From contig CANFME010000002.1 in the NCBI GenBank assembly GCA_947448305.1, positions 1 to 64,000 on the forward strand: a DNA stretch of 64,000 nt, written 5' to 3'. The position numbers were made by a program, and so were the translations under genes. The notes below the pieces were generated by a model. That model had not been told where the DNA came from. It saw nothing but the letters and a program-made list of their open reading frames with translations, and ran no database searches. Below are positions 1-64,000 of the stretch, piece after piece. Source of the stretch: Burkholderiaceae bacterium (lineage in GTDB: Bacteria; Pseudomonadota; Gammaproteobacteria; Burkholderiales; Burkholderiaceae). Positions within the stretch are counted from its first letter, which is position 1. Each line of letters opens with the position of its first letter.

Positions 1-57
1 AAGTGCGGAACGACGCTCTTGATCAATTTTGATCAACTCTTCAATTGTCTTGCTCAT
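1..57 (-). CDS. Partial unknown protein, first 19 codons only
   Basis: A reverse-strand reading frame starts with ATG at 57 and runs off the window edge after 19 codons (begins MSKTIEELIKIDQERR). A GAGAGG ribosome-binding motif lies about 8 bases upstream of the ATG. It lies 82 bases downstream of, and in the same direction as, the alpha/beta hydrolase gene, so the two may be co-transcribed. The visible residues are a charged helix and are not enough to name a family. SnoaL-like proteins can start this way, but that is only a guess. Confidence 0.55.
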   Translation of the reverse strand, partial: MSKTIEELIKIDQERRSAL

Positions 58-139
58 CACACATGCCTCTCTATTTTTTGGTCTGTACTACTTTGTGTGT
101 TTGCTACTATTGTCGATTTTTGTTACTTCAATTTACAGC

Positions 140-1369
140 TTAAAAATAGGCTTGCCCCCTACCAACAGTTGGCTCCCATTCGTTATCACACCAAGGCCCA
201 TCACCCTGTTCTTTGATGTAAGCAATCTTACCTTCCTCAGTTGGCTTATTCGTACCATTAAAGAAACCTTGGAGCCAATCAAAGACGTAATCATGGCAAT
301 CCATACCGCCCAAGTTCGAAATACTCCATAGTGGGTGATATTGGTTTTCAAAAACCCACATTTCTTTTGGCACTTTTAAATCTTCAAAGGCTTCAACAGC
401 TTCTTCTAATGGGCACAATGGGTCAAATTCACCCGTGACTAACAAAGTTGGGCATTTAATTTTGTCCAAATGTCCACGTACTGTCATGCCCTTTGCGACC
501 TCTTCATCAAAGCGCTCTTCATCCTCATAGCCAGCCATATACATGAACATTTGTTTGAAGCGTGGTGAGGAGACTGTGAAAATGGTATTGTTCGGATTAA
601 AGCAAGCTACAGAAGAAACCACTACCGCTGCACGGTGGTCATAACTCGACAAGCGAAGTGACCAGTAACTTCCCATACTGATACCGTAAATCGCAATCTT
701 ATCGCCATCAATTTCAGGACGCGTTTTGAGATATGTAATAACAGCCGCACCAGCGCGTTCGTAGTTATCACCGACCGCACGGATTTTTTGAATATTAGAA
801 TTACCTTGGCCAGGACCGTCCATCGCCAGAACATGAAACCCTCTTTCAATCCCGATGTTATGGTAAGCCTTTGGAAATACCTCTTTAGTTTGATCCATTC
901 CTGGGACATAAATAACTACTGGTGCTTTACGGCGATCCGGTAATAAATGCAGTAAGCAGGAAATAGTTTTACCGTCGTCAAACTCTACTTCTACGCGTTC
1001 AATTGGATAAGGAGCTGACTTGGTCCGCAGATCAACCATCTCAGTTAACTTGCCATACAAATATTCCTTGACAGGATGATCATCAAAATAGATTGGGTGT
1101 TGCGCCATACGATACGCTTCGACGGCATGATCGAAGTGATAAGTTGCTGAGGAGTGAGCACCACGTTCTTGAGCAAGTTTAGCCAGGCGTTCATGACGTT
1201 CACCCGCTTCACGCCAAATTTTTGGGTACATCCGGTAGTTACGAGCGCGCTTACCCGTTGGTACTTCAGCATCATCTCTTTCGAAATTTTGTACGCGACC
1301 ACGCATATTGAGGGCGAGATCCAGCATCCATTGCTGATTATCTCGCTCGGTTCTGAGCTTTTTAATCAT
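140..1369 (-). CDS. Alpha/beta hydrolase (FrsA/DUF1100-like)
   Basis: Predicted cytoplasmic alpha/beta-hydrolase of 409 residues. The first ~120 residues form a helical lid-like region. The core then shows an oxyanion strand (VVIYVPGMDQ, ~151-160), the nucleophile elbow GISMGS with Ser231, a probable acid Asp316 in GEFDPLCP, and His345 in NQYHPLW. This layout matches the FrsA/DUF1100 group, which includes 2,6-dihydroxypseudooxynicotine hydrolase and other C-C bond hydrolases or esterases. The substrate cannot be read from the sequence. It diverges from a Bug receptor gene 97 bases away and lies near other organic-acid genes, so a catabolic role is inferred. Confidence 0.8.
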   Translation of the reverse strand: MIKKLRTERDNQQWMLDLALNMRGRVQNFERDDAEVPTGKRARNYRMYPKIWREAGERHERLAKLAQERGAHSSATYHFDHAVEAYRMAQHPIYFDDHPVKEYLYGKLTEMVDLRTKSAPYPIERVEVEFDDGKTISCLLHLLPDRRKAPVVIYVPGMDQTKEVFPKAYHNIGIERGFHVLAMDGPGQGNSNIQKIRAVGDNYERAGAAVITYLKTRPEIDGDKIAIYGISMGSYWSLRLSSYDHRAAVVVSSVACFNPNNTIFTVSSPRFKQMFMYMAGYEDEERFDEEVAKGMTVRGHLDKIKCPTLLVTGEFDPLCPLEEAVEAFEDLKVPKEMWVFENQYHPLWSISNLGGMDCHDYVFDWLQGFFNGTNKPTEEGKIAYIKEQGDGPWCDNEWEPTVGRGQAYF

Positions 1370-1466
1370 TTTGTCCCCACAGTTTTATTAAAATCTTTTA
1401 TAGTTTGTACTACATTTTGAAATATTTATAAAAGACTTGTCAAGGTCTAATTTGGAGACGCCCGTT

Positions 1467-2489
1467 ATGAAACGCATTAAAACAGTATGGTTATCAAGTT
1501 TTTTTCTACGTCAATTTTTATTATTAAGCGCTGTAATCTTTAGTATTTTTGGTGGCTTAATTGCAAATAGCTGGGCGCAAGAATTCCCGAATCGGCCAAT
1601 TAAATTTGTAGTGCCTTTAGCGCCTGGGGGAGCAACGGACACTGTAACGAGAATTGTTGCCAAACAAGTTTCACAAATTTTGAATAATCCCGTGATTGTG
1701 GAAAACCGGATTGGCGCGGGTGGCTTAATTGCCATGGAGTCAATGACGAAAGTTGCGCCAGACGGATACACTTTATTTGTCGGAAATTTATCAACCAATG
1801 CCTTAAATCAGACTGTTTTTGAAAAGAAAATGAAGTTCAAACCCGAAGATGAGTTAACGGGTATCTCAATTTTGGCAACAATCCCGCATATCTTAGTAAG
1901 TTCAGCCAAATTCGAACCAAAAACCTTTGCTGAAACTATCACTTTTATTAAAAACAATCCACAAAAAGTAAACCATGCCTCCCCAGGGGTTGGTTCTTAC
2001 TCGATGATTGATATGGTCTCCCTAGAAAAAGCGGCCGGCTTAAATATGACGCACGTCCCTTATAACGGTGGCGTTGGACAATTTTTAATTCCAATGATTA
2101 GTAATGACGTACAAATTGCATTTATTAACGCTTCATCTGTCATCGAAATGATTAGGGCTGGCAACTTACGGGCTTTGGCGGTTACTACTGATAAGCGCTT
2201 AGCAGAATTACCCAATACACCAACGATGAGCGAAGTCGGTTATCCAGGTATCGGTACGAATGCTTGGCAAGGCTTGTTTGCCCCGAAAAAAACGCCACCT
2301 GCTGTAGTTGCTAAAATACACGCTGCCGTTGTAGAAGCTTTAAAATCAGAGGAAGTAAAAGATGCATTTAAGAAGCAATTAATTATTCCGGTGAGTAGTA
2401 ATTCCCCTGAAGAATTTAATCTCTTTTTAAAGTCAGAAGTAGCACGCTGGGCCAATATCGTCAAATCCATTCAATTACAAGTAGATTAG
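1467..2489 (+). CDS. Bug-family TTT substrate-binding protein (1)
   Basis: Periplasmic solute receptor of the tripartite tricarboxylate transporter (TctC/Bug) family, 340 residues. A basic N-terminus and hydrophobic stretch end in SWAQ, a typical signal-peptidase site. The Bug signature follows: FPNRPIKFVVP, then APGGATDTVTR, then VENRIGAGG and PDGYTL. I chose the ATG at 1467 because GGAG lies about 9 bases upstream and the signal peptide then has normal length; a TTG at 1437 would add ten poor residues. Nine bases downstream comes a SnoaL-like gene and then another Bug gene, so the three are probably one transcript. The ligand is unknown; Bug proteins usually bind carboxylates. Confidence 0.9.
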   Translation: MKRIKTVWLSSFFLRQFLLLSAVIFSIFGGLIANSWAQEFPNRPIKFVVPLAPGGATDTVTRIVAKQVSQILNNPVIVENRIGAGGLIAMESMTKVAPDGYTLFVGNLSTNALNQTVFEKKMKFKPEDELTGISILATIPHILVSSAKFEPKTFAETITFIKNNPQKVNHASPGVGSYSMIDMVSLEKAAGLNMTHVPYNGGVGQFLIPMISNDVQIAFINASSVIEMIRAGNLRALAVTTDKRLAELPNTPTMSEVGYPGIGTNAWQGLFAPKKTPPAVVAKIHAAVVEALKSEEVKDAFKKQLIIPVSSNSPEEFNLFLKSEVARWANIVKSIQLQVD

Positions 2490-2497
2490 GGAATTTC

Positions 2498-3124
2498 ATG
2501 AGTACAAGTAACAACGCTGCAAACGATTTAGATCAATTATTAGATAAATTACGTATCCGCGAAGTGGTCGAAAACTGGGTCGTGTTTCGTGACTCAGGTA
2601 AATGGGAAGAGTTCAAATCCGTTTGGCATAGCGACGGTGTAATGATGGCTACTTGGTTCCAAGGTCCGTTTGAAGAGTTTATTAAAGTTTCGATTGAAGG
2701 TTGGAATAAAGGCGTTAGTATTTTGCATTTCTTGGGTGGCAATTCCGTTGAACTCTCTGCATCAGGAACACGGGCTATATCGCAAACAAAAATGACGATT
2801 ACCCAACGTGGTCTTGTTGATGGCTTTGAATGTGACGTTGTTTGTACAGGAAGATTTTATGACTTCATGGAAAAACGTGAAGGCCGTTGGGGCGTGGTAC
2901 TACGCCAACCCATTTATGAAAAAGATCGTATTAACCCACTAGATCCGAGTGCCAACTTTAAACTCGACCAAGCATTACTCCAAAGCTTTCCAGAAGGCTA
3001 TCGTCACTTGGCTTATATTCAAACCAAACTTGGTTTTAAAGTAAAAGAAGATATGCCCCAATTAAAGGGTGCTGCTGTTGAAGGACTCTATCAACGTGGA
3101 CGTGACTGGTTAAACCATGCTTAA
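2498..3124 (+). CDS. SnoaL-like (NTF2-fold) protein
   Basis: A 208-residue cytoplasmic protein. The N-terminal ~140 residues resemble the SnoaL_4/NTF2-like fold: helix LRIREVVENWVVFRDSGKWEEFKSVW, then a beta-rich half with a hydrophobic pocket. Members include ring-hydroxylating dioxygenase beta-like and steroid isomerase-like proteins, but many have no known reaction. A ~60-residue C-terminal extension is atypical. The gene sits between two Bug receptor genes, 9 bases after the first and overlapping the next by 8 bases, which points to a small operon for processing an imported compound. The reaction is unknown. Confidence 0.75.
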   Translation: MSTSNNAANDLDQLLDKLRIREVVENWVVFRDSGKWEEFKSVWHSDGVMMATWFQGPFEEFIKVSIEGWNKGVSILHFLGGNSVELSASGTRAISQTKMTITQRGLVDGFECDVVCTGRFYDFMEKREGRWGVVLRQPIYEKDRINPLDPSANFKLDQALLQSFPEGYRHLAYIQTKLGFKVKEDMPQLKGAAVEGLYQRGRDWLNHA

Positions 3125-4100
3125 GCCAAAAGTAAATCTTGTTTTAACGGCATTGTTGACAACTTTAGGGCTTTTTATAGCTCCAATGACCTCTGCACAA
3201 AACGTTTCTGACAAACCACTTCGTATCATCGTTCCTCAGCCTCCAGGTGGTGGTTTTGATTTTGTTGGTCGCGTTCTAGCCGATAAGATGGCCCCTCTCA
3301 TTGGTCAATCCATTATGGTGGAGAACAAGACTGGTGCAGGGACTGTGGTTGGCACTGATTATGTAGCAAAACTGCCTGCAGACGGATCAACTGCTTTAGT
3401 AGGCTCGATTTCTAATATCGTCATGAACCCATGGCTTTATAAAAATCTACCTTACGATCCGATTAAGGATTTTGAGCCAGTCGGATTTGCCATTAGCTAT
3501 AGCTATACCCTTATTGGTCGTAAGGGTCTGCCGTTTAATACGCTACAAGGCTTAATCCAATATGCTAAAGAGAATCCAGGTAAGCTCACTTACGCGTCTG
3601 GTGGTAACGGCACAGGACAACACGTCTTACCTGCGGCACTGTGGAATAAGGCAGGTGTAGATTTAGTACACGTTCCTTACCGAGGTGCTCAACCTGCCTA
3701 TACTGATTTATTAGGCGGTCGAGTTGACTTGTTTTTTGACTTAGCACCAACGGCAAGACCGCATATTGAAGCGGGTAGCGTAGTAACGTTAGCAACTTCA
3801 GGGGCTAAACGTAATCCTAATCTACCCAACGTGCCAACCATTATTGAAACAGGGGTTGCTAACGTTGAACTAGAATCTTGGTTCGGTTTGTTTTTGCCGG
3901 CTAAAACTTCACCTGCAGCGATCAATGCATGGCGCAGTGCCATGACGAAAGCCGCAAATCAAGCTGAGGTCAAAGAGCGTTTTGAAAAAGCAGGTGGACA
4001 CCCCATTTCACCTACTGCTGAAGAAGTCAAAGCCATCATTGCAAAAGACTATGTGCGCTGGAAAAACCTCATCGCTGATGCAAATGTAAAGGCTGACTAA
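3117..4100 (+). CDS. Bug-family TTT substrate-binding protein (2)
   Basis: Periplasmic TctC/Bug receptor, 327 residues, with a signal peptide ending in MTSAQ. Family hallmarks are PLRIIVPQPPGGGFDFVGR, VENKTGAGTVVG and HVPYRGAQPAYTDLLGG. The gene begins inside the last codons of the SnoaL-like gene (8-base overlap), which is typical of translational coupling. No TctA or TctB membrane genes accompany it. It probably delivers its carboxylate ligand to a shared permease encoded elsewhere. The presence of Phe-Asp rather than a second small residue after the GGG loop may reflect ligand specificity, but the ligand cannot be named. Confidence 0.9.
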   Translation: MLKPKVNLVLTALLTTLGLFIAPMTSAQNVSDKPLRIIVPQPPGGGFDFVGRVLADKMAPLIGQSIMVENKTGAGTVVGTDYVAKLPADGSTALVGSISNIVMNPWLYKNLPYDPIKDFEPVGFAISYSYTLIGRKGLPFNTLQGLIQYAKENPGKLTYASGGNGTGQHVLPAALWNKAGVDLVHVPYRGAQPAYTDLLGGRVDLFFDLAPTARPHIEAGSVVTLATSGAKRNPNLPNVPTIIETGVANVELESWFGLFLPAKTSPAAINAWRSAMTKAANQAEVKERFEKAGGHPISPTAEEVKAIIAKDYVRWKNLIADANVKAD

Positions 4101-4150
4101 GGTAACTAAAGTACCTAAGGTAGATCAATTTTTTCATCTAAGTAGTCAAT

Positions 4151-4192
4151 AGAAGCAGATAAGATATAAGATTTTCTCTGCTTTTATTTTTT
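4151..4192 (+). terminator. Probable Rho-independent terminator after Bug gene 2
   Basis: The arms AGAAGCAGA (4151-4159) and TCTGCTTTT (4177-4185) pair over nine positions with one G-U pair. The right arm runs into a T-rich tract up to 4192. It lies 50 bases after the Bug gene stop and before the CoA-transferase promoter region. The 17-base loop is large, so efficiency is uncertain. Confidence 0.45.
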
Positions 4193-4284
4193 ATAGCTCA
4201 TTCCCCACATTTAGCTTACTAGTATTGAGGATTAGTTTGCCCTAGTTTTGTTAAAATCAACTTATCACTTATCAAGGCAAAATC

Positions 4285-5505
4285 ATGTCAAAACCATTAC
4301 TCCCGTACCACGATATTCGCGTTGTTGAATTCACCCATATGGTGATGGGTCCCACCTGCGGTATGGTGCTCGCAGACTTAGGTGCAGATGTGATTAAGGT
4401 TGAGCCTTTAGAGGGTGATAAAACTCGTGAACTATTAGGTTCTGGCGCAGGATTTTTTCCGATGTTTAACCGCAATAAAAAAAGTATTTCGGTAAATTTA
4501 AAAACCCCAGAAGGCAAGAAGGTCGTTGAAGACCTGATCGCCACAGCAGATGTCGTGATTGAAAACTTCAAAACGGGCACAATGAAAAAGCTGGGACTTG
4601 ATTACGAGACCTTATCCAAAAAACATCCACGCCTGATTTATGTCACGAATAAAGGATTTTTACCAGGACCTTACGATCATCGCACCGCACTTGATGAAGT
4701 CGTACAAATGATGGGCGGCCTAGCCTATATGACTGGCCCGAAAGGAATGCCATTGCGCGCTGGTACCTCTGTAAATGACATGATGGGTGGTATTTTTGGG
4801 GCAATTGGTGTGATGGCAGCACTTCGTAATCGGGATCGTACCGGTCTTGGTGAAGAGATTCAGACAGGTTTATTTGAAAACAATGTTTTCTTAGTTGGTC
4901 AACACATGTTGCAATATGCTGTGACCGGCAAAGCAGCAGACCCGATGCCAAATCGCATTTCTTCATGGGGAATTTACGATATTTTTGAGGTAAAAAATCA
5001 AGAACAGATTTTCTTAGGTGTCGTTACAGATACTCAATGGGAAATCTTTTGCCGCGTATTTGGTTTAACTGATCTTCAGGCGGATACAAGGTATGCCACT
5101 AATAATTTAAGAGTAACGAACCGAGAAACATTAATCCCTGAATTAAGAGCTAGATTTGTGGATATTGCAGCAGTGGACATTGCCAAAATCTTTGAAGATA
5201 ACGGCTTACCCTACGCACCAATAACTAAACCTCAAGAGCTATTTAATGACCCTCATCTCTTAGCAACAGGTGGTATCGCTAAGATTGAGATTCCGAATGG
5301 TGCAAACCCAGGATCTTTTACTCACACACCTTTATTACCATTAACCATTGGTGGTCAACGCTTAGGAATTCGATTAGACCCTCCTTACCAGGGAGCGCAT
5401 ACAAAAGAGATTTTGTCTGAACTGGGTTTATCACAAGCCACCATTGATGAATTGATTGCTAAAGGGATCATGGTGGCAAGCGGTGACACCCAAAGTAAAA
5501 AATAA
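4285..5505 (+). CDS. CaiB/BaiF class III CoA-transferase
   Basis: Cytoplasmic enzyme of 406 residues that moves CoA between carboxylic acids (formyl-CoA transferase, succinyl-CoA:acid transferase and alpha-methylacyl-CoA racemase relatives). It shows the family start VVEFTHMVMGPTCGMVLADLGADVIKVE, the FFPMFNRNKKSISVNLK segment, FKTGTMKKLGLDY, and the dimer region around VNDMMGGIFGAIGVMAAL that carries the expected catalytic Asp. Length is normal. It stands alone after a terminator-like hairpin, but with Bug and SnoaL-like genes upstream it probably activates an imported acid. Donor and acceptor are unknown. Confidence 0.88.
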   Translation: MSKPLLPYHDIRVVEFTHMVMGPTCGMVLADLGADVIKVEPLEGDKTRELLGSGAGFFPMFNRNKKSISVNLKTPEGKKVVEDLIATADVVIENFKTGTMKKLGLDYETLSKKHPRLIYVTNKGFLPGPYDHRTALDEVVQMMGGLAYMTGPKGMPLRAGTSVNDMMGGIFGAIGVMAALRNRDRTGLGEEIQTGLFENNVFLVGQHMLQYAVTGKAADPMPNRISSWGIYDIFEVKNQEQIFLGVVTDTQWEIFCRVFGLTDLQADTRYATNNLRVTNRETLIPELRARFVDIAAVDIAKIFEDNGLPYAPITKPQELFNDPHLLATGGIAKIEIPNGANPGSFTHTPLLPLTIGGQRLGIRLDPPYQGAHTKEILSELGLSQATIDELIAKGIMVASGDTQSKK

Positions 5506-5561
5506 CTATCTTTTCCAAACATTTTAAGGATTCAATCACCTACGAGGGCAAAATTTAATCC

Positions 5562-6503
5562 TTATAACGCCTTTAAATGATAATTAATTCGATTCATTAA
5601 ATCATTAAAACTAGGCTGGCCTTTGTAATAAAGGCTAGCCACTTTTTGATATTCTGACTCAAACAGTTTTCTATCTTCTAACTCAGTTAGAAGAAAAGCA
5701 GCATTTTCAGTAATATTTAAATTATCAGCTTTAGGAAATCGCTCTTTTTTTCTGGTTCTATAACTGTCAGTTTTAATAAACTCTAAGACTGGAGAGTAGC
5801 CTAAAAGGCAATACACATCATAATAATGTCTTAAGAAATTCTTAGGAAATCCCTTCCCTGCTTTGAATTGTCGATACTTTGTAGATATAGTTTGCAACTT
5901 TTCAACAAATGTATATTCAGGCAAATAACATAAAATATTTTTTGCTCGGTTGTCATTAATATCTTTTACATACTTAACCGCATGATCGTACGCCCAAGAA
6001 GAAATATCTAATGCCTGATTTGGTGCAGTATCATCAAAGCCTAACTCCAACAATAAGCCATCTTTTAAACCATTCAACGATTGTGTTGTAGATTGGTAAT
6101 TTAAGCGAATCCCTCCGCTACGCATTTTTTCTTTATCATCAAAAGAATGATCACGACCTACATCTCGTAAGCCAGAAATTTTTAAATTTCTAGCTATCCA
6201 CTCATAGTAATCAGAACGTGATTGTATGTGTACTTTTTTATTTTGATTTTTCCCAGTCTTTACGTCTAGGCATTTTGGAGGATCAATTCGGATATCGATG
6301 TCTTCCGAAAATCGATGGATTAGACCAAAACCTTTAGATAGAGAAGTGCCGCCTTTTAATTCAAAGGTAAAGCCCTGCTCCTGCAATCCCCACAAGCAAT
6401 GCATGATCCAATAATCTTTTTCAACCAAAGTAGGACTAATCGCCATATCGTCAGATACAGCAGCAATCAAATCTTTAAAGTTTTTATGATGATGCAACAG
6501 CAA
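5562..6503 (-). CDS. abiEii: AbiEii-type nucleotidyltransferase toxin
   Basis: Toxin of a type IV abortive-infection pair, 313 residues, DUF1814 nucleotidyltransferase family. Diagnostic motifs are VEKDYW (27-32), the nucleotide-binding GGTSLSKGF (51-59) and the metal-binding RFSEDIDI (64-71). Related AbiEii and MenT enzymes inhibit growth by nucleotide transfer, in MenT3 onto tRNA acceptor ends. No in-frame ATG fits: the frame opens after a TGA only two codons before TTG at 6503, so a TTG start is likely, with GAG about 8 bases upstream. It follows the antitoxin gene by 13 bases, a normal coupled order. It is low in GC and placed between metabolic genes, consistent with horizontal acquisition. 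Confidence 0.9.
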   Translation of the reverse strand: MLLHHHKNFKDLIAAVSDDMAISPTLVEKDYWIMHCLWGLQEQGFTFELKGGTSLSKGFGLIHRFSEDIDIRIDPPKCLDVKTGKNQNKKVHIQSRSDYYEWIARNLKISGLRDVGRDHSFDDKEKMRSGGIRLNYQSTTQSLNGLKDGLLLELGFDDTAPNQALDISSWAYDHAVKYVKDINDNRAKNILCYLPEYTFVEKLQTISTKYRQFKAGKGFPKNFLRHYYDVYCLLGYSPVLEFIKTDSYRTRKKERFPKADNLNITENAAFLLTELEDRKLFESEYQKVASLYYKGQPSFNDLMNRINYHLKAL

Positions 6504-6516
6504 TATTCATTCTCAT

Positions 6517-7146
6517 TCAAGAATATCTTATCCAAGATAAAAGCATTTTTTTCGTTTTTCCTAAACCATAAAGTAGGACATATTTATCTAGCTTTGCAGA
6601 ATCAAAATTGGATAACATCTTTTCTACATTTACCAAAACATCATCCTTATTCTCTGGAAGAGAATCAAGATTGTTTAATAGGTCAATCAATAAGAACTCT
6701 TTATCTAGCTTTTTAGGAAATCTAGGTTTCATTTTAAAGTCAAAATTTCTATTACCTAATTGAAAGACACCATGGCGCTTATGGTTATAAACCCAAGTCT
6801 TGTTCTGTAGTTGCGTTGTTCCGATACCTAATGAGTTATAACTGTTAGGCGAAAAAATCAAGAAATCATCTTCTTTTAAAAAAGCTCGAACTAATTCATC
6901 TTCTTTTGGGGGTAATCTGCCAAATGTTGATGATTTTGGTGCGTAATAAAGTCCTTGTGATAACTTTTCTAAATCACCAGCATCTACCAATTGCTTTAAA
7001 TGACGGTCCACTGCATTAGAACTACTTAACAAATCCTCTCTTCTATAGACTTTGCCTTTCTTTAAATGCGAACGAAGTACTCCCAATGCAGTATCGGGCA
7101 ATTCATAAACTATTTTTGAGGAAGGCTTGATGAAGATTTTTTGCAT
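6517..7146 (-). CDS. abiEi: AbiEi-like antitoxin (DUF6088, winged-helix)
   Basis: Antitoxin and autorepressor partner of the adjacent AbiEii toxin, 209 residues. The N-terminal ~75 residues form a winged helix (LGVLRSHLKKGKVYRREDLL, then NAVDRHLKQLVDAGDLEKLSQGLYY), the DNA-binding part in this family. The C-terminal part is the AbiEi/DUF6088 domain. In type IV systems the antitoxin does not bind the toxin directly but counteracts it and represses the operon by binding inverted repeats in the promoter; a long hairpin sequence of that kind lies 44 bases upstream. The ATG lacks a clear ribosome-binding site. The assignment is firm because of the partner. Confidence 0.85.
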   Translation of the reverse strand: MQKIFIKPSSKIVYELPDTALGVLRSHLKKGKVYRREDLLSSSNAVDRHLKQLVDAGDLEKLSQGLYYAPKSSTFGRLPPKEDELVRAFLKEDDFLIFSPNSYNSLGIGTTQLQNKTWVYNHKRHGVFQLGNRNFDFKMKPRFPKKLDKEFLLIDLLNNLDSLPENKDDVLVNVEKMLSNFDSAKLDKYVLLYGLGKTKKMLLSWIRYS

Positions 7147-7169
7147 GATTATTTATTTAAATTTCATGC

Positions 7170-7197
7170 ATATTAACACGAATAACTTACATAAGAA
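7170..7197 (-). promoter_or_regulatory. Candidate promoter for abiEi-abiEii
   Basis: On the reverse strand TTCTTA (7192-7197) and TAATAT (7170-7175) are spaced by 16 bases, 24 bases before the abiEi ATG. The -35-like hexamer lies inside the left arm of the inverted repeat at 7190-7223, so a protein bound there would block the promoter. Inferred from sequence only. Confidence 0.4.
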
Positions 7198-7223
7198 GTT
7201 TAATTAGCATTAAGCTTCTTATG
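7190..7223. promoter_or_regulatory. Inverted repeat, probable AbiEi operator
   Basis: Arms CATAAGAAGTTTAAT (7190-7204) and ATTAAGCTTCTTATG (7209-7223) are complementary at 14 of 15 positions around a 4-base centre; the one exception is a T/G pair. AbiEi antitoxins are known to repress their own operon through promoter inverted repeats. The repeat also lies 45 bases beyond the stop of the amidohydrolase gene and could act as a hairpin in that transcript, but no T tract follows it on the reverse strand, so the operator reading is preferred. Confidence 0.55.
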
Positions 7224-7267
7224 CCGTTAATCTTTCTATTTTGAATACTTAGACGAAAAAAATAGTT

Positions 7268-8164
7268 TCAAAAGTCATAAAGCATTGCTGGTGTATCCAC
7301 CAAAACTTGTTGTAGAAGTTCAGGCGTATTTAATACTTCACCAAGCAAGTTAAGTAAATGACCATCATTAGGTAATTTTTCTTGTTCAAAATAATTAATG
7401 TGCGGCCAATCAGTTCCCCAAACTAATTGCTTTGGGTTGGCATCAACGAGTGCTTGCATAAAGGGTAATGCATCCACAAAACCTTTTGAGGCTGTGCCAA
7501 TTCGGTCTGCCCCAGAAATCTTACAAAAAGCTTGACCGGTTTTCAGTAAGTCACACAAAAACAAAAAGCCAGGATCAGTAATCCCTCTGGTCGTTTCCAT
7601 GCGTCCCATATGATCTACGATCAAAGGCAATTGTAAGGCGGCTAATCGGGGCATCAGGCGTGGTAAATCTGGTGCATAAATCCAAATTTGCGCATGCCAG
7701 CCACGACTTCGCATGCGAGGTGCTAAAGCTTCTAAAGTTTCAAGGCCAATACCGTTTCGATACATCGCGTGACCACCAACTTGTAATAAGTTGACCCGTA
7801 CCCCTCTGACGCCTAAGGCGTGCATTTGATCTAATTCCGCGTCCGTAATATTAGGATCTGGCACCACTACGCCTCGCAGACGATCCGGGTAAGCTTTAAG
7901 AGCGTCTAAGGTAGAGCCATTATTTGTGCCGCAAACGCTAGCGGTGACAACTACGCCTCTAGTTAAGCCGAGGTGATCTAAGTGCGCCACAAATTGCTCA
8001 GGTAAAAACTCTGCTGCAGGGGTATAACTTCGATCATCTGCTAAAGGATATTTAGAGTATGGGCCAAACGTATGAACGTGACTATCGCAGGCAAGTTTCG
8101 GTATTTGTAAAGTTACAGGTTGATATTCAGATAGTGGGATGGCTGGTAAGCATACTTTAGTCAT
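7268..8164 (-). CDS. PDC-hydrolase-like amidohydrolase family protein
   Basis: A 298-residue TIM-barrel metal hydrolase of the amidohydrolase-2 group, closest in style to 2-pyrone-4,6-dicarboxylate lactonase (LigI) and related lactonases or decarboxylases. Visible features are ACDSHVHTFGP near the N-terminus (metal-binding HxH), LPLIVDHMGRM (His of the barrel) and LVWGTDWPHIN near the C-terminus (catalytic Asp). It is the last gene of the nine-gene reverse-strand cluster, only 3 bases after a Bug receptor gene. It probably opens a lactone or cleaves a ring-derived acid in the pathway. The true substrate is not known. Confidence 0.82.
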   Translation of the reverse strand: MTKVCLPAIPLSEYQPVTLQIPKLACDSHVHTFGPYSKYPLADDRSYTPAAEFLPEQFVAHLDHLGLTRGVVVTASVCGTNNGSTLDALKAYPDRLRGVVVPDPNITDAELDQMHALGVRGVRVNLLQVGGHAMYRNGIGLETLEALAPRMRSRGWHAQIWIYAPDLPRLMPRLAALQLPLIVDHMGRMETTRGITDPGFLFLCDLLKTGQAFCKISGADRIGTASKGFVDALPFMQALVDANPKQLVWGTDWPHINYFEQEKLPNDGHLLNLLGEVLNTPELLQQVLVDTPAMLYDF

Positions 8165-8167
8165 TTT

Positions 8168-9187
8168 TTATTCCGCTTTAATTTTTCCAGAAAGGGCAAG
8201 TTTTTTTGAATTAACTGATTCTTTAGCAATCATTTCTTGCCAAGCTGCAGGGGTTGAATACAGCGGCGTACTACCAATTGATTTCATTCTTTTTAAGAAA
8301 TCTTCTTCTTTGGTCACTTGACCAATCGCTGCATTAAGTTTTTGAATTACTTCAGGAGGTGTGCCACTTGGCGCTAGGATGCCAGTGGTGGTTCCCATCT
8401 CTAAATCAATTTGCGTTTGCTCAACCAAGGTTGGTACCTCTGGAAAGTTGCCATCACGAGTTCTAGCAAGTACTGCGAGAACTTTTAATTGACCACCGTC
8501 GATAAAAGGCTTTGAGCTGGTAATTTGATCTACTACAAAGTCTAACTGTCCCCCAATCAAATCGGTTAATGCAGGAGCAGAACCTTTATAGGGAATTACA
8601 TTAAATTGTAATTTTGCTGCCTCTTCGATATTTAGAATCGACATATGATTAGATGTACCAGGTCCAGAATGTCCAACACTGACTTTGCCCGGAGACTTCG
8701 TTGCCATGGCGATCAAATCTTTAGCAGAATTAAATCGTGTATCGTTTTTTCGGACCACAATCATGAGCGGTGAAAAAGCCACGGCACTAATCGGCGCAAA
8801 GTTTTCTAACTGATAGGTCGTCTTGATTAAATGTGGCAGAGTACCAATGGTATTGGTGGTTGCCACAATTAAGGTATAACCGTCCGCAGGTGCTTTTGCA
8901 ACATAGCTACTTGCAATGGCTCCGCCGGCCCCAGCGCGGTTCTCAACGACTACTGACTGACCTAAAATTTTTGATAAGCCAGGAGCTAAAGTGCGGCCAA
9001 TAATATCTAAATTACCACCTGGTGCAAAAGGAATCTCTAGGTTAATACTTTTATTCGGAAAGGTATTACTAGTTGTTTGTGCAAAGCCTAGACTTGTGAT
9101 GAGACAAGTACCTAAAACAGAAACCAAAAGGCTTTTTTTGTTGAAATTGAAATAGAAATACTTCTGCAGTACCTGACTGATTTGCAT
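8168..9187 (-). CDS. Bug-family TTT substrate-binding protein (3)
   Basis: Periplasmic TctC/Bug receptor of 339 residues. A basic N-terminus and hydrophobic segment end near GFAQ. Hallmarks include FPNKSINLEIPFAPGGNLD, VENRAGAGGAIASSYVAKAPADGYTL and VIPYKGSAPALTDLIGGQ. The start is supported by AAGGAG seven bases upstream of ATG. It is followed after 3 bases by the amidohydrolase gene and preceded by the aldolase gene (83-base gap), so it belongs to the same catabolic operon and probably binds its substrate or an analogue. No cognate membrane subunits are nearby. Confidence 0.9.
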   Translation of the reverse strand: MQISQVLQKYFYFNFNKKSLLVSVLGTCLITSLGFAQTTSNTFPNKSINLEIPFAPGGNLDIIGRTLAPGLSKILGQSVVVENRAGAGGAIASSYVAKAPADGYTLIVATTNTIGTLPHLIKTTYQLENFAPISAVAFSPLMIVVRKNDTRFNSAKDLIAMATKSPGKVSVGHSGPGTSNHMSILNIEEAAKLQFNVIPYKGSAPALTDLIGGQLDFVVDQITSSKPFIDGGQLKVLAVLARTRDGNFPEVPTLVEQTQIDLEMGTTTGILAPSGTPPEVIQKLNAAIGQVTKEEDFLKRMKSIGSTPLYSTPAAWQEMIAKESVNSKKLALSGKIKAE

Positions 9188-9270
9188 ACGATCTCCTTAA
9201 TTATTTTTTCACCATCACGTTAAAACTGAAAAGTTCACTAAAAGCATGAACTTGTCGCAGATACTCACGA

Positions 9271-10065
9271 CTACTCTCTAAAACTAGAATCCATGCGATC
9301 TAAGAAACGCAGCATTCCTGGCCACTCCATCACACCGTAGGGTCGACGAGTTTTTGGTTGATAGTTCATATAGGTTTCATCTAGTACTTGCTGTGATACT
9401 TTTTGTAATGGTGAATTACAAGCCATAGCAGCTAACTGCGCTTTACAAGATAGTTCTAAGCGGTGCATCCAATTAAACGCTTCACCAACTGTAGCGCCGC
9501 AAGTGAGCAAACCATGATTGCGTAAAATTAAGGCCTCAGAATCGCCTAAATCTTTGACTAAGCTTTCTTGCTCATCAAGGTTCAGCACTACACCCATATA
9601 GTCGTGATAGCTAATTTTCAAAAAACGCATTGAAGTTTGATTTAAAGGCAGTAGACCCATCTCTAATGAGGAAATGGCCATACCGGGCCAACTGTGGGTA
9701 TGAATGACGCAATTAACTTCAGGACGCGCTTTATGAATCGCACTATGCAAAATATATCCAGGAATATTAATCCCGTATTGAAGATCACCAAAATCTGGTT
9801 TTGTGAGGATCTTTCCTTCGTGATCAATTTTATATAAAGAAGAGGCTGTCATTTCTTCATACATCAAGCCATAGGCATTAGTTAAAAAAGCATCTTCCTC
9901 ACCCGGCACACGCAGAGTAATATGGTTCGCCATCATGTCAGACATGCCGTAATGCGCAACGAGCCGGTAACAGGCTGCGAGATTAACGCGTGCTTCCCAC
10001 TCCTGAGGGCTGACCTCATCTTTGAGAGAGCGCACATATAATTTTCCATTAGTACTTGTTGTCAT
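9271..10065 (-). CDS. Class II aldolase/adducin family protein
   Basis: A 264-residue cytoplasmic protein with the class II aldolase/adducin fold. Zinc-site features are visible: VIHTHSWPGMA (HxH) and ALILRNHGLLTCGATVGEAF (third His). Such enzymes cleave or decarboxylate hydroxy-acid or sugar-phosphate substrates; the adducin-like subgroup to which this looks closest includes 3-hydroxy-2-methylpyridine-4,5-dicarboxylate decarboxylase and related enzymes. The ATG at 10065 is preferred because AGGAG lies 7 bases upstream; the longer open frame would overlap the upstream gene. It sits between the acyl-CoA synthetase and Bug genes of the operon. Confidence 0.82.
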   Translation of the reverse strand: MTTSTNGKLYVRSLKDEVSPQEWEARVNLAACYRLVAHYGMSDMMANHITLRVPGEEDAFLTNAYGLMYEEMTASSLYKIDHEGKILTKPDFGDLQYGINIPGYILHSAIHKARPEVNCVIHTHSWPGMAISSLEMGLLPLNQTSMRFLKISYHDYMGVVLNLDEQESLVKDLGDSEALILRNHGLLTCGATVGEAFNWMHRLELSCKAQLAAMACNSPLQKVSQQVLDETYMNYQPKTRRPYGVMEWPGMLRFLDRMDSSFRE

Positions 10066-10114
10066 TGATATCTCCTTTTTTACTAATTTTTTAAATTCTA
10101 TAACGAATACGATA

Positions 10115-12229
10115 CTACTTTTCAAAAACAGCAACAGCGTCGACAGCAGTAACGCCACTGCCTAGTGCGTGCATTAAGATGGGATTAACCTCTGCCTCAA
10201 GAAGAGTATGTCGATAACTTTGGGCCATTTTTACAAAACCTTGTACGACCTTTACTAAAGCAGGTATATCTAGGGGCTCAATCCCCCTAAAACCATTCAT
10301 GAGTGGCCAAATCGTCAGTGATTGCAACATCTGCAGAACCACTTCTTCATTGATTCCCACTTGTGCATCACTCGGAAGCAAAAATACGGTTGAGTCATTA
10401 AAAACCTCAGCCGTAATACCGCCTGAACCAATGATCAATACTAATCCTAGAATATCTCTCTTCACCCCGATGAACAGTTCTAAATCTTTAGGCAACATCT
10501 CTTGGATTAAAAATTCTTCAATCCGAATCCCTGTCTTAGCTAATACATTCTTACGCATTTTCTCTAGCTCAGCACCCACTTGGATACCGCGTAAATTCAT
10601 GACAACTCCACCCACATCGGTTTTATGAGTAATCTCATCACTCAATATTTTTAGGACTAAGGGCTTTTTTACTTCCGCTTCAAAGATGGTGGCTTGTAAG
10701 CTCGTAGTAATCACTTTCTCTCGCGCCATGGGCATGCCAAACTTGGCAAATAATGCTTTGGCGTCATGTTCATTCAGCGTTCCTTTGAACTCCCCTAGTG
10801 CTTGTGTTTCTGGATCTAAAGTAAATGACTCTGCTGGTAAAGTGGTTAAAGTATTTGCTTGCTCCCACTGCGAAATTTGCCATAAAGCTTTTAGGCCGCG
10901 AGCACAGCCTTCTGGGGCAGCAAAAGCTGGAATACCTTGTCGAATAAAAGTCGAAACAAGTTGTGGTGCATAGGGTGAGATATAAGCAAAGATGGGTTTG
11001 TTTGAGTCTCCCATACCTTCGCGTATCGCACCAGCCATCAAGTCAGGCATTGCTAAAGCAGAAGAACCAACTACTACTACGATTGCATCATAATCATCTG
11101 AGGCAAGCAGAGTTGCAATAATTTTCTTCAGCAAATCTGGCTTTAATCCAGCGAGGGTAACATCAATTGGGTTATTACCTAAATCAATTGGTAAGTTTTC
11201 ATCGAGCGTACGTAAAGTCTGAGCGGTCTCTTCTTTAGGCAGGGGCATTTCAAAATTCATTAAGCCCAAGTTATCTGCAATTAAAGTTGCTGCGCCTCCG
11301 CTAGATGTGAGGATAGCGATACGGTTATTTTTTAGTCGTTTGCCATTTTGGATTGAGACCGGAAAGTCAATCAAATCAGAAAAATAATCAGCTCGTAATA
11401 CTTGGTTTTGCTTAAAGAATTGATTGTAGACACGGTCTTCCCCCGCCATCGCACCAGTATGGGAAGCTGCTGAACGCGCACCGCTCTCTGATTTACCAAT
11501 TTTATAAACAATCAGGGTCTTACCAGCAAGTCTTGCCTTTTTTGCTGCTAACTCAAATTTAGCAGGATGACGAACACCCTCTAAATACAAAAGAATAATT
11601 TTTGTCGCAGCGTCTTCACTGAGATAGTCGACCATATCAGCCACATCTAAGTCAGCTTCATTACTCGTTGCAACTAATTTAGATAAACCTAAACCGCTAC
11701 CTGCTGCACGGGACAAAATAGAGCCAACAATACCGCCACTTTGCGAAACGATGGCCACTGAACCTGCATGCAAGTCCCCAATCTCAAGGGCAGAGCTAGC
11801 AGAAAGAGCAATGTTATCGGTCAAGTTCATGAGCCCAATCGTATTAGGTCCTAAGAGGCGCATATTACCTTTGGCTGCCAACAATTGTTGTTGCAGAAGT
11901 TGACCTTCCTCACCTAACTCAGCAAACCCACTCGCTAAAACGATCGCTGCTTTACAGCCCTTATCGGCTAATTCTTTGACGGCATTTATACTATTTTTTG
12001 CACCTAATAAAATAATTGCCATATCTGGCACATCGGGTATCGAAGCAATGTCTGGGTAACAAGTTTTACCTAACATTTCTTGATAACGTGGATTCACAAA
12101 ATAAATGGCTCCACTAAAATTTCTCTTAATTAAATAAGCACCAGGCAGACCTGATGTTTTCGTAGGGTCTGCTGAAGCACCAATAATAGCAACTGAATTG
12201 GGTTTAAATAAATAGTCCAAAGAGTTCAA
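10115..12229 (-). CDS. ADP-forming acyl-CoA synthetase (acetate--CoA ligase family)
   Basis: A 704-residue single-chain ADP/NDP-forming acyl-CoA synthetase. The order is a CoA-binding Rossmann domain (residues ~5-130, SVAIIGASADPTKTSGLPG), a succinyl-CoA ligase-like middle domain with the phosphorylated His region SHTGAMAGEDRVYNQ, a second ligase domain, and a C-terminal ATP-grasp domain (from ~480, ENPVVLK-like VKKPLVLKI, KTDVGGVVMNL). It activates an organic acid to its CoA thioester, or works in reverse to conserve energy. The start is a TTG with AAGGA eight bases upstream. It lies between hydratase and aldolase genes and is a likely entry step of the pathway. Confidence 0.88.
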   Translation of the reverse strand: MNSLDYLFKPNSVAIIGASADPTKTSGLPGAYLIKRNFSGAIYFVNPRYQEMLGKTCYPDIASIPDVPDMAIILLGAKNSINAVKELADKGCKAAIVLASGFAELGEEGQLLQQQLLAAKGNMRLLGPNTIGLMNLTDNIALSASSALEIGDLHAGSVAIVSQSGGIVGSILSRAAGSGLGLSKLVATSNEADLDVADMVDYLSEDAATKIILLYLEGVRHPAKFELAAKKARLAGKTLIVYKIGKSESGARSAASHTGAMAGEDRVYNQFFKQNQVLRADYFSDLIDFPVSIQNGKRLKNNRIAILTSSGGAATLIADNLGLMNFEMPLPKEETAQTLRTLDENLPIDLGNNPIDVTLAGLKPDLLKKIIATLLASDDYDAIVVVVGSSALAMPDLMAGAIREGMGDSNKPIFAYISPYAPQLVSTFIRQGIPAFAAPEGCARGLKALWQISQWEQANTLTTLPAESFTLDPETQALGEFKGTLNEHDAKALFAKFGMPMAREKVITTSLQATIFEAEVKKPLVLKILSDEITHKTDVGGVVMNLRGIQVGAELEKMRKNVLAKTGIRIEEFLIQEMLPKDLELFIGVKRDILGLVLIIGSGGITAEVFNDSTVFLLPSDAQVGINEEVVLQMLQSLTIWPLMNGFRGIEPLDIPALVKVVQGFVKMAQSYRHTLLEAEVNPILMHALGSGVTAVDAVAVFEK

Positions 12230-12279
12230 TGTGTAATCCTTTATGAATGAGGCAATGATGATGAGCCTTTTACTACGTG

Positions 12280-13101
12280 TTATTTTTTCGCTACTGGAGT
12301 ACGCTCTAAAAATGCGGCTACTGCATCATGGTGATCTTGCGTTGTATAACAAAGGCCTTGCGCGAGACTACCCTGGCTGAAAATTTGTTCCGCTTGCGAT
12401 TCATAAGTGCGGTTGATAATACTTTTCGTGAGCGCAACGGCAGCTTCAGAACCAACACTTAATTCTTTTGCCCAACTGATTGCTTGCGCTAATAAATCTT
12501 GATGAGGTACTAGGCGATCAGCAATCCCTAAATCTAAAGCTTCTGTAGCAGGTACTTTTTTCCCTGTAAATAACAGTTCTTTTGCTTTCGCTAAACTGAC
12601 ACGTCTAGGTAGAAAATACATACCACCACCGTCGGGTATGATGCCTCGCAGAATATAAGACCAAGCAAATAAGGCCGAATCAGCGGCCATCACAAAGTCA
12701 CAAGAAAGAGCCAAATCAGCGCCGAGTCCCATTGCTGGACCATTCACAGCTGCGATGGTTGGTTTAGGCATATTCATCAGCGCACTCACAGTTGAGCTAA
12801 CATATTGCTGGCGTGTCCAACCGTTAAAACCCATTTCACCAACAGGTGCATTCATTCTCTGCTTCATGCCATTAATATCCCCACCAGCGCAAAAACCTTT
12901 ACCAGCACCAGTAACAACGAGTGCACGGACATTGCGGTCATACGTGATTTGATTTAACAAATCAAGATACTGGGCACGCATTGCATCCGAAAATGCGTTC
13001 ATCTTTTCTGGTCGATTCAGGGTGAGAATGCCGATATTGTCCTCAACCTTAAATAAGACTTCGGGTTGGGTAGCTTCTTGAGACTGCAATTTCACTTCCA
13101 T
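12280..13101 (-). CDS. Enoyl-CoA hydratase/isomerase family protein
   Basis: A 273-residue crotonase-fold enzyme. Seen: GILTLNRPEKMNAFSDAM near the N-terminus, the oxyanion-hole segment GAGKGFCAGGDINGMKQ, and KPTIAAVNGPAMGLGADLALSCDFVMA. The later LRGIIPDGGGMYFLPRRV fits a hydratase-like active site region. It probably hydrates the double bond made by the acyl-CoA dehydrogenase of the same operon. The start has AGGAA upstream. Exact substrate and whether it is a hydratase, isomerase or hydrolase cannot be decided. Confidence 0.87.
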   Translation of the reverse strand: MEVKLQSQEATQPEVLFKVEDNIGILTLNRPEKMNAFSDAMRAQYLDLLNQITYDRNVRALVVTGAGKGFCAGGDINGMKQRMNAPVGEMGFNGWTRQQYVSSTVSALMNMPKPTIAAVNGPAMGLGADLALSCDFVMAADSALFAWSYILRGIIPDGGGMYFLPRRVSLAKAKELLFTGKKVPATEALDLGIADRLVPHQDLLAQAISWAKELSVGSEAAVALTKSIINRTYESQAEQIFSQGSLAQGLCYTTQDHHDAVAAFLERTPVAKK

Positions 13102-13130
13102 TGTTGTTTCCTAATTGAATGTAACTTAAC

Positions 13131-14126
13131 TTAATCTAATTTAATTTTGGCGTTCTGAATTATTTTCTGCCAACGCGCTTCTTCATTTGCCACATATTGA
13201 CCAAAACTTTCTGGAGTACCAGGCTTGGCCATTAATCCTTCATCAGCGAGTCGAGTAGAAAAATAACTCGTTTTGGTTGATTGCAAAACCGCTTTATTTA
13301 ATCGATCGACAATCTCTTTTGGTGTTCCTACTGGAGCAAAGATTCCATACCAACTTTCCATGTAGTAATCTTTCACGCCTGCTTCAATCATGGTCGGGGT
13401 TTTAGGCCAACCGTTAGAGCGCTCCTTGGTGGTAACAGCAAGAGCCCTTAATTTGCCAGCACCGACCAAATTGGCTGCTGCTGAAGCAGTTGCAAAACTC
13501 ATACTGACTTGACCACCTAGTACATCCGTAATCGCCTGACTAGCGCCCTTATAAGGGATGTGGACCATCTCAACTTGCGCCAAACTAGTAAAGAGTTCAC
13601 CGGCTAAATGTGCTGAAGTGCCATTACCTTGCGAAGCATAAGTTAATTTACCGGGATTTTTTTTCGCATAAGCAATCACATCTGCAATGGATTTGAATTC
13701 ACTATTAGGTAAGACAACGAGCACATTAGGGGAGTTTCCGACCATCGCTACAGGAATTAAATCGCGACTTGCGACATAGGGCATGTTTTTAATCAAACTT
13801 GGGTTAACTGCTTGGGCAAAAGTGGCAACAATTAAGGTATAACCGTCTGGTGGACTTTTCACCACATAATCCGTACCAATTACTGTGCCCGCGCCAGGCT
13901 TATTTTCAACTACAACCGATTGGTTTAAATCACGACTCATGCCCTCCGCTACTGTTCTTGCAACTAAATCCGTGCCGCCACCCGGTGAAAAAGGCACAAT
14001 TAGCTTAATCGGCTTTTCAGGATATGTCGCACTCACTGACAATGAAAAACCAAGGCCAATGAATAACAAAAACTGGACTAAATGATTTGAGTATCTCGAA
14101 GAGATAATTCTATTAAAACTGATCAT
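13131..14126 (-). CDS. Bug-family TTT substrate-binding protein (4)
   Basis: Periplasmic TctC/Bug receptor, about 331 residues, with signal peptide ending in SVSA followed by TYPEKPIKLIVPFSPGGGTD. VENKPGAGTVIGTDYV and HIPYKGASQAITDVLGGQ complete the signature. The ATG at 14126 overlaps the TGA of the MmgE/PrpD gene in an ATGA arrangement, strong evidence for translational coupling with that gene; a longer open frame upstream lies wholly inside the preceding gene. It is the second receptor of the nine-gene operon. Confidence 0.9.
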   Translation of the reverse strand: MISFNRIISSRYSNHLVQFLLFIGLGFSLSVSATYPEKPIKLIVPFSPGGGTDLVARTVAEGMSRDLNQSVVVENKPGAGTVIGTDYVVKSPPDGYTLIVATFAQAVNPSLIKNMPYVASRDLIPVAMVGNSPNVLVVLPNSEFKSIADVIAYAKKNPGKLTYASQGNGTSAHLAGELFTSLAQVEMVHIPYKGASQAITDVLGGQVSMSFATASAAANLVGAGKLRALAVTTKERSNGWPKTPTMIEAGVKDYYMESWYGIFAPVGTPKEIVDRLNKAVLQSTKTSYFSTRLADEGLMAKPGTPESFGQYVANEEARWQKIIQNAKIKLD

Positions 14127-15481
14127 GCTTGCAATCTCCAATAAGAACTTAAGTTTGCAACAAGATTGTTCTCCCCTTGCCAAATCAGTGCACTTAACTC
14201 ACGCACCGCTATCTCGCCAACGCGAGTCGTTGATAGTTCCTGAAATTTTTCATTGAGTTCAGCATCCGTTAACGGATCATCCGGATCGCCGTGACGCGTC
14301 TGTTGATGATGCTCGAATACTTGCCCTGAGTTCATTTCAATCCGAACTTTTGCACTACGTACTTTAGGGAAAAAACTGGTAATTGCAGGATCAACTTGAT
14401 AAGAAATTTTGTCTTCTAATTGTTGAATCTTGTCATTGCCTAACTGCTCCTGTGCAAAGGCTTTTTCACGTACAGCACCTAAAATCATGCCACAAGCTAC
14501 CGTGTGGGTTAGACTAAATTTTGCTTCAAAGGGAGTCTGTGGATGGCGATACGCACACACATCTGCCGAAGCTTGGTATACCAAAATTTCAATTTTTTTA
14601 ACAGCACTTGTATCGATTTGATGCAGACGCGTGAGATACTGCGCACCATCAATCGCAGGAAAAGTATGACCACAGCAACCATGATTCTTAAACGTCATTT
14701 GCGTAATATTAAAGACCTCGCCAAGACCATTCAACACTTCACCCCAGCGCGGGTTTTGTGACATCGCGGCACCAAATCCTGCATCACCTTCCAAGATATC
14801 GGGTGTACCCGTCATACCGGCCAGTGCACAGTAAGCAGCATTCAAACCTACTTCTGCTGCATGTCCTGCGTGTAATGGTTTAGTCATTGAGTCACTGCGA
14901 AAAGCTTGTTGTAAACCACTAGCAAAAGTTCCAGCTGTAGCTAGGGCATTCATGGACTGCTCAGCATTTAGTCCTAACAAACTACTACAAGCGGCCGCCG
15001 CACCAAATACTCCAACAGTACCTGTCGTATGAAAATATTTGTAATGACTAGGCTGTATCACTTCAGCAATGCGTGTCGATACTTCATAACCGATCACAAT
15101 CGCTTTGAGTAAAGCGTCAAGGGTTAGCCCTTGTTGTGTAGCGCAAACCCAAGCAGCAGAAATAGTCGGACAAGCTGGATGGTATGCGCCGTTACGGTAG
15201 ATATCATCAAATTCAGCTATATGAGCAATCGAGCCATTTAAAAAAGCGGCAGCTCTAGGCGTAGTTTTTAAATCCGTACCTGCTACAGCACAATTGCCAA
15301 AGCCAAATTCAGGTTGATAAGCGGCAATTAGCTTTTGGGCGACGTCACTATTCGAGCCTGCAATCAATGCTCCTTGCCAATCAAGTAGTGCACGTCTAGC
15401 TGCATGCAAAACATTTGCTGCTAAAGGCTGCGACGAGGCTGTTTCAATATACTCACCAAAGCTAGTTAACAAAGTTTTCAT
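14123..15481 (-). CDS. MmgE/PrpD family protein
   Basis: A 452-residue cytoplasmic protein of the 2-methylcitrate dehydratase (PrpD)/MmgE/cis-aconitate decarboxylase family. Typical segments are DWQGALIAGSNSDVAQ near the N-terminus, AFLNGSIAHIAEFDDIYRNGAYHPACP, GTVGVFGAAAACSSLLGL, KPLHAGHAAEVGLNAAYCAL and the later KNHGCCGHTFPAIDGAQYL. These enzymes dehydrate, isomerise or decarboxylate branched tri- and dicarboxylates without an iron-sulfur cluster. AAAGGG supports the start. It is coupled to the downstream Bug gene. In this operon it probably acts on a branched carboxylic acid, not on methylcitrate, because prpB and prpC are absent. Confidence 0.87.
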   Translation of the reverse strand: MKTLLTSFGEYIETASSQPLAANVLHAARRALLDWQGALIAGSNSDVAQKLIAAYQPEFGFGNCAVAGTDLKTTPRAAAFLNGSIAHIAEFDDIYRNGAYHPACPTISAAWVCATQQGLTLDALLKAIVIGYEVSTRIAEVIQPSHYKYFHTTGTVGVFGAAAACSSLLGLNAEQSMNALATAGTFASGLQQAFRSDSMTKPLHAGHAAEVGLNAAYCALAGMTGTPDILEGDAGFGAAMSQNPRWGEVLNGLGEVFNITQMTFKNHGCCGHTFPAIDGAQYLTRLHQIDTSAVKKIEILVYQASADVCAYRHPQTPFEAKFSLTHTVACGMILGAVREKAFAQEQLGNDKIQQLEDKISYQVDPAITSFFPKVRSAKVRIEMNSGQVFEHHQQTRHGDPDDPLTDAELNEKFQELSTTRVGEIAVRELSALIWQGENNLVANLSSYWRLQA

Positions 15482-15513
15482 CTTGCCCTTTAAATTTATC
15501 TGATTGAACTAAT

Positions 15514-16530
15514 TTATTCTGGTTTTGCACCAGAGGATCTGACGATAGGTGCCCAAGTTTCATATTCATTACGCACAAATTTAGTAAATTCTGTAACATT
15601 CATGGCAATCGGTTCAGCTCCCTCGTTAATGAGTTTATCTTTAGTCTTTTTGGACATTAAAATCTCTACGATTTGTTGATTCAGCATCTTCACATTTTCT
15701 GGTGAAGTTCCGTGTGGTGCAAAGACTCCAAACCAAGAACCTGCAGCCATATTGATGCCGGACTCCAACATCGTTGGTACTTCTGGTAATGTAACGTAGC
15801 GTTTTTTAATTGAGATACCGATTGCCCTCACTTGACCACCTTTAATTAAGGCGGCAACAGAGGGTAAAGTTGCGAACATATAATCAAGTCGTCCTGCAAT
15901 GAGGTCTCGAACCGCTTCAGCACCTTTATAAGGAATGTGGGTTGCATTAATCCCACTTTGTTGACTAAACATAAAACCTGTCATATGCGAGGCAGTCCCA
16001 ATTCCGGTGGAGCCGTAATTGACTTTATTCATATTGGCCCGACCAAACTCAATCAAATCTTTCACTGAGTTGATTTTTGAACTGGCAGGCACAATCAAAA
16101 CATTCGGTACTTCAGCAAGTAATGCCACTGGGTCTAAATCCGTTAATGGATTAACCGCCAAGTTTTTAAATAATGTGGGATTGACTGAAATAGGACCACT
16201 CGAATTGACGAGCAGGGTATATCCATCAGGAGCAGACTTGCCAACAATCTCTGTACCCAAGTTCCCTGCAGCACCAGGTCTATTTTCTACAATGACCGGA
16301 ACCTTTAAACGCTGGGTTAATTGATTGGCTACTTCTCGAGCCAAAATATCGGTTGTGCCCCCCGCTGTAAAGGAGACAATCATTTTAATTGGCCGATTAG
16401 GATAAGTCTCTGACTGAGCGCTAGCGGTCTTTTGCAAGCCCATCATACTGACACATAAGAGACTTAATGAAATCACCTTAAGTGATCGTATTTTTAACTG
16501 GGTAAGTTGTAATTGCGTGAGTTTTAGCAT
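15514..16530 (-). CDS. Bug-family TTT substrate-binding protein (5)
   Basis: Periplasmic TctC/Bug receptor, 338 residues. A Leu/Gln-rich basic start and hydrophobic helix lead to TASAQSETYPNRPIKMIVSF, then TAGGTTDILAREVA, VENRPGAAGNLGTEIVGKSAPDGYTLL and HIPYKGAEAVRDLIAGR. It follows the acyl-CoA dehydrogenase gene by 61 bases and precedes MmgE/PrpD by 32, so it is the first of three receptors in the operon. The ligand is unknown. Confidence 0.9.
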   Translation of the reverse strand: MLKLTQLQLTQLKIRSLKVISLSLLCVSMMGLQKTASAQSETYPNRPIKMIVSFTAGGTTDILAREVANQLTQRLKVPVIVENRPGAAGNLGTEIVGKSAPDGYTLLVNSSGPISVNPTLFKNLAVNPLTDLDPVALLAEVPNVLIVPASSKINSVKDLIEFGRANMNKVNYGSTGIGTASHMTGFMFSQQSGINATHIPYKGAEAVRDLIAGRLDYMFATLPSVAALIKGGQVRAIGISIKKRYVTLPEVPTMLESGINMAAGSWFGVFAPHGTSPENVKMLNQQIVEILMSKKTKDKLINEGAEPIAMNVTEFTKFVRNEYETWAPIVRSSGAKPE

Positions 16531-16591
16531 ATTCGATCCGATTCGTTATACGTCTAGGGATAAAGTAATAAATGTGTAATTAAGAAAATCT

Positions 16592-17752
16592 TTAAACTTT
16601 TGCTTTGGGTGGTCTTTGATCAAAGCGCATTTCTAAAACTTCTTCAGCAATCCGGTTTTTAAGAATTTCAATCGAACCACCTGCAATCATCCAACCTCGT
16701 GTTCTTCGAACACAATATTCCACTAGATTTTCTTGGCTATATCCAGAGGCGCCCATAATTTGCAAAGCCTCATTCGCAACGTTAAAACCCGTTTCATTAC
16801 AAATGAGTTTGGCCATCGCAGTTTCATAAGGTGATGGCAGACCACTATCAGCGTTTAGCGCAGCTTTATAAAGTAGCAACTGAGCTGCCTCTAATTTGGT
16901 CGCCATTTCTGCAAATTTCCACTGAATACCCTGAAATTCTGCAATCTTTCTAGAAAACTGGGTACGGGTTTTGGCATATTCCTTGGCTTGTAAAAATGCA
17001 TAACGTCCTAGGGCAAGAGAACGTGATGCATTACCAATCCGCTCAACATTGAAACCACTGATTTGCTTTTTAAAACCGCCCGGTCCTAGTAAAACATTTT
17101 TATCTGGGACAAAACAGTCTGCAAAATAAAGTTGTGACCAACGCTCCCCACTCATAAAGCTGGATGGTTGTCCAATCTCAAAGCCTGGAGTATCCCGATC
17201 AATTAACATCGAACCGATACCGTCAAGGCCCGGGCCATATCTTAAATAAATCAAGAATACCTTAGCATCTGGGCTATGGGTTGAAAAGACTTTACTGCCA
17301 TTAACTAAATAACCACCCTCTACTTTTTTAGCGTTGGTGGTGAGTTCTGTTACAGCAGACCCTGCGTCGGGCTCTGTCATTCCTAAAGAAATAACGGCCT
17401 TACCAGCTAATAAATCGGGTAGATAACGTTCTTTTTGATCTTGGGTCGCGTACTCAGCAAAACTACGAATTGGACCAAAGTTTCCCGCTTGCACAATATC
17501 CGCACTTTTGGGGCAATATAAGGCGATGGTCTGAATGGCTATGACTGCATCCATCAGCGTTCCGCCCATACCACCATCGGCTTCTTTTAGAGTAATGCCT
17601 AATAAGCCTTGTTGACTCAGTAGCTCTGAAATTTCCCAAGGGTAGTCAGGACTATGATTTCTAGATAGAGCTCCAGGCGCTAACTTATCCTTGCCCAGTT
17701 TGTGAAGAGCGTCAGCAAAAGCAATTTGTTCTGAGGAGAGTTGAAAATCCAT
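16592..17752 (-). CDS. Acyl-CoA dehydrogenase family protein
   Basis: A 386-residue FAD-dependent acyl-CoA dehydrogenase. Seen in order: N-terminal helices (MDFQLSSEQIAFADAL), middle beta domain with AVISLGMTEPDAGSAVTELTT (FAD/substrate contact), and the C-terminal helical bundle with ERIGNASRSLALGRYAF, AQLLLYKAALNAD and QIMGASGYSQENLVEYCVR. It makes an alpha,beta double bond in an acyl-CoA and passes electrons to ETF. It is the first gene of the reverse-strand catabolic run; a near-perfect palindrome lies 29 bases upstream. Chain specificity cannot be read. Confidence 0.88.
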   Translation of the reverse strand: MDFQLSSEQIAFADALHKLGKDKLAPGALSRNHSPDYPWEISELLSQQGLLGITLKEADGGMGGTLMDAVIAIQTIALYCPKSADIVQAGNFGPIRSFAEYATQDQKERYLPDLLAGKAVISLGMTEPDAGSAVTELTTNAKKVEGGYLVNGSKVFSTHSPDAKVFLIYLRYGPGLDGIGSMLIDRDTPGFEIGQPSSFMSGERWSQLYFADCFVPDKNVLLGPGGFKKQISGFNVERIGNASRSLALGRYAFLQAKEYAKTRTQFSRKIAEFQGIQWKFAEMATKLEAAQLLLYKAALNADSGLPSPYETAMAKLICNETGFNVANEALQIMGASGYSQENLVEYCVRRTRGWMIAGGSIEILKNRIAEEVLEMRFDQRPPKAKV

Positions 17753-17781
17753 ATCTGTCTGCCTTTGAGATTATTTATTAT

Positions 17782-17797
17782 ATATAACTAGCTATAT
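17782..17797. promoter_or_regulatory. Palindrome upstream of the catabolic operon
   Basis: ATATAACTAGCTATAT is self-complementary at seven of eight base pairs. It lies 29 bases before the acyl-CoA dehydrogenase start and 101 bases before the divergent dehydrogenase gene. Symmetry and position suit a repressor or activator site for a dimeric regulator. No regulator gene is adjacent. Confidence 0.35.
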
Positions 17798-17898
17798 TTT
17801 AATTCATGGCAAAATAGGTTGAAAAATAATTACGCTAACAGCTAACAGCAACAAAATTTCTTTTTGACTTTCTTCTTTTATTAAATAGACCACTTATT

Positions 17899-18867
17899 AT
17901 GAAAATCATTATTCCTGAAGACTACCAAGATTGCGTTCGTCATCTCAAATGCTTTTCACTATTAAAAGACCATGAAGTAATAATCCTCAATGAACCCCTT
18001 AAGACTTTAGATGAACGAGTTGCGGCCCTATCATCAGCAGATGCCTTAGTTCTGATTCGTGAACGTACACGAATGACTAAAGAATTGATTGCACAATTAC
18101 CTAATCTCAAACTGATTTCTCAAGTAGGTAAAGCGAATTCACATATTGATTTAGCTGCTTGTAAAGCTGCTGGTATAGCCATTGGCGAAGGTGAAGGATC
18201 TGGTGCTGCTACTGCTGAGTTAACGATTGCTTTGATACTCGCAGCTAAGAGAAATTTAGTATCCGAGGTAAATCGCCTTAAAAATGGTCAATGGCAAGGC
18301 TCTATTGGTGAACAAATTCGAGGTAAAACGATTGGGATCTTGGGGCTAGGGAAAATTGGAACGCAAGTTGCAAAAATTATGGCTGCCTTTGGCGCGCATA
18401 TTTTAGTTTGGGGAAGAGAAGGATCCTTACAGCAAGCTGCTGCCCTAGGCTACGAAAGTGCTAAAAGTCGTGAAGATTTTTTCAGTCGATCTGATATTTT
18501 GACGGTTCACATTCGCTCGAACGCTCAAACCCGTGGCATGATTAAAGCAACTGATCTAGCACTGATGAAACCAACTAGCCTTTTTGTAAATACAAGTAGA
18601 GCCGAACTCATCGAACCAAATGCTTTGGTTGAGGCACTCAAAAACAATCGACCTGGCTTTGCTGCAATCGACGTCTATGAACAAGAATTAGAACCCGTTT
18701 TAGATGCAAAGCATCCTTTACTCCATTTACCAAATACACTATGCACTCCGCATTTAGGTTATGTAGAAAAGGATAACTACGAAGCCTATCTGGGTACCGC
18801 TTTTGAGAATATTCTTAAATACGTGGATGGTCAAACTAGTCATTTAAAAGATTTAAGTAGTTTTTAA
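17899..18867 (+). CDS. D-2-hydroxyacid dehydrogenase family protein
   Basis: A 322-residue NAD-dependent dehydrogenase of the phosphoglycerate dehydrogenase/formate dehydrogenase-like family. The NAD fold shows GKTIGILGLGKIGTQVAKIMAAFG (GxGxxG near residue 150). Catalytic residues fall in VNTSRAELIEPNALVEAL (Arg region), IDVYEQELEP (Glu) and CTPHLGYVEKD (His). It reduces or oxidises a 2-hydroxy/2-oxo acid. It is transcribed away from the nine-gene catabolic operon across a 146-base region, so co-regulation with that pathway is likely but not shown. Confidence 0.85.
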   Translation: MKIIIPEDYQDCVRHLKCFSLLKDHEVIILNEPLKTLDERVAALSSADALVLIRERTRMTKELIAQLPNLKLISQVGKANSHIDLAACKAAGIAIGEGEGSGAATAELTIALILAAKRNLVSEVNRLKNGQWQGSIGEQIRGKTIGILGLGKIGTQVAKIMAAFGAHILVWGREGSLQQAAALGYESAKSREDFFSRSDILTVHIRSNAQTRGMIKATDLALMKPTSLFVNTSRAELIEPNALVEALKNNRPGFAAIDVYEQELEPVLDAKHPLLHLPNTLCTPHLGYVEKDNYEAYLGTAFENILKYVDGQTSHLKDLSSF

Positions 18868-19004
18868 ATTTTGGGTTTTAAGTGAAAATTCTTTTGAGAA
18901 TATCCCTAAAAAAGATAATTGAAAGTAAGTTAGGGTGTTATGTCTTACCTAGAAAATTTACTTAAAAATCATTAGCATGAAATAAATAAACCACTATTTA
19001 CAAA

Positions 19005-19019
19005 GCACTATTTTAGTGC
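19005..19019. promoter_or_regulatory. NtrC-like palindrome upstream of amtB
   Basis: GCACTATTTTAGTGC is a perfect 15-base inverted repeat with a 3-base centre. It resembles enteric NtrC sites, whose half-sites read GCAC with a central AT-rich spacer. A good -10 hexamer TATAAT follows at 19050-19055, but no -35 match is seen at the right spacing, as expected for an activator-dependent promoter. No sigma-54 -24/-12 element was recognised. Confidence 0.4.
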
Positions 19020-19083
19020 ATTACGCACCGATTTAAGTTTTTAATTCCCTATAATGATGCAATTAGATCAAAGGGAGGAGTAC

Positions 19084-20286
19084 ATGGAAAACTTAAAAAC
19101 AGGTAGTGATACTTTATTTATATTACTGGGTGCCATCATGGTGCTTGCTATGCATGCAGGCTTTGCATTTCTAGAATTAGGTACTGTTCGAAAAAAGAAT
19201 CAAGTCAATGCGTTGATGAAAATCTTGGTTGATTTTTCAATATCGACCATCGCTTATTTCTTCATTGGATATAGCATTGCTTACGGCGTAGATTTTTTCT
19301 CGAGCACAGAAGTTCTAGCTCAGAAAAATGGTTTTGAACTCGTGAAGTTTTTCTTTTTACTGACATTTGCAGCGGCCATTCCAGCCATCATTTCTGGTGG
19401 TATCGCAGAGAGAGCTAAATTTAATCCTCAGTTAATTGCGACCTTTATTTTGGTAGGATTTTTATATCCTTTCTTTGAAGGAATTGCCTGGAATCAACAT
19501 TACGGTATTCAGGCATGGATCAAAGAATTTACTGGTGAAGAGTTTCATGATTTCGCAGGCTCGGTGGTTGTGCACGCAGTTGGTGGCTGGATTGCATTAC
19601 CAGCAATCATTCTTCTTGGTGCTCGTCGTGGACGCTACAACAAAGATGGACAAATATCAGCACACCCTCCTTCAAGCATTCCCTTTCTTGCATTAGGCGC
19701 ATGGACTTTAGCGGTAGGTTGGTTTGGCTTTAATGTGATGAGTGCACAAACTATCGATAAGGTTAGTGGCTTAGTTGCGATGAATTCACTCATGGCTATG
19801 GTGGGCGGAACTTTAGCTGCTTGGGTAGTTGGGAAGAATGATCCTGGCTTTACTTATAACGGTCCTTTAGCTGGTTTGGTAGCTGTCTGTGCAGGATCTG
19901 ATTTAATGCATCCCCTCGGTGCTTTATTTGTTGGATTGTTTGCTGGTGGCTTATTTGTCTATATGTTTACCTTAGTACAAAACCGCTGGAAGATTGATGA
20001 TGTTCTTGGAGTATGGCCATTACACGGACTCTGTGGCCTTTGGGGTGGTTTGGCTGCGGGAATATTTGGTACAACTGCTCTTGGGGGCATGGGTGGGGTG
20101 ACCTTTACGGGGCAACTCATTGGTAGCTTGCTAGGTGTAGCGATTGCACTCACCGGAGGAGTGATTGTCTATGGTGCTCTGAAAGTATTCCTTGGTATTC
20201 GTCTTTCCCAAGAAGAGGAGTATGAGGGTGCTGACTTAAGCGTACACCGTATTTCATCATCGCCTGATCGTGAATCGAACTGGTAG
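19084..20286 (+). CDS. amtB: Ammonium transporter
   Basis: Amt/Mep/Rh-family ammonium channel of the inner membrane, 400 residues, about eleven membrane helices. The twin conduction histidines are seen as His164 in AGSVVVHAVGG and His314 in PLHGLCGLWGG; the Phe gate region FAAAIPAIISGGIAER is present. The start at 19084 is supported by GGGAGGAG a few bases upstream; a longer frame from 19054 is less likely. There is no signal peptide and no glnK next to it, which is unusual since amtB often follows glnK. Expression probably responds to nitrogen, given the palindrome at 19005-19019. Confidence 0.92.
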   Translation: MENLKTGSDTLFILLGAIMVLAMHAGFAFLELGTVRKKNQVNALMKILVDFSISTIAYFFIGYSIAYGVDFFSSTEVLAQKNGFELVKFFFLLTFAAAIPAIISGGIAERAKFNPQLIATFILVGFLYPFFEGIAWNQHYGIQAWIKEFTGEEFHDFAGSVVVHAVGGWIALPAIILLGARRGRYNKDGQISAHPPSSIPFLALGAWTLAVGWFGFNVMSAQTIDKVSGLVAMNSLMAMVGGTLAAWVVGKNDPGFTYNGPLAGLVAVCAGSDLMHPLGALFVGLFAGGLFVYMFTLVQNRWKIDDVLGVWPLHGLCGLWGGLAAGIFGTTALGGMGGVTFTGQLIGSLLGVAIALTGGVIVYGALKVFLGIRLSQEEEYEGADLSVHRISSSPDRESNW

Positions 20287-20302
20287 TTTTTTAAAGAAAA
20301 GA

Positions 20303-20332
20303 CTAGCGCGAATATCTAGTTATTTGCGCTAG
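20303..20332. terminator. Hairpin between convergent amtB and tcuB
   Basis: CTAGCGCGAA (20303-20312) and TTTGCGCTAG (20323-20332) pair over ten positions with one G-U. On the reverse strand a T-rich run (TCTTTTCTTT) follows, so it best ends tcuB transcripts; on the forward strand the following tract is less T-rich. It lies between the two converging stops. Confidence 0.6.
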
Positions 20333-20373
20333 TGTCTCTTCAAACAAATTGATTGCACCCAATCAATTTTTAG

Positions 20374-21552
20374 TTACTCTGAACCAACATTCATTTTTTT
20401 ACCTAAGCGTACTTCGACTGCATTCTTAAGCAAAGAGGCGGAGCGATAAATACCGTGGGCAAATTTACCGTAAGGCATCATCAAGAAAAAGCCCATGACA
20501 AAGCCCAAATGCAAGGCTAATAAAATCCCCATATATTGTGTTTCGCGAAGAGCTAATAAACCAAGGCCTGTAACACTAATCATCAGAAGTAACACGACAA
20601 ATCCACGATCCATTGGCTTTTGCGCAGCATCACCGTGCAGTGGATGACGTTTAAGATTGAGATAAAGAAGTCCAACTGGTCCGACGATTAAGCCCAAGCC
20701 GCCGAGTGTGCCAAGGATGACAGGCAAACTTGTATAAGCATAAGGAGCTTCCCATCCAAATAAATAATGATAAAGAGTGGCAACGCTGGTCGCTGCAAAA
20801 CACAACATAAAACCATAGAAAGTGGCATGGTGTAAATGCCTACGCGCCAGTGAGAAAGCATCATCCGACTCGTTACAACCCGCTTGATGACCACCACCTA
20901 AATTTTTCAGCGTCAATGTATCGCGCAGTGCATCTACTGTAGCTTTTGGCGGGATTGGATCCGTGGAGATTTCTCCCCAAAAGTTTTTAACTCCCATACC
21001 CAAACAAAACACCATCGCGACAAAGACAATACCAAAACTAAGTGCTAAGGTATTGTGCGGGAAGATCGCATAAAAGTTACCGTCAGGTGAGCTAGTCCAC
21101 AAACTTTGATTAACTTGCATGAGGGCAATTAAAAAGATACCAATCGCAATCGATACGATCAACGATAAAGATAGTCCAGCCTTTTTATAGAGGGCTCCCA
21201 AAGGTCTTGGCCAAGCAAAATCAGTATAGGTTTCTAAGCGAACTTTAGCCATCGCTTGCGGAATATTGACGCCAAATTCATTGGGCGGAGCATATTGGCA
21301 GGCATGTAAACAGGCTCCACAGTTATGACACAAATTCGCCATAAAGTGAATATCTTTCACACTGAAATCAAGGCGTCTCGTCATGGACTGAAACGTTGCA
21401 CAAAAGCCTTCACAATATCTACAGGCATTACAAATTTGTAATACACGATGCACTTCTGCTACGTTTTCACTTCCCTGTGCAAGTCTTGAAGCTTCTGCGA
21501 TCAATCCGCCTAAGTTGGGACTGGTTGACGTTGAGTTACTCTGCACTTGCAT
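20374..21552 (-). CDS. tcuB: Tricarballylate utilization iron-sulfur membrane protein TcuB
   Basis: A 392-residue inner-membrane electron carrier. The N-terminal part holds two four-cysteine clusters, Cys41/44/47/51 ([11 protein letters not shown]) and Cys75/78/81/85 ([11 protein letters not shown]), for two [4Fe-4S] centres. Six or so membrane helices follow. In Salmonella TcuB passes electrons from TcuA, which oxidises tricarballylate to cis-aconitate, to the quinone pool. The ATG at 21552 has GAGG six bases upstream; an ATG two codons earlier abuts that motif. The gene overlaps the end of tcuA by 17 bases. CitB is the older name for this family. Confidence 0.9.
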
Positions 21553-22957
21553 ATTCATCCTCTTTATTAATTGCTAGGTTTAATGCACGCGCCGCACTTT
21601 GACCTGCCATCCTACCAAAAATTGTTCCGATCGACATACCAATACCAGCGGTATATCCTTTACCGAGCACATTACCTGCCACGATTTCACCAGCAGCAAA
21701 TAAGTTCGAGCTAGGTTTGCCATCGAAGAATACTGCGACCGTTTCGTCCGTCTTTAAACCTAAATAGGTAAATGTAATACCAGGGCGAAGCGGATAAGCA
21801 TAGAATGGACCTTGATCAATCGGCAATGCCCAGTGTGTCTTTTCTGGATTAGCGCCTTCAGTGTGGCAATCATCCAAGACATTATGATCAAAAGTGCCCA
21901 CTTTACAAGCCTTGTTGTATTCATCAATCGTAGCTCTCAAGACGACTGGATCTAGATTAATTTGCGCTGCAATTTCTTCAATCGAATTACCCTTGATTGC
22001 TGGAAAGACCGGGGGCATAAAACGACCAATGGCTTTAGAGTCAATCACTGAGTATGCAATTTGGCCTTGTTGAAGAGCGACTAAGCGTCCCCAAATAGCA
22101 TAACGCTTCGGCCAAAAATCTTCACCCTCGTCATAAAAACGTTTGGCGAATTGATTAACAACCACACCTAAAGATACGCAATCTAAGCGCGTACAAATAC
22201 CGCCATCATATAAAGGTGAGCGTGCATCAATTGCCACACAGTGACCCTGCGTTGGATCACCAATTGAATCGGCGCCAGCATCGAGCAAGAACTTCAGAAT
22301 ATCTCCGCGGTTAAATTTGGTACCCCGGATTAAGAAATTATCGGCTGGCCACTCGCCATTTGGGTTTTGACCCCAAGCTTCACGCAACCATTCACGATTC
22401 GACTCAAAACCACCACAAGCGAGAACACAGACCTTTGCTTCAATGCGCTCACCACTTTCTAAAATGACCGCTTTAAACTCTGTGCCATCTAGATCAATCG
22501 ATTTAACAGGGGATTGATAACGAATCTGAATACCTAATTTCTCTGCACTGCGATAAAAAGCATTAACAAGGGCTTTGCCACCACCCAAGAAAAAGGCATT
22601 GGTTCTAGCAACGTGCAATGTGCCAGACAATGAAGCCTGAAAATGCACGCCATGCTTTTTCATCCAAGGTCGCACAGTAGCGGTACCTCTAATGATGATG
22701 CGTGCCAACTTTTCATTGGTCAAACCACCCGTCACTTTTAACAAGTCTTGCCAGTATTCTTCTTCAGGATAAGCTTCAACTAGAACATCTTGTGGGGCAT
22801 CATGCATACAACGTAAATTACGGGTGTGCACCGAATTACCACCCCGCCACTCCGGTGGAGCTGATTCTAAGAGCATCACTGAGGCGCCCGCTTCTCTTGC
22901 AGTAATCGCCGCACAAAGTGCCGCATTACCACCACCCACCACTAGAACATCAACCAT
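21536..22957 (-). CDS. tcuA: FAD-dependent tricarballylate dehydrogenase TcuA
   Basis: A 473-residue flavoprotein of the fumarate reductase/succinate dehydrogenase family. The FAD motif [19 protein letters not shown] opens the protein; the family-specific [20 protein letters not shown] follows, then [17 protein letters not shown] and the C-terminal FAD region [23 protein letters not shown]. It oxidises tricarballylate to cis-aconitate, which enters the citric acid cycle, passing electrons to TcuB. It is directly followed by tcuB. A perfect 18-base palindrome lies just upstream, and GGAAG precedes the ATG. No tcuR or tcuC is adjacent; uptake may use a Bug receptor and TTT permease. Confidence 0.92.
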
Positions 22958-22983
22958 AATTCTTCCGTGTTGTAATTATCTTT

Positions 22984-23001
22984 ATTAATCAATTGATTAA
23001 T
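22984..23001. promoter_or_regulatory. 18-base perfect palindrome before tcuA
   Basis: ATTAATCAATTGATTAAT is fully self-complementary and lies 27 bases upstream of the tcuA ATG. A -10-like GATAAT lies immediately on the tcuA side of it, so the palindrome would cover the spacer of the tcuAB promoter. This is a classic repressor position; MarR- or GntR-like dimers use such AT-rich sites. No regulator gene lies nearby. Confidence 0.5.
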
Positions 23002-23067
23002 TTTAACATTTTACGAAAGAACGCTTTTTTGTCGGTTTGATTTTAGTGGTTTTGTAATGAGAATTCG

Positions 23068-23619
23068 TTATTTACTATCGTGGTCATGGTCGTGATCATG
23101 GGGGTGTGCATGATCATGGGAATGAGGATGATCATGCGGGTGTTGATGGGTCGGATCAACCCAATAAACGTTCTCTGGCACTTCAACTGAGGGAATATCT
23201 AAATTAACGACCACTGCATCATTATCACTTCTTACTAAAACGCACTCTAAGGCTTCATCAGTACTGGCATTAATCTCTTGATGAGGAACATATGGGGGTA
23301 CATAAATAAAATCTCCAGCACTTGCTTCGGCAGTGAACTGTAACTGATCGCCCCAGCGCATTCTGGCCTTACCCTTCACGATATAGATGACACTTTCCAA
23401 AGCGCCGTGATGATGGGCGCCAGTTTTAGCATTAGGATGAATAGTGACAGTACCTGCCCATAATTTTTGCGCTCCAACACGGGCTAAATTAATCGCAGCC
23501 GCACGATTCATACCAGGCGTTTGAGCAGTATTTGTATCGAGTTGATTGCCTGGAACCACGCGCACACCGTCGTGTTTCCAGTCGGTTACATCAGGAGTTT
23601 CATTATTTATTGTCGTCAT
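23068..23619 (-). CDS. Cupin-domain protein with His-rich tail
   Basis: A 183-residue cupin. The single-domain barrel has the metal-binding motifs TGAHHHGALESVIYIVKGKARM (His-rich motif 1) and FIYVPPYVPHQEINAS (motif 2 His). The last ~25 residues hold twelve histidines alternating with Asp, Pro, Ser or Ala (HPHDHPHSHDH and on), a tail typical of metal-storing or metal-delivering proteins. It lies upstream of tcuA on the same strand with a 110-base gap that contains the tcuA palindrome, so it is probably a separate unit. The reaction is unknown; the tail suggests nickel, zinc or iron handling. Confidence 0.8.
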   Translation of the reverse strand: MTTINNETPDVTDWKHDGVRVVPGNQLDTNTAQTPGMNRAAAINLARVGAQKLWAGTVTIHPNAKTGAHHHGALESVIYIVKGKARMRWGDQLQFTAEASAGDFIYVPPYVPHQEINASTDEALECVLVRSDNDAVVVNLDIPSVEVPENVYWVDPTHQHPHDHPHSHDHAHPHDHDHDHDSK

Positions 23620-23701
23620 GTTGAAAAAGCTTTCGATCGATAGTCATTATGTAAATAGCATATCATCAAACTAATTCTATTTCTAATCGTTGTAAGAATT
23701 T

Positions 23702-24898
23702 ATGCTTTATATCCATCTACTTACTATAGCTCTCCTCTTAATAGCTGTTGGAACTTTATTCTTTTGGGATAAGTTACTTCCTACAACGACTACCCAACCT
23801 GATCTACATCAATCCACTTTATCGAAAAATCATTTGCAATCCTTAGATGGTTTACGAGGCTTATTAGCCAGCTTTGTATTTTTGCATCACGCAATGATTT
23901 GGTACTTTTACATTCAAAACGGCGTTTGGCAGAGCCCTCCGTCTTCTCTTTTCTATTACTTTGGTTCAGGCTCCGTGCTCATGTTTTTCATGATTACTGC
24001 CTTCTTATTTTTTTCCAAAATCACCAGCAATGCCAACTCGAGAAATTTTGATTGGTTGCGTTTGTATGTCTCCCGTTTTTTAAGAATCGCTCCCCTCTAT
24101 CTTTTTGCCGTTTTCATTATGTTTGGGTTTGTAGCTTATGAAACCAACTTCATCTTAATTGACGATATTGCAGAACTTCGAGAAAACGCGATTCATTGGC
24201 TATTCTTTGGCTTGCTGAGCCTTCAAGACTTAAATGGGATTAGTGGCATGTTAATTTTTGCAGGGGTCGTTTGGACTCTACCGCATGAGTGGGGTTTTTA
24301 CTTTTTATTGCCCATTTGGGGGCTACTATACCGGATCAAAACCCCCAAGATTCTTTATTTCATCGCCATTTTAGGTATTTTTTTTGCAGCTAAAAATAAG
24401 ATCTATTTACCGTTTTTATTAGGCATGCTCAGCGTTTATTTATATCAACTAGGATTCGTTCAAGCACTTGCTAAACGCACCATTGGTAGCTTCATTGTGA
24501 TTGCTAGTTGTAGCTTACCGATTCTCCTATCCCTAGATCCCGTTGACTGGCAAGCACAAGTTTTTTTATTGATTGCCTTCACTTTAATCATTGCTGGTAA
24601 TAACCTTTTAGGTTTGTTGTCGGCTCGCCCCCTGCGTCGTCTAGGTGATATTTCCTTCAGTATTTATCTTTTGCACCCATTAGTTCTCTATTGCACCATG
24701 AAATTCATCATTGGTATGGAACGCGCTCAAGAACTCAGTCCTGTCGAGTACATCGGCATTATTTTTATTCTTACACCAATCTTAATCAGTATCGCTTTTT
24801 TTACTTATAGGTGGATTGAAAGTCCCGCAATTAACAGTGTGAATCTTTGGACTAAAAAAATTAGGGGCTTTAAAGGTTTAATATTTCAAAAGCAGTGA
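23702..24898 (+). CDS. Acyltransferase family 3 membrane protein
   Basis: A 398-residue integral membrane protein of the OafA/YrhL acyltransferase-3 family, about ten helices. The family start LQSLDGLRGLLASFVFLHHAMIWY follows one N-terminal helix; RLYVSRFLRIAPLYLFAVF and the C-terminal LGDISFSIYLLHPLVLY also match. Members move acetyl or other acyl groups onto cell-surface sugars. Acceptor unknown. It diverges from the cupin gene and is followed by a Bug gene with a 77-base gap. Confidence 0.85.
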   Translation: MLYIHLLTIALLLIAVGTLFFWDKLLPTTTTQPDLHQSTLSKNHLQSLDGLRGLLASFVFLHHAMIWYFYIQNGVWQSPPSSLFYYFGSGSVLMFFMITAFLFFSKITSNANSRNFDWLRLYVSRFLRIAPLYLFAVFIMFGFVAYETNFILIDDIAELRENAIHWLFFGLLSLQDLNGISGMLIFAGVVWTLPHEWGFYFLLPIWGLLYRIKTPKILYFIAILGIFFAAKNKIYLPFLLGMLSVYLYQLGFVQALAKRTIGSFIVIASCSLPILLSLDPVDWQAQVFLLIAFTLIIAGNNLLGLLSARPLRRLGDISFSIYLLHPLVLYCTMKFIIGMERAQELSPVEYIGIIFILTPILISIAFFTYRWIESPAINSVNLWTKKIRGFKGLIFQKQ

Positions 24899-24975
24899 TA
24901 CTACCTATTGCAAATCTTTGCTAATTCGATTCAGATAGGTTTCTTATCTTCATCATCAATATTTACGAGGTTTCT

Positions 24976-25962
24976 GTGTTTAAAAACTTATCTACATCAG
25001 TTGTTGTCTCGATCCTACTTTTAAATAGCGCATTCTCATTTGCTCAAAATAATGAAGATAAAAGTTGGCCAAATAAACCCATTCGCTGGGTTGTACCCTA
25101 TGCGCCTGGTGGACTTAGTGATACATCCACCCGAATTATTACGAAAAAAATTGCAGAAAATACCGGTTGGACCATCATTATTGATAATAAGCCAGGAGCA
25201 AATGCTCTGATTGGCTCAGAGTTTGTAGCTAAATCACAGCCCGATGGTTATAACTTCGTGACCGTGCTGGCAGCCCACTCAGTAAACCCGACCCTTTATG
25301 CCGGCAATCTCAATTTTGATCCTTTAAAAACTCTCACGCCGGTAAGTTTGATTGGTATTACACCTTTATTAATTACCGTAAATAACAATCTACCGGTTAA
25401 GGATGTGAAAGAATTAATCGCTTACGCCAAAGCCAATCCAGGGAAAATCACTTACGGTTCATCCGGTATTGGTGCTGCAGCGCATATGGCAACCGAGCTC
25501 CTCAAATTAACTGCCGATATAGATATGGTGCACGCCCCTTACAAAGGATCAGCTTTAGCCTTACAAGATTTAATTGGGAATAATATTCAGGTGTTTATCG
25601 ATACGGCACCAACTCTCATGCCTCAGGTTCGCAATGGTCGTATCAGAGCACTTGCTGTCATGTCGAATAAACGTATCCCTGGGGCCAGTGAAGTGCCGAC
25701 CATTACTGAGGCTGGTGGTCCAGATATTGAATCCTCTACTTGGTCGATGATTCTAACTACTGCGGGCACACCTAAAGAGATTGTTCAACGTGTCGCTCTC
25801 GAAACCCAAAAAGCAGTGAACTCTCCTGATATGAAAGCGCGCTTTGATGCGCTAGGTCTCGAGGGTGTCGGTAGCAATCCGCAAGAGACTGCTAAGTTTT
25901 TAAATGATGAAGTCATCAAAATGGCAAAGATCATCAAATCAAAAAACATTAAGCCAGAATAA
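24976..25962 (+). CDS. Bug-family TTT substrate-binding protein (6)
   Basis: Periplasmic TctC/Bug receptor, 328 residues, starting at GTG. Signal peptide ends in SFAQ; then WPNKPIRWVVPYAPGGLSDTSTR, DNKPGANALIGSEFVAKSQPDGYNF and HAPYKGSALALQDLIGNN. The Ala-Asn-Ala in place of the usual Gly-Ala-Gly near residue 75 is a small departure from the consensus. It lies 3 kb from tcuAB and could be a tricarballylate or citrate receptor, but nothing in the sequence proves it. Confidence 0.9.
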   Translation: MFKNLSTSVVVSILLLNSAFSFAQNNEDKSWPNKPIRWVVPYAPGGLSDTSTRIITKKIAENTGWTIIIDNKPGANALIGSEFVAKSQPDGYNFVTVLAAHSVNPTLYAGNLNFDPLKTLTPVSLIGITPLLITVNNNLPVKDVKELIAYAKANPGKITYGSSGIGAAAHMATELLKLTADIDMVHAPYKGSALALQDLIGNNIQVFIDTAPTLMPQVRNGRIRALAVMSNKRIPGASEVPTITEAGGPDIESSTWSMILTTAGTPKEIVQRVALETQKAVNSPDMKARFDALGLEGVGSNPQETAKFLNDEVIKMAKIIKSKNIKPE

Positions 25963-25975
25963 TATTTGAGAATCA

Positions 25976-26001
25976 CCTGTCCATGCTTTCTGATGGACAG
26001 G
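25976..26001 (+). terminator. Hairpin downstream of Bug gene 6
   Basis: CCTGTCCAT (25976-25984) and ATGGACAGG (25993-26001) are perfectly complementary around an 8-base loop, 14 bases after the Bug gene stop. No T tract follows, so it may stabilise the 3' end or need Rho rather than act as an intrinsic terminator. Confidence 0.45.
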
Positions 26002-26066
26002 CCGTTGCACTAAGTAAGGTCGTTTGAATTCACTAGTTGACTACACAAATCAGCTAAACTATTTAG

Positions 26067-27350
26067 ATGAACACAGCCTCTACTCCCCCAACTACTCCGT
26101 CAGTCACACCTCCAAAACTCTCACTCAACGCACTCAAAATTGCTGGGTTTCGCTGGCATCTGCTGACCTTCATGCTCGTCATGATGGCGGACAATGTAGA
26201 ACATGTCATTAGTTACTGGATGATTTTTCAGAAATTTCATTCTCCAGAATTAGCAGGATTTGCAGTCTTTTCACACTGGCTACCCTTTTTATTGTTTTCC
26301 GTACCTGCAGGTGCTTTAGCGGATCGTTTTGACCCTCGAAGATTGATTCAGATTGGGGTCTGCTTATTTATTATTTGTTCTGCTGGTTGGGCTTATTTAT
26401 TTATTACCGATACAGTTGAAGTATGGAGTGCTATGACACTCCTCGTTTTACATGGGTTTTCTGGGGTTTTTTGGCTCATCATTAGTCAAATTTTGTTGTA
26501 CGACATTGTGGATGCTCAAACTCTGCCAAGTGCTATCCGTATTCTTGCCACAGGTAGGTATTTAGGATTATTAATTGGACCCGCTGTAGGTGGTTTTTTG
26601 ATGCTCACTGCCGGTCCCAAATATGGGCTTTTGTGGAATATCTTGATTTATTTACCGGCTCTGATTTGGCTAATGAGCGCCCCTTACGGTCCAAAGTACC
26701 GCATAGGTGAGCCTCCCATGAAAAGGGCAGTTAAAGGCCTCTCCGATATTATTCAAACCATTAAAGATGTGAAGCCAATTAAGCCAATTGCCATCATGAT
26801 CTTATTGTGTTCTTTTACATCCCTACTCGTTGGCAATAGCTATCAAGCCCAAATGCCGGGCTTTGCAGAAGGCTTGGGACATGGTGACCCTGGGGTTTTA
26901 TATAGTCTCTTACTTGCTGCTGATGCTGGTGGGGCGCTCTTTGCTGGCATCTTATTAGAGAGCCGCGGCTTATTAAAACCCCACCCTAGAACGGCACTTT
27001 TACTGGCCTTAGCCTGGTGTGCTACCTTGTTTAGTTTTGCGGTCAACGGCAATTACATCTTGGCGATTTTGTTACTCTTCATGTGTGGTTTTTTTGAATT
27101 GTCGTTTAACTCAATGGCGCAGTCGATTGTACAAACCAATGCGCCGGTGGCACTTCGTGGTCGCGTAATTGGCTTGTATAACATGGCGTCCATGGGACTA
27201 CGTATTGGCTCTGGTGTGACAGTTGGCGTAGTTGGCGGCTGGATTGGCATCCATTTTTCTTTAGGCGTTGCAACATTCTCCTTAATGGCCGTGATTGTTT
27301 ATTTGCTCTATCGCAACCAGCTGTTTAGCGCTATGACTCCAAAGCAATAA
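26067..27350 (+). CDS. MFS transporter
   Basis: A 427-residue major facilitator superfamily protein with about twelve membrane helices and the motif-A-like loop GALADRFDPRRLIQIG between helices 2 and 3. The C-terminal half has LRGRVIGLYNMASMGLRIGSG. It resembles enterobactin exporter (EntS)-like or multidrug MFS carriers. The first ~30 residues are Thr/Pro-rich and cytoplasmic. It is transcribed toward the amidase gene (23-base gap between stops). Substrate unknown. Confidence 0.85.
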   Translation: MNTASTPPTTPSVTPPKLSLNALKIAGFRWHLLTFMLVMMADNVEHVISYWMIFQKFHSPELAGFAVFSHWLPFLLFSVPAGALADRFDPRRLIQIGVCLFIICSAGWAYLFITDTVEVWSAMTLLVLHGFSGVFWLIISQILLYDIVDAQTLPSAIRILATGRYLGLLIGPAVGGFLMLTAGPKYGLLWNILIYLPALIWLMSAPYGPKYRIGEPPMKRAVKGLSDIIQTIKDVKPIKPIAIMILLCSFTSLLVGNSYQAQMPGFAEGLGHGDPGVLYSLLLAADAGGALFAGILLESRGLLKPHPRTALLLALAWCATLFSFAVNGNYILAILLLFMCGFFELSFNSMAQSIVQTNAPVALRGRVIGLYNMASMGLRIGSGVTVGVVGGWIGIHFSLGVATFSLMAVIVYLLYRNQLFSAMTPKQ

Positions 27351-27373
27351 AGCAGTTCACACTTTAATTAAAG

Positions 27374-28810
27374 TTATTCACTCAGAATTCCGGGTCGCTG
27401 TTGTGAGTAAGGGGTTGCTTGTTGCCAAGCATAGCCTAACTGCAGCAAGGCTAATTCACCTTGGGGTTTGCCAATTAATTGCAAGCCTATCGGTAAGCCC
27501 TTGAGGGTACCAGCCGGAATATCCAATACCGGTAATCCAGCCATCGTCGGTCCAATCACTACTTCCATCCACCGGTGATAGGTGTCCATTGCGCAGCCTG
27601 CGATATTTTTGGGCCAGTCCATCTTGGTATCAAATGGCATCACTTGAGATGCAGGTAATAATAAGTAATCATGATTTTCAAATAACTGCATCATCGCCTT
27701 GTACCAAGCAGATCTTTTTGCAGAAGCCAAATAAACATCTTGAGCGGAGTACTTTTGAGACTGTTCAATTTCCCAAATAGCCTCCGGTTTCATCTGTCCA
27801 CGATTAGCTTCTATCTGATATAGGCCACCAAGTTTTCCACCCGTAATAAAAGGCCTTAGAACTGACCAACATTCCCACAACTGCTCTAAAGGATAATTCA
27901 CCTTAGCAGGCATAACCTCTACCTGAAGATCCTTGAAGTATGAAAATGAGGCTTCTAGGGCGCTAAGTAATCCTTCTTCCATTGGTAGGTAGTTCTGATA
28001 GTCGCCTAGCCAAGCAATTTTTTTACCTTTCAACACAGAGTCTAAATGCTGGTTAAAGACTTTCGGATCTTCATTTAAAGATAAAGGTGCGCGGGCATCA
28101 TAACCAGCTTGGACAGATAACAACATCGCCAAATCTTGGACATTACGCGCCATGGGTCCTTCTGTAGAAAAATGGTCGTAAAAGAGTTCAGGGCTGTTTG
28201 CTGGCACTCTTCCTCTGGAGGGTCGCAGGCCATAGACATTATTCCAAGCGGCGGGATTGCGCAGTGAACCACCAAAATCACTACCATCAGCAAGTGGCAA
28301 CATATTTAAAGCCAAGCTTACTGCTGCACCGCCACTACTACCTCCTGCCGACTTACTTAAATCATAGGCATTGAGCGTGGTTCCAAAGACCTGATTGTAA
28401 GTATGCGAACCCAGACCAAACTCTGGGACATTCGTTTTGCCAATGAGGATGGCGCCACTTCGCCGCAAACGCTCCACCATGATGGAGTCTGGCAATTGCG
28501 TTTGATTTTTTAATAGGGGTGAGCCTAAAGTCGTCGCAATTCCTCTTGTCGCAGTTAAATCTTTGGGCGCCATGGGTAATCCGTGCAATAAACCATGGTA
28601 ATTGCCACGCGCTAAATCTTGGTCTTTTTCTTGGGCTTGCCGCAATAATTCTTCCTCTGCTACCATCGAAACGATAGCATTAACCTTTGGATTAAAAGCT
28701 CGAATCTGTGCGAGGTAAGCTTGCATCACCTCAAGGCATGAAATGGTTTTATTAGCAATTTGCTCAGAAAGAACTTTTGCACTAGTTTGAGTGAGAGTAC
28801 TATTTGACAT
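27374..28810 (-). CDS. Amidase (amidase signature family)
   Basis: A 478-residue serine amidase. The Ser-cisSer-Lys triad is visible: Lys83 in MAPKDLTATRG, Ser158 in the Gly/Ser-rich signature SAGGSSGGAA, and Ser182 in GSDFGGSLRNPAAW. It hydrolyses an amide to acid and ammonia; substrate unknown. The start at 28810 gives the normal family N-terminus; an open frame extends 30 codons further but is AT-rich and overlaps the divergent promoter region. It diverges from a second MFS gene. Confidence 0.88.
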   Translation of the reverse strand: MSNSTLTQTSAKVLSEQIANKTISCLEVMQAYLAQIRAFNPKVNAIVSMVAEEELLRQAQEKDQDLARGNYHGLLHGLPMAPKDLTATRGIATTLGSPLLKNQTQLPDSIMVERLRRSGAILIGKTNVPEFGLGSHTYNQVFGTTLNAYDLSKSAGGSSGGAAVSLALNMLPLADGSDFGGSLRNPAAWNNVYGLRPSRGRVPANSPELFYDHFSTEGPMARNVQDLAMLLSVQAGYDARAPLSLNEDPKVFNQHLDSVLKGKKIAWLGDYQNYLPMEEGLLSALEASFSYFKDLQVEVMPAKVNYPLEQLWECWSVLRPFITGGKLGGLYQIEANRGQMKPEAIWEIEQSQKYSAQDVYLASAKRSAWYKAMMQLFENHDYLLLPASQVMPFDTKMDWPKNIAGCAMDTYHRWMEVVIGPTMAGLPVLDIPAGTLKGLPIGLQLIGKPQGELALLQLGYAWQQATPYSQQRPGILSE

Positions 28811-28948
28811 AAATGAATGACTACGATCAGTTAATTGAATGAAATTCCTATCATTTTTAACATAATTATTGATAAACACTAAAATAAGAATTAAATACAT
28901 TTTTTAAATACTAAATTGAACTTAACAGAACAACACTCAACCACCGCT

Positions 28949-30532
28949 ATGAAACAAGAGCGTTGGTGGATGCCATTAAAAAACCATGTGTTTTTTATGC
29001 TTTGGTTAGCTTGGATGACGTCCAATATCTGTATGTGGATGAACGATGTCGCGGCATCTTGGATGATGACGTCCTTATCAAGCTCCCCAACTTTAGTAGC
29101 TTTAATCCAAACTGCGTCCAACTTACCTGTTTTCTTATTAGGAATTCCGAGCGGCGCATTTGCTGATATTTTCAACAGAAAAAAATATTTTGTTTTCACC
29201 CAAATCTGGATTGCACTCAACGCTGCCCTTCTTTGCTTCTTAACCTTTACGGATTCTTTAAACGCCTCTTTACTCCTCTTCTTAACCTTTACGAATGGCA
29301 TAGGGCTAGCCATGCGGTGGCCTGTTTTTGCTGCTATCGTGCCAGATTTAGTAGGGCGAGATCAATTACCAGCGGCCTTGGCCATGAATGCTGTGGCGAT
29401 GAATGCCTCCCGGATTATTGGTCCATTAATGGCGGGTGCTTTAATTGCCAGTGCTGGCACTGAGTACGTTTTTGCACTCAATATGATTCTATCCTTAGGG
29501 TGTACCGTTTTAATCCTGCGCTGGAAATATCAATCGAATATTTCTTCTTTACCAGGCGAGCGATTTATTGGTGCGATGCGGGTTGGTATTCAATATGTCA
29601 GATCCTCCATGAGGATGAGGGCAGTGCTGATTCGAATTTTCTTGTTTTTTATGCAATCCTCTGCCCTGCTCGCTTTACTACCGGTCATTGCAAAAGATCA
29701 CTTTAACGGTAATGCTCAGACCTTTACTATCATGCTATCTTGCCTTGGTGTCGGTGCGATTTTATCCGTTTCACAATTACCCAAACTACGCCGTCGGTAT
29801 GACAGAAATCAATTAGTTTCTTTTGGTCAAATCCTACAAGCCGCTACTTCCATTGGGGTTGTATTAGTACCTAATGTTTGGCTTTCTGCCCCAATTATGA
29901 TGCTCAGTGGTGCTTCATGGATTATTACCGCCAACTCTATTTCGATTTCTGCCCAATTAGCTTTGCCGAGCTGGATTCGAGCACGTGGTATGTCTATATT
30001 CCAAATGTCCCTGATGGGTGGAAGTGCCTTAGGAGCTGGAATCTGGGGTTATCTTGCTGAACATACCTCCGTCACAACTGCCGTCATTGCGGGATCTGTT
30101 TTTGGGATTATCTCGGTTTTACTTTCCAACCACCTAAAATTAGAAGGTGGTAGCGAAGAAGATTTAACACCAGTTTGTCCAATTGAGCAACCAATGCCAG
30201 ATCGTGATATTGACCATGATGTTGGTCCAGTCATGATTTCGGTAGAGTATCAAATTGATCCTAAAAAGATGTATGAGTTTCAAACCGTGATGAAAAAGGC
30301 CAGAGATGCTCGCTTACGACAAGGTGCTGTTTCTTGGAGTTTTTTCGAGGATGCGGAACAAGAAGGAAAGTGTCTTGAATATTTTATCTTTGAAACTTGG
30401 GCAGACTACTTAAGACGCTTTGATCGCTTCACAACCAATGATCTGAAATTACAAGAGGAGCGATTTGCCTTTCATTTAGGGAAGAATCCCCCCCAAGTAA
30501 CACGTCGTGTTGCGGCTCCGCTCCATCATTAA
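28949..30532 (+). CDS. MFS transporter with C-terminal soluble domain (DUF894/MFS_3 type)
   Basis: About 527 residues. The first ~400 form a twelve-helix MFS carrier of the EntS-like MFS_3 family (FADIFNRKKYFVFTQIW loop between helices 2 and 3; LPSWIRARGMSIFQMSLMGGSALG). The last ~100 residues are a cytoplasmic ferredoxin-like domain (VMISVEYQIDPKKMYEFQTVM, WSFFEDAEQEGKCLEYFIFETW) like antibiotic-biosynthesis monooxygenase-type domains, a known fusion in this family. An ATG at 28949 is taken as the start; TTG at 28916 is possible and neither has a good ribosome-binding site. Its stop overlaps the convergent PaiB-like gene by 4 bases. Confidence 0.85.
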   Translation: MKQERWWMPLKNHVFFMLWLAWMTSNICMWMNDVAASWMMTSLSSSPTLVALIQTASNLPVFLLGIPSGAFADIFNRKKYFVFTQIWIALNAALLCFLTFTDSLNASLLLFLTFTNGIGLAMRWPVFAAIVPDLVGRDQLPAALAMNAVAMNASRIIGPLMAGALIASAGTEYVFALNMILSLGCTVLILRWKYQSNISSLPGERFIGAMRVGIQYVRSSMRMRAVLIRIFLFFMQSSALLALLPVIAKDHFNGNAQTFTIMLSCLGVGAILSVSQLPKLRRRYDRNQLVSFGQILQAATSIGVVLVPNVWLSAPIMMLSGASWIITANSISISAQLALPSWIRARGMSIFQMSLMGGSALGAGIWGYLAEHTSVTTAVIAGSVFGIISVLLSNHLKLEGGSEEDLTPVCPIEQPMPDRDIDHDVGPVMISVEYQIDPKKMYEFQTVMKKARDARLRQGAVSWSFFEDAEQEGKCLEYFIFETWADYLRRFDRFTTNDLKLQEERFAFHLGKNPPQVTRRVAAPLHH

Positions 30533-31206
30533 TCGGGTTTTGGCTGATTCAAATTCTTGAGTGTATTTTGCGTTAAAGTAGCTAACTGGCGATCTTGCAA
30601 ATCCTGACTTTGCTCTAGGTGCTTGAGAACCCCTTCTTGGTCTTGCTTCTCTCGATTTTGACTCACTTTATATTTACCAATGAGTTGGTCTATTGAAATT
30701 TCAAGGCCACACAAAACACGCATCATCCCGTCAGTGTAATCAACCGGTGCATCAGTCATTTCCCAGGTGGAGTTTCTCTTCGGTTCTTGTTGATTAGTGA
30801 GGTTAGTCAAATGATGCGTTAACCACTCTTTGTCCTCTTGCAACTTTAGCCTACCCGTCGCATGAACCACTGCATAATTCCATGTAGGAACTACTTTGCC
30901 ATGTTCTATTTTAGAAGGATACCAACTCGGTGTTATGTAGGCATCTGGCCCCTGAAAAGCAATCAATACAGGTAACTCTTCTGAACTCGCTTGCTCCTTG
31001 AGCCACGCCTGAAACTGTGCATACAGGGGATTCACTTTAGGTATGTGGGCCTGCAAGCAGTTTGTTGCTAAGTCATAGTAAAACGGTAAATGATTCATTT
31101 GCGGTGTCCCACCGATTGCAGTTGCTAGCGTACCAAATGGATACTGCTGAATATGGGCTATTAATAGTCCGATATCTTTTTGTGCAAAATGTTTTGGTAG
31201 GTACAT
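30529..31206 (-). CDS. PaiB-like FMN-binding negative transcriptional regulator
   Basis: A 225-residue split-barrel FMN-binding protein of the PaiB family. Visible: MYLPKHFAQKDIGLLIAHIQ, YPFGTLATAI, NHLPFYYD, ITPSWYPSKIEHGKVVPTWNYAVVHATG and a C-terminal helix with MMRVLCGLEISIDQLIGKYKVSQN. PaiB of Bacillus was described as a repressor of sporulation and protease genes; biochemical function is unsettled. It follows a carboxymuconolactone decarboxylase-like gene by 8 bases, so both are likely one operon. Confidence 0.87.
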   Translation of the reverse strand: MYLPKHFAQKDIGLLIAHIQQYPFGTLATAIGGTPQMNHLPFYYDLATNCLQAHIPKVNPLYAQFQAWLKEQASSEELPVLIAFQGPDAYITPSWYPSKIEHGKVVPTWNYAVVHATGRLKLQEDKEWLTHHLTNLTNQQEPKRNSTWEMTDAPVDYTDGMMRVLCGLEISIDQLIGKYKVSQNREKQDQEGVLKHLEQSQDLQDRQLATLTQNTLKNLNQPKPD

Positions 31207-31214
31207 AAATCAAT

Positions 31215-31778
31215 TTACTTTTCGGGGAATGGCAGCGGTTTGCCTTCAGGAATGGGCTCTTCACCAAGGCTGAGTAACATGGCAACTGTTACGTAGGTGC
31301 CAGTAACAGCGATTAAGTCGACCAGTTGTTGCTCACCCAAGATTTCTTTTGCCTGCGCAAATAAGGCGTCGCTGATTTGATGATCTGCACACATCTGCAT
31401 ACAAACATCGTAAGCAATTGCCTCGTCTTGCCTCATATTTCTAGGCCGGATATTTGCTTTTAAGTCATCCGCAACCGTTTGATCTAAGCCCGCCTTTAAA
31501 GCAAGTGGATAGTGAGCATACCACTCTACTTGCGAGGTCCAAAGCCTAGCCTGAATCAAAATCGCAAATTCATTAATGCGAGTAGATAAAGAGGAGTTAA
31601 ATCGCAAATAATCAAGTAAGCTTTTCATTCGTTGAGCAAACACGGGGCTTCTCAACATCACGTTGTAAGGCCCACCCAAACCCACACTAGAAATAGCTAA
31701 GATTTCTTTACCAAGGTCTTGCGCGGCTGGGTCGAGTTGTTCAAGGGTAATTTGGGGAAATCGTTTGGTTTTACTCAT
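31215..31778 (-). CDS. Carboxymuconolactone decarboxylase-like protein
   Basis: A 187-residue all-helical protein of the CMD/AhpD superfamily. Residues RINEFAILIQARLWTSQVEWYAHYPLALKAGL match the core CMD helix pair, but the AhpD CxxC peroxidase motif is replaced (no Cys there), so it is not an AhpD-type reductase. Related proteins include gamma-carboxymuconolactone decarboxylases of aromatic catabolism and many of unknown role. ATG at 31778 is preferred; four codons upstream another ATG directly abuts AGG. It is the first gene of a pair with the PaiB-like gene. Confidence 0.8.
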   Translation of the reverse strand: MSKTKRFPQITLEQLDPAAQDLGKEILAISSVGLGGPYNVMLRSPVFAQRMKSLLDYLRFNSSLSTRINEFAILIQARLWTSQVEWYAHYPLALKAGLDQTVADDLKANIRPRNMRQDEAIAYDVCMQMCADHQISDALFAQAKEILGEQQLVDLIAVTGTYVTVAMLLSLGEEPIPEGKPLPFPEK

Positions 31779-31886
31779 ATTCGCTTGCATCCTGTTTTAT
31801 TAAGAGATCACATCATGTTATCAAAAGTATCTTGAATGTCTTTAACTAGATATACCTAAATCAGCGCAACATTCCAAAACAACTCA

Positions 31887-32861
31887 TCAGAGCCACTTAA
31901 TTTTCTTAAAGCGCCAAAACAGTAGGGCACAGCCACCAAAAATAGTAAGTAACGCCATGGGATAGCCAAACTGCCATTGCAGTTCAGGCATCTTATCAAA
32001 GTTCATCCCCCAAATACCCGCAAAACTGGTTGCCAGTCCAAAAATTCCAGCCCACGCCGCTAACCGTTTGGTAATTTCAGTCTCATCTATCGTTACTAAC
32101 GATAAATTAACCTGAACAGTCATCGAAATCGAATCTTCAATCGACTCTAACAAATCAATAATCCTAGCTAAGTGATCATTGAGATCTCTAAAATATTCGT
32201 TTAAATGTGCTTGAGCCAAGACAACAGGGATTCTTCCACCATTAAAATGACTAAACTTTTCTCTGAGAGGAACACAGGCATGCTTTAGGATAGACACTTT
32301 TTGTTTTAAATAATAAAGTCGTTCAATATTTTGGCGCCCTTTACTTTTCATAAAGATATCTGCTTCAATTTCTTCCAACTCTGACTGTAAATCTTCTTGC
32401 ACATCAAAGTACTCATCCACCACATAATCTACGAGCGCATACAAGACGTAAGCTGGCCCCAAGGCAAGTAAATGAGGATCCTGTTCACATCTAGCCCGAA
32501 CTCCCAGGAGTGCTTTATCGCTTCGAGAGCGGATAGACAGAATAAAATTGGATCCAGTAAAAATATCTAACTCACCCACTTTTAAACTCTTATTGGCTTG
32601 CGTTGTAACCATTTGGACTACTGAAAAAATGACATCGCCGTATTCTTCAGTTTTAGGCCGTTGATGACCATGCACCACATCCAAAATAGCGAGATCATGT
32701 AACTGAAATTCCGCTTGCATCACTGCTAGTTCTTCTATTGAAGGTTCGAATAAGGCAACCCAAACAAAGACACCAGGTTTAGCTAAATAGTCACTAATTT
32801 GATCAATTGGCATTTCTGCAATTTTGAGACCATTTTCATATGCAACACAATTAATTAACAT
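31887..32861 (-). CDS. corA: CorA-family magnesium/cobalt transporter
   Basis: Inner-membrane divalent-cation channel, 324 residues. A large cytoplasmic domain with a long helix (VDEYFDVQEDLQSELEEIEADIF) leads to two C-terminal membrane helices. The first ends in the signature GMN within FAGIWGMNFDKMPEL, the second is followed by a basic tail. Pentameric CorA admits Mg2+ (also Co2+, Ni2+). It is a single-gene unit: a hairpin terminator lies 135 bases upstream and separates it from the HiPIP gene. Confidence 0.92.
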   Translation of the reverse strand: MLINCVAYENGLKIAEMPIDQISDYLAKPGVFVWVALFEPSIEELAVMQAEFQLHDLAILDVVHGHQRPKTEEYGDVIFSVVQMVTTQANKSLKVGELDIFTGSNFILSIRSRSDKALLGVRARCEQDPHLLALGPAYVLYALVDYVVDEYFDVQEDLQSELEEIEADIFMKSKGRQNIERLYYLKQKVSILKHACVPLREKFSHFNGGRIPVVLAQAHLNEYFRDLNDHLARIIDLLESIEDSISMTVQVNLSLVTIDETEITKRLAAWAGIFGLATSFAGIWGMNFDKMPELQWQFGYPMALLTIFGGCALLFWRFKKIKWL

Positions 32862-32995
32862 TAGCGTCCTTTTGAATTCAATTATTCAAAGTTTAACCAA
32901 TTTGTAAGATTTTTTTTCAAGACTTACTTCTTTCAATGACCAAAACAACATTCCTACTCAGGATTGTGGTGAGATTCGAAATGAATTAGAAATAA

Positions 32996-33022
32996 AAAAG
33001 GAGTCCTTTAAGGACTCCTTTT
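32996..33022. terminator. Strong bidirectional Rho-independent terminator
   Basis: AAAAGGAGTCC (32996-33006) and GGACTCCTTTT (33012-33022) are perfectly complementary with a 5-base loop. T-rich runs lie on both strands. It is 65 bases past the HiPIP stop and ends that reverse-strand transcript before corA. Confidence 0.85.
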
Positions 33023-33086
33023 AACTAAACCTTAGAGATAACTCGGATTATCTCGAACCATCACTATTGATTAAATTTTTTAGTGA

Positions 33087-33395
33087 TTAAGCCTTTGGTG
33101 CGAAGGCACTACACCAGCCCTTACCAGAGACTTGCTTACCAGCAAAAATTTGACATCCACCAGCAGCAGATCCAGCAGCGCCCTTATACAATGCGCAACC
33201 ACTGCAAAATTGAGTAGCAGCATGTTTAGGATATTTTGCTTTATCAACTTTGGAACTATCTGCTTTATAACCAAGTCCTACAGCTTGGGGATCTGTTTCA
33301 GCTACCATTGGATCCGCAGCGAATGTTTGACCTGCTGTTGCAGCAGCTAAACCGGTTGCAGACAAAATAATAAATTGGCGACGACTTGCTTTCAT
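33087..33395 (-). CDS. High-potential iron-sulfur protein (HiPIP)
   Basis: A 102-residue periplasmic electron carrier with one [4Fe-4S] cluster. The four ligands are Cys64 and Cys67 (FCSGC), Cys81 (GGCQIF) and Cys95 (KGWCSAF), the exact HiPIP spacing. The N-terminus MKASRRQFIILSATG carries a twin-arginine signal ending near TFAA, so it is exported folded by Tat. HiPIPs deliver electrons to oxidases or reaction centres. A ribosome-binding GGGA is seen. A Fur-like sequence lies about 105 bases upstream, and the gene ends at a strong terminator, so it is monocistronic. Confidence 0.92.
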   Translation of the reverse strand: MKASRRQFIILSATGLAAATAGQTFAADPMVAETDPQAVGLGYKADSSKVDKAKYPKHAATQFCSGCALYKGAAGSAAGGCQIFAGKQVSGKGWCSAFAPKA

Positions 33396-33499
33396 TAGAG
33401 TTCCCTTTCAAATTAAATTAGACAACAACGTAAGGATAATTGAAATATTTAACTCTGTTTTTTTAATCATAACCAACTGATTTAAATAGACTTTTAAAT

Positions 33500-33518
33500 G
33501 ATAATGATTCTCAATTCA
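33500..33518. promoter_or_regulatory. Fur-box-like site upstream of the HiPIP gene
   Basis: GATAATGATTCTCAATTCA matches 13 of 19 positions of the Fur consensus, with the left nine bases exact. It lies 105 bases upstream of the HiPIP ATG and 79 bases below the folE stop. On the reverse strand TTGAGA inside it could be a -35 with TCTATT about 18 bases on, so bound Fur would cover the promoter. Confidence 0.45.
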
Positions 33519-33596
33519 CTTCAGAGTGAGTGTAAACCCTTGCTTTGGCTATTTCCCATCCCGTATAAATTCAAAATTTCCTAAATGAAGCTCGGT

Positions 33597-34322
33597 CTAT
33601 TTATAGCGACTGCCTAGGAAAGAGAGGAATTCGCGACGCAAATTAAAGTCATTTAAAAAGAGCCCACGCATGACACTATTGAGCATTTTGGAATCTGCAT
33701 CCTTAACACCGCGCCACTGCATACAGAAGTGATCAGCATCCATCACCACCGCTAAACCAATCGGCTTAATTTTTTCTTCTAAAAGATCCGCTAACTGAAT
33801 CACAGCTTCTTCCTGAATTTGTGGACGACTCATAATCCATTCAGCAATTCTGGAGTATTTGGATAAACCGATTAAATTACTGTCTTTATTTGGTAAAACA
33901 CCAATCCACACTTTACCCATGATGGGACACAAATGATGTGAACAAGCGCTTCTTACTGTGATTGGCCCAATTACCATTAATTCATTTAAATGTGAGACGT
34001 TCGGAAAATCGGTAATTCGTGGCATTTGTTCATAACGCCCCGCAAAGACTTCTTTAAGAAACATTTTTGCTACGCGCCTTGCTGTATCTTGCGTGTTGTG
34101 GTCACTAACGGTATCGATCACTAAACTTTCCAACACACCCTTCATTTTTTCTGCGACCTCTGACAACAGAAGGTCTTGATCACCAGGCTCTAAAAACTCG
34201 GAAATGTTATCGTTCGCATGAAACCGTTGTTTTGCTTTAACTAATTTTTCTCGAATTTTTTCAGAGACTGGGATACCAATCGATTCTTTAGATAATGCCT
34301 TCTTGCTGGATTTTGTAGTCAT
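33597..34322 (-). CDS. folE: GTP cyclohydrolase I
   Basis: Cytoplasmic enzyme making 7,8-dihydroneopterin triphosphate from GTP, the first step of folate (and queuosine) synthesis; 241 residues. Zinc/catalytic residues are seen in ITVRSACSHHLCPIMGKVWIG (Cys, His, His) and in ADHFCMQWRGVKD (second Cys). LSKYSRIAEWIMSRPQIQEE is the GTP-pocket segment. The ~50-residue N-terminal extension and the HHLCPI variant (HHFVPF in Escherichia coli) place it in a divergent FolE branch seen in some proteobacteria. queC elsewhere in this window uses the same pathway. Confidence 0.9.
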   Translation of the reverse strand: MTTKSSKKALSKESIGIPVSEKIREKLVKAKQRFHANDNISEFLEPGDQDLLLSEVAEKMKGVLESLVIDTVSDHNTQDTARRVAKMFLKEVFAGRYEQMPRITDFPNVSHLNELMVIGPITVRSACSHHLCPIMGKVWIGVLPNKDSNLIGLSKYSRIAEWIMSRPQIQEEAVIQLADLLEEKIKPIGLAVVMDADHFCMQWRGVKDADSKMLNSVMRGLFLNDFNLRREFLSFLGSRYK

Positions 34323-34497
34323 ATTTTTTAAAATTTTGTTTATTAACTATCAATGAACAAACCATTGCTTTCGGCTCATCGAATATTGCTCAGTTTAAAC
34401 TTTGTTTTAACTTAGTTGTTTGCTGAGTTATGACTTTATCAGCATTTGAGAAATCTTTCAGTACGAGACAATAAACGACAAATGAACGCTTAACGCC

Positions 34498-35124
34498 TCA
34501 TTTTTTTTTACCAATCCTCGACTCTGTGCCATTGAGTAAATTAATGATATTTTGGCGATGTCGCCAAGTAAGTAATACCCCTACTAATAAAATGGCTGTG
34601 CAAACAGGTGCAAAACCAAATAGTAAAGCAGCGTAAAAAGGGGCAAAGACTGCAGCTGATAGGGCAGCTAGGGAAGAATACCTAAAGAAAAAGGCAATGA
34701 TCAACCAAGTAGATAAGGTTGCCAGGCCTAAGATAAAGTTAATACCAAATAAAATTCCGCAGGCAGTAGCGACACCTTTACCGCCCTTAAAGCCATGAAA
34801 AATTGGATAAAGATGGCCAATAAATACGGCCACAATCACAGCCGGTAAGGCCCATTCAACTTGAGTACCATTTTGTAAAAAGTAACGCGCAAGCACTACC
34901 GCAATCAATCCTTTTAATGAATCTCCCAGCAAAGTCAGGATGGCAGCTTTTTTATTTCCAGTTCTTAAAACATTGGTTGCACCAGGATTACCCGAGCCAT
35001 AACTATGTGGATCTGGCAATTGCATACATTTACTGACAACGACAGCAAAGGAAATAGAACCTAGTAAATAAGCACCTAAAATTAAAGTTACGGATAAAAA
35101 CATGGTTTGCATTTCTGTTGTCAT
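34498..35124 (-). CDS. plsY: Glycerol-3-phosphate acyltransferase PlsY
   Basis: Inner-membrane enzyme that acylates glycerol-3-phosphate from acyl-phosphate, first step of phospholipid synthesis; 208 residues, five helices. Conserved loops are visible: [34 protein letters not shown] (motif 1), and [20 protein letters not shown] (motif 2). The C-terminus [20 protein letters not shown] is typical. It starts 4 bases after the xerD stop, so the two are co-transcribed. Confidence 0.93.
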
Positions 35125-35128
35125 AAAA

Positions 35129-36082
35129 CTACCCTCTTGGGTGGTGATGTTGATGAATATTTTTAAGTCTCTCGCGCGCTACATGGGTATAAATTTGCGT
35201 TGTAGAAATATCGGCATGACCTAATAATAACTGTACTACCCGCAAATCAGCTCCGTGATTTAATAAATGTGTAGCAAAAGCATGTCTTAGGGTGTGAGGA
35301 GACAAATGTCCCTCAATGCCAGCGATGATGGCATAACGCTTAATCATGTACCAAAATGCTTGACGAGACAGATGCTCCCCGGTGTATCTACCGACAAACA
35401 AATAATCACTGGTTTGATTGCCCAAAATACCAGCCCGTGCCTCATCTACATAACGTTGAATCCAATTAGCCGCTTGAGCACCAAAAGGTACCAAACGCTC
35501 TTTATTGCCTTTACCACTGACAATATGTAAGACCCCTTCACCAAGTCTTAAATGTAAAAACTTAATCATAATGATTTCTGAGACGCGAAGTCCACTGGCA
35601 TACATCAGCTCTAACATCGCTCGATCACGCAGTCCCAATGGGTCTTCCACATTAGGGGCAAGTAATAAATTATCAATTTGCTTTTCTGACAAACTCACGG
35701 GTAAACGCATGAGCTGTTTGGCCTGACGAAGATATAAACAAGGATCTTCTTTTAATTTATTTTGGCGGATACAGTACCTGAAAAAACGTTTAAATACGGT
35801 CAAGCGACGATTAGCAGAACTCGCTTTGTCAGCGCGCTTTGCTGCCATAAAGCCAGTAAGTTCTACTTGAGTTGTTTCTAGAATCGACTTTTGATGAGTT
35901 GTAGACAACCAGTTGGCAAAAATCTCTAAATCACTTCGATAAGCGCTTAAGGTATTCTTAGACAAACCATTTTCTAACCATAAGGAATCAATGAAATAGG
36001 TTATCTCATCCAGACTTTGCCTTAAAATAGTCGAAGTATTATTTTTTGTTGAAATGGATTGATTGATTGCTTCGTTTGTCAT
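35129..36082 (-). CDS. xerD: Tyrosine recombinase XerD
   Basis: Site-specific recombinase resolving chromosome dimers at dif with XerC; 317 residues. N-terminal SAM-like domain ([30 protein letters not shown]) and catalytic domain with Arg in [11 protein letters not shown], Lys in [13 protein letters not shown], HxxR in [21 protein letters not shown], His in [15 protein letters not shown] (nucleophile Tyr in IYTH). The C-terminus is His/Pro-rich. ATG at 36082 is taken as start, with two GTG codons just before it. Its pairing with plsY and lack of att-like repeats argue for a housekeeping Xer, not an integrase. Confidence 0.9.
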
Positions 36083-36228
36083 CACCACAGTATTTTCAAA
36101 TCCGACTTAAAAATAAACGTAAAAAAATATTAAATAATCCTTCGAAGCTTTCTTCGAAGTAATCGAAAAAAGCTTAACTAGACATAACGAGACATTTACT
36201 GGACGAATAGTCCAACAAATCAAATACC

Positions 36229-37131
36229 TTGAATACAGCCCTTATTTTACTTCCTGATTTTATTCTAATGATCTTTGCCTGGGGATTAAATCGTTTTACT
36301 TTTTTAAATCGTGAAATTTGGGTTGCCCTTGAAAAGATTGTGTATTGGATTTTATTTCCAGCCCTTTTAATTGCTTCAGCAAGTCGAGCCAAATTAGTTT
36401 GGGAAGACAATGTCCCAATGTTATTGCTGCTCGCTGTTGGCATGATATCCATGGCCCTCATCGCTTATAGTGCCAAATGGATTTGGCAACCGGATCCAGT
36501 AAGCCACCATTCAGGGATTCAGACGACTTTCAGATTCAATACCTTTATCGCCTTTGCGGTAGCACTGCGTCTTGGCGGAGAGGATGGCTTGGCACTGATG
36601 GCCATCGCCGTAGCAAGTCTTGTGCCCTTATCGAACGCCTTATCGATTATTTCTTTATCTAGAAATTCTCAAAGAAGTGTGTTGCTGGAGCTGATCAAAA
36701 ATCCATTCGTGATTGCGACGGTGTTTGGCTTATTCATCAATTTATGTAATATACGGTTACCTGATTTTATTCACTCGAATTTGCAACGCATGGGGAGTGC
36801 TTCCATTACTATTGGTTTGATGACGGTAGGCGCTAGCTTGACTTGGGTTAGTGCCAAAAAAGACATGGCCCTCGTCTTCTTTTGGACTATCCTTAAGTTA
36901 GTCATCTTTCCATTGTTTGTTTTTACCGTTGGTCATTATGTATTACACTTACCAAAACCTCAGCTCACGACAGCGGTCGTAATTGCCTGCGTACCTACTG
37001 CCACGAGTGCTTTTGTGATGGCAACCCGGATGGGTGGTAACGGTCCCATTGTCTCATTGACGATTTCATTGATGACGATTGGCGCAGCCTTCACCATGCC
37101 ATTTTGGATTGCCTTAGTGCAGTCTTCCTAG
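36229..37131 (+). CDS. AEC-family (auxin efflux carrier) transporter
   Basis: A 300-residue inner-membrane permease with about ten helices of the AEC/malonate-type carrier family (AEC includes the malonate carrier MdcF). It begins at TTG (NTALILLPDFILMIFAWGLNRF is a normal family N-terminus); ATG only occurs 13 codons later inside the first helix. VACVPTATSAFVMATRMGGNGPIVS near the C-terminus is the conserved broken-helix region. Substrate unknown, probably an organic acid. It diverges from xerD and converges on yajQ. Confidence 0.83.
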   Translation: MNTALILLPDFILMIFAWGLNRFTFLNREIWVALEKIVYWILFPALLIASASRAKLVWEDNVPMLLLLAVGMISMALIAYSAKWIWQPDPVSHHSGIQTTFRFNTFIAFAVALRLGGEDGLALMAIAVASLVPLSNALSIISLSRNSQRSVLLELIKNPFVIATVFGLFINLCNIRLPDFIHSNLQRMGSASITIGLMTVGASLTWVSAKKDMALVFFWTILKLVIFPLFVFTVGHYVLHLPKPQLTTAVVIACVPTATSAFVMATRMGGNGPIVSLTISLMTIGAAFTMPFWIALVQSS

Positions 37132-37159
37132 AAGAGTTCTTTTGGTAAAGAACTCTAGG
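37127..37159. terminator. Hairpin between convergent AEC and yajQ genes
   Basis: GAGTTCTTT (37134-37142) pairs with AAAGAACTC (37147-37155) around TGGT, flanked by CCTA (37127-37130) and TAGG (37156-37159), which can also pair. It overlaps the AEC stop codon and lies 12 bases from the yajQ stop. T tracts are weak on both sides, so it may mainly protect 3' ends. Confidence 0.5.
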
Positions 37160-37170
37160 TCATTACAGAA

Positions 37171-37656
37171 TTAATCTCTAAAATTATTAAAGTTTAGAGG
37201 TGACTCAGGAACATCTTTACGCAGTAGTGCCATGGTTGCTTGTAAATCATCACGTTTAGTGCCAGTGACCCTTACTGCATCGCCTTGAATACTGGCTTGC
37301 ACTTTAATTTTGCTATCTTTAATAATGCGCACAATTTTCTTTGCTAAATCACCATTAATACCTTTTTGGATATCGATGAATTGTTTAACCTTATCGCCTG
37401 AAATCTTTTCTTTCTTACCGTCGGTTAAAAAGCGCACGTCGACATTGCGTTTCGCCATTTTATTAATTAAGACATCTTTCACCTGGGCAATTTTGAAGTC
37501 ATCATCAGCAAACATCGTTAATTGCTGTTCTTTCATTTCAACTCTTGCGTCTGAGCCTTTAAAGTCGAAGCGCGTACTAATTTCTTTATTCGCTTGTTCT
37601 AAAGCATTTTTCACTTCAATCATGTCTGGTTCGCAAACCACATCAAAAGAGGGCAT
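37171..37656 (-). CDS. yajQ: YajQ-family nucleotide-binding protein
   Basis: A 161-residue cytoplasmic protein of the YajQ/DUF520 family with two ferredoxin-like domains. [36 protein letters not shown] and the second-half [26 protein letters not shown] match closely. Relatives bind cyclic di-GMP and, in Xanthomonas, a transcription factor. It is single-gene, facing away from murB across 42 bases. Confidence 0.93.
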
Positions 37657-37698
37657 TAATTTCTCCTATTCATCATTTAATAAGTAATAATACCTTTT

Positions 37699-38766
37699 GT
37701 GCAAATTCAATCCAATTTTTCTCTTCAAAAACTAAATTCTTTTGGTTTTTTGTCCTACGCCGAATATTTTGTCAGCGTAGAAAATGAGCTCGAATTATCC
37801 AATGCAATTGAATTTGCCACTCAGAAAAAAATTCCATGGCAGGTCCTTGGGAGCGGCAGTAATGTCGTGTTACAAGATTTTTTACCAGGACTCACGATCC
37901 ATATGTCTATATTAGGCAAAAAACTTGTCTCTGAATCAGCTACGCATTTTTATATTGATTGTGGAGCAGGTGAAAATTGGCATGATTTTGTAAGATGGAC
38001 GGTTGAAGAGGGTTACCTTGGGCTAGAAAATTTAGCATTAATCCCCGGAACAACAGGGGCAGCCCCGATTCAAAATATTGGTGCTTACGGTGCCGAAGCA
38101 ACTTCAATGATTGATTCTGTGGAGGTGCTGGATACCAAATCATTGCTAAGTACCCAATCGATTCCTGAAAACGAACGTAATCCATCGCAAAACTGGCAAG
38201 TCATTCCCAAAGCTGACTGTCAATTTGCTTACCGTGACAGCATTTTTAAACGCGACCTACAAGCATATGTTGTTACCCAAGTTCGTTTTGCTATTCCAAA
38301 AAAATGGCAAGCCAATTTAAGTTATGCTGAACTAGCAAACTACTTCCTAGATAATAAGTCCCCCTCTGCCCAAGAAATTTTTGATGCGGTGGTGACGATA
38401 CGATCAATAAAATTACCTGATCCAACATTACTTGGTAATGCGGGTAGTTTTTTCCATAACCCTATCGTTGATTTGGCAACCTATACCCAATTAAAAGAAA
38501 AATTTACGGGTCTAGTTAGTTATCCAGCACCTGAGCTCTTGGGTGAAAAACAATTTAAATTAGCTGCAGGTTGGTTAATTGATCAATGCGGGCTAAAAGG
38601 TTACCGAGTTGGTGATTGTGGTGTTTATGAAAAACAAGCCTTGGTCCTCGTGAATTATGGGGCTGCAAAAGGATCTGAAATGTTGGAATTAGCAAATTAC
38701 ATTAAACAGACTGTTTTAGAAAAGTTCGGCGTATTACTGAGCCAAGAACCGATTAATTTACCCTAA
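37699..38766 (+). CDS. murB: UDP-N-acetylenolpyruvoylglucosamine reductase
   Basis: FAD enzyme of peptidoglycan precursor synthesis that reduces UDP-GlcNAc-enolpyruvate to UDP-MurNAc; 355 residues, long (type I) form as in Escherichia coli. Visible: QVLGSGSNVVL (FAD), LIPGTTGAAPIQNIGAYGAEAT, the catalytic Ser/Arg region YRDSIFKR, GNAGSFFHNPI (catalytic Ser) and the type I loop AAGWLIDQCGLKGYRVG. The start is GTG at 37699. Its 3' end overlaps the convergent rloB-like gene by 14 bases, evidence that the latter arrived later. Confidence 0.93.
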   Translation: MQIQSNFSLQKLNSFGFLSYAEYFVSVENELELSNAIEFATQKKIPWQVLGSGSNVVLQDFLPGLTIHMSILGKKLVSESATHFYIDCGAGENWHDFVRWTVEEGYLGLENLALIPGTTGAAPIQNIGAYGAEATSMIDSVEVLDTKSLLSTQSIPENERNPSQNWQVIPKADCQFAYRDSIFKRDLQAYVVTQVRFAIPKKWQANLSYAELANYFLDNKSPSAQEIFDAVVTIRSIKLPDPTLLGNAGSFFHNPIVDLATYTQLKEKFTGLVSYPAPELLGEKQFKLAAGWLIDQCGLKGYRVGDCGVYEKQALVLVNYGAAKGSEMLELANYIKQTVLEKFGVLLSQEPINLP

Positions 38767-39355
38767 GTGTCTTCAGTCTATTTTTACGGTTGAAATTTAG
38801 CTTAAAATCCTTCATTTTTTGAACTAACTTGTGGACGCTGGTCATCGGATTTTCATTTTGAATATGACCTAGATTTTCTAACCAAATTGCATTTTGTAAG
38901 GCAATATCGACTTTTTCCATTAATGTTTTCATTAAGACTACATCGCATTTTCTATAGTGTTTGATATGTCGATTTTTACTTAATAATTCAATAATTTCAT
39001 GTGATGACTTAAACGCCATATCTGTTTTTTTAAAATGTAACAAAACCCAAAACTCGAAGCAAGGGATACTAACAGCTTCTTCTATTGGTATCGGCATTCT
39101 TTTCTGACTCGATAATTTTCGTATTTTAGATCTTGCTGCATGAAATGATTGGTGTTGATCTTTGTCGAATACACAAAATATATTGTCATAACCATCGTCT
39201 CGATAATGTAATTCTTCAGCTTTTTTAACGAGATTAATTGGTGCAGAATCTTTTTTATTATCAGCAATAACAATTTCGGTTGTTTTTAAACTCAAAAGAC
39301 TTCTTAAGTTTTTAAAATATAGCTCTTCAGTCAATCCCTCACAAACAATTAGCAT
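38753..39355 (-). CDS. RloB-like TOPRIM-type protein
   Basis: Second gene of a two-gene module with the upstream ABC-type ATPase; at least 200 residues. MLIVCEGLTEELYF carries the RloB family signature, with Glu6 as the TOPRIM-like acid, and VFDKDQH (Asp64, Asp66) is the DxD. Such an arrangement suggests a metal-dependent nuclease or nucleotidyl-processing fold. RloB proteins were first noted with restriction loci and pair with RloA ATPases. The first ATG is 39355, yet conserved-looking basic sequence (RKSKGFRRKDSIRETS) extends ~22-30 codons upstream without an ordinary start. Probable anti-phage function is inferred. Confidence 0.8.
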   Translation of the reverse strand: MLIVCEGLTEELYFKNLRSLLSLKTTEIVIADNKKDSAPINLVKKAEELHYRDDGYDNIFCVFDKDQHQSFHAARSKIRKLSSQKRMPIPIEEAVSIPCFEFWVLLHFKKTDMAFKSSHEIIELLSKNRHIKHYRKCDVVLMKTLMEKVDIALQNAIWLENLGHIQNENPMTSVHKLVQKMKDFKLNFNRKNRLKTLRVN

Positions 39356-39435
39356 TGTTAGTGAGGTCTCTCGAATGCTATCTTTTCTTCTAAATCCCTT
39401 ACTTTTACGAATAACTGAAATTCTTTTTTGTGGAA

Positions 39436-40728
39436 CTAAAATTCCCTAACAAATGGTATTGCGCCGTATCTTCCCTTGAGATAACCACGTTCAATTACTT
39501 CATCTTTTCTCGGCTTATATTCAAGTAAAGAATATAGTTCCGTTGCTTTATTTGGATTTTTTTCAACAAACCAAATCTGATCACGCCTCAATAAATTGGT
39601 ATCCAATAAATTAGTGTCATGTGTTGTAAAAATGAGCTGGGCATTATTGATATTTTTTGAGCCATGAAACAATCCCACTAAAAATTTACTAATGTAAGTG
39701 TGCAGACTACTTTCTAATTCATCGACTAAGAGAGTAGCTCCCCACTCCAATGATCTAATCCATCCGCCAGTTAAGTTAAATAACTTTTTAGTCCCCTCTG
39801 ACTCATCCTCTAGTGAAAAATGGACAATGGAGTTGTTATTTGCAATATGGTCAGTAAGAATACTAATGAATTTAGAAGTTTGGCTCTCCAATGGATTAAA
39901 TCCATTGCTTAGACTCGTTCTAGAAGGTAATTTCGAAGAGTTATTCATCATTACTTGAAACACTGGTGTTTGATGTTCATCTTCCTGAATTCTGATTCCA
40001 TCTATACCAATATCTGCTGCTTTTAAATAATCTAATATCTTACCTTCTTCATTTAGTTTAATTAAATCAATACTTAAAAGAGGGTCAATTGGTATTCCAG
40101 AAGAAACCACAATTAACTTATTCGCAATCCAATTAAATGCTGGCTTTAATTGCTCGTTATTCAATTGAATAGCAGTTGAAAAGAAGAGTGCATTACCTCG
40201 CGTAAACTCACTCCATACCTTTTTCTCAGCCTTATCCCCTTTAAACTTCGTGCCAAACCACCAATTGTATTTTTTTGAAACAGGATTTAATTCTCTCTCA
40301 AACCACCTTTGTGGGCGATTATTGGGATAGGCCACAAGCCATTCTTTGTAAATCAATTTGGAAGTTGCAGAAACGAAATATTCATACTTCACTCCATCAT
40401 CTGCAACAAAAACCATATTCAATTCTGTTGGTGCTAGTGGGGAATCTTTATCCAATAAGAAGGGAACAATTCCTGAGATTTGCACTCCTTCTTGAGAAGA
40501 TGCTGTGTGTAATATCAACCATTGAAGTAACGAGATTGCTTTTAATAAATTACTCTTCCCAGCGGCATTTGGCCCATAGATTGCAGCAGACCTTAAAAGT
40601 CTATCTGGATTACCTTCACAATGCATCACATTTTTTTGCTCGTGATCATTACCAGCCCCGGCCACTAAACTGAGGGTTTGTTTACCCAAAATAGATCGAT
40701 AGTTTGCTACGCCAAATTCAATTAACAT
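39436..40728 (-). CDS. RloA-like AAA/ABC ATPase
   Basis: A 430-residue SMC/ABC-type ATPase of the AAA_15 (RloA-like) group. Walker A GPNAAGKSN is at 52-60, the ABC-like signature region EDESEGTKKLFNL at 307-319, Walker B LLVDELESSLH at 333-343 and the switch loop TTHDTNLL at 368-375. The middle (60-300) is a family-specific insertion. The C-terminus GYLKGRYGAIP is a common ending in this family. ATG at 40728 has AAGGA seven bases upstream. Coupled with the RloB-like gene it resembles defence pairs such as PARIS (AriA ATPase plus TOPRIM AriB), where the ATPase senses a phage product and releases the effector. Confidence 0.87.
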   Translation of the reverse strand: MLIEFGVANYRSILGKQTLSLVAGAGNDHEQKNVMHCEGNPDRLLRSAAIYGPNAAGKSNLLKAISLLQWLILHTASSQEGVQISGIVPFLLDKDSPLAPTELNMVFVADDGVKYEYFVSATSKLIYKEWLVAYPNNRPQRWFERELNPVSKKYNWWFGTKFKGDKAEKKVWSEFTRGNALFFSTAIQLNNEQLKPAFNWIANKLIVVSSGIPIDPLLSIDLIKLNEEGKILDYLKAADIGIDGIRIQEDEHQTPVFQVMMNNSSKLPSRTSLSNGFNPLESQTSKFISILTDHIANNNSIVHFSLEDESEGTKKLFNLTGGWIRSLEWGATLLVDELESSLHTYISKFLVGLFHGSKNINNAQLIFTTHDTNLLDTNLLRRDQIWFVEKNPNKATELYSLLEYKPRKDEVIERGYLKGRYGAIPFVREF

Positions 40729-40868
40729 ACGCAATTCCTTAATTTAACATCATTAATTACGGATTTTTCACATAATTTGTATCTTAATTTATCATATCCG
40801 CCATTTTGCGTCATTAATTTTTTTAATAACCTTGGCAATTAAACCTAAATATGAGTGACTTTAAAAAC

Positions 40869-40907
40869 AAAAAAGGACTGCCGAAATTTATCGACAATCC
40901 TTTTTTT
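40869..40907. terminator. Imperfect bidirectional terminator downstream of sodB
   Basis: AAAAAAGGACTGCCGA (40869-40884) faces TCGACAATCCTTTTTT (40891-40906) across a 6-base loop. All positions pair except two C/A mismatches. Both strands end in long T runs. It is about 90 bases past the sodB stop and 140 bases before rloA, so it most likely ends sodB transcripts. Confidence 0.65.
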
Positions 40908-40995
40908 ACTACTATTTTTTTTACTTCTGTGACTTTAGATTCGCATCCAATACTTCATGTCAAACTAAATAAGTCAGTTATGTACTTAACTTTAC

Positions 40996-41574
40996 TTAAG
41001 CAAAGTTTGCTGCAACAAAATCCCAGTTCACGAGATTCCAAAATGACTCAACATATTTTGGACGTGCATTACGGTAATCCACATAATAAGCATGTTCCCA
41101 AACGTCACAAGTTAACAATGCTTTTGCATCCGTTGTGAGTGGTGTAGCAGCGTTGCTAGTAGAAACTAAATCTAATGAACCGTCTGCTTTTTTCACTAAC
41201 CAAGCCCAACCTGAACCAAATGTACCAACAGCACATTTAGTAAATTCTTCTTTAAACTTGTCAAAAGAACCCCATTTAGCATTGATTGCGTCTGCTAATG
41301 CACCAGTAGGAGCACCGCTACCTGTTGGAGTTAAACCCATCCAGTAAAAAGTGTGGTTCCAAACTTGAGCAGCATTGTTGAAAACACCACCAGATGATTT
41401 CTTAACGATTTCTTCTAAACCCATGTTTTCGAACTCAGTACCTTTTTGGAGGTTATTGAGGTTTGTTACATAAGTTTGGTGATGCTTGCCATAGTGAAAC
41501 TCTAAAGTTTCTTTTGAAATATGGGGTGCTAAAGCGTCTAATGCATAAGGTAGTTGTGGTAATGCGTGTTCCAT
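40996..41574 (-). CDS. sodB: Superoxide dismutase (Fe/Mn family)
   Basis: Cytoplasmic superoxide dismutase, 192 residues. Metal ligands are His27 (HYGKHH region), His74 (QVWNHTFYW), Asp157 and His161 ([14 protein letters not shown]). The [10 protein letters not shown] motif with AAQVWNHTF is typical of the iron form. It converts superoxide to peroxide and oxygen. Single-gene unit with a good GGAG upstream and a terminator downstream. Confidence 0.94.
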
Positions 41575-41697
41575 AAGATCTCCTAGGGTTATTTAAGTCA
41601 AATTTCAAAATTCAATAAATTCGTTGTAATAGGATTGTAAGACGATTTCTTGACACTTTCATAAACCGCTTCATTTTTTTATCTCATTTACTGATTT

Positions 41698-43056
41698 TTA
41701 TTCACTATTTTTGCTCACAACGCTAATCTCGGTCATCTGAACTTGCGCACTACCAAGGGCCATTTCGATGGTGTATTGGTGTTTTACTTTTAACTGCTGC
41801 GGATTACTCAAGGGTTTGCCATCTTCCAATACCAAGGAGTATCCTCGCTCCAAAGTCCGGTTGGGACTGAGGGTTTCTAATTGCATTTTTAAATATTGAG
41901 CTTTCGAAAACTCCCTTTGAAACCGCCCCTGCATGCTTAACTGAATACGATGTTGGTATTTTTCAAGGACTTGATATTCATTATTGAGCCGTTTTGCAGG
42001 GCTAATTGCATCGAGTCGAGTTTGTAAATAATTTAGCTGCTGCTTTGAGGATCGCATTTTTTCAATCAGTGCACGGTTCAAACGATTATTTAAAAGTACC
42101 TGTTGTTGGCGCATTTGCTCAGGATTAGGAATCGCATGGTTCAGTCGCAAGACCAGATGATCTAGACGTTGCGCTTCTGATTCGAGACGCGTTTTCGCCA
42201 TCCGTTGAATCCGATTACTTAAATTTTCTAGGTTTCTGAGGAGTTCTAAACTGTCAGGAGCTGCCATTTCAGCGGCAGCAGTCGGAGTAGGTGCACGCAG
42301 ATCCGCCACAAAGTCTGCAATCGTAAAGTCTGTTTCATGGCCGACCCCCGAAATAATCGGGATCGCACTGTTTGCAATCAGTCGCGCTAAGGTCTCATCA
42401 TTAAACGCCCATAAATCTTCAATGCTGCCACCCCCTCTAACGAGAAGAATCACATCTACCTCATTCGCAGTTTGGGCTCGTTTTAAGGCCTTGATGAGGT
42501 TCGCTGGGGCTTCGCTTCCCTGCACTAAGCTTGGGTATAAAACAATCGGTATAAAACTCGCGCGACGCTCCAGGGTCGTTAAAACATCTTTAAGGGCAGC
42601 CGCTTGGCTTGAGGTAATAATCCCAATTGCCCTAGGTATTTTAGGGATAGGTTTTTTATTACTGGGGCTAAATAATCCCTCTAACTCTAATTTTTGTTTT
42701 AACTTTAAAAAAGATTCAAATAAGACCCCTGCTCCAGCTTTACGCATAACCTGGACATTGAGGTTAATTTCACCCCGAGGTGCATAAAAGTTGACTTGGG
42801 CACCTATTTCAATTTGGTCACCGTCTTTTGGTGTGAAATCGACGCTGGCATTACGACCACGAAACATCACGCCGTTAATCTGACCCGACTCATCTTTTAA
42901 CTTGAAATACCAGTGCCCGCTAGGATAACTTTTAAAATTCGACAACTCCCCCCTAACCCATACAGTATCAAAATTTGTCGTAATAAAGTCTGATAATAAT
43001 TGGTTGAATTCGCCAACACTAAGGATTTTGTTATTATTTTCCAAGCTTTTTACCAA
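41698..43056 (-). CDS. xseA: Exodeoxyribonuclease VII large subunit
   Basis: Catalytic subunit of the single-strand exonuclease ExoVII, 452 residues. The OB-fold domain (VGEFNQLLSDFITTNFDTVWVRGELSNFKSYPSGHWYFKLKDE) precedes the nuclease core (GIITSSQAAALKDVLTTLERRA, VDVILLVRGGGSIEDLWAFNDE, SGVGHETDFTIADFVADLRAPTPTAAAE) and a long coiled-coil region. The start is probably TTG at 43056, since no in-frame ATG precedes the conserved region. xseB is not next to it. Confidence 0.93.
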   Translation of the reverse strand: MVKSLENNNKILSVGEFNQLLSDFITTNFDTVWVRGELSNFKSYPSGHWYFKLKDESGQINGVMFRGRNASVDFTPKDGDQIEIGAQVNFYAPRGEINLNVQVMRKAGAGVLFESFLKLKQKLELEGLFSPSNKKPIPKIPRAIGIITSSQAAALKDVLTTLERRASFIPIVLYPSLVQGSEAPANLIKALKRAQTANEVDVILLVRGGGSIEDLWAFNDETLARLIANSAIPIISGVGHETDFTIADFVADLRAPTPTAAAEMAAPDSLELLRNLENLSNRIQRMAKTRLESEAQRLDHLVLRLNHAIPNPEQMRQQQVLLNNRLNRALIEKMRSSKQQLNYLQTRLDAISPAKRLNNEYQVLEKYQHRIQLSMQGRFQREFSKAQYLKMQLETLSPNRTLERGYSLVLEDGKPLSNPQQLKVKHQYTIEMALGSAQVQMTEISVVSKNSE

Positions 43057-43269
43057 GCAATCTAATCTTTAAAAGGGTTTGAAGGGAATAAATGTCCACA
43101 GGCTTAATCTAGGTCTATGTGTCAATAGTTAACTTATACCAATAATTAGAACAAAATACATAAGTCATTGTTTTAAAATAACTTTATTTAATTATTATGA
43201 TAAACCCTAACAGGGTTTTCTCGATAATTCAACAACTAATTTTTTTATTTTTAAAAGTTTTGCACAGGG

Positions 43270-43278
43270 TTATCCACA
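43270..43278 (+). other. Single perfect DnaA-box sequence
   Basis: TTATCCACA, the strong DnaA consensus, lies 24 bases upstream of the exbB start. A weaker relative occurs near 43091. The AT-rich region between xseA and exbB is otherwise featureless. One box can regulate a gene or be chance; this is not a replication origin by itself. Confidence 0.35.
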
Positions 43279-43301
43279 GGCAAATCATGTAAAGTATCGA
43301 T

Positions 43302-43916
43302 ATGTTAACAATTATTTTCGCAACCGGCTGGCCCATTTGGCCTCTTCTCTTGATTTCTATTATAGGGCTTGCAATCTTGCTCGAGCGCACCTGGTTTTTA
43401 CAAAAAAGCCGCATATCGCCAAAAATTGCACTGGAGCAAGCACTTACTTTAGCAATTAGAGTTAATGATCAGCATCGATCGAATTCAGTTCAAATCACAG
43501 AACTGGGCGCAAAGTCCATCTTAGGAAAAATATTGGTGGCTGGTTTGAATTCGATTTCTCTGGGTCAAGATCAGTTAAAGTGTCTTGATGCCATGCGCGA
43601 AGTAGCGGGACCTTGCATCAAGGAACTCAATAAATACCTCAATGCCCTAGCTACCATCGCAACTTTAGCGCCTTTAATGGGGTTATTTGGGACTGTTTTA
43701 GGCATGATTGAAATTTTCGCGAGCCAAGGGGGTACAAGTAACCCAACGCAGCTAGCACAGGGGATTTCGATGGCTCTTTACAACACAGCCTTTGGTTTAC
43801 TGATTGCTATTCCTGCGATTGCTGGTTGGCGTTTTTTACGCGGTATGGCAAATAACCGCCAAGACGAGTTAAATGAGGCAACCCGCTTGTTCATCAAAGC
43901 CAATTTTGACAATTAA
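43302..43916 (+). CDS. exbB: MotA/TolQ/ExbB proton-channel family protein
   Basis: A 204-residue inner-membrane protein with three helices. WPIWPLLLISIIGLAILLERTWF is the first helix, and the conserved core LATIATLAPLMGLFGTVLGMIEIF and QGISMALYNTAFGLLIAIPAI form the proton-path helices. With ExbD it converts proton motive force into movement of a periplasmic partner. It heads the exbB-exbD-lpxK-trm112-kdsB-adk cluster. No tonB is adjacent, so the partner is unknown; a distinct TolQ is encoded at 50.3 kb. Confidence 0.9.
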   Translation: MLTIIFATGWPIWPLLLISIIGLAILLERTWFLQKSRISPKIALEQALTLAIRVNDQHRSNSVQITELGAKSILGKILVAGLNSISLGQDQLKCLDAMREVAGPCIKELNKYLNALATIATLAPLMGLFGTVLGMIEIFASQGGTSNPTQLAQGISMALYNTAFGLLIAIPAIAGWRFLRGMANNRQDELNEATRLFIKANFDN

Positions 43917-43938
43917 AGAACAAAAGTAAGAGTCCAAC

Positions 43939-44451
43939 GTGTTATCACATCGACCACTCCTTGATTCTACGCTGGGGCAAACTGACGAAGTTTCTCTGAT
44001 GCAAACGCCCCCTGAAATCAACTTAATCCCATTTATTGATGTTTTATTAGTAATCTTAATTTTTTTAATGATTTCGACTACCTTTACGCAATATCAGCAA
44101 CTTTCGATCAATTTACCAACCGCCCAAGGTTCCACAAGTAAGTCTGTTGTCAAAGAAATGAAGATTGCCATTAGTAAAGAGGGGCGCTATGCCATCAATG
44201 GGGTAACGATCGATATCGATCAATTGGGTGCAAAAATGGATCAAATTGCTAAGCAATGGGATATCCCACAAAACACAGACGCAAGTCCTTTAAGTCTGCC
44301 CGAACGAACTAATGGCAGAATAGTTATATCTGCTGATGCTAAAGCTTCGCACCAATCGGTGATGTTTGTTCTAGAATTAGCAGGTCAGGCTAATATTACT
44401 CAAGTGGTATTTGCTACTCAGGATATCAACCCTGCGAAATCAAAGAAATAA
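43939..44451 (+). CDS. exbD: ExbD/TolR family protein
   Basis: A 170-residue biopolymer-transport protein. One membrane helix follows the conserved PPEINLIPFIDVLLVILIFLM; its Asp is the proton-carrying residue. A periplasmic domain (NLPTAQGS onward) follows. It begins at GTG 43939, 22 bases after exbB; a later ATG at 43999 would remove the Ser/Asp-rich start. It works with the upstream ExbB. Confidence 0.88.
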   Translation: MLSHRPLLDSTLGQTDEVSLMQTPPEINLIPFIDVLLVILIFLMISTTFTQYQQLSINLPTAQGSTSKSVVKEMKIAISKEGRYAINGVTIDIDQLGAKMDQIAKQWDIPQNTDASPLSLPERTNGRIVISADAKASHQSVMFVLELAGQANITQVVFATQDINPAKSKK

Positions 44452-44490
44452 TCTAACCTTAATCTGCTGAAAGTTTTCAAGTCATTCATT

Positions 44491-45615
44491 ATGAATCTTC
44501 ATGCACCTCGCTTTTGGGAATCAGCCAATGTAATAAGTTGGCTTTTATTGCCACTTGCCTGTCTTTATGGACTGATTATTTGGTGTCGAAAATTGGCTTA
44601 TCAATTAGGCATTTTCTCAGCTACAACCCTCCCCGTCCCAATCATTATTGTTGGTAATATTCGCGTCGGTGGAACGGGTAAAACGCCTATCGTGATTGCA
44701 CTTGCTAAAGCACTTCATTTTTATGGTTTTAAACCCGGTGTGATTGCTAGGGCTTACCGCGCAACCAGCGATCAAGAAGACACTAGTCAACTAGTGCTCG
44801 ACTCACACACTGCACAGGAAGTTGGCGATGAGCCGGTCTTGATTGCAAAGCAATTAGCCTCACTCAAGATTCCACTTTGGGTAGGTAAGAGCCGAGCCAA
44901 AACAGCGCTGAGCTTATTACAGAAGCACCCGCAGTGCGATGTTCTGATTAGTGATGATGGCCTACAGCATTATGCAATGAGCAGAAAATCTGCCAGAGAA
45001 GGTGGGCGAGATATCGAAATAGTGGTTCAGGATGTGCGGGGCAATGGAAATGGCTTTTTATTGCCCGCAGGACCACTACGTGAGGGAGGTGCAAGACCTA
45101 GAGACCTGACGCTTGAACTCGTTCAACAAGGTTCTCAACAGTATGATGGAAAACTCTACCAGGGTAGTCTGACACCGATCTTCGATACCAATCAAGCTCA
45201 GACGGTACTCAGCCAAATGGGCTTAGCGTATCCCTTGCATCCGCATAATTTGGCTTCGACAATGGACTCTGCACCAAAGTCCTTGAATCAACTAGCCGAT
45301 TGGATGGCGGTTCATCAGGGGGATAAAAGGGTTGCTGCGATTGCTGGCATCGCCTTTCCGGAGAAGTTCTTTGGGCCTTTAAGAGAATTCTTTCCCAATC
45401 TTAAAGGAGTGGGGCTACCCGATCATGCTGATTTTAAATCGAATCCATTTAGCCAATTTCCAGTCGATACCTACCCACTCTTATTAATTACGGAGAAAGA
45501 TGCCGTAAAATGTAATGCTTGGTTAGACTCTAGGGTTTGGGTAGTTCCTCTTGAGGCCACCCTCAGTGATGCACTGTTAAAGTGGATCACTGCTGTCTTG
45601 CAACGTAGTCAATAA
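44491..45615 (+). CDS. lpxK: Tetraacyldisaccharide 4'-kinase
   Basis: Inner-membrane-associated kinase that adds the 4' phosphate to the lipid A precursor; 374 residues. The N-terminal membrane-binding helix (NVISWLLLPLACLYGLIIWC) precedes the P-loop IVGNIRVGGTGKTPIV (~52-66), then RAYRA and the catalytic ISDDGLQHYAM. It is part of lipid A synthesis, next to KDO activation (kdsB). Confidence 0.93.
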   Translation: MNLHAPRFWESANVISWLLLPLACLYGLIIWCRKLAYQLGIFSATTLPVPIIIVGNIRVGGTGKTPIVIALAKALHFYGFKPGVIARAYRATSDQEDTSQLVLDSHTAQEVGDEPVLIAKQLASLKIPLWVGKSRAKTALSLLQKHPQCDVLISDDGLQHYAMSRKSAREGGRDIEIVVQDVRGNGNGFLLPAGPLREGGARPRDLTLELVQQGSQQYDGKLYQGSLTPIFDTNQAQTVLSQMGLAYPLHPHNLASTMDSAPKSLNQLADWMAVHQGDKRVAAIAGIAFPEKFFGPLREFFPNLKGVGLPDHADFKSNPFSQFPVDTYPLLLITEKDAVKCNAWLDSRVWVVPLEATLSDALLKWITAVLQRSQ

Positions 45616-45639
45616 AATTCTCTAGGAAAGAGTAAAGCG

Positions 45640-45816
45640 ATGGAAAAACGTTTTTTGAATATTTTGGTTTGCCCGAACTGTAAGGGATCGCTGCGCTTTG
45701 ATGAGAGTAACTCAGAATTAATTTGTGATCTCGACAAGCTGGCTTATTCTGTGAAAGATAACATTCCAGTGATGCTCATCGATCAGGCAAGACAAATTGC
45801 ACCTAGTTTGAGCTAA
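45640..45816 (+). CDS. Trm112-family small zinc-ribbon protein (YcaR-like)
   Basis: A 58-residue protein missed by long-ORF searches. ATG at 45640 follows AGGAAAGAG. MEKRFLNILVCPNCKGSLRF has the CPxCK motif (Cys11, Cys14), Cys29 follows in LICD, and the C-terminus NIPVMLIDQARQI is characteristic. Yeast Trm112 activates methyltransferases; bacterial YcaR-type homologues sit between lpxK and kdsB as here, with unknown partner. The fourth Cys of a zinc site is not seen. Confidence 0.88.
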   Translation: MEKRFLNILVCPNCKGSLRFDESNSELICDLDKLAYSVKDNIPVMLIDQARQIAPSLS

Positions 45817-45859
45817 TACTTTTTTAAACTTCATTACTTTTTAGTTTCTTTTCTACTTC

Positions 45860-46627
45860 ATGCCCACCCCATTTCGTGTGATCATCCCAGCTCGTATGGC
45901 ATCCACTCGGTTGCCTAATAAGCCACTTGCAGATATTGGTGGCGCCCCAATGGTCATTAGGGTTGCACAGCAAGCGCAAAAAAGTTTGGCGCAGAGTATT
46001 GTGATTGCCACCGATTCAGTGGAGATCGAAAGCGCCTGTCGAGACTTCCCCTTTGAAGTCATCTTAACTAAACCCACTCACCCAACGGGAACAGATCGTT
46101 TAAGTGAGGTCGTCACGATACTTGGACTGGCAGATCAAGAGATTGTGGTGAATGTGCAAGGCGATGAGCCGTTTATCCCGCCTGAACTCATTAATTTAGT
46201 TGCCAACTCATTACAAAATAATCCTCAGTGCGCCATTGCGACTGCTGGCGTTCCCCTTACCGATATAATTGATATTAATAATCCCAATGTTGTAAAAATC
46301 GTACAAAATCAAAAAGGTGAAGCCTTATATTTTTCTAGGGCAGCAATTCCTTTTCAGCGTGATGCCAACTCTGTTGCAGATTCGGTACGATGCCTACGTC
46401 ATATTGGGATTTATGCTTATCAGGCGCACTTCCTAAAGGCTTTTGCGCAATTAGCTCCCGCCCCCATAGAAAAATGGGAAGCGTTAGAGCAACTGAGGGC
46501 TTTATGGTATGGCTATTCAATTGCTGTAGAAATTTCAGCAAAAATGCCTCCTCTCGGTGTAGATACCTATGAGGATTTAGAAAAAGCTCGACTAGAATGG
46601 AGCAATATTAGTAAGATTTCTAGTTAA
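45860..46627 (+). CDS. kdsB: 3-deoxy-manno-octulosonate cytidylyltransferase
   Basis: CMP-KDO synthetase, 255 residues, activating KDO for lipopolysaccharide. Visible: FRVIIPARMASTRLPNKPLADIGG (nucleotide loop), IVNVQGDEPFIPPE (metal-binding Asp), LYFSRAAIPFQRD and a C-terminal LGVDTYEDLEKAR. It precedes adk by 33 bases within the lpxK-kdsB-adk cluster. Confidence 0.94.
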   Translation: MPTPFRVIIPARMASTRLPNKPLADIGGAPMVIRVAQQAQKSLAQSIVIATDSVEIESACRDFPFEVILTKPTHPTGTDRLSEVVTILGLADQEIVVNVQGDEPFIPPELINLVANSLQNNPQCAIATAGVPLTDIIDINNPNVVKIVQNQKGEALYFSRAAIPFQRDANSVADSVRCLRHIGIYAYQAHFLKAFAQLAPAPIEKWEALEQLRALWYGYSIAVEISAKMPPLGVDTYEDLEKARLEWSNISKISS

Positions 46628-47325
<698 letters not shown>

Positions 47326-47326
<1 letters not shown>

Positions 47327-48330
47327 TGAAAAAATTCCTATTTATCTTTGGTTTACTTTGTAGCGGTTTGAGTCAAACCAATGCTCAAGAACTAAGTGTT
47401 GCTCCTCCTGGTTACGGTGTCTCATCCCGTTCCGAAATTTACTCCATACCGAGTTTAACGATTAGCGACTCCCAGTTTTTGCAAGGTGATCACCAGGGCA
47501 AAGCGGTAACCGTTGGCGGCATTTTACGTTATCCACCGAATCCAACAAAGATTTCTAGTAAGTTACCCGTAGTGGTTTTGGTTCATGGCTCAAGTGGTAT
47601 TGGTGCCAATCTGGATTACTGGTCAAACACATTTTTGGCCCAAGGTTATGCCACCTTTAATTTAGATAGTTTCACGGGTAGAGGTCTCAAAGTATTAGGT
47701 CCTAATCAAGCGCAGTTAGGTCGCCTCAATATGATTCTGGACACCTACCGGATCCTCGATATTTTAAAATCCAATCCACAAATTGATCCTAAAAAAATTG
47801 TTTTGATGGGCTTTTCTCGCGGTGGTCAAGCTACACTCTTTGCGAGTAATCAAAGATTCCATCAATTGTGGAACCAAAGCGGTATCGAATTTGCAGCTTA
47901 CATCCCTTTTTATGCCGATTGCTCGACACAATATATTGGCGACGATGCAACCACCGGCAAACCAATTCGACTGCACCACGGCATTGCTGATGATTACAAT
48001 CCGATTGTGCCTTGTCGGGCCTATGTTGAACGCTTAAAAGCTAAGAATCAAGACGTGCAGTTAAATGAATATCCGTTCGGACCCCATGCATTTGACTCCC
48101 CGATTGGTAAAAATCCTCCTGTACCATCAGTCAATGCGCAGACAGTCCGGAGTTGCAAAATCAAGGAAGAGTCTCCCGGACAACTCATCAACCTGGCAAC
48201 AGGGAAGTTATTTCAATACACCGATGCTTGTGTTGAAAGAAACCCGCATGTAGGATCCGATGTTGAGGCAACGAAAATTGCTACGCAAAAAATTGCTCAG
48301 TTTTTGGAAGGCTTATTTAGTAAGAATTAA
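47326..48330 (+). CDS. Exported alpha/beta hydrolase (dienelactone hydrolase family)
   Basis: A 334-residue protein with a clear signal peptide ([21 protein letters not shown]). Alpha/beta-hydrolase features: oxyanion region [11 protein letters not shown], nucleophile elbow GFSRGGQAT (Ser, not the Cys of true dienelactone hydrolase), acid in HGIADDYN and His in [11 protein letters not shown]. It probably acts on an ester in the periplasm; the substrate is unknown. Its ATG overlaps the adk stop by one base, and its own stop overlaps the convergent nrdR by 4 bases. Confidence 0.82.
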
Positions 48331-48773
48331 CGCAACTCTTTGAGGGCTGACTCAAACGATTCGATATCCTCAAAGCTTCGGTAAACCGAGGCGAAACGGA
48401 TGTAAGCGACTTTGTCGAGTTTTTTGAGTTCACGCATCACGAGTTCGCCAATCCGAGAAGTTGGTATTTCTTTTTCACCCAAACTAATCACGCGCTCTTC
48501 TAATTGAGCGATGGCTGCGTCAACGGCCTCAGATGAGACTGGTCTTTTCCGAAGGGCTAGGCGCATCGAACTTAGAATTTTATCGCGACTGTACTCCACA
48601 CGACTGCCATCTTTTTTGACTAAAGTTGGCATGGTCAGTTCAATACGCTCATAGGTGGTAAAACGTTTATCGCACTTTTCGCAACGGCGCCTACGGCGAA
48701 CTGCCCGTCCGTCCTCAGAAACTCTAGAATCGAGTACTTGGGTCTCTTCATTAGGACAGAATGGGCAGTGCAT
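48327..48773 (-). CDS. nrdR: Transcriptional repressor NrdR
   Basis: A 148-residue ATP-cone repressor of ribonucleotide reductase genes. Zinc ribbon Cys3/Cys6 and Cys31/Cys34 (MHCPFC and RRRRRCEKC), then the ATP cone [22 protein letters not shown]. It binds paired NrdR boxes when dATP is high. It follows glyA by 9 bases as in many proteobacteria, so both share a transcript. Confidence 0.95.
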
Positions 48774-48782
48774 TAGATTAAA

Positions 48783-50030
48783 TTATGCTCCGTAGACTGG
48801 GAAACGCTTGGTGAGTGCTTCAACTTCAGAGCGGACTCGGTCGATTGTTTCTGTACTTTCTGGCTGATCTAAAATATCAGCAATCCAATTGCCTACCTGA
48901 ATCGCTTCAGGCACTTTAAAGCCTCGCGTAGTCATCGCTGGTGAACCTAAACGAATACCACTTGTGACAAATGGCTTTTCTGGGTCATTAGGAATCGCGT
49001 TTTTATTCACGGTAATGTGCGCGAGACCTAAAATACGCTCTGCTTCCTTACCAGTAATCTTCTTAGCGCGTAAATCAACCAACATCACATGGGACTGTGT
49101 CTTACCAGAAACAATTCTTAAGCCTCTTTGGACCAAAGCTTTAGCAAGCGCGTCGGCATTGTCTAAAACTTGTTGCTGATAGACCTTAAAGTCTGGTTGT
49201 TGTGCTTCCAAAAATGCGACCGCTTTAGCAGCAATCACATGCATTAAAGGGCCGCCCTGTAAACCAGGGAAAATGGCTGAATTAATCGCTTTTTCGTGTT
49301 CCGCTTTCATTAGGATAATGCCGCCTCTTGGGCCACGTAAACTCTTATGAGTGGTTGAAGTAACGATGTCAGCATAAGGTACTGGATTGGGATAAAGTCC
49401 AGCAGCAATTAAGCCTGAATAATGCGCCATATCCACTAGAAAAATAGCACCGACTGCTTTAGCTACTTTAGCAAAACGCTCAAAATCAATATGTAACGAA
49501 TAAGCAGAAGCACCAGCAATAATCAATTTTGGCTTGTGTTCGTGAGCAAGACGCTCCATCGCATCATAGTCAATTTCTTCCTGAGCATTTAAGCCGTAAG
49601 GAACACTGTTAAACCATTTACCGCTCATATTGAGAGCCATACCATGGGTTAAGTGACCACCCTCGGCCAAACTCATACCCAAAATCGTATCACCTGGCTT
49701 TAAGAAGGCTAAAAACACGGCTTCATTAGCAGAGGCACCACAGTGCGGTTGTACGTTAGCCGCGTCAGCACCGTATAAAGCTTTGAGGCGATCGATGGCT
49801 AATTGCTCAGCAATATCGACGAACTCACAACCACCGTAGTAACGCTTGCCTGGATAACCCTCAGCATATTTATTAGTTAATTGCGAACCCTGTGCTTCTA
49901 ATACAGCAGGTGAGGTATAGTTTTCAGAGGCGATTAACTCGATATGTGCTTCTTGGCGACCATTTTCTGATTGGATTGCTGCCCAAAGTGCAGGATCAGT
50001 TTTGGCTAGGTTGTGACTTCTTTCGAACAT
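48783..50030 (-). CDS. glyA: Serine hydroxymethyltransferase
   Basis: PLP enzyme of 415 residues converting serine and tetrahydrofolate to glycine and methylene-tetrahydrofolate. Visible: [57 protein letters not shown]-lysine segment [15 protein letters not shown] and [15 protein letters not shown]. It is the first gene of glyA-nrdR. The 233-base region upstream, shared with the divergent tolQ, is AT-rich; I saw no riboswitch in it. Confidence 0.96.
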
Positions 50031-50263
50031 GTTTGGGTTCCTTGGAGGTTTAAGCTAAAATTGGATGTGAAGAACTTTATAAAACTTTTCGGTTCAACAA
50101 AAGACCTTTATTTTAGTGGTTTTTCGATAAAGTAAATTATTTCAGTGATTTTTAACCTGTGTTGCTTAAAATATTTAGTAATTATTCTTTTTTTAAACAT
50201 GTATCAAAATGTATTCAAAGCGTTACTTTTTTATAAAAAACATTACTCTCTGTAAGATTCCCT

Positions 50264-50932
50264 ATGCCGCAACAAGAAGATTTATCCATTATCAGCCTCG
50301 TAATGCATGCCAGCATTGTGGTGCAACTCATCCTTATCCTTTTAGTCAGTTTATCAATTGGATCTTGGTCGATTATTTTTCGTAAGGGCATCTCCTTAGG
50401 CGCCGTGCGCCGCCAAACTGAGGCGTTTGAAAAAGACTTTTGGTCCGGTGGAGATTTAAGTACATTACTTGAAGCTGCCCAAAGAAATCAGGGTAAGCAT
50501 GCAAACTCTTTACAAAGAATTTTTCAAGCTGGGATGCAAGAGTTCTTAAAAGGCAAAGATATTGATCCTGCTAGGCGCGCTATGAAAGCAGCTTATCAAC
50601 GCGAGATGGATGCCTTGGAGGCGAATCTGCCTTTTCTGGCCTCAGTCGGATCGGTTTCACCTTATATTGGTTTATTTGGTACTGTATGGGGCATCATGAA
50701 CTCATTTAGGGGTCTCGCCAATGTGCAGCAAGCAACTTTAGCGAGTGTTGCTCCTGGTATTGCTGAGGCTCTAGTAGCGACGGCCATTGGCCTATTTGCA
50801 GCAATTCCTGCAGTGGTTTTTTATAATCGCAGTGCTTCCGATGTAGACCGTTTAGCAATTCGGTTTGAGACCTTTATCGAAGAATTTACTAATATCCTTC
50901 AGCGGCAATCGAATGGCAAGTATTCAGCGTAG
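50264..50932 (+). CDS. tolQ: Tol-Pal system protein TolQ
   Basis: A 222-residue inner-membrane proton-channel subunit of the Tol-Pal envelope system. First helix ASIVVQLILILLVSLSIGSWSIIF; conserved LPFLASVGSVSPYIGLFGTVWGIMNSF and APGIAEALVATAIGLFAAIPAVVFYN. With TolR it energises TolA during outer-membrane constriction. First gene of tolQRAB-pal-cpoB-queC; overlaps tolR by 20 bases. Confidence 0.95.
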   Translation: MPQQEDLSIISLVMHASIVVQLILILLVSLSIGSWSIIFRKGISLGAVRRQTEAFEKDFWSGGDLSTLLEAAQRNQGKHANSLQRIFQAGMQEFLKGKDIDPARRAMKAAYQREMDALEANLPFLASVGSVSPYIGLFGTVWGIMNSFRGLANVQQATLASVAPGIAEALVATAIGLFAAIPAVVFYNRSASDVDRLAIRFETFIEEFTNILQRQSNGKYSA

Positions 50933-51338
50933 TTCAAGAGGCGGCAAACGCCGCGCAATGTCCGACATTAACGTCGTACCTTATATCGATGTGATGTTGG
51001 TGTTGCTCGTAATTTTCATGGTTACGGCACCCTTTGTGAATCCTGGAGTCGTCAACCTACCTAGCGTAGGTGGCGCAAAGGTGCAACCACTTCCGCCAAT
51101 TTTCTTAAATATTAGTGAGCGTGAAGAAATCAAGATTAATGAAAATGGCCAAGCAACTAAAACCTTGAACAAAGCCCAATTAGGGGCTTTTGCAAGGGAA
51201 CTTGCCGATAAAAACCCTGATCAACCCATGGTCATTGCGGCTGATAAGTCGATTAAATATGAAGTAGTAATGGACGTTATGTCTAACCTCAAAGAAAATG
51301 GGGTTAAACGAGTTGGTCTAGCCGTCAAAGGTAAGTAA
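50913..51338 (+). CDS. tolR: Tol-Pal system protein TolR
   Basis: A 141-residue ExbD/TolR protein. After a basic Gly/Arg-rich start come MSDINVVPYIDVMLVLLVIFMV (proton-carrying Asp) and a periplasmic domain. ATG at 50913 gives the usual length; an ATG at 50865 would add 16 residues that lie inside tolQ. Partner of TolQ. Confidence 0.94.
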   Translation: MASIQRSSRGGKRRAMSDINVVPYIDVMLVLLVIFMVTAPFVNPGVVNLPSVGGAKVQPLPPIFLNISEREEIKINENGQATKTLNKAQLGAFARELADKNPDQPMVIAADKSIKYEVVMDVMSNLKENGVKRVGLAVKGK

Positions 51339-51363
51339 TTGATTTTTAAGAAATCCCCAGATC

Positions 51364-52230
51364 ATGCTTGCCGCTAACCGTACAACTTCCCCAAATCAGC
51401 GCTGGAAGCTTCGAGAACCCGGTGGCAAAAAAGCTTTTTTGCTCAGTTTGGCAGCGCATAGCCTACTCGTTTTAATGTTCGCGGTGGGTCTAAATTGGCG
51501 TACAAGCTCAACTCCAGCGGGTGTCGAAGTCGAATTATGGGATGCACCTGTCCCGTCCCGTCAAATTGAGCCAGAGCCAGTTTTAGAAAAGCCGGTTATT
51601 AATAACGATGAAAAAGCAGAGATCGTTACCAAAAAGAAGAAAGAAGAGCCAAAGCCTGAAAAGCCTAAAGTAGAAAAAAAGCCAGTCCCACCGCCCCTCA
51701 CTTTTAAACCCATCGAAAAACCGGTTGAAAAACCTAAGCCTAAAGCGGAGACACCAAAGGTTGAGCCGCCAAAAGTAAAAGAATCGACCAAACCGAAGCC
51801 AACAACGGATCCAGCAAAAGAGGCAAAAGCAGCCAAAGCGAAAGCCGATGCGGAAAAAGACCGTTTAGACCGAATTGAAAAATTACGCGCTCAAGCAGGC
51901 TCAGAGGGTGGTGGTAGTGGCGGTACAGTTGGCTCAGGCGTGGGTACCGGAGGTACCGATGCCCCAGGTTTTGCTGATAAGGTTAGAAAATTTATCAAAC
52001 CTAAAATCACATTCAATCCAGCTGGCGTAATTGGCAATCCAGCCGTTACGATTCAAGTAGAACTCGCACCGGATGGCAGAATCATCAAACAAAATATGGT
52101 CAAATCAAGTGGCCTACCTGACTGGGATAAAGCGGTCTTAAGCGCTCTAGAGCTAGCAGGGTCTCTTCCAAAGGATGATAACGGTGCAGTTCCAAGGCAA
52201 ATTCAATTAATTTTTAGGCCAAAAGACTAA
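51364..52230 (+). CDS. tolA: Tol-Pal system protein TolA
   Basis: A 288-residue periplasm-spanning protein. One N-terminal helix (KKAFLLSLAAHSLLVLMFAVG) is followed by a Lys/Pro/Glu-rich arm (~60-190), a Gly-rich linker (~190-205) and a C-terminal TonB-like domain ending VPRQIQLIFRPKD. It links TolQR to Pal and the outer membrane. The arm is Pro/Lys-rich with little Ala helix, shorter than in Escherichia coli, as in other betaproteobacteria. Confidence 0.92.
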   Translation: MLAANRTTSPNQRWKLREPGGKKAFLLSLAAHSLLVLMFAVGLNWRTSSTPAGVEVELWDAPVPSRQIEPEPVLEKPVINNDEKAEIVTKKKKEEPKPEKPKVEKKPVPPPLTFKPIEKPVEKPKPKAETPKVEPPKVKESTKPKPTTDPAKEAKAAKAKADAEKDRLDRIEKLRAQAGSEGGGSGGTVGSGVGTGGTDAPGFADKVRKFIKPKITFNPAGVIGNPAVTIQVELAPDGRIIKQNMVKSSGLPDWDKAVLSALELAGSLPKDDNGAVPRQIQLIFRPKD

Positions 52231-52376
52231 AAAAATAATCAAATCAAAATGAAGCTTTTTCACTCTTTTTTTTTTAAGACAGTTAAAATGGTTACTGAGT
52301 GTTATCCATGCATGTTGACACTAAAATAATTGAGCTATTAGCAAAAGAAAATGAGTTAAAAGAGAGGGTTGGTTCA

Positions 52377-53705
52377 ATGGAGTTATTGAAGTCAAAATAT
52401 CGTTTTGTAAAAGCCACGCGCGCTTCATTAAGCACTCTCTATTTATTTGTCATTTTTGGTACCTCTTTTGGTATTTCTTTACCAAGTTTTGCGCAAATGC
52501 AAATTGAGATCTCAGGGGTTGGGCAATCTTTGTACCCGATTGCAGTTACAAGTTTTATGGCTGAGAGCAATCTGCCTACGAAAGTAACCGACGTAGTACG
52601 GTCCGATTTAGCCAATACAGGTAAGTTTTTTAATATTGATCCCGGTAGCACAGTTCAAGGCATTTCAGACAATCCAGATTTATCTTTTTGGTCTTCGAGA
52701 AGAGCTCAAGCGCTTGCAATTGGTGATGTTAAACCTTTAGCTGGTGGGATGTTTGAAATTACTTACCGGTTATTTGATACTGTAAAAAAAGAATCACTAG
52801 GTGGAACCACTGTACAAGTGAGCAATCAGGATTTACGTCGTGCTGGACATGCCATTGCTGATGATATCGTTCAGCGCTTAACCGGTGAGCGTGGAATTTT
52901 TTCTACCCGCCTGTCCTACATTACAAAAAATAATAAGCAGTATCAGTTAATGATTTCTGATTCTGACGGTCAGAATTCTAGAGTGGCTCTGACTAGTATT
53001 GAACCGATCATTTCGCCAGTATGGTCACCTGATGGTAAAAATGTTGCCTATGTTTCTTTTGAAACTAAAAAACCAGTTGTTTATGTGCACGAATTAGCTA
53101 CTGGTAAACGCATCGTCCTCGCCAATCAAAAAGGGAATAACAGTGCGCCTGCTTGGTCGCCGGACGGATCAAAACTGGCGATTTCTCTGTCTCGTGACGG
53201 TAATACGCAAATTTATAGCCTCAATGCAGATGGCTCTAACCTAAAACGCTTAACAGCTGGATCGGCAGTGGATACTGAGCCCCAATGGTCAAGAGACGGT
53301 AGATCTATTTATTTCACGAGTGATCGAGGTGGTTCTCCCCAAATTTACCGCATGAGTAGTGATGGTGAAACGTTTGGTAATGCTAGTCGAGTCACCTTTA
53401 AACACAGTTATGCAACCAGTCCTAGGATCTCTCCTGATGGGAAATCTCTGGCTTATATCGCAAGATCCGGTGGATATAAATTACAGTTACTCGACTTAAG
53501 AACAGGTGATGTCATTGGACTCACTCAAACAAACTATGATGAGACACCGTCTTTTGCAGCTAATGGTAAATTCATTTTGTACGCTACCCGAATCGGTAGT
53601 CGTAATGTCTTAGCAGCTGTCTCGATTGACGGCTCTGTGAAACAAACATTAAGTATTCCGGGTTCAGATGTTAGGGAGCCAGCTTGGGGCCCATTCATGA
53701 ACTAA
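52377..53705 (+). CDS. tolB: Tol-Pal system protein TolB
   Basis: Periplasmic beta-propeller protein, about 442 residues. The signal peptide ends in SLPSFAQ. The N-terminal D1 domain (QIEISGVGQSLYPIAVTSF) is followed by propeller repeats with WSPDGKN, WSPDGSK, WSRDGRS and ISPDGKS. It binds Pal and the TolA C-terminus. ATG at 52377 is chosen because GAGAGGG lies 8 bases upstream; upstream frame to 52299 is open but would put ~26 charged residues before the signal peptide. Confidence 0.94.
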   Translation: MELLKSKYRFVKATRASLSTLYLFVIFGTSFGISLPSFAQMQIEISGVGQSLYPIAVTSFMAESNLPTKVTDVVRSDLANTGKFFNIDPGSTVQGISDNPDLSFWSSRRAQALAIGDVKPLAGGMFEITYRLFDTVKKESLGGTTVQVSNQDLRRAGHAIADDIVQRLTGERGIFSTRLSYITKNNKQYQLMISDSDGQNSRVALTSIEPIISPVWSPDGKNVAYVSFETKKPVVYVHELATGKRIVLANQKGNNSAPAWSPDGSKLAISLSRDGNTQIYSLNADGSNLKRLTAGSAVDTEPQWSRDGRSIYFTSDRGGSPQIYRMSSDGETFGNASRVTFKHSYATSPRISPDGKSLAYIARSGGYKLQLLDLRTGDVIGLTQTNYDETPSFAANGKFILYATRIGSRNVLAAVSIDGSVKQTLSIPGSDVREPAWGPFMN

Positions 53706-53788
53706 TCCTTCAATAATCTCAACCAAATTAAGTAATTATTTTTTTACCCAGTATTTTTTACAATAAAACATTTTTTAAGGAATCCATT

Positions 53789-54325
53789 ATGTCTACAAAT
53801 TTCTTTTTCAAGAATCAAGCTACGCTGCGTCGTTTTGCGTTTTTTGCCTTAGCTATCATTACAGTGGGTCTCACTGCTTGCTCCTCCGGAGTGAAGTTAG
53901 ATGATGTGGATGAGAATGCTAAAAATGGTAGCAACAGTTCTGGAAGCGTAGATAGTAAATTTGCTAATCAGCCTTGGAATGATCCGAAAAGCCCTATTTA
54001 TAACAAGAGCTTTTATTTTAATTTTGATAGTTACACAGTAAAAAGTTCAGATCAGGCACTGATTGAAGCGCACGCTAAATTTCTAAAGGCGAATAAAAAT
54101 TATAGAATTTCGATTCAGGGAAATACTGATGATTCAGGAACAAGCGAATACAACTTAGCTTTAGGTCAAAAACGTTCAGAATCAGTCCGTAAAATGTTGA
54201 GCCTACTCGGTGTGCCCGATGCACAAATGGAAGCAGTTAGTTTTGGTAAAGAAAAACCAAAATCACCCAATACTGATGAAGCAGGTCGTGCAGATAACCG
54301 TCGCGCTGATATCGCCTATCAATGA
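53789..54325 (+). CDS. pal: Peptidoglycan-associated lipoprotein Pal
   Basis: Outer-membrane lipoprotein of 178 residues. The lipobox GLTAC places the lipidated Cys at 31. The OmpA-like peptidoglycan-binding domain ([52 protein letters not shown]) fills the C-terminus. Binds TolB and peptidoglycan. RBS AAGGA precedes ATG. It overlaps cpoB by ATGA. Confidence 0.95.
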   Translation: MSTNFFFKNQATLRRFAFFALAIITVGLTACSSGVKLDDVDENAKNGSNSSGSVDSKFANQPWNDPKSPIYNKSFYFNFDSYTVKSSDQALIEAHAKFLKANKNYRISIQGNTDDSGTSEYNLALGQKRSESVRKMLSLLGVPDAQMEAVSFGKEKPKSPNTDEAGRADNRRADIAYQ

Positions 54326-55071
54326 GCCCTATGATTCGTCTCAAGTTCTCTCCTCTTTTGGCTTTTGCTGTATTGAGTACTTTGGTTTGCCAAAGTACTC
54401 AAGCGGCAATCTTTGAAGACAATGATGCTCGTAGGCAGATTAATGTACTCACAGACTCCGTTAAAAATAATCAAAAAGCCATTTTTGAATTAACTAATTC
54501 TTTTGAACGCTCTGTTCAGGAAAATGCAAAATTACGTGGCCGAATTGAGGAACTCGAGAGATTGGTAGATGATCAAAAAAGTAATTTAAAAATTTACTAC
54601 AGTGAGCTGAATGATCGTCTCAATGATCACAATGCTCGTATAAAACTTCTGGAGCCTGTCAAAATTGAAGTTGAGGGTGTAACAGGAAAAATTCAGCCTA
54701 CAGAAAAAGAATTGTATGACCAGGCTCTTCTTGAGTTTAAAGATGGTAGTCCAGTAAAAGCAGAGGGGCTATTAACCCAATTTATCACTGCTTACCCCAA
54801 TAGTCCTTATTGGCCTGTCGCTCAATACTGGCTGTCCGTTAGCAAATATGCAAGCAAAGACTATAAAGGAGCCATTGCAGCCGGGAATGCTCTGATTAAA
54901 GTTTTTCCAGATCATCCGCGTGTCCCACAAACGCTCTTAAATATTGCTAACTGCCTTTTAGAGTCGAATCAGAAGACGGAAGCTAGAAAGACTCTTGAGC
55001 TCTTAATTAAAAACTTTCCTGAGAGCAAATCAGCTGATACAGCTCGGGTCACTCTGAGCAAAATCAAGTAA
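54322..55071 (+). CDS. cpoB: Cell division coordinator CpoB (YbgF)
   Basis: Periplasmic protein, 249 residues. Signal peptide ([17 protein letters not shown]), a coiled-coil trimerising segment (~30-105: [26 protein letters not shown]), then TPR repeats ([63 protein letters not shown]). CpoB coordinates peptidoglycan synthesis with Tol constriction. Coupled to pal. Confidence 0.93.
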
Positions 55072-55100
55072 CGAACGATTTTGAAAAGCTAATATTACAG

Positions 55101-55841
55101 ATGGATGTTCTGAAACAATTTGAACAGTTTGCCCCTAAAAAAAAGGGCGATCCAGCGGTTCTGTTGCTCTCTGGTGGCCTGGACTCAGCCACTCTACTCG
55201 CACTGATTAAAACTTTGGGCTATACACCTTATGCCCTTTCTGTTCGCTACGGTCAAACGCATTCCTCTGAACTGGATGCGGCAGTCAATGTGGCAAAAGC
55301 TTACGGCGCTTTCAGGCATGAAATCATTGACCTTGACCTGCGTCGTTTTGGGGGATCAGCTCTGACTGATTCTCAAATTGAGATACCGATCAATGGTACG
55401 CCAAATCCCCACCCCGAGAACGAGGGTGAAATTCCAGTAACCTATGTTCCTGCTCGCAATACCATCCTGTTATCCTGCGCACTGGGCTGGATGGAAGCTT
55501 TGGGGAGTAAGGATATTTTCTTTGGAGCTAATGCGGTAGATTACTCGGGATATCCGGATTGTCGCCCTGCCTACGTTCGTTCTTTTGAAGCGATGGCAAA
55601 CTTAGCTACCCGTATCGGAGTAGAAGAACACTCAATTAGAGTGCATGCGCCCATTATTGATTTGCATAAATCACAAATCATTCAATTGGGTATGGCGCTA
55701 GGAGTAGATTACGCTAAGACGGTATCCTGTTATCAAGCCAATGCGCAGGGTCAAGCTTGCGGTATTTGCGAATCTTGTCGATTGAGAAAACTCGGATTTA
55801 GTGAAGCGGGTTTATCCGATCCCACCATCTACCAATCTTGA
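55101..55841 (+). CDS. queC: 7-cyano-7-deazaguanine synthase QueC
   Basis: A 246-residue ATP-dependent enzyme making preQ0, the queuosine precursor. PP-loop [12 protein letters not shown] at 22-33; the zinc motif [21 protein letters not shown] holds four cysteines. It follows cpoB by 29 bases, an arrangement common in betaproteobacteria, and ends at a hairpin. It uses the product of folE-initiated pterin synthesis. Confidence 0.95.
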
Positions 55842-55846
55842 AAAAT

Positions 55847-55874
55847 ATTGATGTCAGACATCTCTGACATCAAT
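55847..55874 (+). terminator. Hairpin directly after queC
   Basis: ATTGATGTCAG (55847-55857) and CTGACATCAAT (55864-55874) are perfectly complementary over 11 bases with a 6-base loop. It starts 5 bases after the queC stop and closes the tol-pal-queC run. Only a short T run follows, so it is a moderate intrinsic terminator or 3'-end stabiliser. Confidence 0.6.
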
Positions 55875-55937
55875 TTGAGATAAATCTGACGCACAAACGC
55901 CCTATCTAAAGCGCTCCTATCGTCTTTAATAGTATCC

Positions 55938-56141
55938 ATGAACCATGGATTTATTCTGATCGAACTGCTCACTGCCCTAGTCATTATTTCATTTTGTTTA
56001 GGTGCGGGTATCAATTATTTACACACCAGTCATCAGCATCATCAACAGCTCTATGTCAGGTTTATTAAACATTTAGAACACACCTCGGCTGAAGAAATCC
56101 GTTTAAAAGAATTTTATTTAAAACAAAGGGGTGCGCGATGA
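55938..56141 (+). CDS. PilV-like minor pilin, very short
   Basis: A 67-residue type IV pilin-like protein. The prepilin site is MNHG/FILIELLTALVII: short leader, Gly at -1, Glu at +5 and a hydrophobic helix. Only the N-terminal helix and a charged His/Gln-rich tail are present, without the beta head of true PilV (~150 residues). It may be a truncated or minimal minor pilin. Its TGA overlaps the ATG of the pilW-like gene. Confidence 0.72.
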   Translation: MNHGFILIELLTALVIISFCLGAGINYLHTSHQHHQQLYVRFIKHLEHTSAEEIRLKEFYLKQRGAR

Positions 56142-56785
56142 ATATGGTTGAACTCATGTTGGGAATTAGTCTTTTGACGATTGTTATGTCAGGCCTAACC
56201 CACGCGGTACCGATTTTACAGAAGAGCATTTACGAAGGGAGGACATTAAGAGAGGAAATCGCTCAAGTTGAGCAAGTCTTGCAAATTATTACACGAAGCG
56301 TTCAACAAGCAGGGTTTGAAAATATCATCAAGAATCAATCCCAGATTACTCGGTCTCAAAAATCGCCGATGCAAGGGATAGAGATTTTTCAACAAGCCGT
56401 CTTAAGTACCGATAAAGTCGGAAAAATATCAGCTCCCCAATCCTACCTCGCTGGCCGACGCCAAACGGATGCAATGCTTATTCAGCATGATACTTATGGT
56501 CATTTTGATTGTGTTGGTAGAAAAATTACCGATAAAAGAACCCATCAAGGTTTGTCGCGGATTGGATTTTTTATCCAGTTCCGAGGTAATAAAAGTAATG
56601 CGATTGGAACCTTGATGTGCCAAAGCTTGACTAACAAGGGTCAAATACAAAATGACGGTATTTTGACTGGAGTAGATGACTTTCTCATTTACCTAGAAGA
56701 CGGTGTTGTGATCATTGAACTCACGATGCAATCATCAAGGCAGTACCAAACGTCAATTGCTCTTCAAAATCAGATATCACTTTGA
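56138..56785 (+). CDS. PilW-like minor pilin
   Basis: A 215-residue pilin-like protein, PilW family by N-terminal VELMLGISLLTIVMSG, the RSVQQAGFE segment and gene order. The odd point is the start: at the only usable ATG (56138) the protein begins MNMVELM, so Met would be at mature position +1 and no leader with Gly at -1 exists. The frame is open 15 codons upstream, with KTKGCA just before Met and no standard start codon. Either it is not processed or a rare start is used. Confidence 0.72.
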   Translation: MNMVELMLGISLLTIVMSGLTHAVPILQKSIYEGRTLREEIAQVEQVLQIITRSVQQAGFENIIKNQSQITRSQKSPMQGIEIFQQAVLSTDKVGKISAPQSYLAGRRQTDAMLIQHDTYGHFDCVGRKITDKRTHQGLSRIGFFIQFRGNKSNAIGTLMCQSLTNKGQIQNDGILTGVDDFLIYLEDGVVIIELTMQSSRQYQTSIALQNQISL

Positions 56786-56794
56786 TGGGATTTG

Positions 56795-57328
56795 ATGAAA
56801 ATAACATTCAACACTAATCATGGTTTTATTTTACCTATTACGCTTGGATTCATTAGTCTAGTAGGTCTTTTGGGAACAATCCTCATTGAACAAATGCATA
56901 TTCAATCTGATCAATTAGCGAAGTCTTGGCAAGAAAAAATTATTTTTTATAAAGCACAAGAGCATTTAGGAAAATGTCTGGCCATAGTAGGTTTGCCCGA
57001 GACACCGTCACAAGCATGGGATCAGTGTTGCAAGATAGAGGAAATGACAAATGTAGGTAACAAGAGAACTTCTAAGATTGCCCTTCAGAAAAGCTACCGT
57101 GTTTCTGTTCATCACGAACTGATTCACCCGTTAAGTAACCAGATTTTAGGATCCTCTCGATTACAAGCAGTTGTCACTCTATCACCCACGAATAAATCTA
57201 TTTCCAAAATGTCCTGGCGTGAAATATTCGACCTTCACTGGGAGAAAGAACTCAACGCGCTTCAACCAACTTCTAACTATATTTGGGATCAATTACCCGC
57301 ATGCAAACATCAACTTCCCGTAAATTAA
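56795..57328 (+). CDS. PilX-like minor pilin
   Basis: A 177-residue protein with a prepilin-like start (MKITFNTNHGFILPITLGFISLVGLLGTILIEQ). As in PilX-type proteins, the +5 Glu is absent. The rest contains paired cysteines (CC near residue 79). It probably helps assemble pilus tips with the neighbouring minor pilins. GGGA precedes ATG 56795; it overlaps the next gene by 28 bases. Confidence 0.7.
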   Translation: MKITFNTNHGFILPITLGFISLVGLLGTILIEQMHIQSDQLAKSWQEKIIFYKAQEHLGKCLAIVGLPETPSQAWDQCCKIEEMTNVGNKRTSKIALQKSYRVSVHHELIHPLSNQILGSSRLQAVVTLSPTNKSISKMSWREIFDLHWEKELNALQPTSNYIWDQLPACKHQLPVN

Positions 57329-57960
57329 CTAGCGGTTTTACACTGATTGAAGCCGTTACTGTCATTGGCCTTGTGGCCCTTTTTTTACTTTTCAGTGGCC
57401 ATTTTTCTACTTCTGTTTTTAGCACTTATCAGGCGAGGAATGAAGTACATGCTACGACTCTCGCACTCATGCTTGATGCCCAACGTATTCGTACTCTAGC
57501 CCGTGCCCATAAGAAGACAATGAGTATCATGCCTATTTGCAATAATTCGTGGGAATCTGGGTGGATTGCCTTTCATAATCCAGAGTTGAAATTTGATAAA
57601 GAGGCTATTACAAATCCCCTTTGGAAGAAAGAAATCTCTCCTCAAGTAACAACGATTCGCCCCAAGGGAAGCGCCCCGGTGAGTGGAACTCAATTTGCAG
57701 ATATCAGTATTAAATCCTTCTCGCATCCTAAATGTCAGAATTCGAGCATAGCCCTTGAGTCTAGTGAGAAACTTCGTCATTTAAGTTTCAATGCTCTAGG
57801 TGCGGCTCAAACCAAAAATGGTGGATTTGTTGCAAATCGGGTTGTATTTTGGAGCAAGATTTACCCAAATATTGAATACCATTTAGTGCTTAGTGATAGT
57901 GGGAGGCTTAGGTTATGCAAACCTGAAGCCGTTAATCCGAAGTGTACTCTCTCACTGTAA
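57301..57960 (+). CDS. FimT/GspH-type pseudopilin
   Basis: A 219-residue pilin-like protein. Leader MQTSTSRKLTSG followed by FTLIEAVTVIGLVALFLLFSGHF gives a textbook prepilin site (Gly -1, Glu +5). The C-terminal half (SGWIAFHNPE and on) matches the FimT/GspH domain. It overlaps the PilX-like gene. No pilY1 or pilE follows, so this minor-pilin cluster is incomplete compared with fimT-pilVWXY1E. Confidence 0.82.
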   Translation: MQTSTSRKLTSGFTLIEAVTVIGLVALFLLFSGHFSTSVFSTYQARNEVHATTLALMLDAQRIRTLARAHKKTMSIMPICNNSWESGWIAFHNPELKFDKEAITNPLWKKEISPQVTTIRPKGSAPVSGTQFADISIKSFSHPKCQNSSIALESSEKLRHLSFNALGAAQTKNGGFVANRVVFWSKIYPNIEYHLVLSDSGRLRLCKPEAVNPKCTLSL

Positions 57961-58113
57961 AATGCATTACTGAAGATTTCCATGAAGAGAGTCAACTAGA
58001 TTTTGTCTTTTTCTAAACTATACTTACCCGTAGAGTTTAAAATTCAATATTGACATTAAAGCTATTTTCGGTTTATCTGTTTTTGAATCCGAAAAGCCCC
58101 GATAAAGACCACT

Positions 58114-59214
58114 ATGTTTAACCCGCAAGATTACTTTTTTATGAACCAGGCCCTCTTAGAGGCCAAGAAAGCGCTTTGGATCACTGATCCTAATCCGCGA
58201 GTTGGTTGTGTTCTTGTCAAAGAGCATCAAATCATCGGTGCTGGTTTTACCCAAGAAGTAGGGTCTCATCATGCTGAAGTAATGGCGATACGTAACGCAA
58301 GTGAGCGTGGTTTTGATACTGTTGGCGCAACGGCTTATGTCACTTTAGAGCCTTGCTGTCATTTTGGGAAAACACCACCCTGTGTGGATGCCATCATTGT
58401 TGCTGGCATCAAAAAAGTGATCATTTGTACAACCGACCCAAATCCTTTTGTTTTAGGCAAAGGAATAAAACACTTAAAAGATCATGGCATTGAGGTGCAG
58501 ACGGGCCTTTTAGCCGAGCAATCGATTGCCCTCAATCCTGGTTTTATGAAACGCATGCAAACTGGCATGCCTTGGGTTCGCCTGAAAATTGCTGCGAGTC
58601 TTGACGGCATTACTGCCCTGCCTAATGGACAGAGTCAATGGATTACGAGTTCAGAGGCAAGACTGGATGGTCATCGCTTTCGGGCACAAGCCAGCGTCTT
58701 ACTTACCGGTATCGGTACCGTTCTGGCAGACGACCCTCAATTAACCGTGAGAGGTTTAAATGTTGCTCGTCAGCCACTTAAAGCAATTATTGACTCTAAA
58801 TTAGAGATTTCTCCTTCTGCAAAAATCTTGGCTTCAGGCGATGCGGTGATTTTTTGCTCTACCCATGATACCGAGAAAATGAACGCTTTATTTACGGCGC
58901 ATCCGCATTTAAAAATTATTCCTATACCCAACGAAGCAGGCAAAGTGGATTTAGCTGCTGCCTTGAAATACTTAGCAGATCAATTTCATGCCAATGAGGT
59001 TCATGTTGAAGCTGGGTTTAAACTCAATGGCTCTTTTCTACGCGAAGAATGTGTGGATGAGATACTGCTCTACCAAGCACCCATTTTATTGGGTAAAGGT
59101 TTAGGTCTAGCCAACTTAAATGCTATCGAACATCTGACAGATGCCACTCGCTGGCAAGTCATTGACCGTGCCAATGTTGGGATTGACCAGCGTATAAGAT
59201 TAATTCGCGATTAG
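58114..59214 (+). CDS. ribD: Bifunctional riboflavin deaminase/reductase RibD
   Basis: A 366-residue enzyme for the second and third steps of riboflavin synthesis from GTP. N-terminal deaminase with His53-Ala-Glu55 (HAEVMAI) and zinc Cys81/Cys90 (PCCHFGKTPPC), C-terminal reductase (RLKIAASLDG, GIGTVLADDPQLTVR, VHVEAGFKLNGSFL). Heads ribD-ribE-ribB-ribH-nusB. No FMN riboswitch was recognised upstream; a TTTTCGG/CCGAAAA stem lies 18 bases before the start. Confidence 0.94.
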   Translation: MFNPQDYFFMNQALLEAKKALWITDPNPRVGCVLVKEHQIIGAGFTQEVGSHHAEVMAIRNASERGFDTVGATAYVTLEPCCHFGKTPPCVDAIIVAGIKKVIICTTDPNPFVLGKGIKHLKDHGIEVQTGLLAEQSIALNPGFMKRMQTGMPWVRLKIAASLDGITALPNGQSQWITSSEARLDGHRFRAQASVLLTGIGTVLADDPQLTVRGLNVARQPLKAIIDSKLEISPSAKILASGDAVIFCSTHDTEKMNALFTAHPHLKIIPIPNEAGKVDLAAALKYLADQFHANEVHVEAGFKLNGSFLREECVDEILLYQAPILLGKGLGLANLNAIEHLTDATRWQVIDRANVGIDQRIRLIRD

Positions 59215-59294
59215 TTTGTAATTAGTTCGCTCTTAACCAAATTGGTACCGCGTCTGAATAGAACAATTTGCTTCAATTAGAGGATAATATAGTT

Positions 59295-59981
59295 ATGTTT
59301 ACAGGAATTATTGCTGCTGTCGGAAAAATTGCATCTGTGCGACCCCATGGAGATGGATATCGCCTGAAAATAGATGCACAAGGCCTAGATCTCTCGGACG
59401 TTATTTTGGGCGATAGTATCGCTATTCAAGGTGCATGTATGACGGTCGTTGAGTTAAACACGGCTGAAAAGACTTTTGAGATTGATATTTCAAATGAGTC
59501 GATCCAAAAAACGATCGGCCTGAACCAATTAGGACCGGTCAATCTAGAAAAAGCATTACGTTTAAATGACCGCTTAGGTGGTCATCTTGTCAGCGGGCAC
59601 GTCGACGGGATTGGTCGTGTAGCCATTTTTGAAGTTGTTGCTACCAATGACAAAACTGCTAGCTCTGTATCAACTGATCTTGAAAACCCCAATAATACCT
59701 CTTGGCACCTGGCAATTGATGCACCAATTTTTCTCGCAAAATATTTTGCCTATAAAGGCTCGATTGTGGTGAACGGTACTTCACTAACTGTGAACCTAGT
59801 TGAGGATTTAAAAATTTACGAGCAAGCAGTTTGTAGAGTGCATATCAACTTAATCCCCCACACCCTTGAACACACTACCTTGCAATACTTAAAAGTAGGC
59901 AATGATGTCAACCTTGAGGTGGATCTGATTGCCAGATATGTTGAAAGAATGATGAGCAGCTCTGGAATAGAACTGAAGTAA
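59295..59981 (+). CDS. ribE: Riboflavin synthase (alpha subunit)
   Basis: A 228-residue enzyme dismutating two lumazines to riboflavin. Two lumazine-binding repeats are visible: MFTGIIAAVGKIASV and GIGRVAIFEVV. GGHLVSGHVDG is the family signature. ATG at 59295 (AGAGGA ~10 bases upstream) gives the universal MFTGI start. The first repeat ends near residue 95. It lies between ribD and ribB. Confidence 0.94.
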   Translation: MFTGIIAAVGKIASVRPHGDGYRLKIDAQGLDLSDVILGDSIAIQGACMTVVELNTAEKTFEIDISNESIQKTIGLNQLGPVNLEKALRLNDRLGGHLVSGHVDGIGRVAIFEVVATNDKTASSVSTDLENPNNTSWHLAIDAPIFLAKYFAYKGSIVVNGTSLTVNLVEDLKIYEQAVCRVHINLIPHTLEHTTLQYLKVGNDVNLEVDLIARYVERMMSSSGIELK

Positions 59982-60003
59982 CCGAACCTACATAAAGATA
60001 GAT

Positions 60004-61137
60004 ATGACTAATTTTTCAAACCACCTTAGTTCAACTGAAGAAATCATCGAAGAGATCCGTAATGGAAAAATGGTGATTTTGGTTGATGAAGAAGATCGCG
60101 AAAACGAAGGTGATTTAGTAATGGCTGCAGAGCACGTTACTGCAGAAGCAATTAACTTCATGGCAAAGTTTGGCCGTGGCTTAATCTGCCTAACACTTAC
60201 CAAAGAGCGTTGTGAGCAATTAAGATTACCACTCATGGTCAGAGATAACGGTGCCTCAATGGGCACTAATTTCACGGTATCGATTGAAGCAGCAACTGGC
60301 GTTACTACGGGTATTTCTGCAGCGGATAGAGCCCATACGGTCAGAACTGCTGTGACTAAACATGCCAAACCAACCGATCTAGTTCAGCCGGGACATATTT
60401 TTCCTTTAATGGCGCAACCTGGTGGTGTTTTGATTCGTTCGGGTCACACCGAAGCTGGCTGTGATTTAGCTGCCATGGCTGGCTGTGTTACTCCAGCCTC
60501 CGTCATCTGCGAGATCATGAAAGATGATGGCACGATGGCACGCCTACCTGATTTAATTGAATTTGCTAAAGAACATCATTTAAAAATTGGTACGATTGTC
60601 GACTTAATTAAATATCGCAGTCAAAATGAAAGTATGGTCAAACGTGTTGGTCAAAAAACACTCAATACCGTTTGGGGCGAGTTCAAATCAACGCTTTACC
60701 AAGATTTATCTAGTAATAATTATCATTTAGCCTTAACCAAAGGTAGTCCCACACCGGATAAAGTCACTTTAGTGCGGGTACATGAACCAGCAATTTTATT
60801 AGATGTGATTGCTCAAACCTCCAAATATCATTCTTGGCCACTCGACGCAGCTCTTAAAAAGATTTCGGAAGCAGAGAGTGGCGTAGCCGTTTTACTCAAT
60901 GTATCTTCCCATAAAACCTCTTTTCATCAATGGACAGAGGAGTTTGCAGATCCCCTTCCCGATGATCAAACGGGTCCTGCGATACGGAAAGTGGATTTCA
61001 GAACCTACGGTATCGGTGCGCAGATCTTAAAAGATCAAGGTGTAGGGAAGATGGAGTTATTAGCAAAGCCTGGTCCAATTTCAGGAATGTCTGCTTATCA
61101 ATTAGAAGTAGTTGGTTATTCGGCGCCAACCAATTAA
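60004..61137 (+). CDS. ribB: 3,4-dihydroxy-2-butanone 4-phosphate synthase with degenerate RibA domain
   Basis: A 377-residue two-domain protein. Residues 1-205 are a complete Rib[44 protein letters not shown] and [14 protein letters not shown] carry the metal and catalytic residues. The second half looks like GTP cyclohydrolase II but lacks the three zinc cysteines and the catalytic segment that follows them (where HSECLTGD-like sequence would be, it has [15 protein letters not shown]). It is thus probably a RibBX protein, active only as RibB, and a separate RibA is expected elsewhere. Confidence 0.9.
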
Positions 61138-61208
61138 AATAGATTTCTATTTTTGTAGATTGCTTTTAAACAGATTTATTTTTTCTTACCACCTAACGGA
61201 GATATTCG

Positions 61209-61724
61209 ATGACTGATACGACCTTGCAAGAGAATATTCCAACGCAGTTAAATGAAGTTGATTTTTTAGAGCCGAATTTAGAAGGTTCTGAATTACGTAT
61301 TGCGATCGTTCAAGCTAGATTTAATGAAAGTATTTGTCGCGAACTGACTTCAAGTTGCGTTAAAGAACTGGTTCGTTTAGGTGTATCCACAGACGATATT
61401 TTATTAACGACTGTTCCGGGTGCTTTAGAAATCCCACTTGCCCTGCAAAAATTAGCTGAATCAAGCGAATTCGATGCTTTAATTGCTCTTGGAGCTGTAA
61501 TCCGCGGTGAAACTTATCACTTTGAACTCGTTTCCAATGAATCAGGCGCTGGTATTACTAGAGTTGGCCTAGATTTAGGTATTCCAATTGCTAATGGCAT
61601 ATTAACTTGCGACACGGATGAACAAGCTTTAGCAAGAGTTCATCAAAAAGGTGCGGATTGTGCTTTAGCTGCTGTTGAAATGGCGAATTTTTGCCTAATT
61701 CTTCAGGAAGGGGAAGATGCATAA
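61209..61724 (+). CDS. ribH: 6,7-dimethyl-8-ribityllumazine synthase
   Basis: A 171-residue subunit of lumazine synthase. [55 protein letters not shown] and [15 protein letters not shown] are the conserved segments. An N-terminal ~25-residue extension precedes the fold. It joins the RibB product with the pyrimidine from RibD. Overlaps nusB by 8 bases. Confidence 0.95.
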
Positions 61725-62214
61725 TCCCTATTTGACGCAAGCTCACAAATTAGTATCGTCTACTCAGGTTAAACGCTCTTTAACACCCCGTAGACGTGCT
61801 CGTGAGTACGCCTTACAAGGTATTTATCAATGGTTAGTGGTGCGCTCCTCTGGTAGTGTACCGAATCAATACTCTATTGAGCGTCAGCTAGCTGAGGACC
61901 CAGGTTTTAAAAAAGCACAAGATGAGCTCTTTCATACCCTCTTTGAAGGTGTTTGCACGAATTTAGAAGCTCTAGAGGCTGAAATTCTGAAACATATTGA
62001 TCGACCAGTTGAGGAGCTTTCTCCAGTGGAGTTTGCTACTTTATTAATAGGTTCTTTTGAGCTGAAGTTTGATTTATCTACGCCCTACAAGGTTGCAATT
62101 AACGAAGCAGTTGAACTAGCTAAGACTTTTGGTGGAACAGATGGACACAAGTACGTGAACGGCGTCCTTGATAAGTTGGCCAAAGACTTAAGAGTCCTCG
62201 AGATTAATACCTGA
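61717..62214 (+). CDS. nusB: Transcription antitermination protein NusB
   Basis: A 165-residue RNA-binding antitermination factor, all helical. [17 protein letters not shown] and [52 protein letters not shown] are diagnostic. Works with NusE (S10) at boxA in rRNA operons. It follows ribH with an overlap, the usual ribH-nusB pairing, and is closed by a strong terminator. Confidence 0.94.
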
Positions 62215-62248
62215 TCTCCTTGTTGATTGGTACCTTGATGTAATGTTG

Positions 62249-62295
62249 TAATTTGAGGTCTTTTTAATTATTAGATCTCAAATTATCTTTTTTTT
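62249..62295 (+). terminator. Strong Rho-independent terminator of the rib-nusB operon
   Basis: TAATTTGAGGTC (62249-62260) and GATCTCAAATTA (62274-62285) pair over 12 positions with one G-U; eight T follow by 62295. It is 35 bases past the nusB stop. Confidence 0.82.
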
Positions 62296-62350
62296 CCACC
62301 AAGCGTTCACAAATCTTTCATCAAGATTTTTGGGCAATCCATTTAGAGAA

Positions 62351-62785
62351 TCAAATCGAATTTTGTCTAGAATCTAACATTATTTTGACCGATTTTATCG
62401 CCTCAACTCCACCAATCCTCATGAACTCTATTGGTAAGTATCCTTTGAATAATGGATTTTGGTTGGGCATCTTTACCCATTTGTCAGCTAGAGTACTTCC
62501 ATACAGTTGATGAAGTGACTTATATAAACCAATTAAATAAGAAATTAGCGTCAGTTGATCAACATCTAAAGTCTTGCTTGTATTGTTTTTTAGCTCATAA
62601 AAATTATCTGAATTAGCACCTAACAACTCAGCCGCTTGTTCTTTATTGATCTGCCATTCTCTAGCAATATTTAAAAAAGCCTTTATTGCAGATGAGGATA
62701 ATCGGGTTCTCTCCTCGTCTGAATTGAGGTTGATAACTTTTATTGACTCAAAGTGATGATTGGGTAATTCTAGGTTAAGTTCCAT
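62351..62785 (-). CDS. MbcA/ParS/Xre-type antitoxin-like protein (orphan)
   Basis: A 144-residue protein. A helix-turn-helix-like middle (AFLNIAREWQINKEQAAELLGANSDNFYELK) is followed by a C-terminal DUF2384/MbcA-ParS toxin-binding segment (WVKMPNQNPLFKGYLPIEFMRIGGVEAIKSVKIML). Such antitoxins normally precede a RES-domain NADase toxin, but no RES gene lies on either side here. It may control another locus or be a remnant. It faces the nusB operon and follows the transglycosylase on the same strand with a 109-base gap. Confidence 0.78.
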   Translation of the reverse strand: MELNLELPNHHFESIKVINLNSDEERTRLSSSAIKAFLNIAREWQINKEQAAELLGANSDNFYELKNNTSKTLDVDQLTLISYLIGLYKSLHQLYGSTLADKWVKMPNQNPLFKGYLPIEFMRIGGVEAIKSVKIMLDSRQNSI

Positions 62786-62894
62786 GGCTTGATTTGCGAG
62801 ATGATTAATTAGTTCATTAAAGTACCTAAGATAAGCTTTTTATCTTACAAGCTCATCCATGCTTTTGCAGAACAATAACCTTACTTTATTAGCT

Positions 62895-63935
62895 CTAAGA
62901 ATCCGTAAGATTCACACCCAGAAATTTGAGTAGCCCTTGTTGAGATTGATTTTGCTGAGTTTTATTACTGTCAGCTGACTCAATATCATTATTATCCTGT
63001 AGATTAGATCCTCCAAGATAGCTAGTTAAGAAGTTACGTTCAGTCATGACCTTTGCGGCATAACCGCCATCACCAGCAGAAGAGGCACCAACATAGTAAC
63101 GCAGACCTCCAGAAAGGCTACCTGCCTGGGCAATAAGGTACTTTAATATGTATGCACCCACACGAATGTTCGCTTCTGGCTTAAAGGCTGCCGCTATACC
63201 GCCGTATGGGATAAATTTATTAGCATGCACACTCGTCATAACTTGCATTAAACCCTGAGCACCCGCGGGACTTTGAACGCTAGCTTTAAAGTTAGACTCA
63301 ATGGCCATCACAGCAATAATCAAGACGGGATCAATACTGACTTCCTTACCAACGATTACTGCATGGGAAATGTAACTTTTAAGGGTGTTTACGTCAACTT
63401 TATACTTCTCAGCCATTAAGTTAGCAATCTTGGCTTGATTCAGTGCTGAGTCCAGTAAACGTGAATCGAGGGCCAGAGGATCTATTTTGCCGTTACTAAT
63501 TTGATTTGCGAGTGGCGCAATAGACGGCACCGGTAGATGTTGCACACTGGGCTCAATTAAACTTAATTTGGCATTATTTCTATTACCAGGATAAGAAAAT
63601 ATCACCGGGCGCATACCCGACTCACCTGATTGGTTTAAATCGAGAACATCTCCGCTAGCGGTATTAAACTCATCCACCAAGTTGATTTGACGCAACAGAT
63701 CATTTCTGAGTGGTTCATTTACGGCGATACCCGTTACAAGAAATACCGTAACAACGGCTGTGGCCTGAAACCACTTCTTAGCGAAGATATTTGTGTATAA
63801 ATTTTTTGATAAATATTTTTTCAATGCATGATTGCCAACGAAGTTTTCTTTCAACACGTTCATACGATCACGTCTTGCCTGCGCTCTTGCTTTTGCAGCA
63901 GCTTGCTCGTGTAGTGTGAACAAAGATTTCTTCAT
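62895..63935 (-). CDS. Membrane-anchored lytic transglycosylase (SLT domain)
   Basis: A 346-residue inner-membrane-anchored muramidase. After ~55 basic residues comes one membrane helix (WFQATAVVTVFLVTGIAVN), a linker, then the SLT domain with catalytic Glu in VLIIAVMAIESNFKASVQSPAGAQGLMQVM and PEANIRVGAYILKYLI. It cleaves peptidoglycan with 1,6-anhydro bond formation. The C-terminal tail is Asn/Gln/Ser-rich. ATG at 63935 has AAAGAG just upstream; TTG precedes it by one codon. Confidence 0.88.
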   Translation of the reverse strand: MKKSLFTLHEQAAAKARAQARRDRMNVLKENFVGNHALKKYLSKNLYTNIFAKKWFQATAVVTVFLVTGIAVNEPLRNDLLRQINLVDEFNTASGDVLDLNQSGESGMRPVIFSYPGNRNNAKLSLIEPSVQHLPVPSIAPLANQISNGKIDPLALDSRLLDSALNQAKIANLMAEKYKVDVNTLKSYISHAVIVGKEVSIDPVLIIAVMAIESNFKASVQSPAGAQGLMQVMTSVHANKFIPYGGIAAAFKPEANIRVGAYILKYLIAQAGSLSGGLRYYVGASSAGDGGYAAKVMTERNFLTSYLGGSNLQDNNDIESADSNKTQQNQSQQGLLKFLGVNLTDS

Positions 63936-64000
63936 CAACTCTTTACTAGTTATAAACAGAAGTTCATGTTAGGGAAGTCTTTATATCAAGTCAAGCATAA

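Follow-up and report, generated by a model that had tools for sequence, protein, structure and literature searches.

Two adjacent genes in the window, the 64-kb stretch of DNA analysed here, are by their sequence an AbiE-type (type IV) toxin-antitoxin system, a known kind of system, and a conserved 29-bp dyad beside their promoter very probably serves the antitoxin as the site for repressing its own operon. This corrects the reading of the locus: the conserved site of regulation is not the more conspicuous hairpin. The host is a freshwater bacterium. The close relatives of its genome are Polynucleobacter, and our literature search found nothing on abortive infection in that genus.

The abiE gene pair

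The operon consists of two genes:

5562-6503, minus strand: abiEii, toxin, an AbiEii/DUF1814 nucleotidyltransferase of 313 aa with a TTG start (Pfam, PADLOC, motifs)
6517-7146, minus strand: abiEi, antitoxin, a DUF6088-type winged-helix protein of 209 aa with an ATG start (Pfam, PADLOC)

The antitoxin gene comes first and the toxin gene second, with a gap of 13 nt, and this order is kept in relatives. The earlier note had recognized an AbiE pair here, which is borne out: both open reading frames are present at these positions, and Pfam and PADLOC agree on them. AbiEii matches PF08843 (E 5e-26, 92.6 bits, cut-off 22.5) and the PADLOC AbiEii model (1e-68); the motifs VEKDYW, GGTSLSKGF and RFSEDIDI that had been ascribed to it are all present, and motif I/II, GG-x15-DID, can be read from the sequence. 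AbiEi had been described as a winged-helix DUF6088 protein, in agreement with its score of 32.2 bits against PF19570 (DUF6088; cut-off 25), its match to the PADLOC AbiEi model (2e-84) and an N-terminal part that is modelled as a winged helix (structure models of low confidence, mean pLDDT 63). Its score of 16 bits with AbiEi_4 (PF13338) is below the cut-off of 25, and the protein was placed under DUF6088 instead. Scores of 70-187 bits are reached by many other members of DUF6088, so that AbiEi represents a divergent branch of the family. The best PDB fold match of the antitoxin model, a weak one (E 0.09), is the Streptococcus agalactiae AbiEi structure 6y8q, and the toxin fold search returned weak nucleotidyltransferase matches only. 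At the sequence level, neither the proteins nor their profiles returned meaningful matches in the PDB, and the NCBIfam search assigned no family.

The TTG proposed as the toxin start holds as well, because a TGA two codons upstream closes the frame and the position is conserved. In fact, the start position is identical in 11 Polynucleobacter members (window included), while the codon itself varies, being TTG in 2 (window included), GTG in 5 and ATG in 4. Since relatives use ATG, GTG or TTG, a weak abiEii start is frequent rather than an obligatory or fixed design.

A conserved dyad at the promoter

An antitoxin promoter containing inverted repeats, as sought for an AbiE system, was found directly at the abiEi start, where the dyad adjoins an extended -10:

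7142-7170, minus strand: dyad TGCATGA-N15-TCATGCA, 29 bp, conserved, the proposed AbiEi operator
7164-7170, minus strand: left half-site TGCATGA, found as TGCATG[AG] upstream of 42/45 subfamily members
7142-7148, minus strand: right half-site TCATGCA, overlapping the abiEi start codon
7170-7178, minus strand: extended -10, TGTTAATAT, with one base common to the left half-site
7192-7197, minus strand: weak -35-like hexamer TTCTTA, 3/6 matches, with a 16-nt spacer to the extended -10

All Polynucleobacter members have identical dyad arms and spacing, with proteins 62-74% identical to those of the window, and the DNA further upstream of the dyad is mostly unalignable; the extended -10 (TGnTAnnAT) occurs in nearly all of them. 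When 186 Polynucleobacter genomes were scanned for the spaced dyad, matches were obtained in 27 genomes, with none for the reversed control. Every examined locus among the matches with an AT-rich spacer has abiEi directly downstream, and the five translated matches without abiEi all lie inside long open reading frames, that is, in coding sequence.

The dyad extends well beyond the genus. TGCATG[AG] is present in 42 of the 45 upstream regions of the subfamily, against 0.72 in shuffles (maximum 4), and the exact TGCA-N21-TGCA in 24 of the 45 (shuffles, 0.06); L036 has no left half-site, and L199 and L200 have near variants. Relatives with antitoxins of about 47-62% identity, whether chromosomal, plasmid-borne or on viral contigs, keep the left half-site; among their replicons are plasmids of Chlamydiota (L193) and Bacteroidota (L204). 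Many distant relatives, some of them with predicted start codons, retain the 29-bp outer length. Many beta- and gammaproteobacterial relatives have a degenerate right arm, and therefore one strong half-site may suffice there.

Some minor observations belong to this survey. Four IMG/VR contigs that are catalogued as viral (L066, L067, L068 and L069) carry this antitoxin subfamily with an identical half-site; used by itself to scan viral contigs, the half-site pattern was of no help, as chance matches were too numerous. A Polynucleobacter-type abiE was found on L022 (CALPOM020000170.1), titled Thermoflexus hugenholtzii, a title that is probably wrong because a contig of matching content groups with Polynucleobacter in the genome set. 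The plasmids L205, L224 and L225 have DUF6088 genes with no adjacent AbiEii listed in a plasmid gene table that is itself incomplete, and these are possibly solitary regulators. Moreover, the left half of the proposed operator can often be read as a mini-ORF of 3-4 codons, ATG AAA NNN NAA TGA (L003, L028-L035 and others).

The position of the dyad relative to the promoter follows two arrangements. In Polynucleobacter and several beta- and gammaproteobacterial relatives it is placed after the -10. Most plasmid-borne relatives have it 58-74 nt ahead of the start codon; there its right arm, TTGCAA, also serves as the -35, and in 12 of 14 cases a -10 follows at 16-18 nt (1.1 in shuffles). It is conceivable that the dyad works in the mRNA leader and controls translation, as a start-codon hairpin or as a mini-ORF, given that in Polynucleobacter the start codon falls within the right arm, that the arms can pair as RNA (-7.4 kcal/mol) and that many members can be read as a mini-ORF. 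This is, nevertheless, very improbable: in the second arrangement the dyad coincides with the -35 or precedes it and would not be transcribed, the left arm in the window lies around the predicted start site, so that most of it would be absent from the RNA, L018, L060 and L062 have a broken mini-ORF, and the co-variation with the recognition helix described below would have no explanation. A right arm that serves as the -35 box where the dyad is further upstream points to a DNA operator rather than an RNA element, and a dyad that keeps its form while shifting relative to the promoter is what is expected of a protein-binding site.

Recognition helices, half-sites and known systems

To relate the half-sites to the protein, about 100 DUF6088 proteins were sorted by recognition helix; the half-sites of the other classes first came to light in a few loci and were then put to the test in an additional sample of PF19570. 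TGCATG[AG] occurs in 34 of 38 members with the helix DRHLxxL (DR class; Fisher p 2e-19), TGTCAGA in 27 of 30 with DQALSRL (LSR class; p 1e-16) and TGTCCGA in all 8 with DKTLQRM (LQR class; p 6e-11), values that are uncorrected for shared ancestry and overstate independence because family members share it. The remaining helix classes have almost none of these half-sites. The DR-class members without the exact left half-site are L036, L199, L200 and L225, two of which have near variants. Different dyads of comparable length, TGTCAGAAA-N10-TTTCTGACA and TGTCCGAAA...TTTCGGACA, belong to DUF6088 proteins from outside this branch. The same genome contains a second DUF6088 gene (G000:C55:119-460; L019, L245), of LQR type with the helix DKTLQRL; its open frame comprises only 142 aa, and it is preceded by TGTCCGA, as its class predicts.

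Because the half-site can be predicted from the helix class, it is simplest to assume that the antitoxin reads the dyad with its own winged helix. Binding by a host regulator other than AbiEi would be the alternative, and one that we consider scarcely credible, for the dyad is kept across phyla and on mobile elements in linkage with abiEi and co-varies with the recognition helix of the antitoxin. Beyond this locus, DUF6088 antitoxins probably follow a simple helix code of TGnnnGA half-sites within a dyad of 28-30 bp (DRHLxxL with TGCATGA, DQALSRL with TGTCAGA, DKTLQRM with TGTCCGA), which would prevent cross-regulation within a cell and explain the insulation of paralogous AbiE systems. Together, the conserved operator and the helix correspondence provide testable binding sites for dozens of systems, and the operator offers a means of recognizing functional abiE loci from sequence.

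We consider it highly likely that a pair of AbiEi molecules on the dyad represses the promoter of the operon, and that AbiEi also restrains AbiEii. The genes, the dyad, its conservation, its overlap with the promoter and its co-variation with the helix were observed; binding, repression and antitoxicity are inferred. By analogy with S. agalactiae AbiEi, the winged-helix domains of two protomers would bind the inverted half-sites TGCATGA and TCATGCA, and bound AbiEi would block RNA polymerase at the adjoining extended -10. AbiEii is expected to act as a nucleotidyltransferase that AbiEi would hold in check; it may be toxic and may take part in phage defence. Related toxins are reported to modify tRNA acceptor stems (PMC10435456, PMC7725324).

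Autorepression by AbiEi has been proven experimentally in S. agalactiae, where the protein binds to inverted repeats within its promoter (PMC3985639, PMC7319586). The present locus resembles this system (COG5340 AbiEi with DUF1814 AbiEii) in the bicistronic antitoxin-toxin order, the winged-helix antitoxin, the polymerase-beta-type toxin motifs with x15 spacing and the inverted half-sites that overlap the promoter. Unlike S. agalactiae AbiE, its antitoxin is of the DUF6088 type, with no detectable sequence match to the solved AbiEi, and its proposed operator spans 29 bp with TGCATGA half-sites, whereas that of S. agalactiae spans 49 bp with TGTTGCTTTTA as half-site (TGTTGCTTTTA-N27-TAAAAGCAACA; PMC3985639). 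Mycobacterium tuberculosis MenAT / Rv2827c-Rv2826c has the toxin superfamily in common, and Rv2827c likewise binds inverted repeats in its own promoter (PMC7319586, PMC10435456); unlike here, these are two pairs of 23-bp repeats bound with negative cooperativity, and the antitoxin belongs to a different family. The DUF6088 family is spread over several phyla, and a survey passage (PMC12654330) gives 13 predicted AbiEii/DUF6088 pairs with gene pairing as here; that passage covers the pairing only, with no operator or mechanism. No characterized DUF6088-type AbiEi antitoxin was found in our literature search, and both the operator and the helix code appear to be new.

The 15-base inverted repeat and its surroundings

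The earlier note had attributed AbiEi autorepression to a hairpin over the -35 of the promoter:

7190-7204 and 7209-7223 (arms), no strand assigned: 15-base inverted repeat, 14/15 paired, loop of 4, lineage-specific

This repeat exists and is beyond chance. It is the sole one of such quality in the 64 kb, five first-order Markov copies contained none, and the number expected at the local GC content of 23% is about 0.002 per 121 bp. It does overlap the -35-like TTCTTA (7192-7197), as had been claimed, but that hexamer is weak. The repeat is absent upstream of abiEi in Polynucleobacter relatives with 62-74% identical antitoxins, five of which carry a 21-bp palindrome of unrelated sequence in about that position, and several of which lack any significant repeat there. 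It is also absent from G043, although the neighbours on both sides are the same and 88-97% identical. Its non-random nature and its overlap with the -35 region of the putative promoter would suit an AbiEi operator. Even so, this role is very unlikely, considering its absence from relatives, the syntenic G043 included, its single occurrence in its own genome even at 3 mismatches, the lack of any half-site in common with related promoters and a 4-nt spacing that differs from known AbiEi sites. Thus, the idea of autorepression stands, and autorepression through the dyad is well supported by inference, whereas the hairpin as operator, absent in relatives and unlike the S. agalactiae scheme, does not stand. 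The single copy also ruled out a dispersed genomic element.

Our preferred guess, a tentative one, is that the repeat forms a hairpin at the 3′ end of the catabolic genes upstream, which would end or stabilize their transcript and insulate abiE; this concerns the 15-base repeat only and is compatible with the dyad as operator. The repeat lies between the stop of an amidohydrolase gene (7268-8164) and abiEi on the same strand, it forms a strong RNA hairpin (-14.9 kcal/mol, z -5.4), and the palindrome that five relatives have there is a dispersed, mostly intergenic repeat. On the other hand, it has no U-tract and is therefore no canonical intrinsic terminator, the terminator listing shows none there, and it is not kept in G043. 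The palindrome, AGCGTTACTT-T-AAGTAACGCT, is dispersed in Polynucleobacter genomes (G012, G007, G887, G919 and G005) and was found upstream of abiEi in L003, L004, L021, L039 and L051. As a module border it was ruled out, because in G012 it proved simply intergenic over the 32 kb that were read.

The search for a precise empty insertion site by means of the amidohydrolase gene found none, and the nearest homologues (62-63% identity) differ in gene order. The G043 locus (L219; G043:C25:92000-104000), compared with 2498-13101 of the window, has abiE genes that are 73-77% identical within flanks of 88-97% identity, which suggests allele replacement or fast divergence. Between 1437 and 16530 the window contains at least five similar periplasmic solute-receptor-like genes among catabolic genes, with starts near 1437, 3117, 8168, 13131 and 15514.
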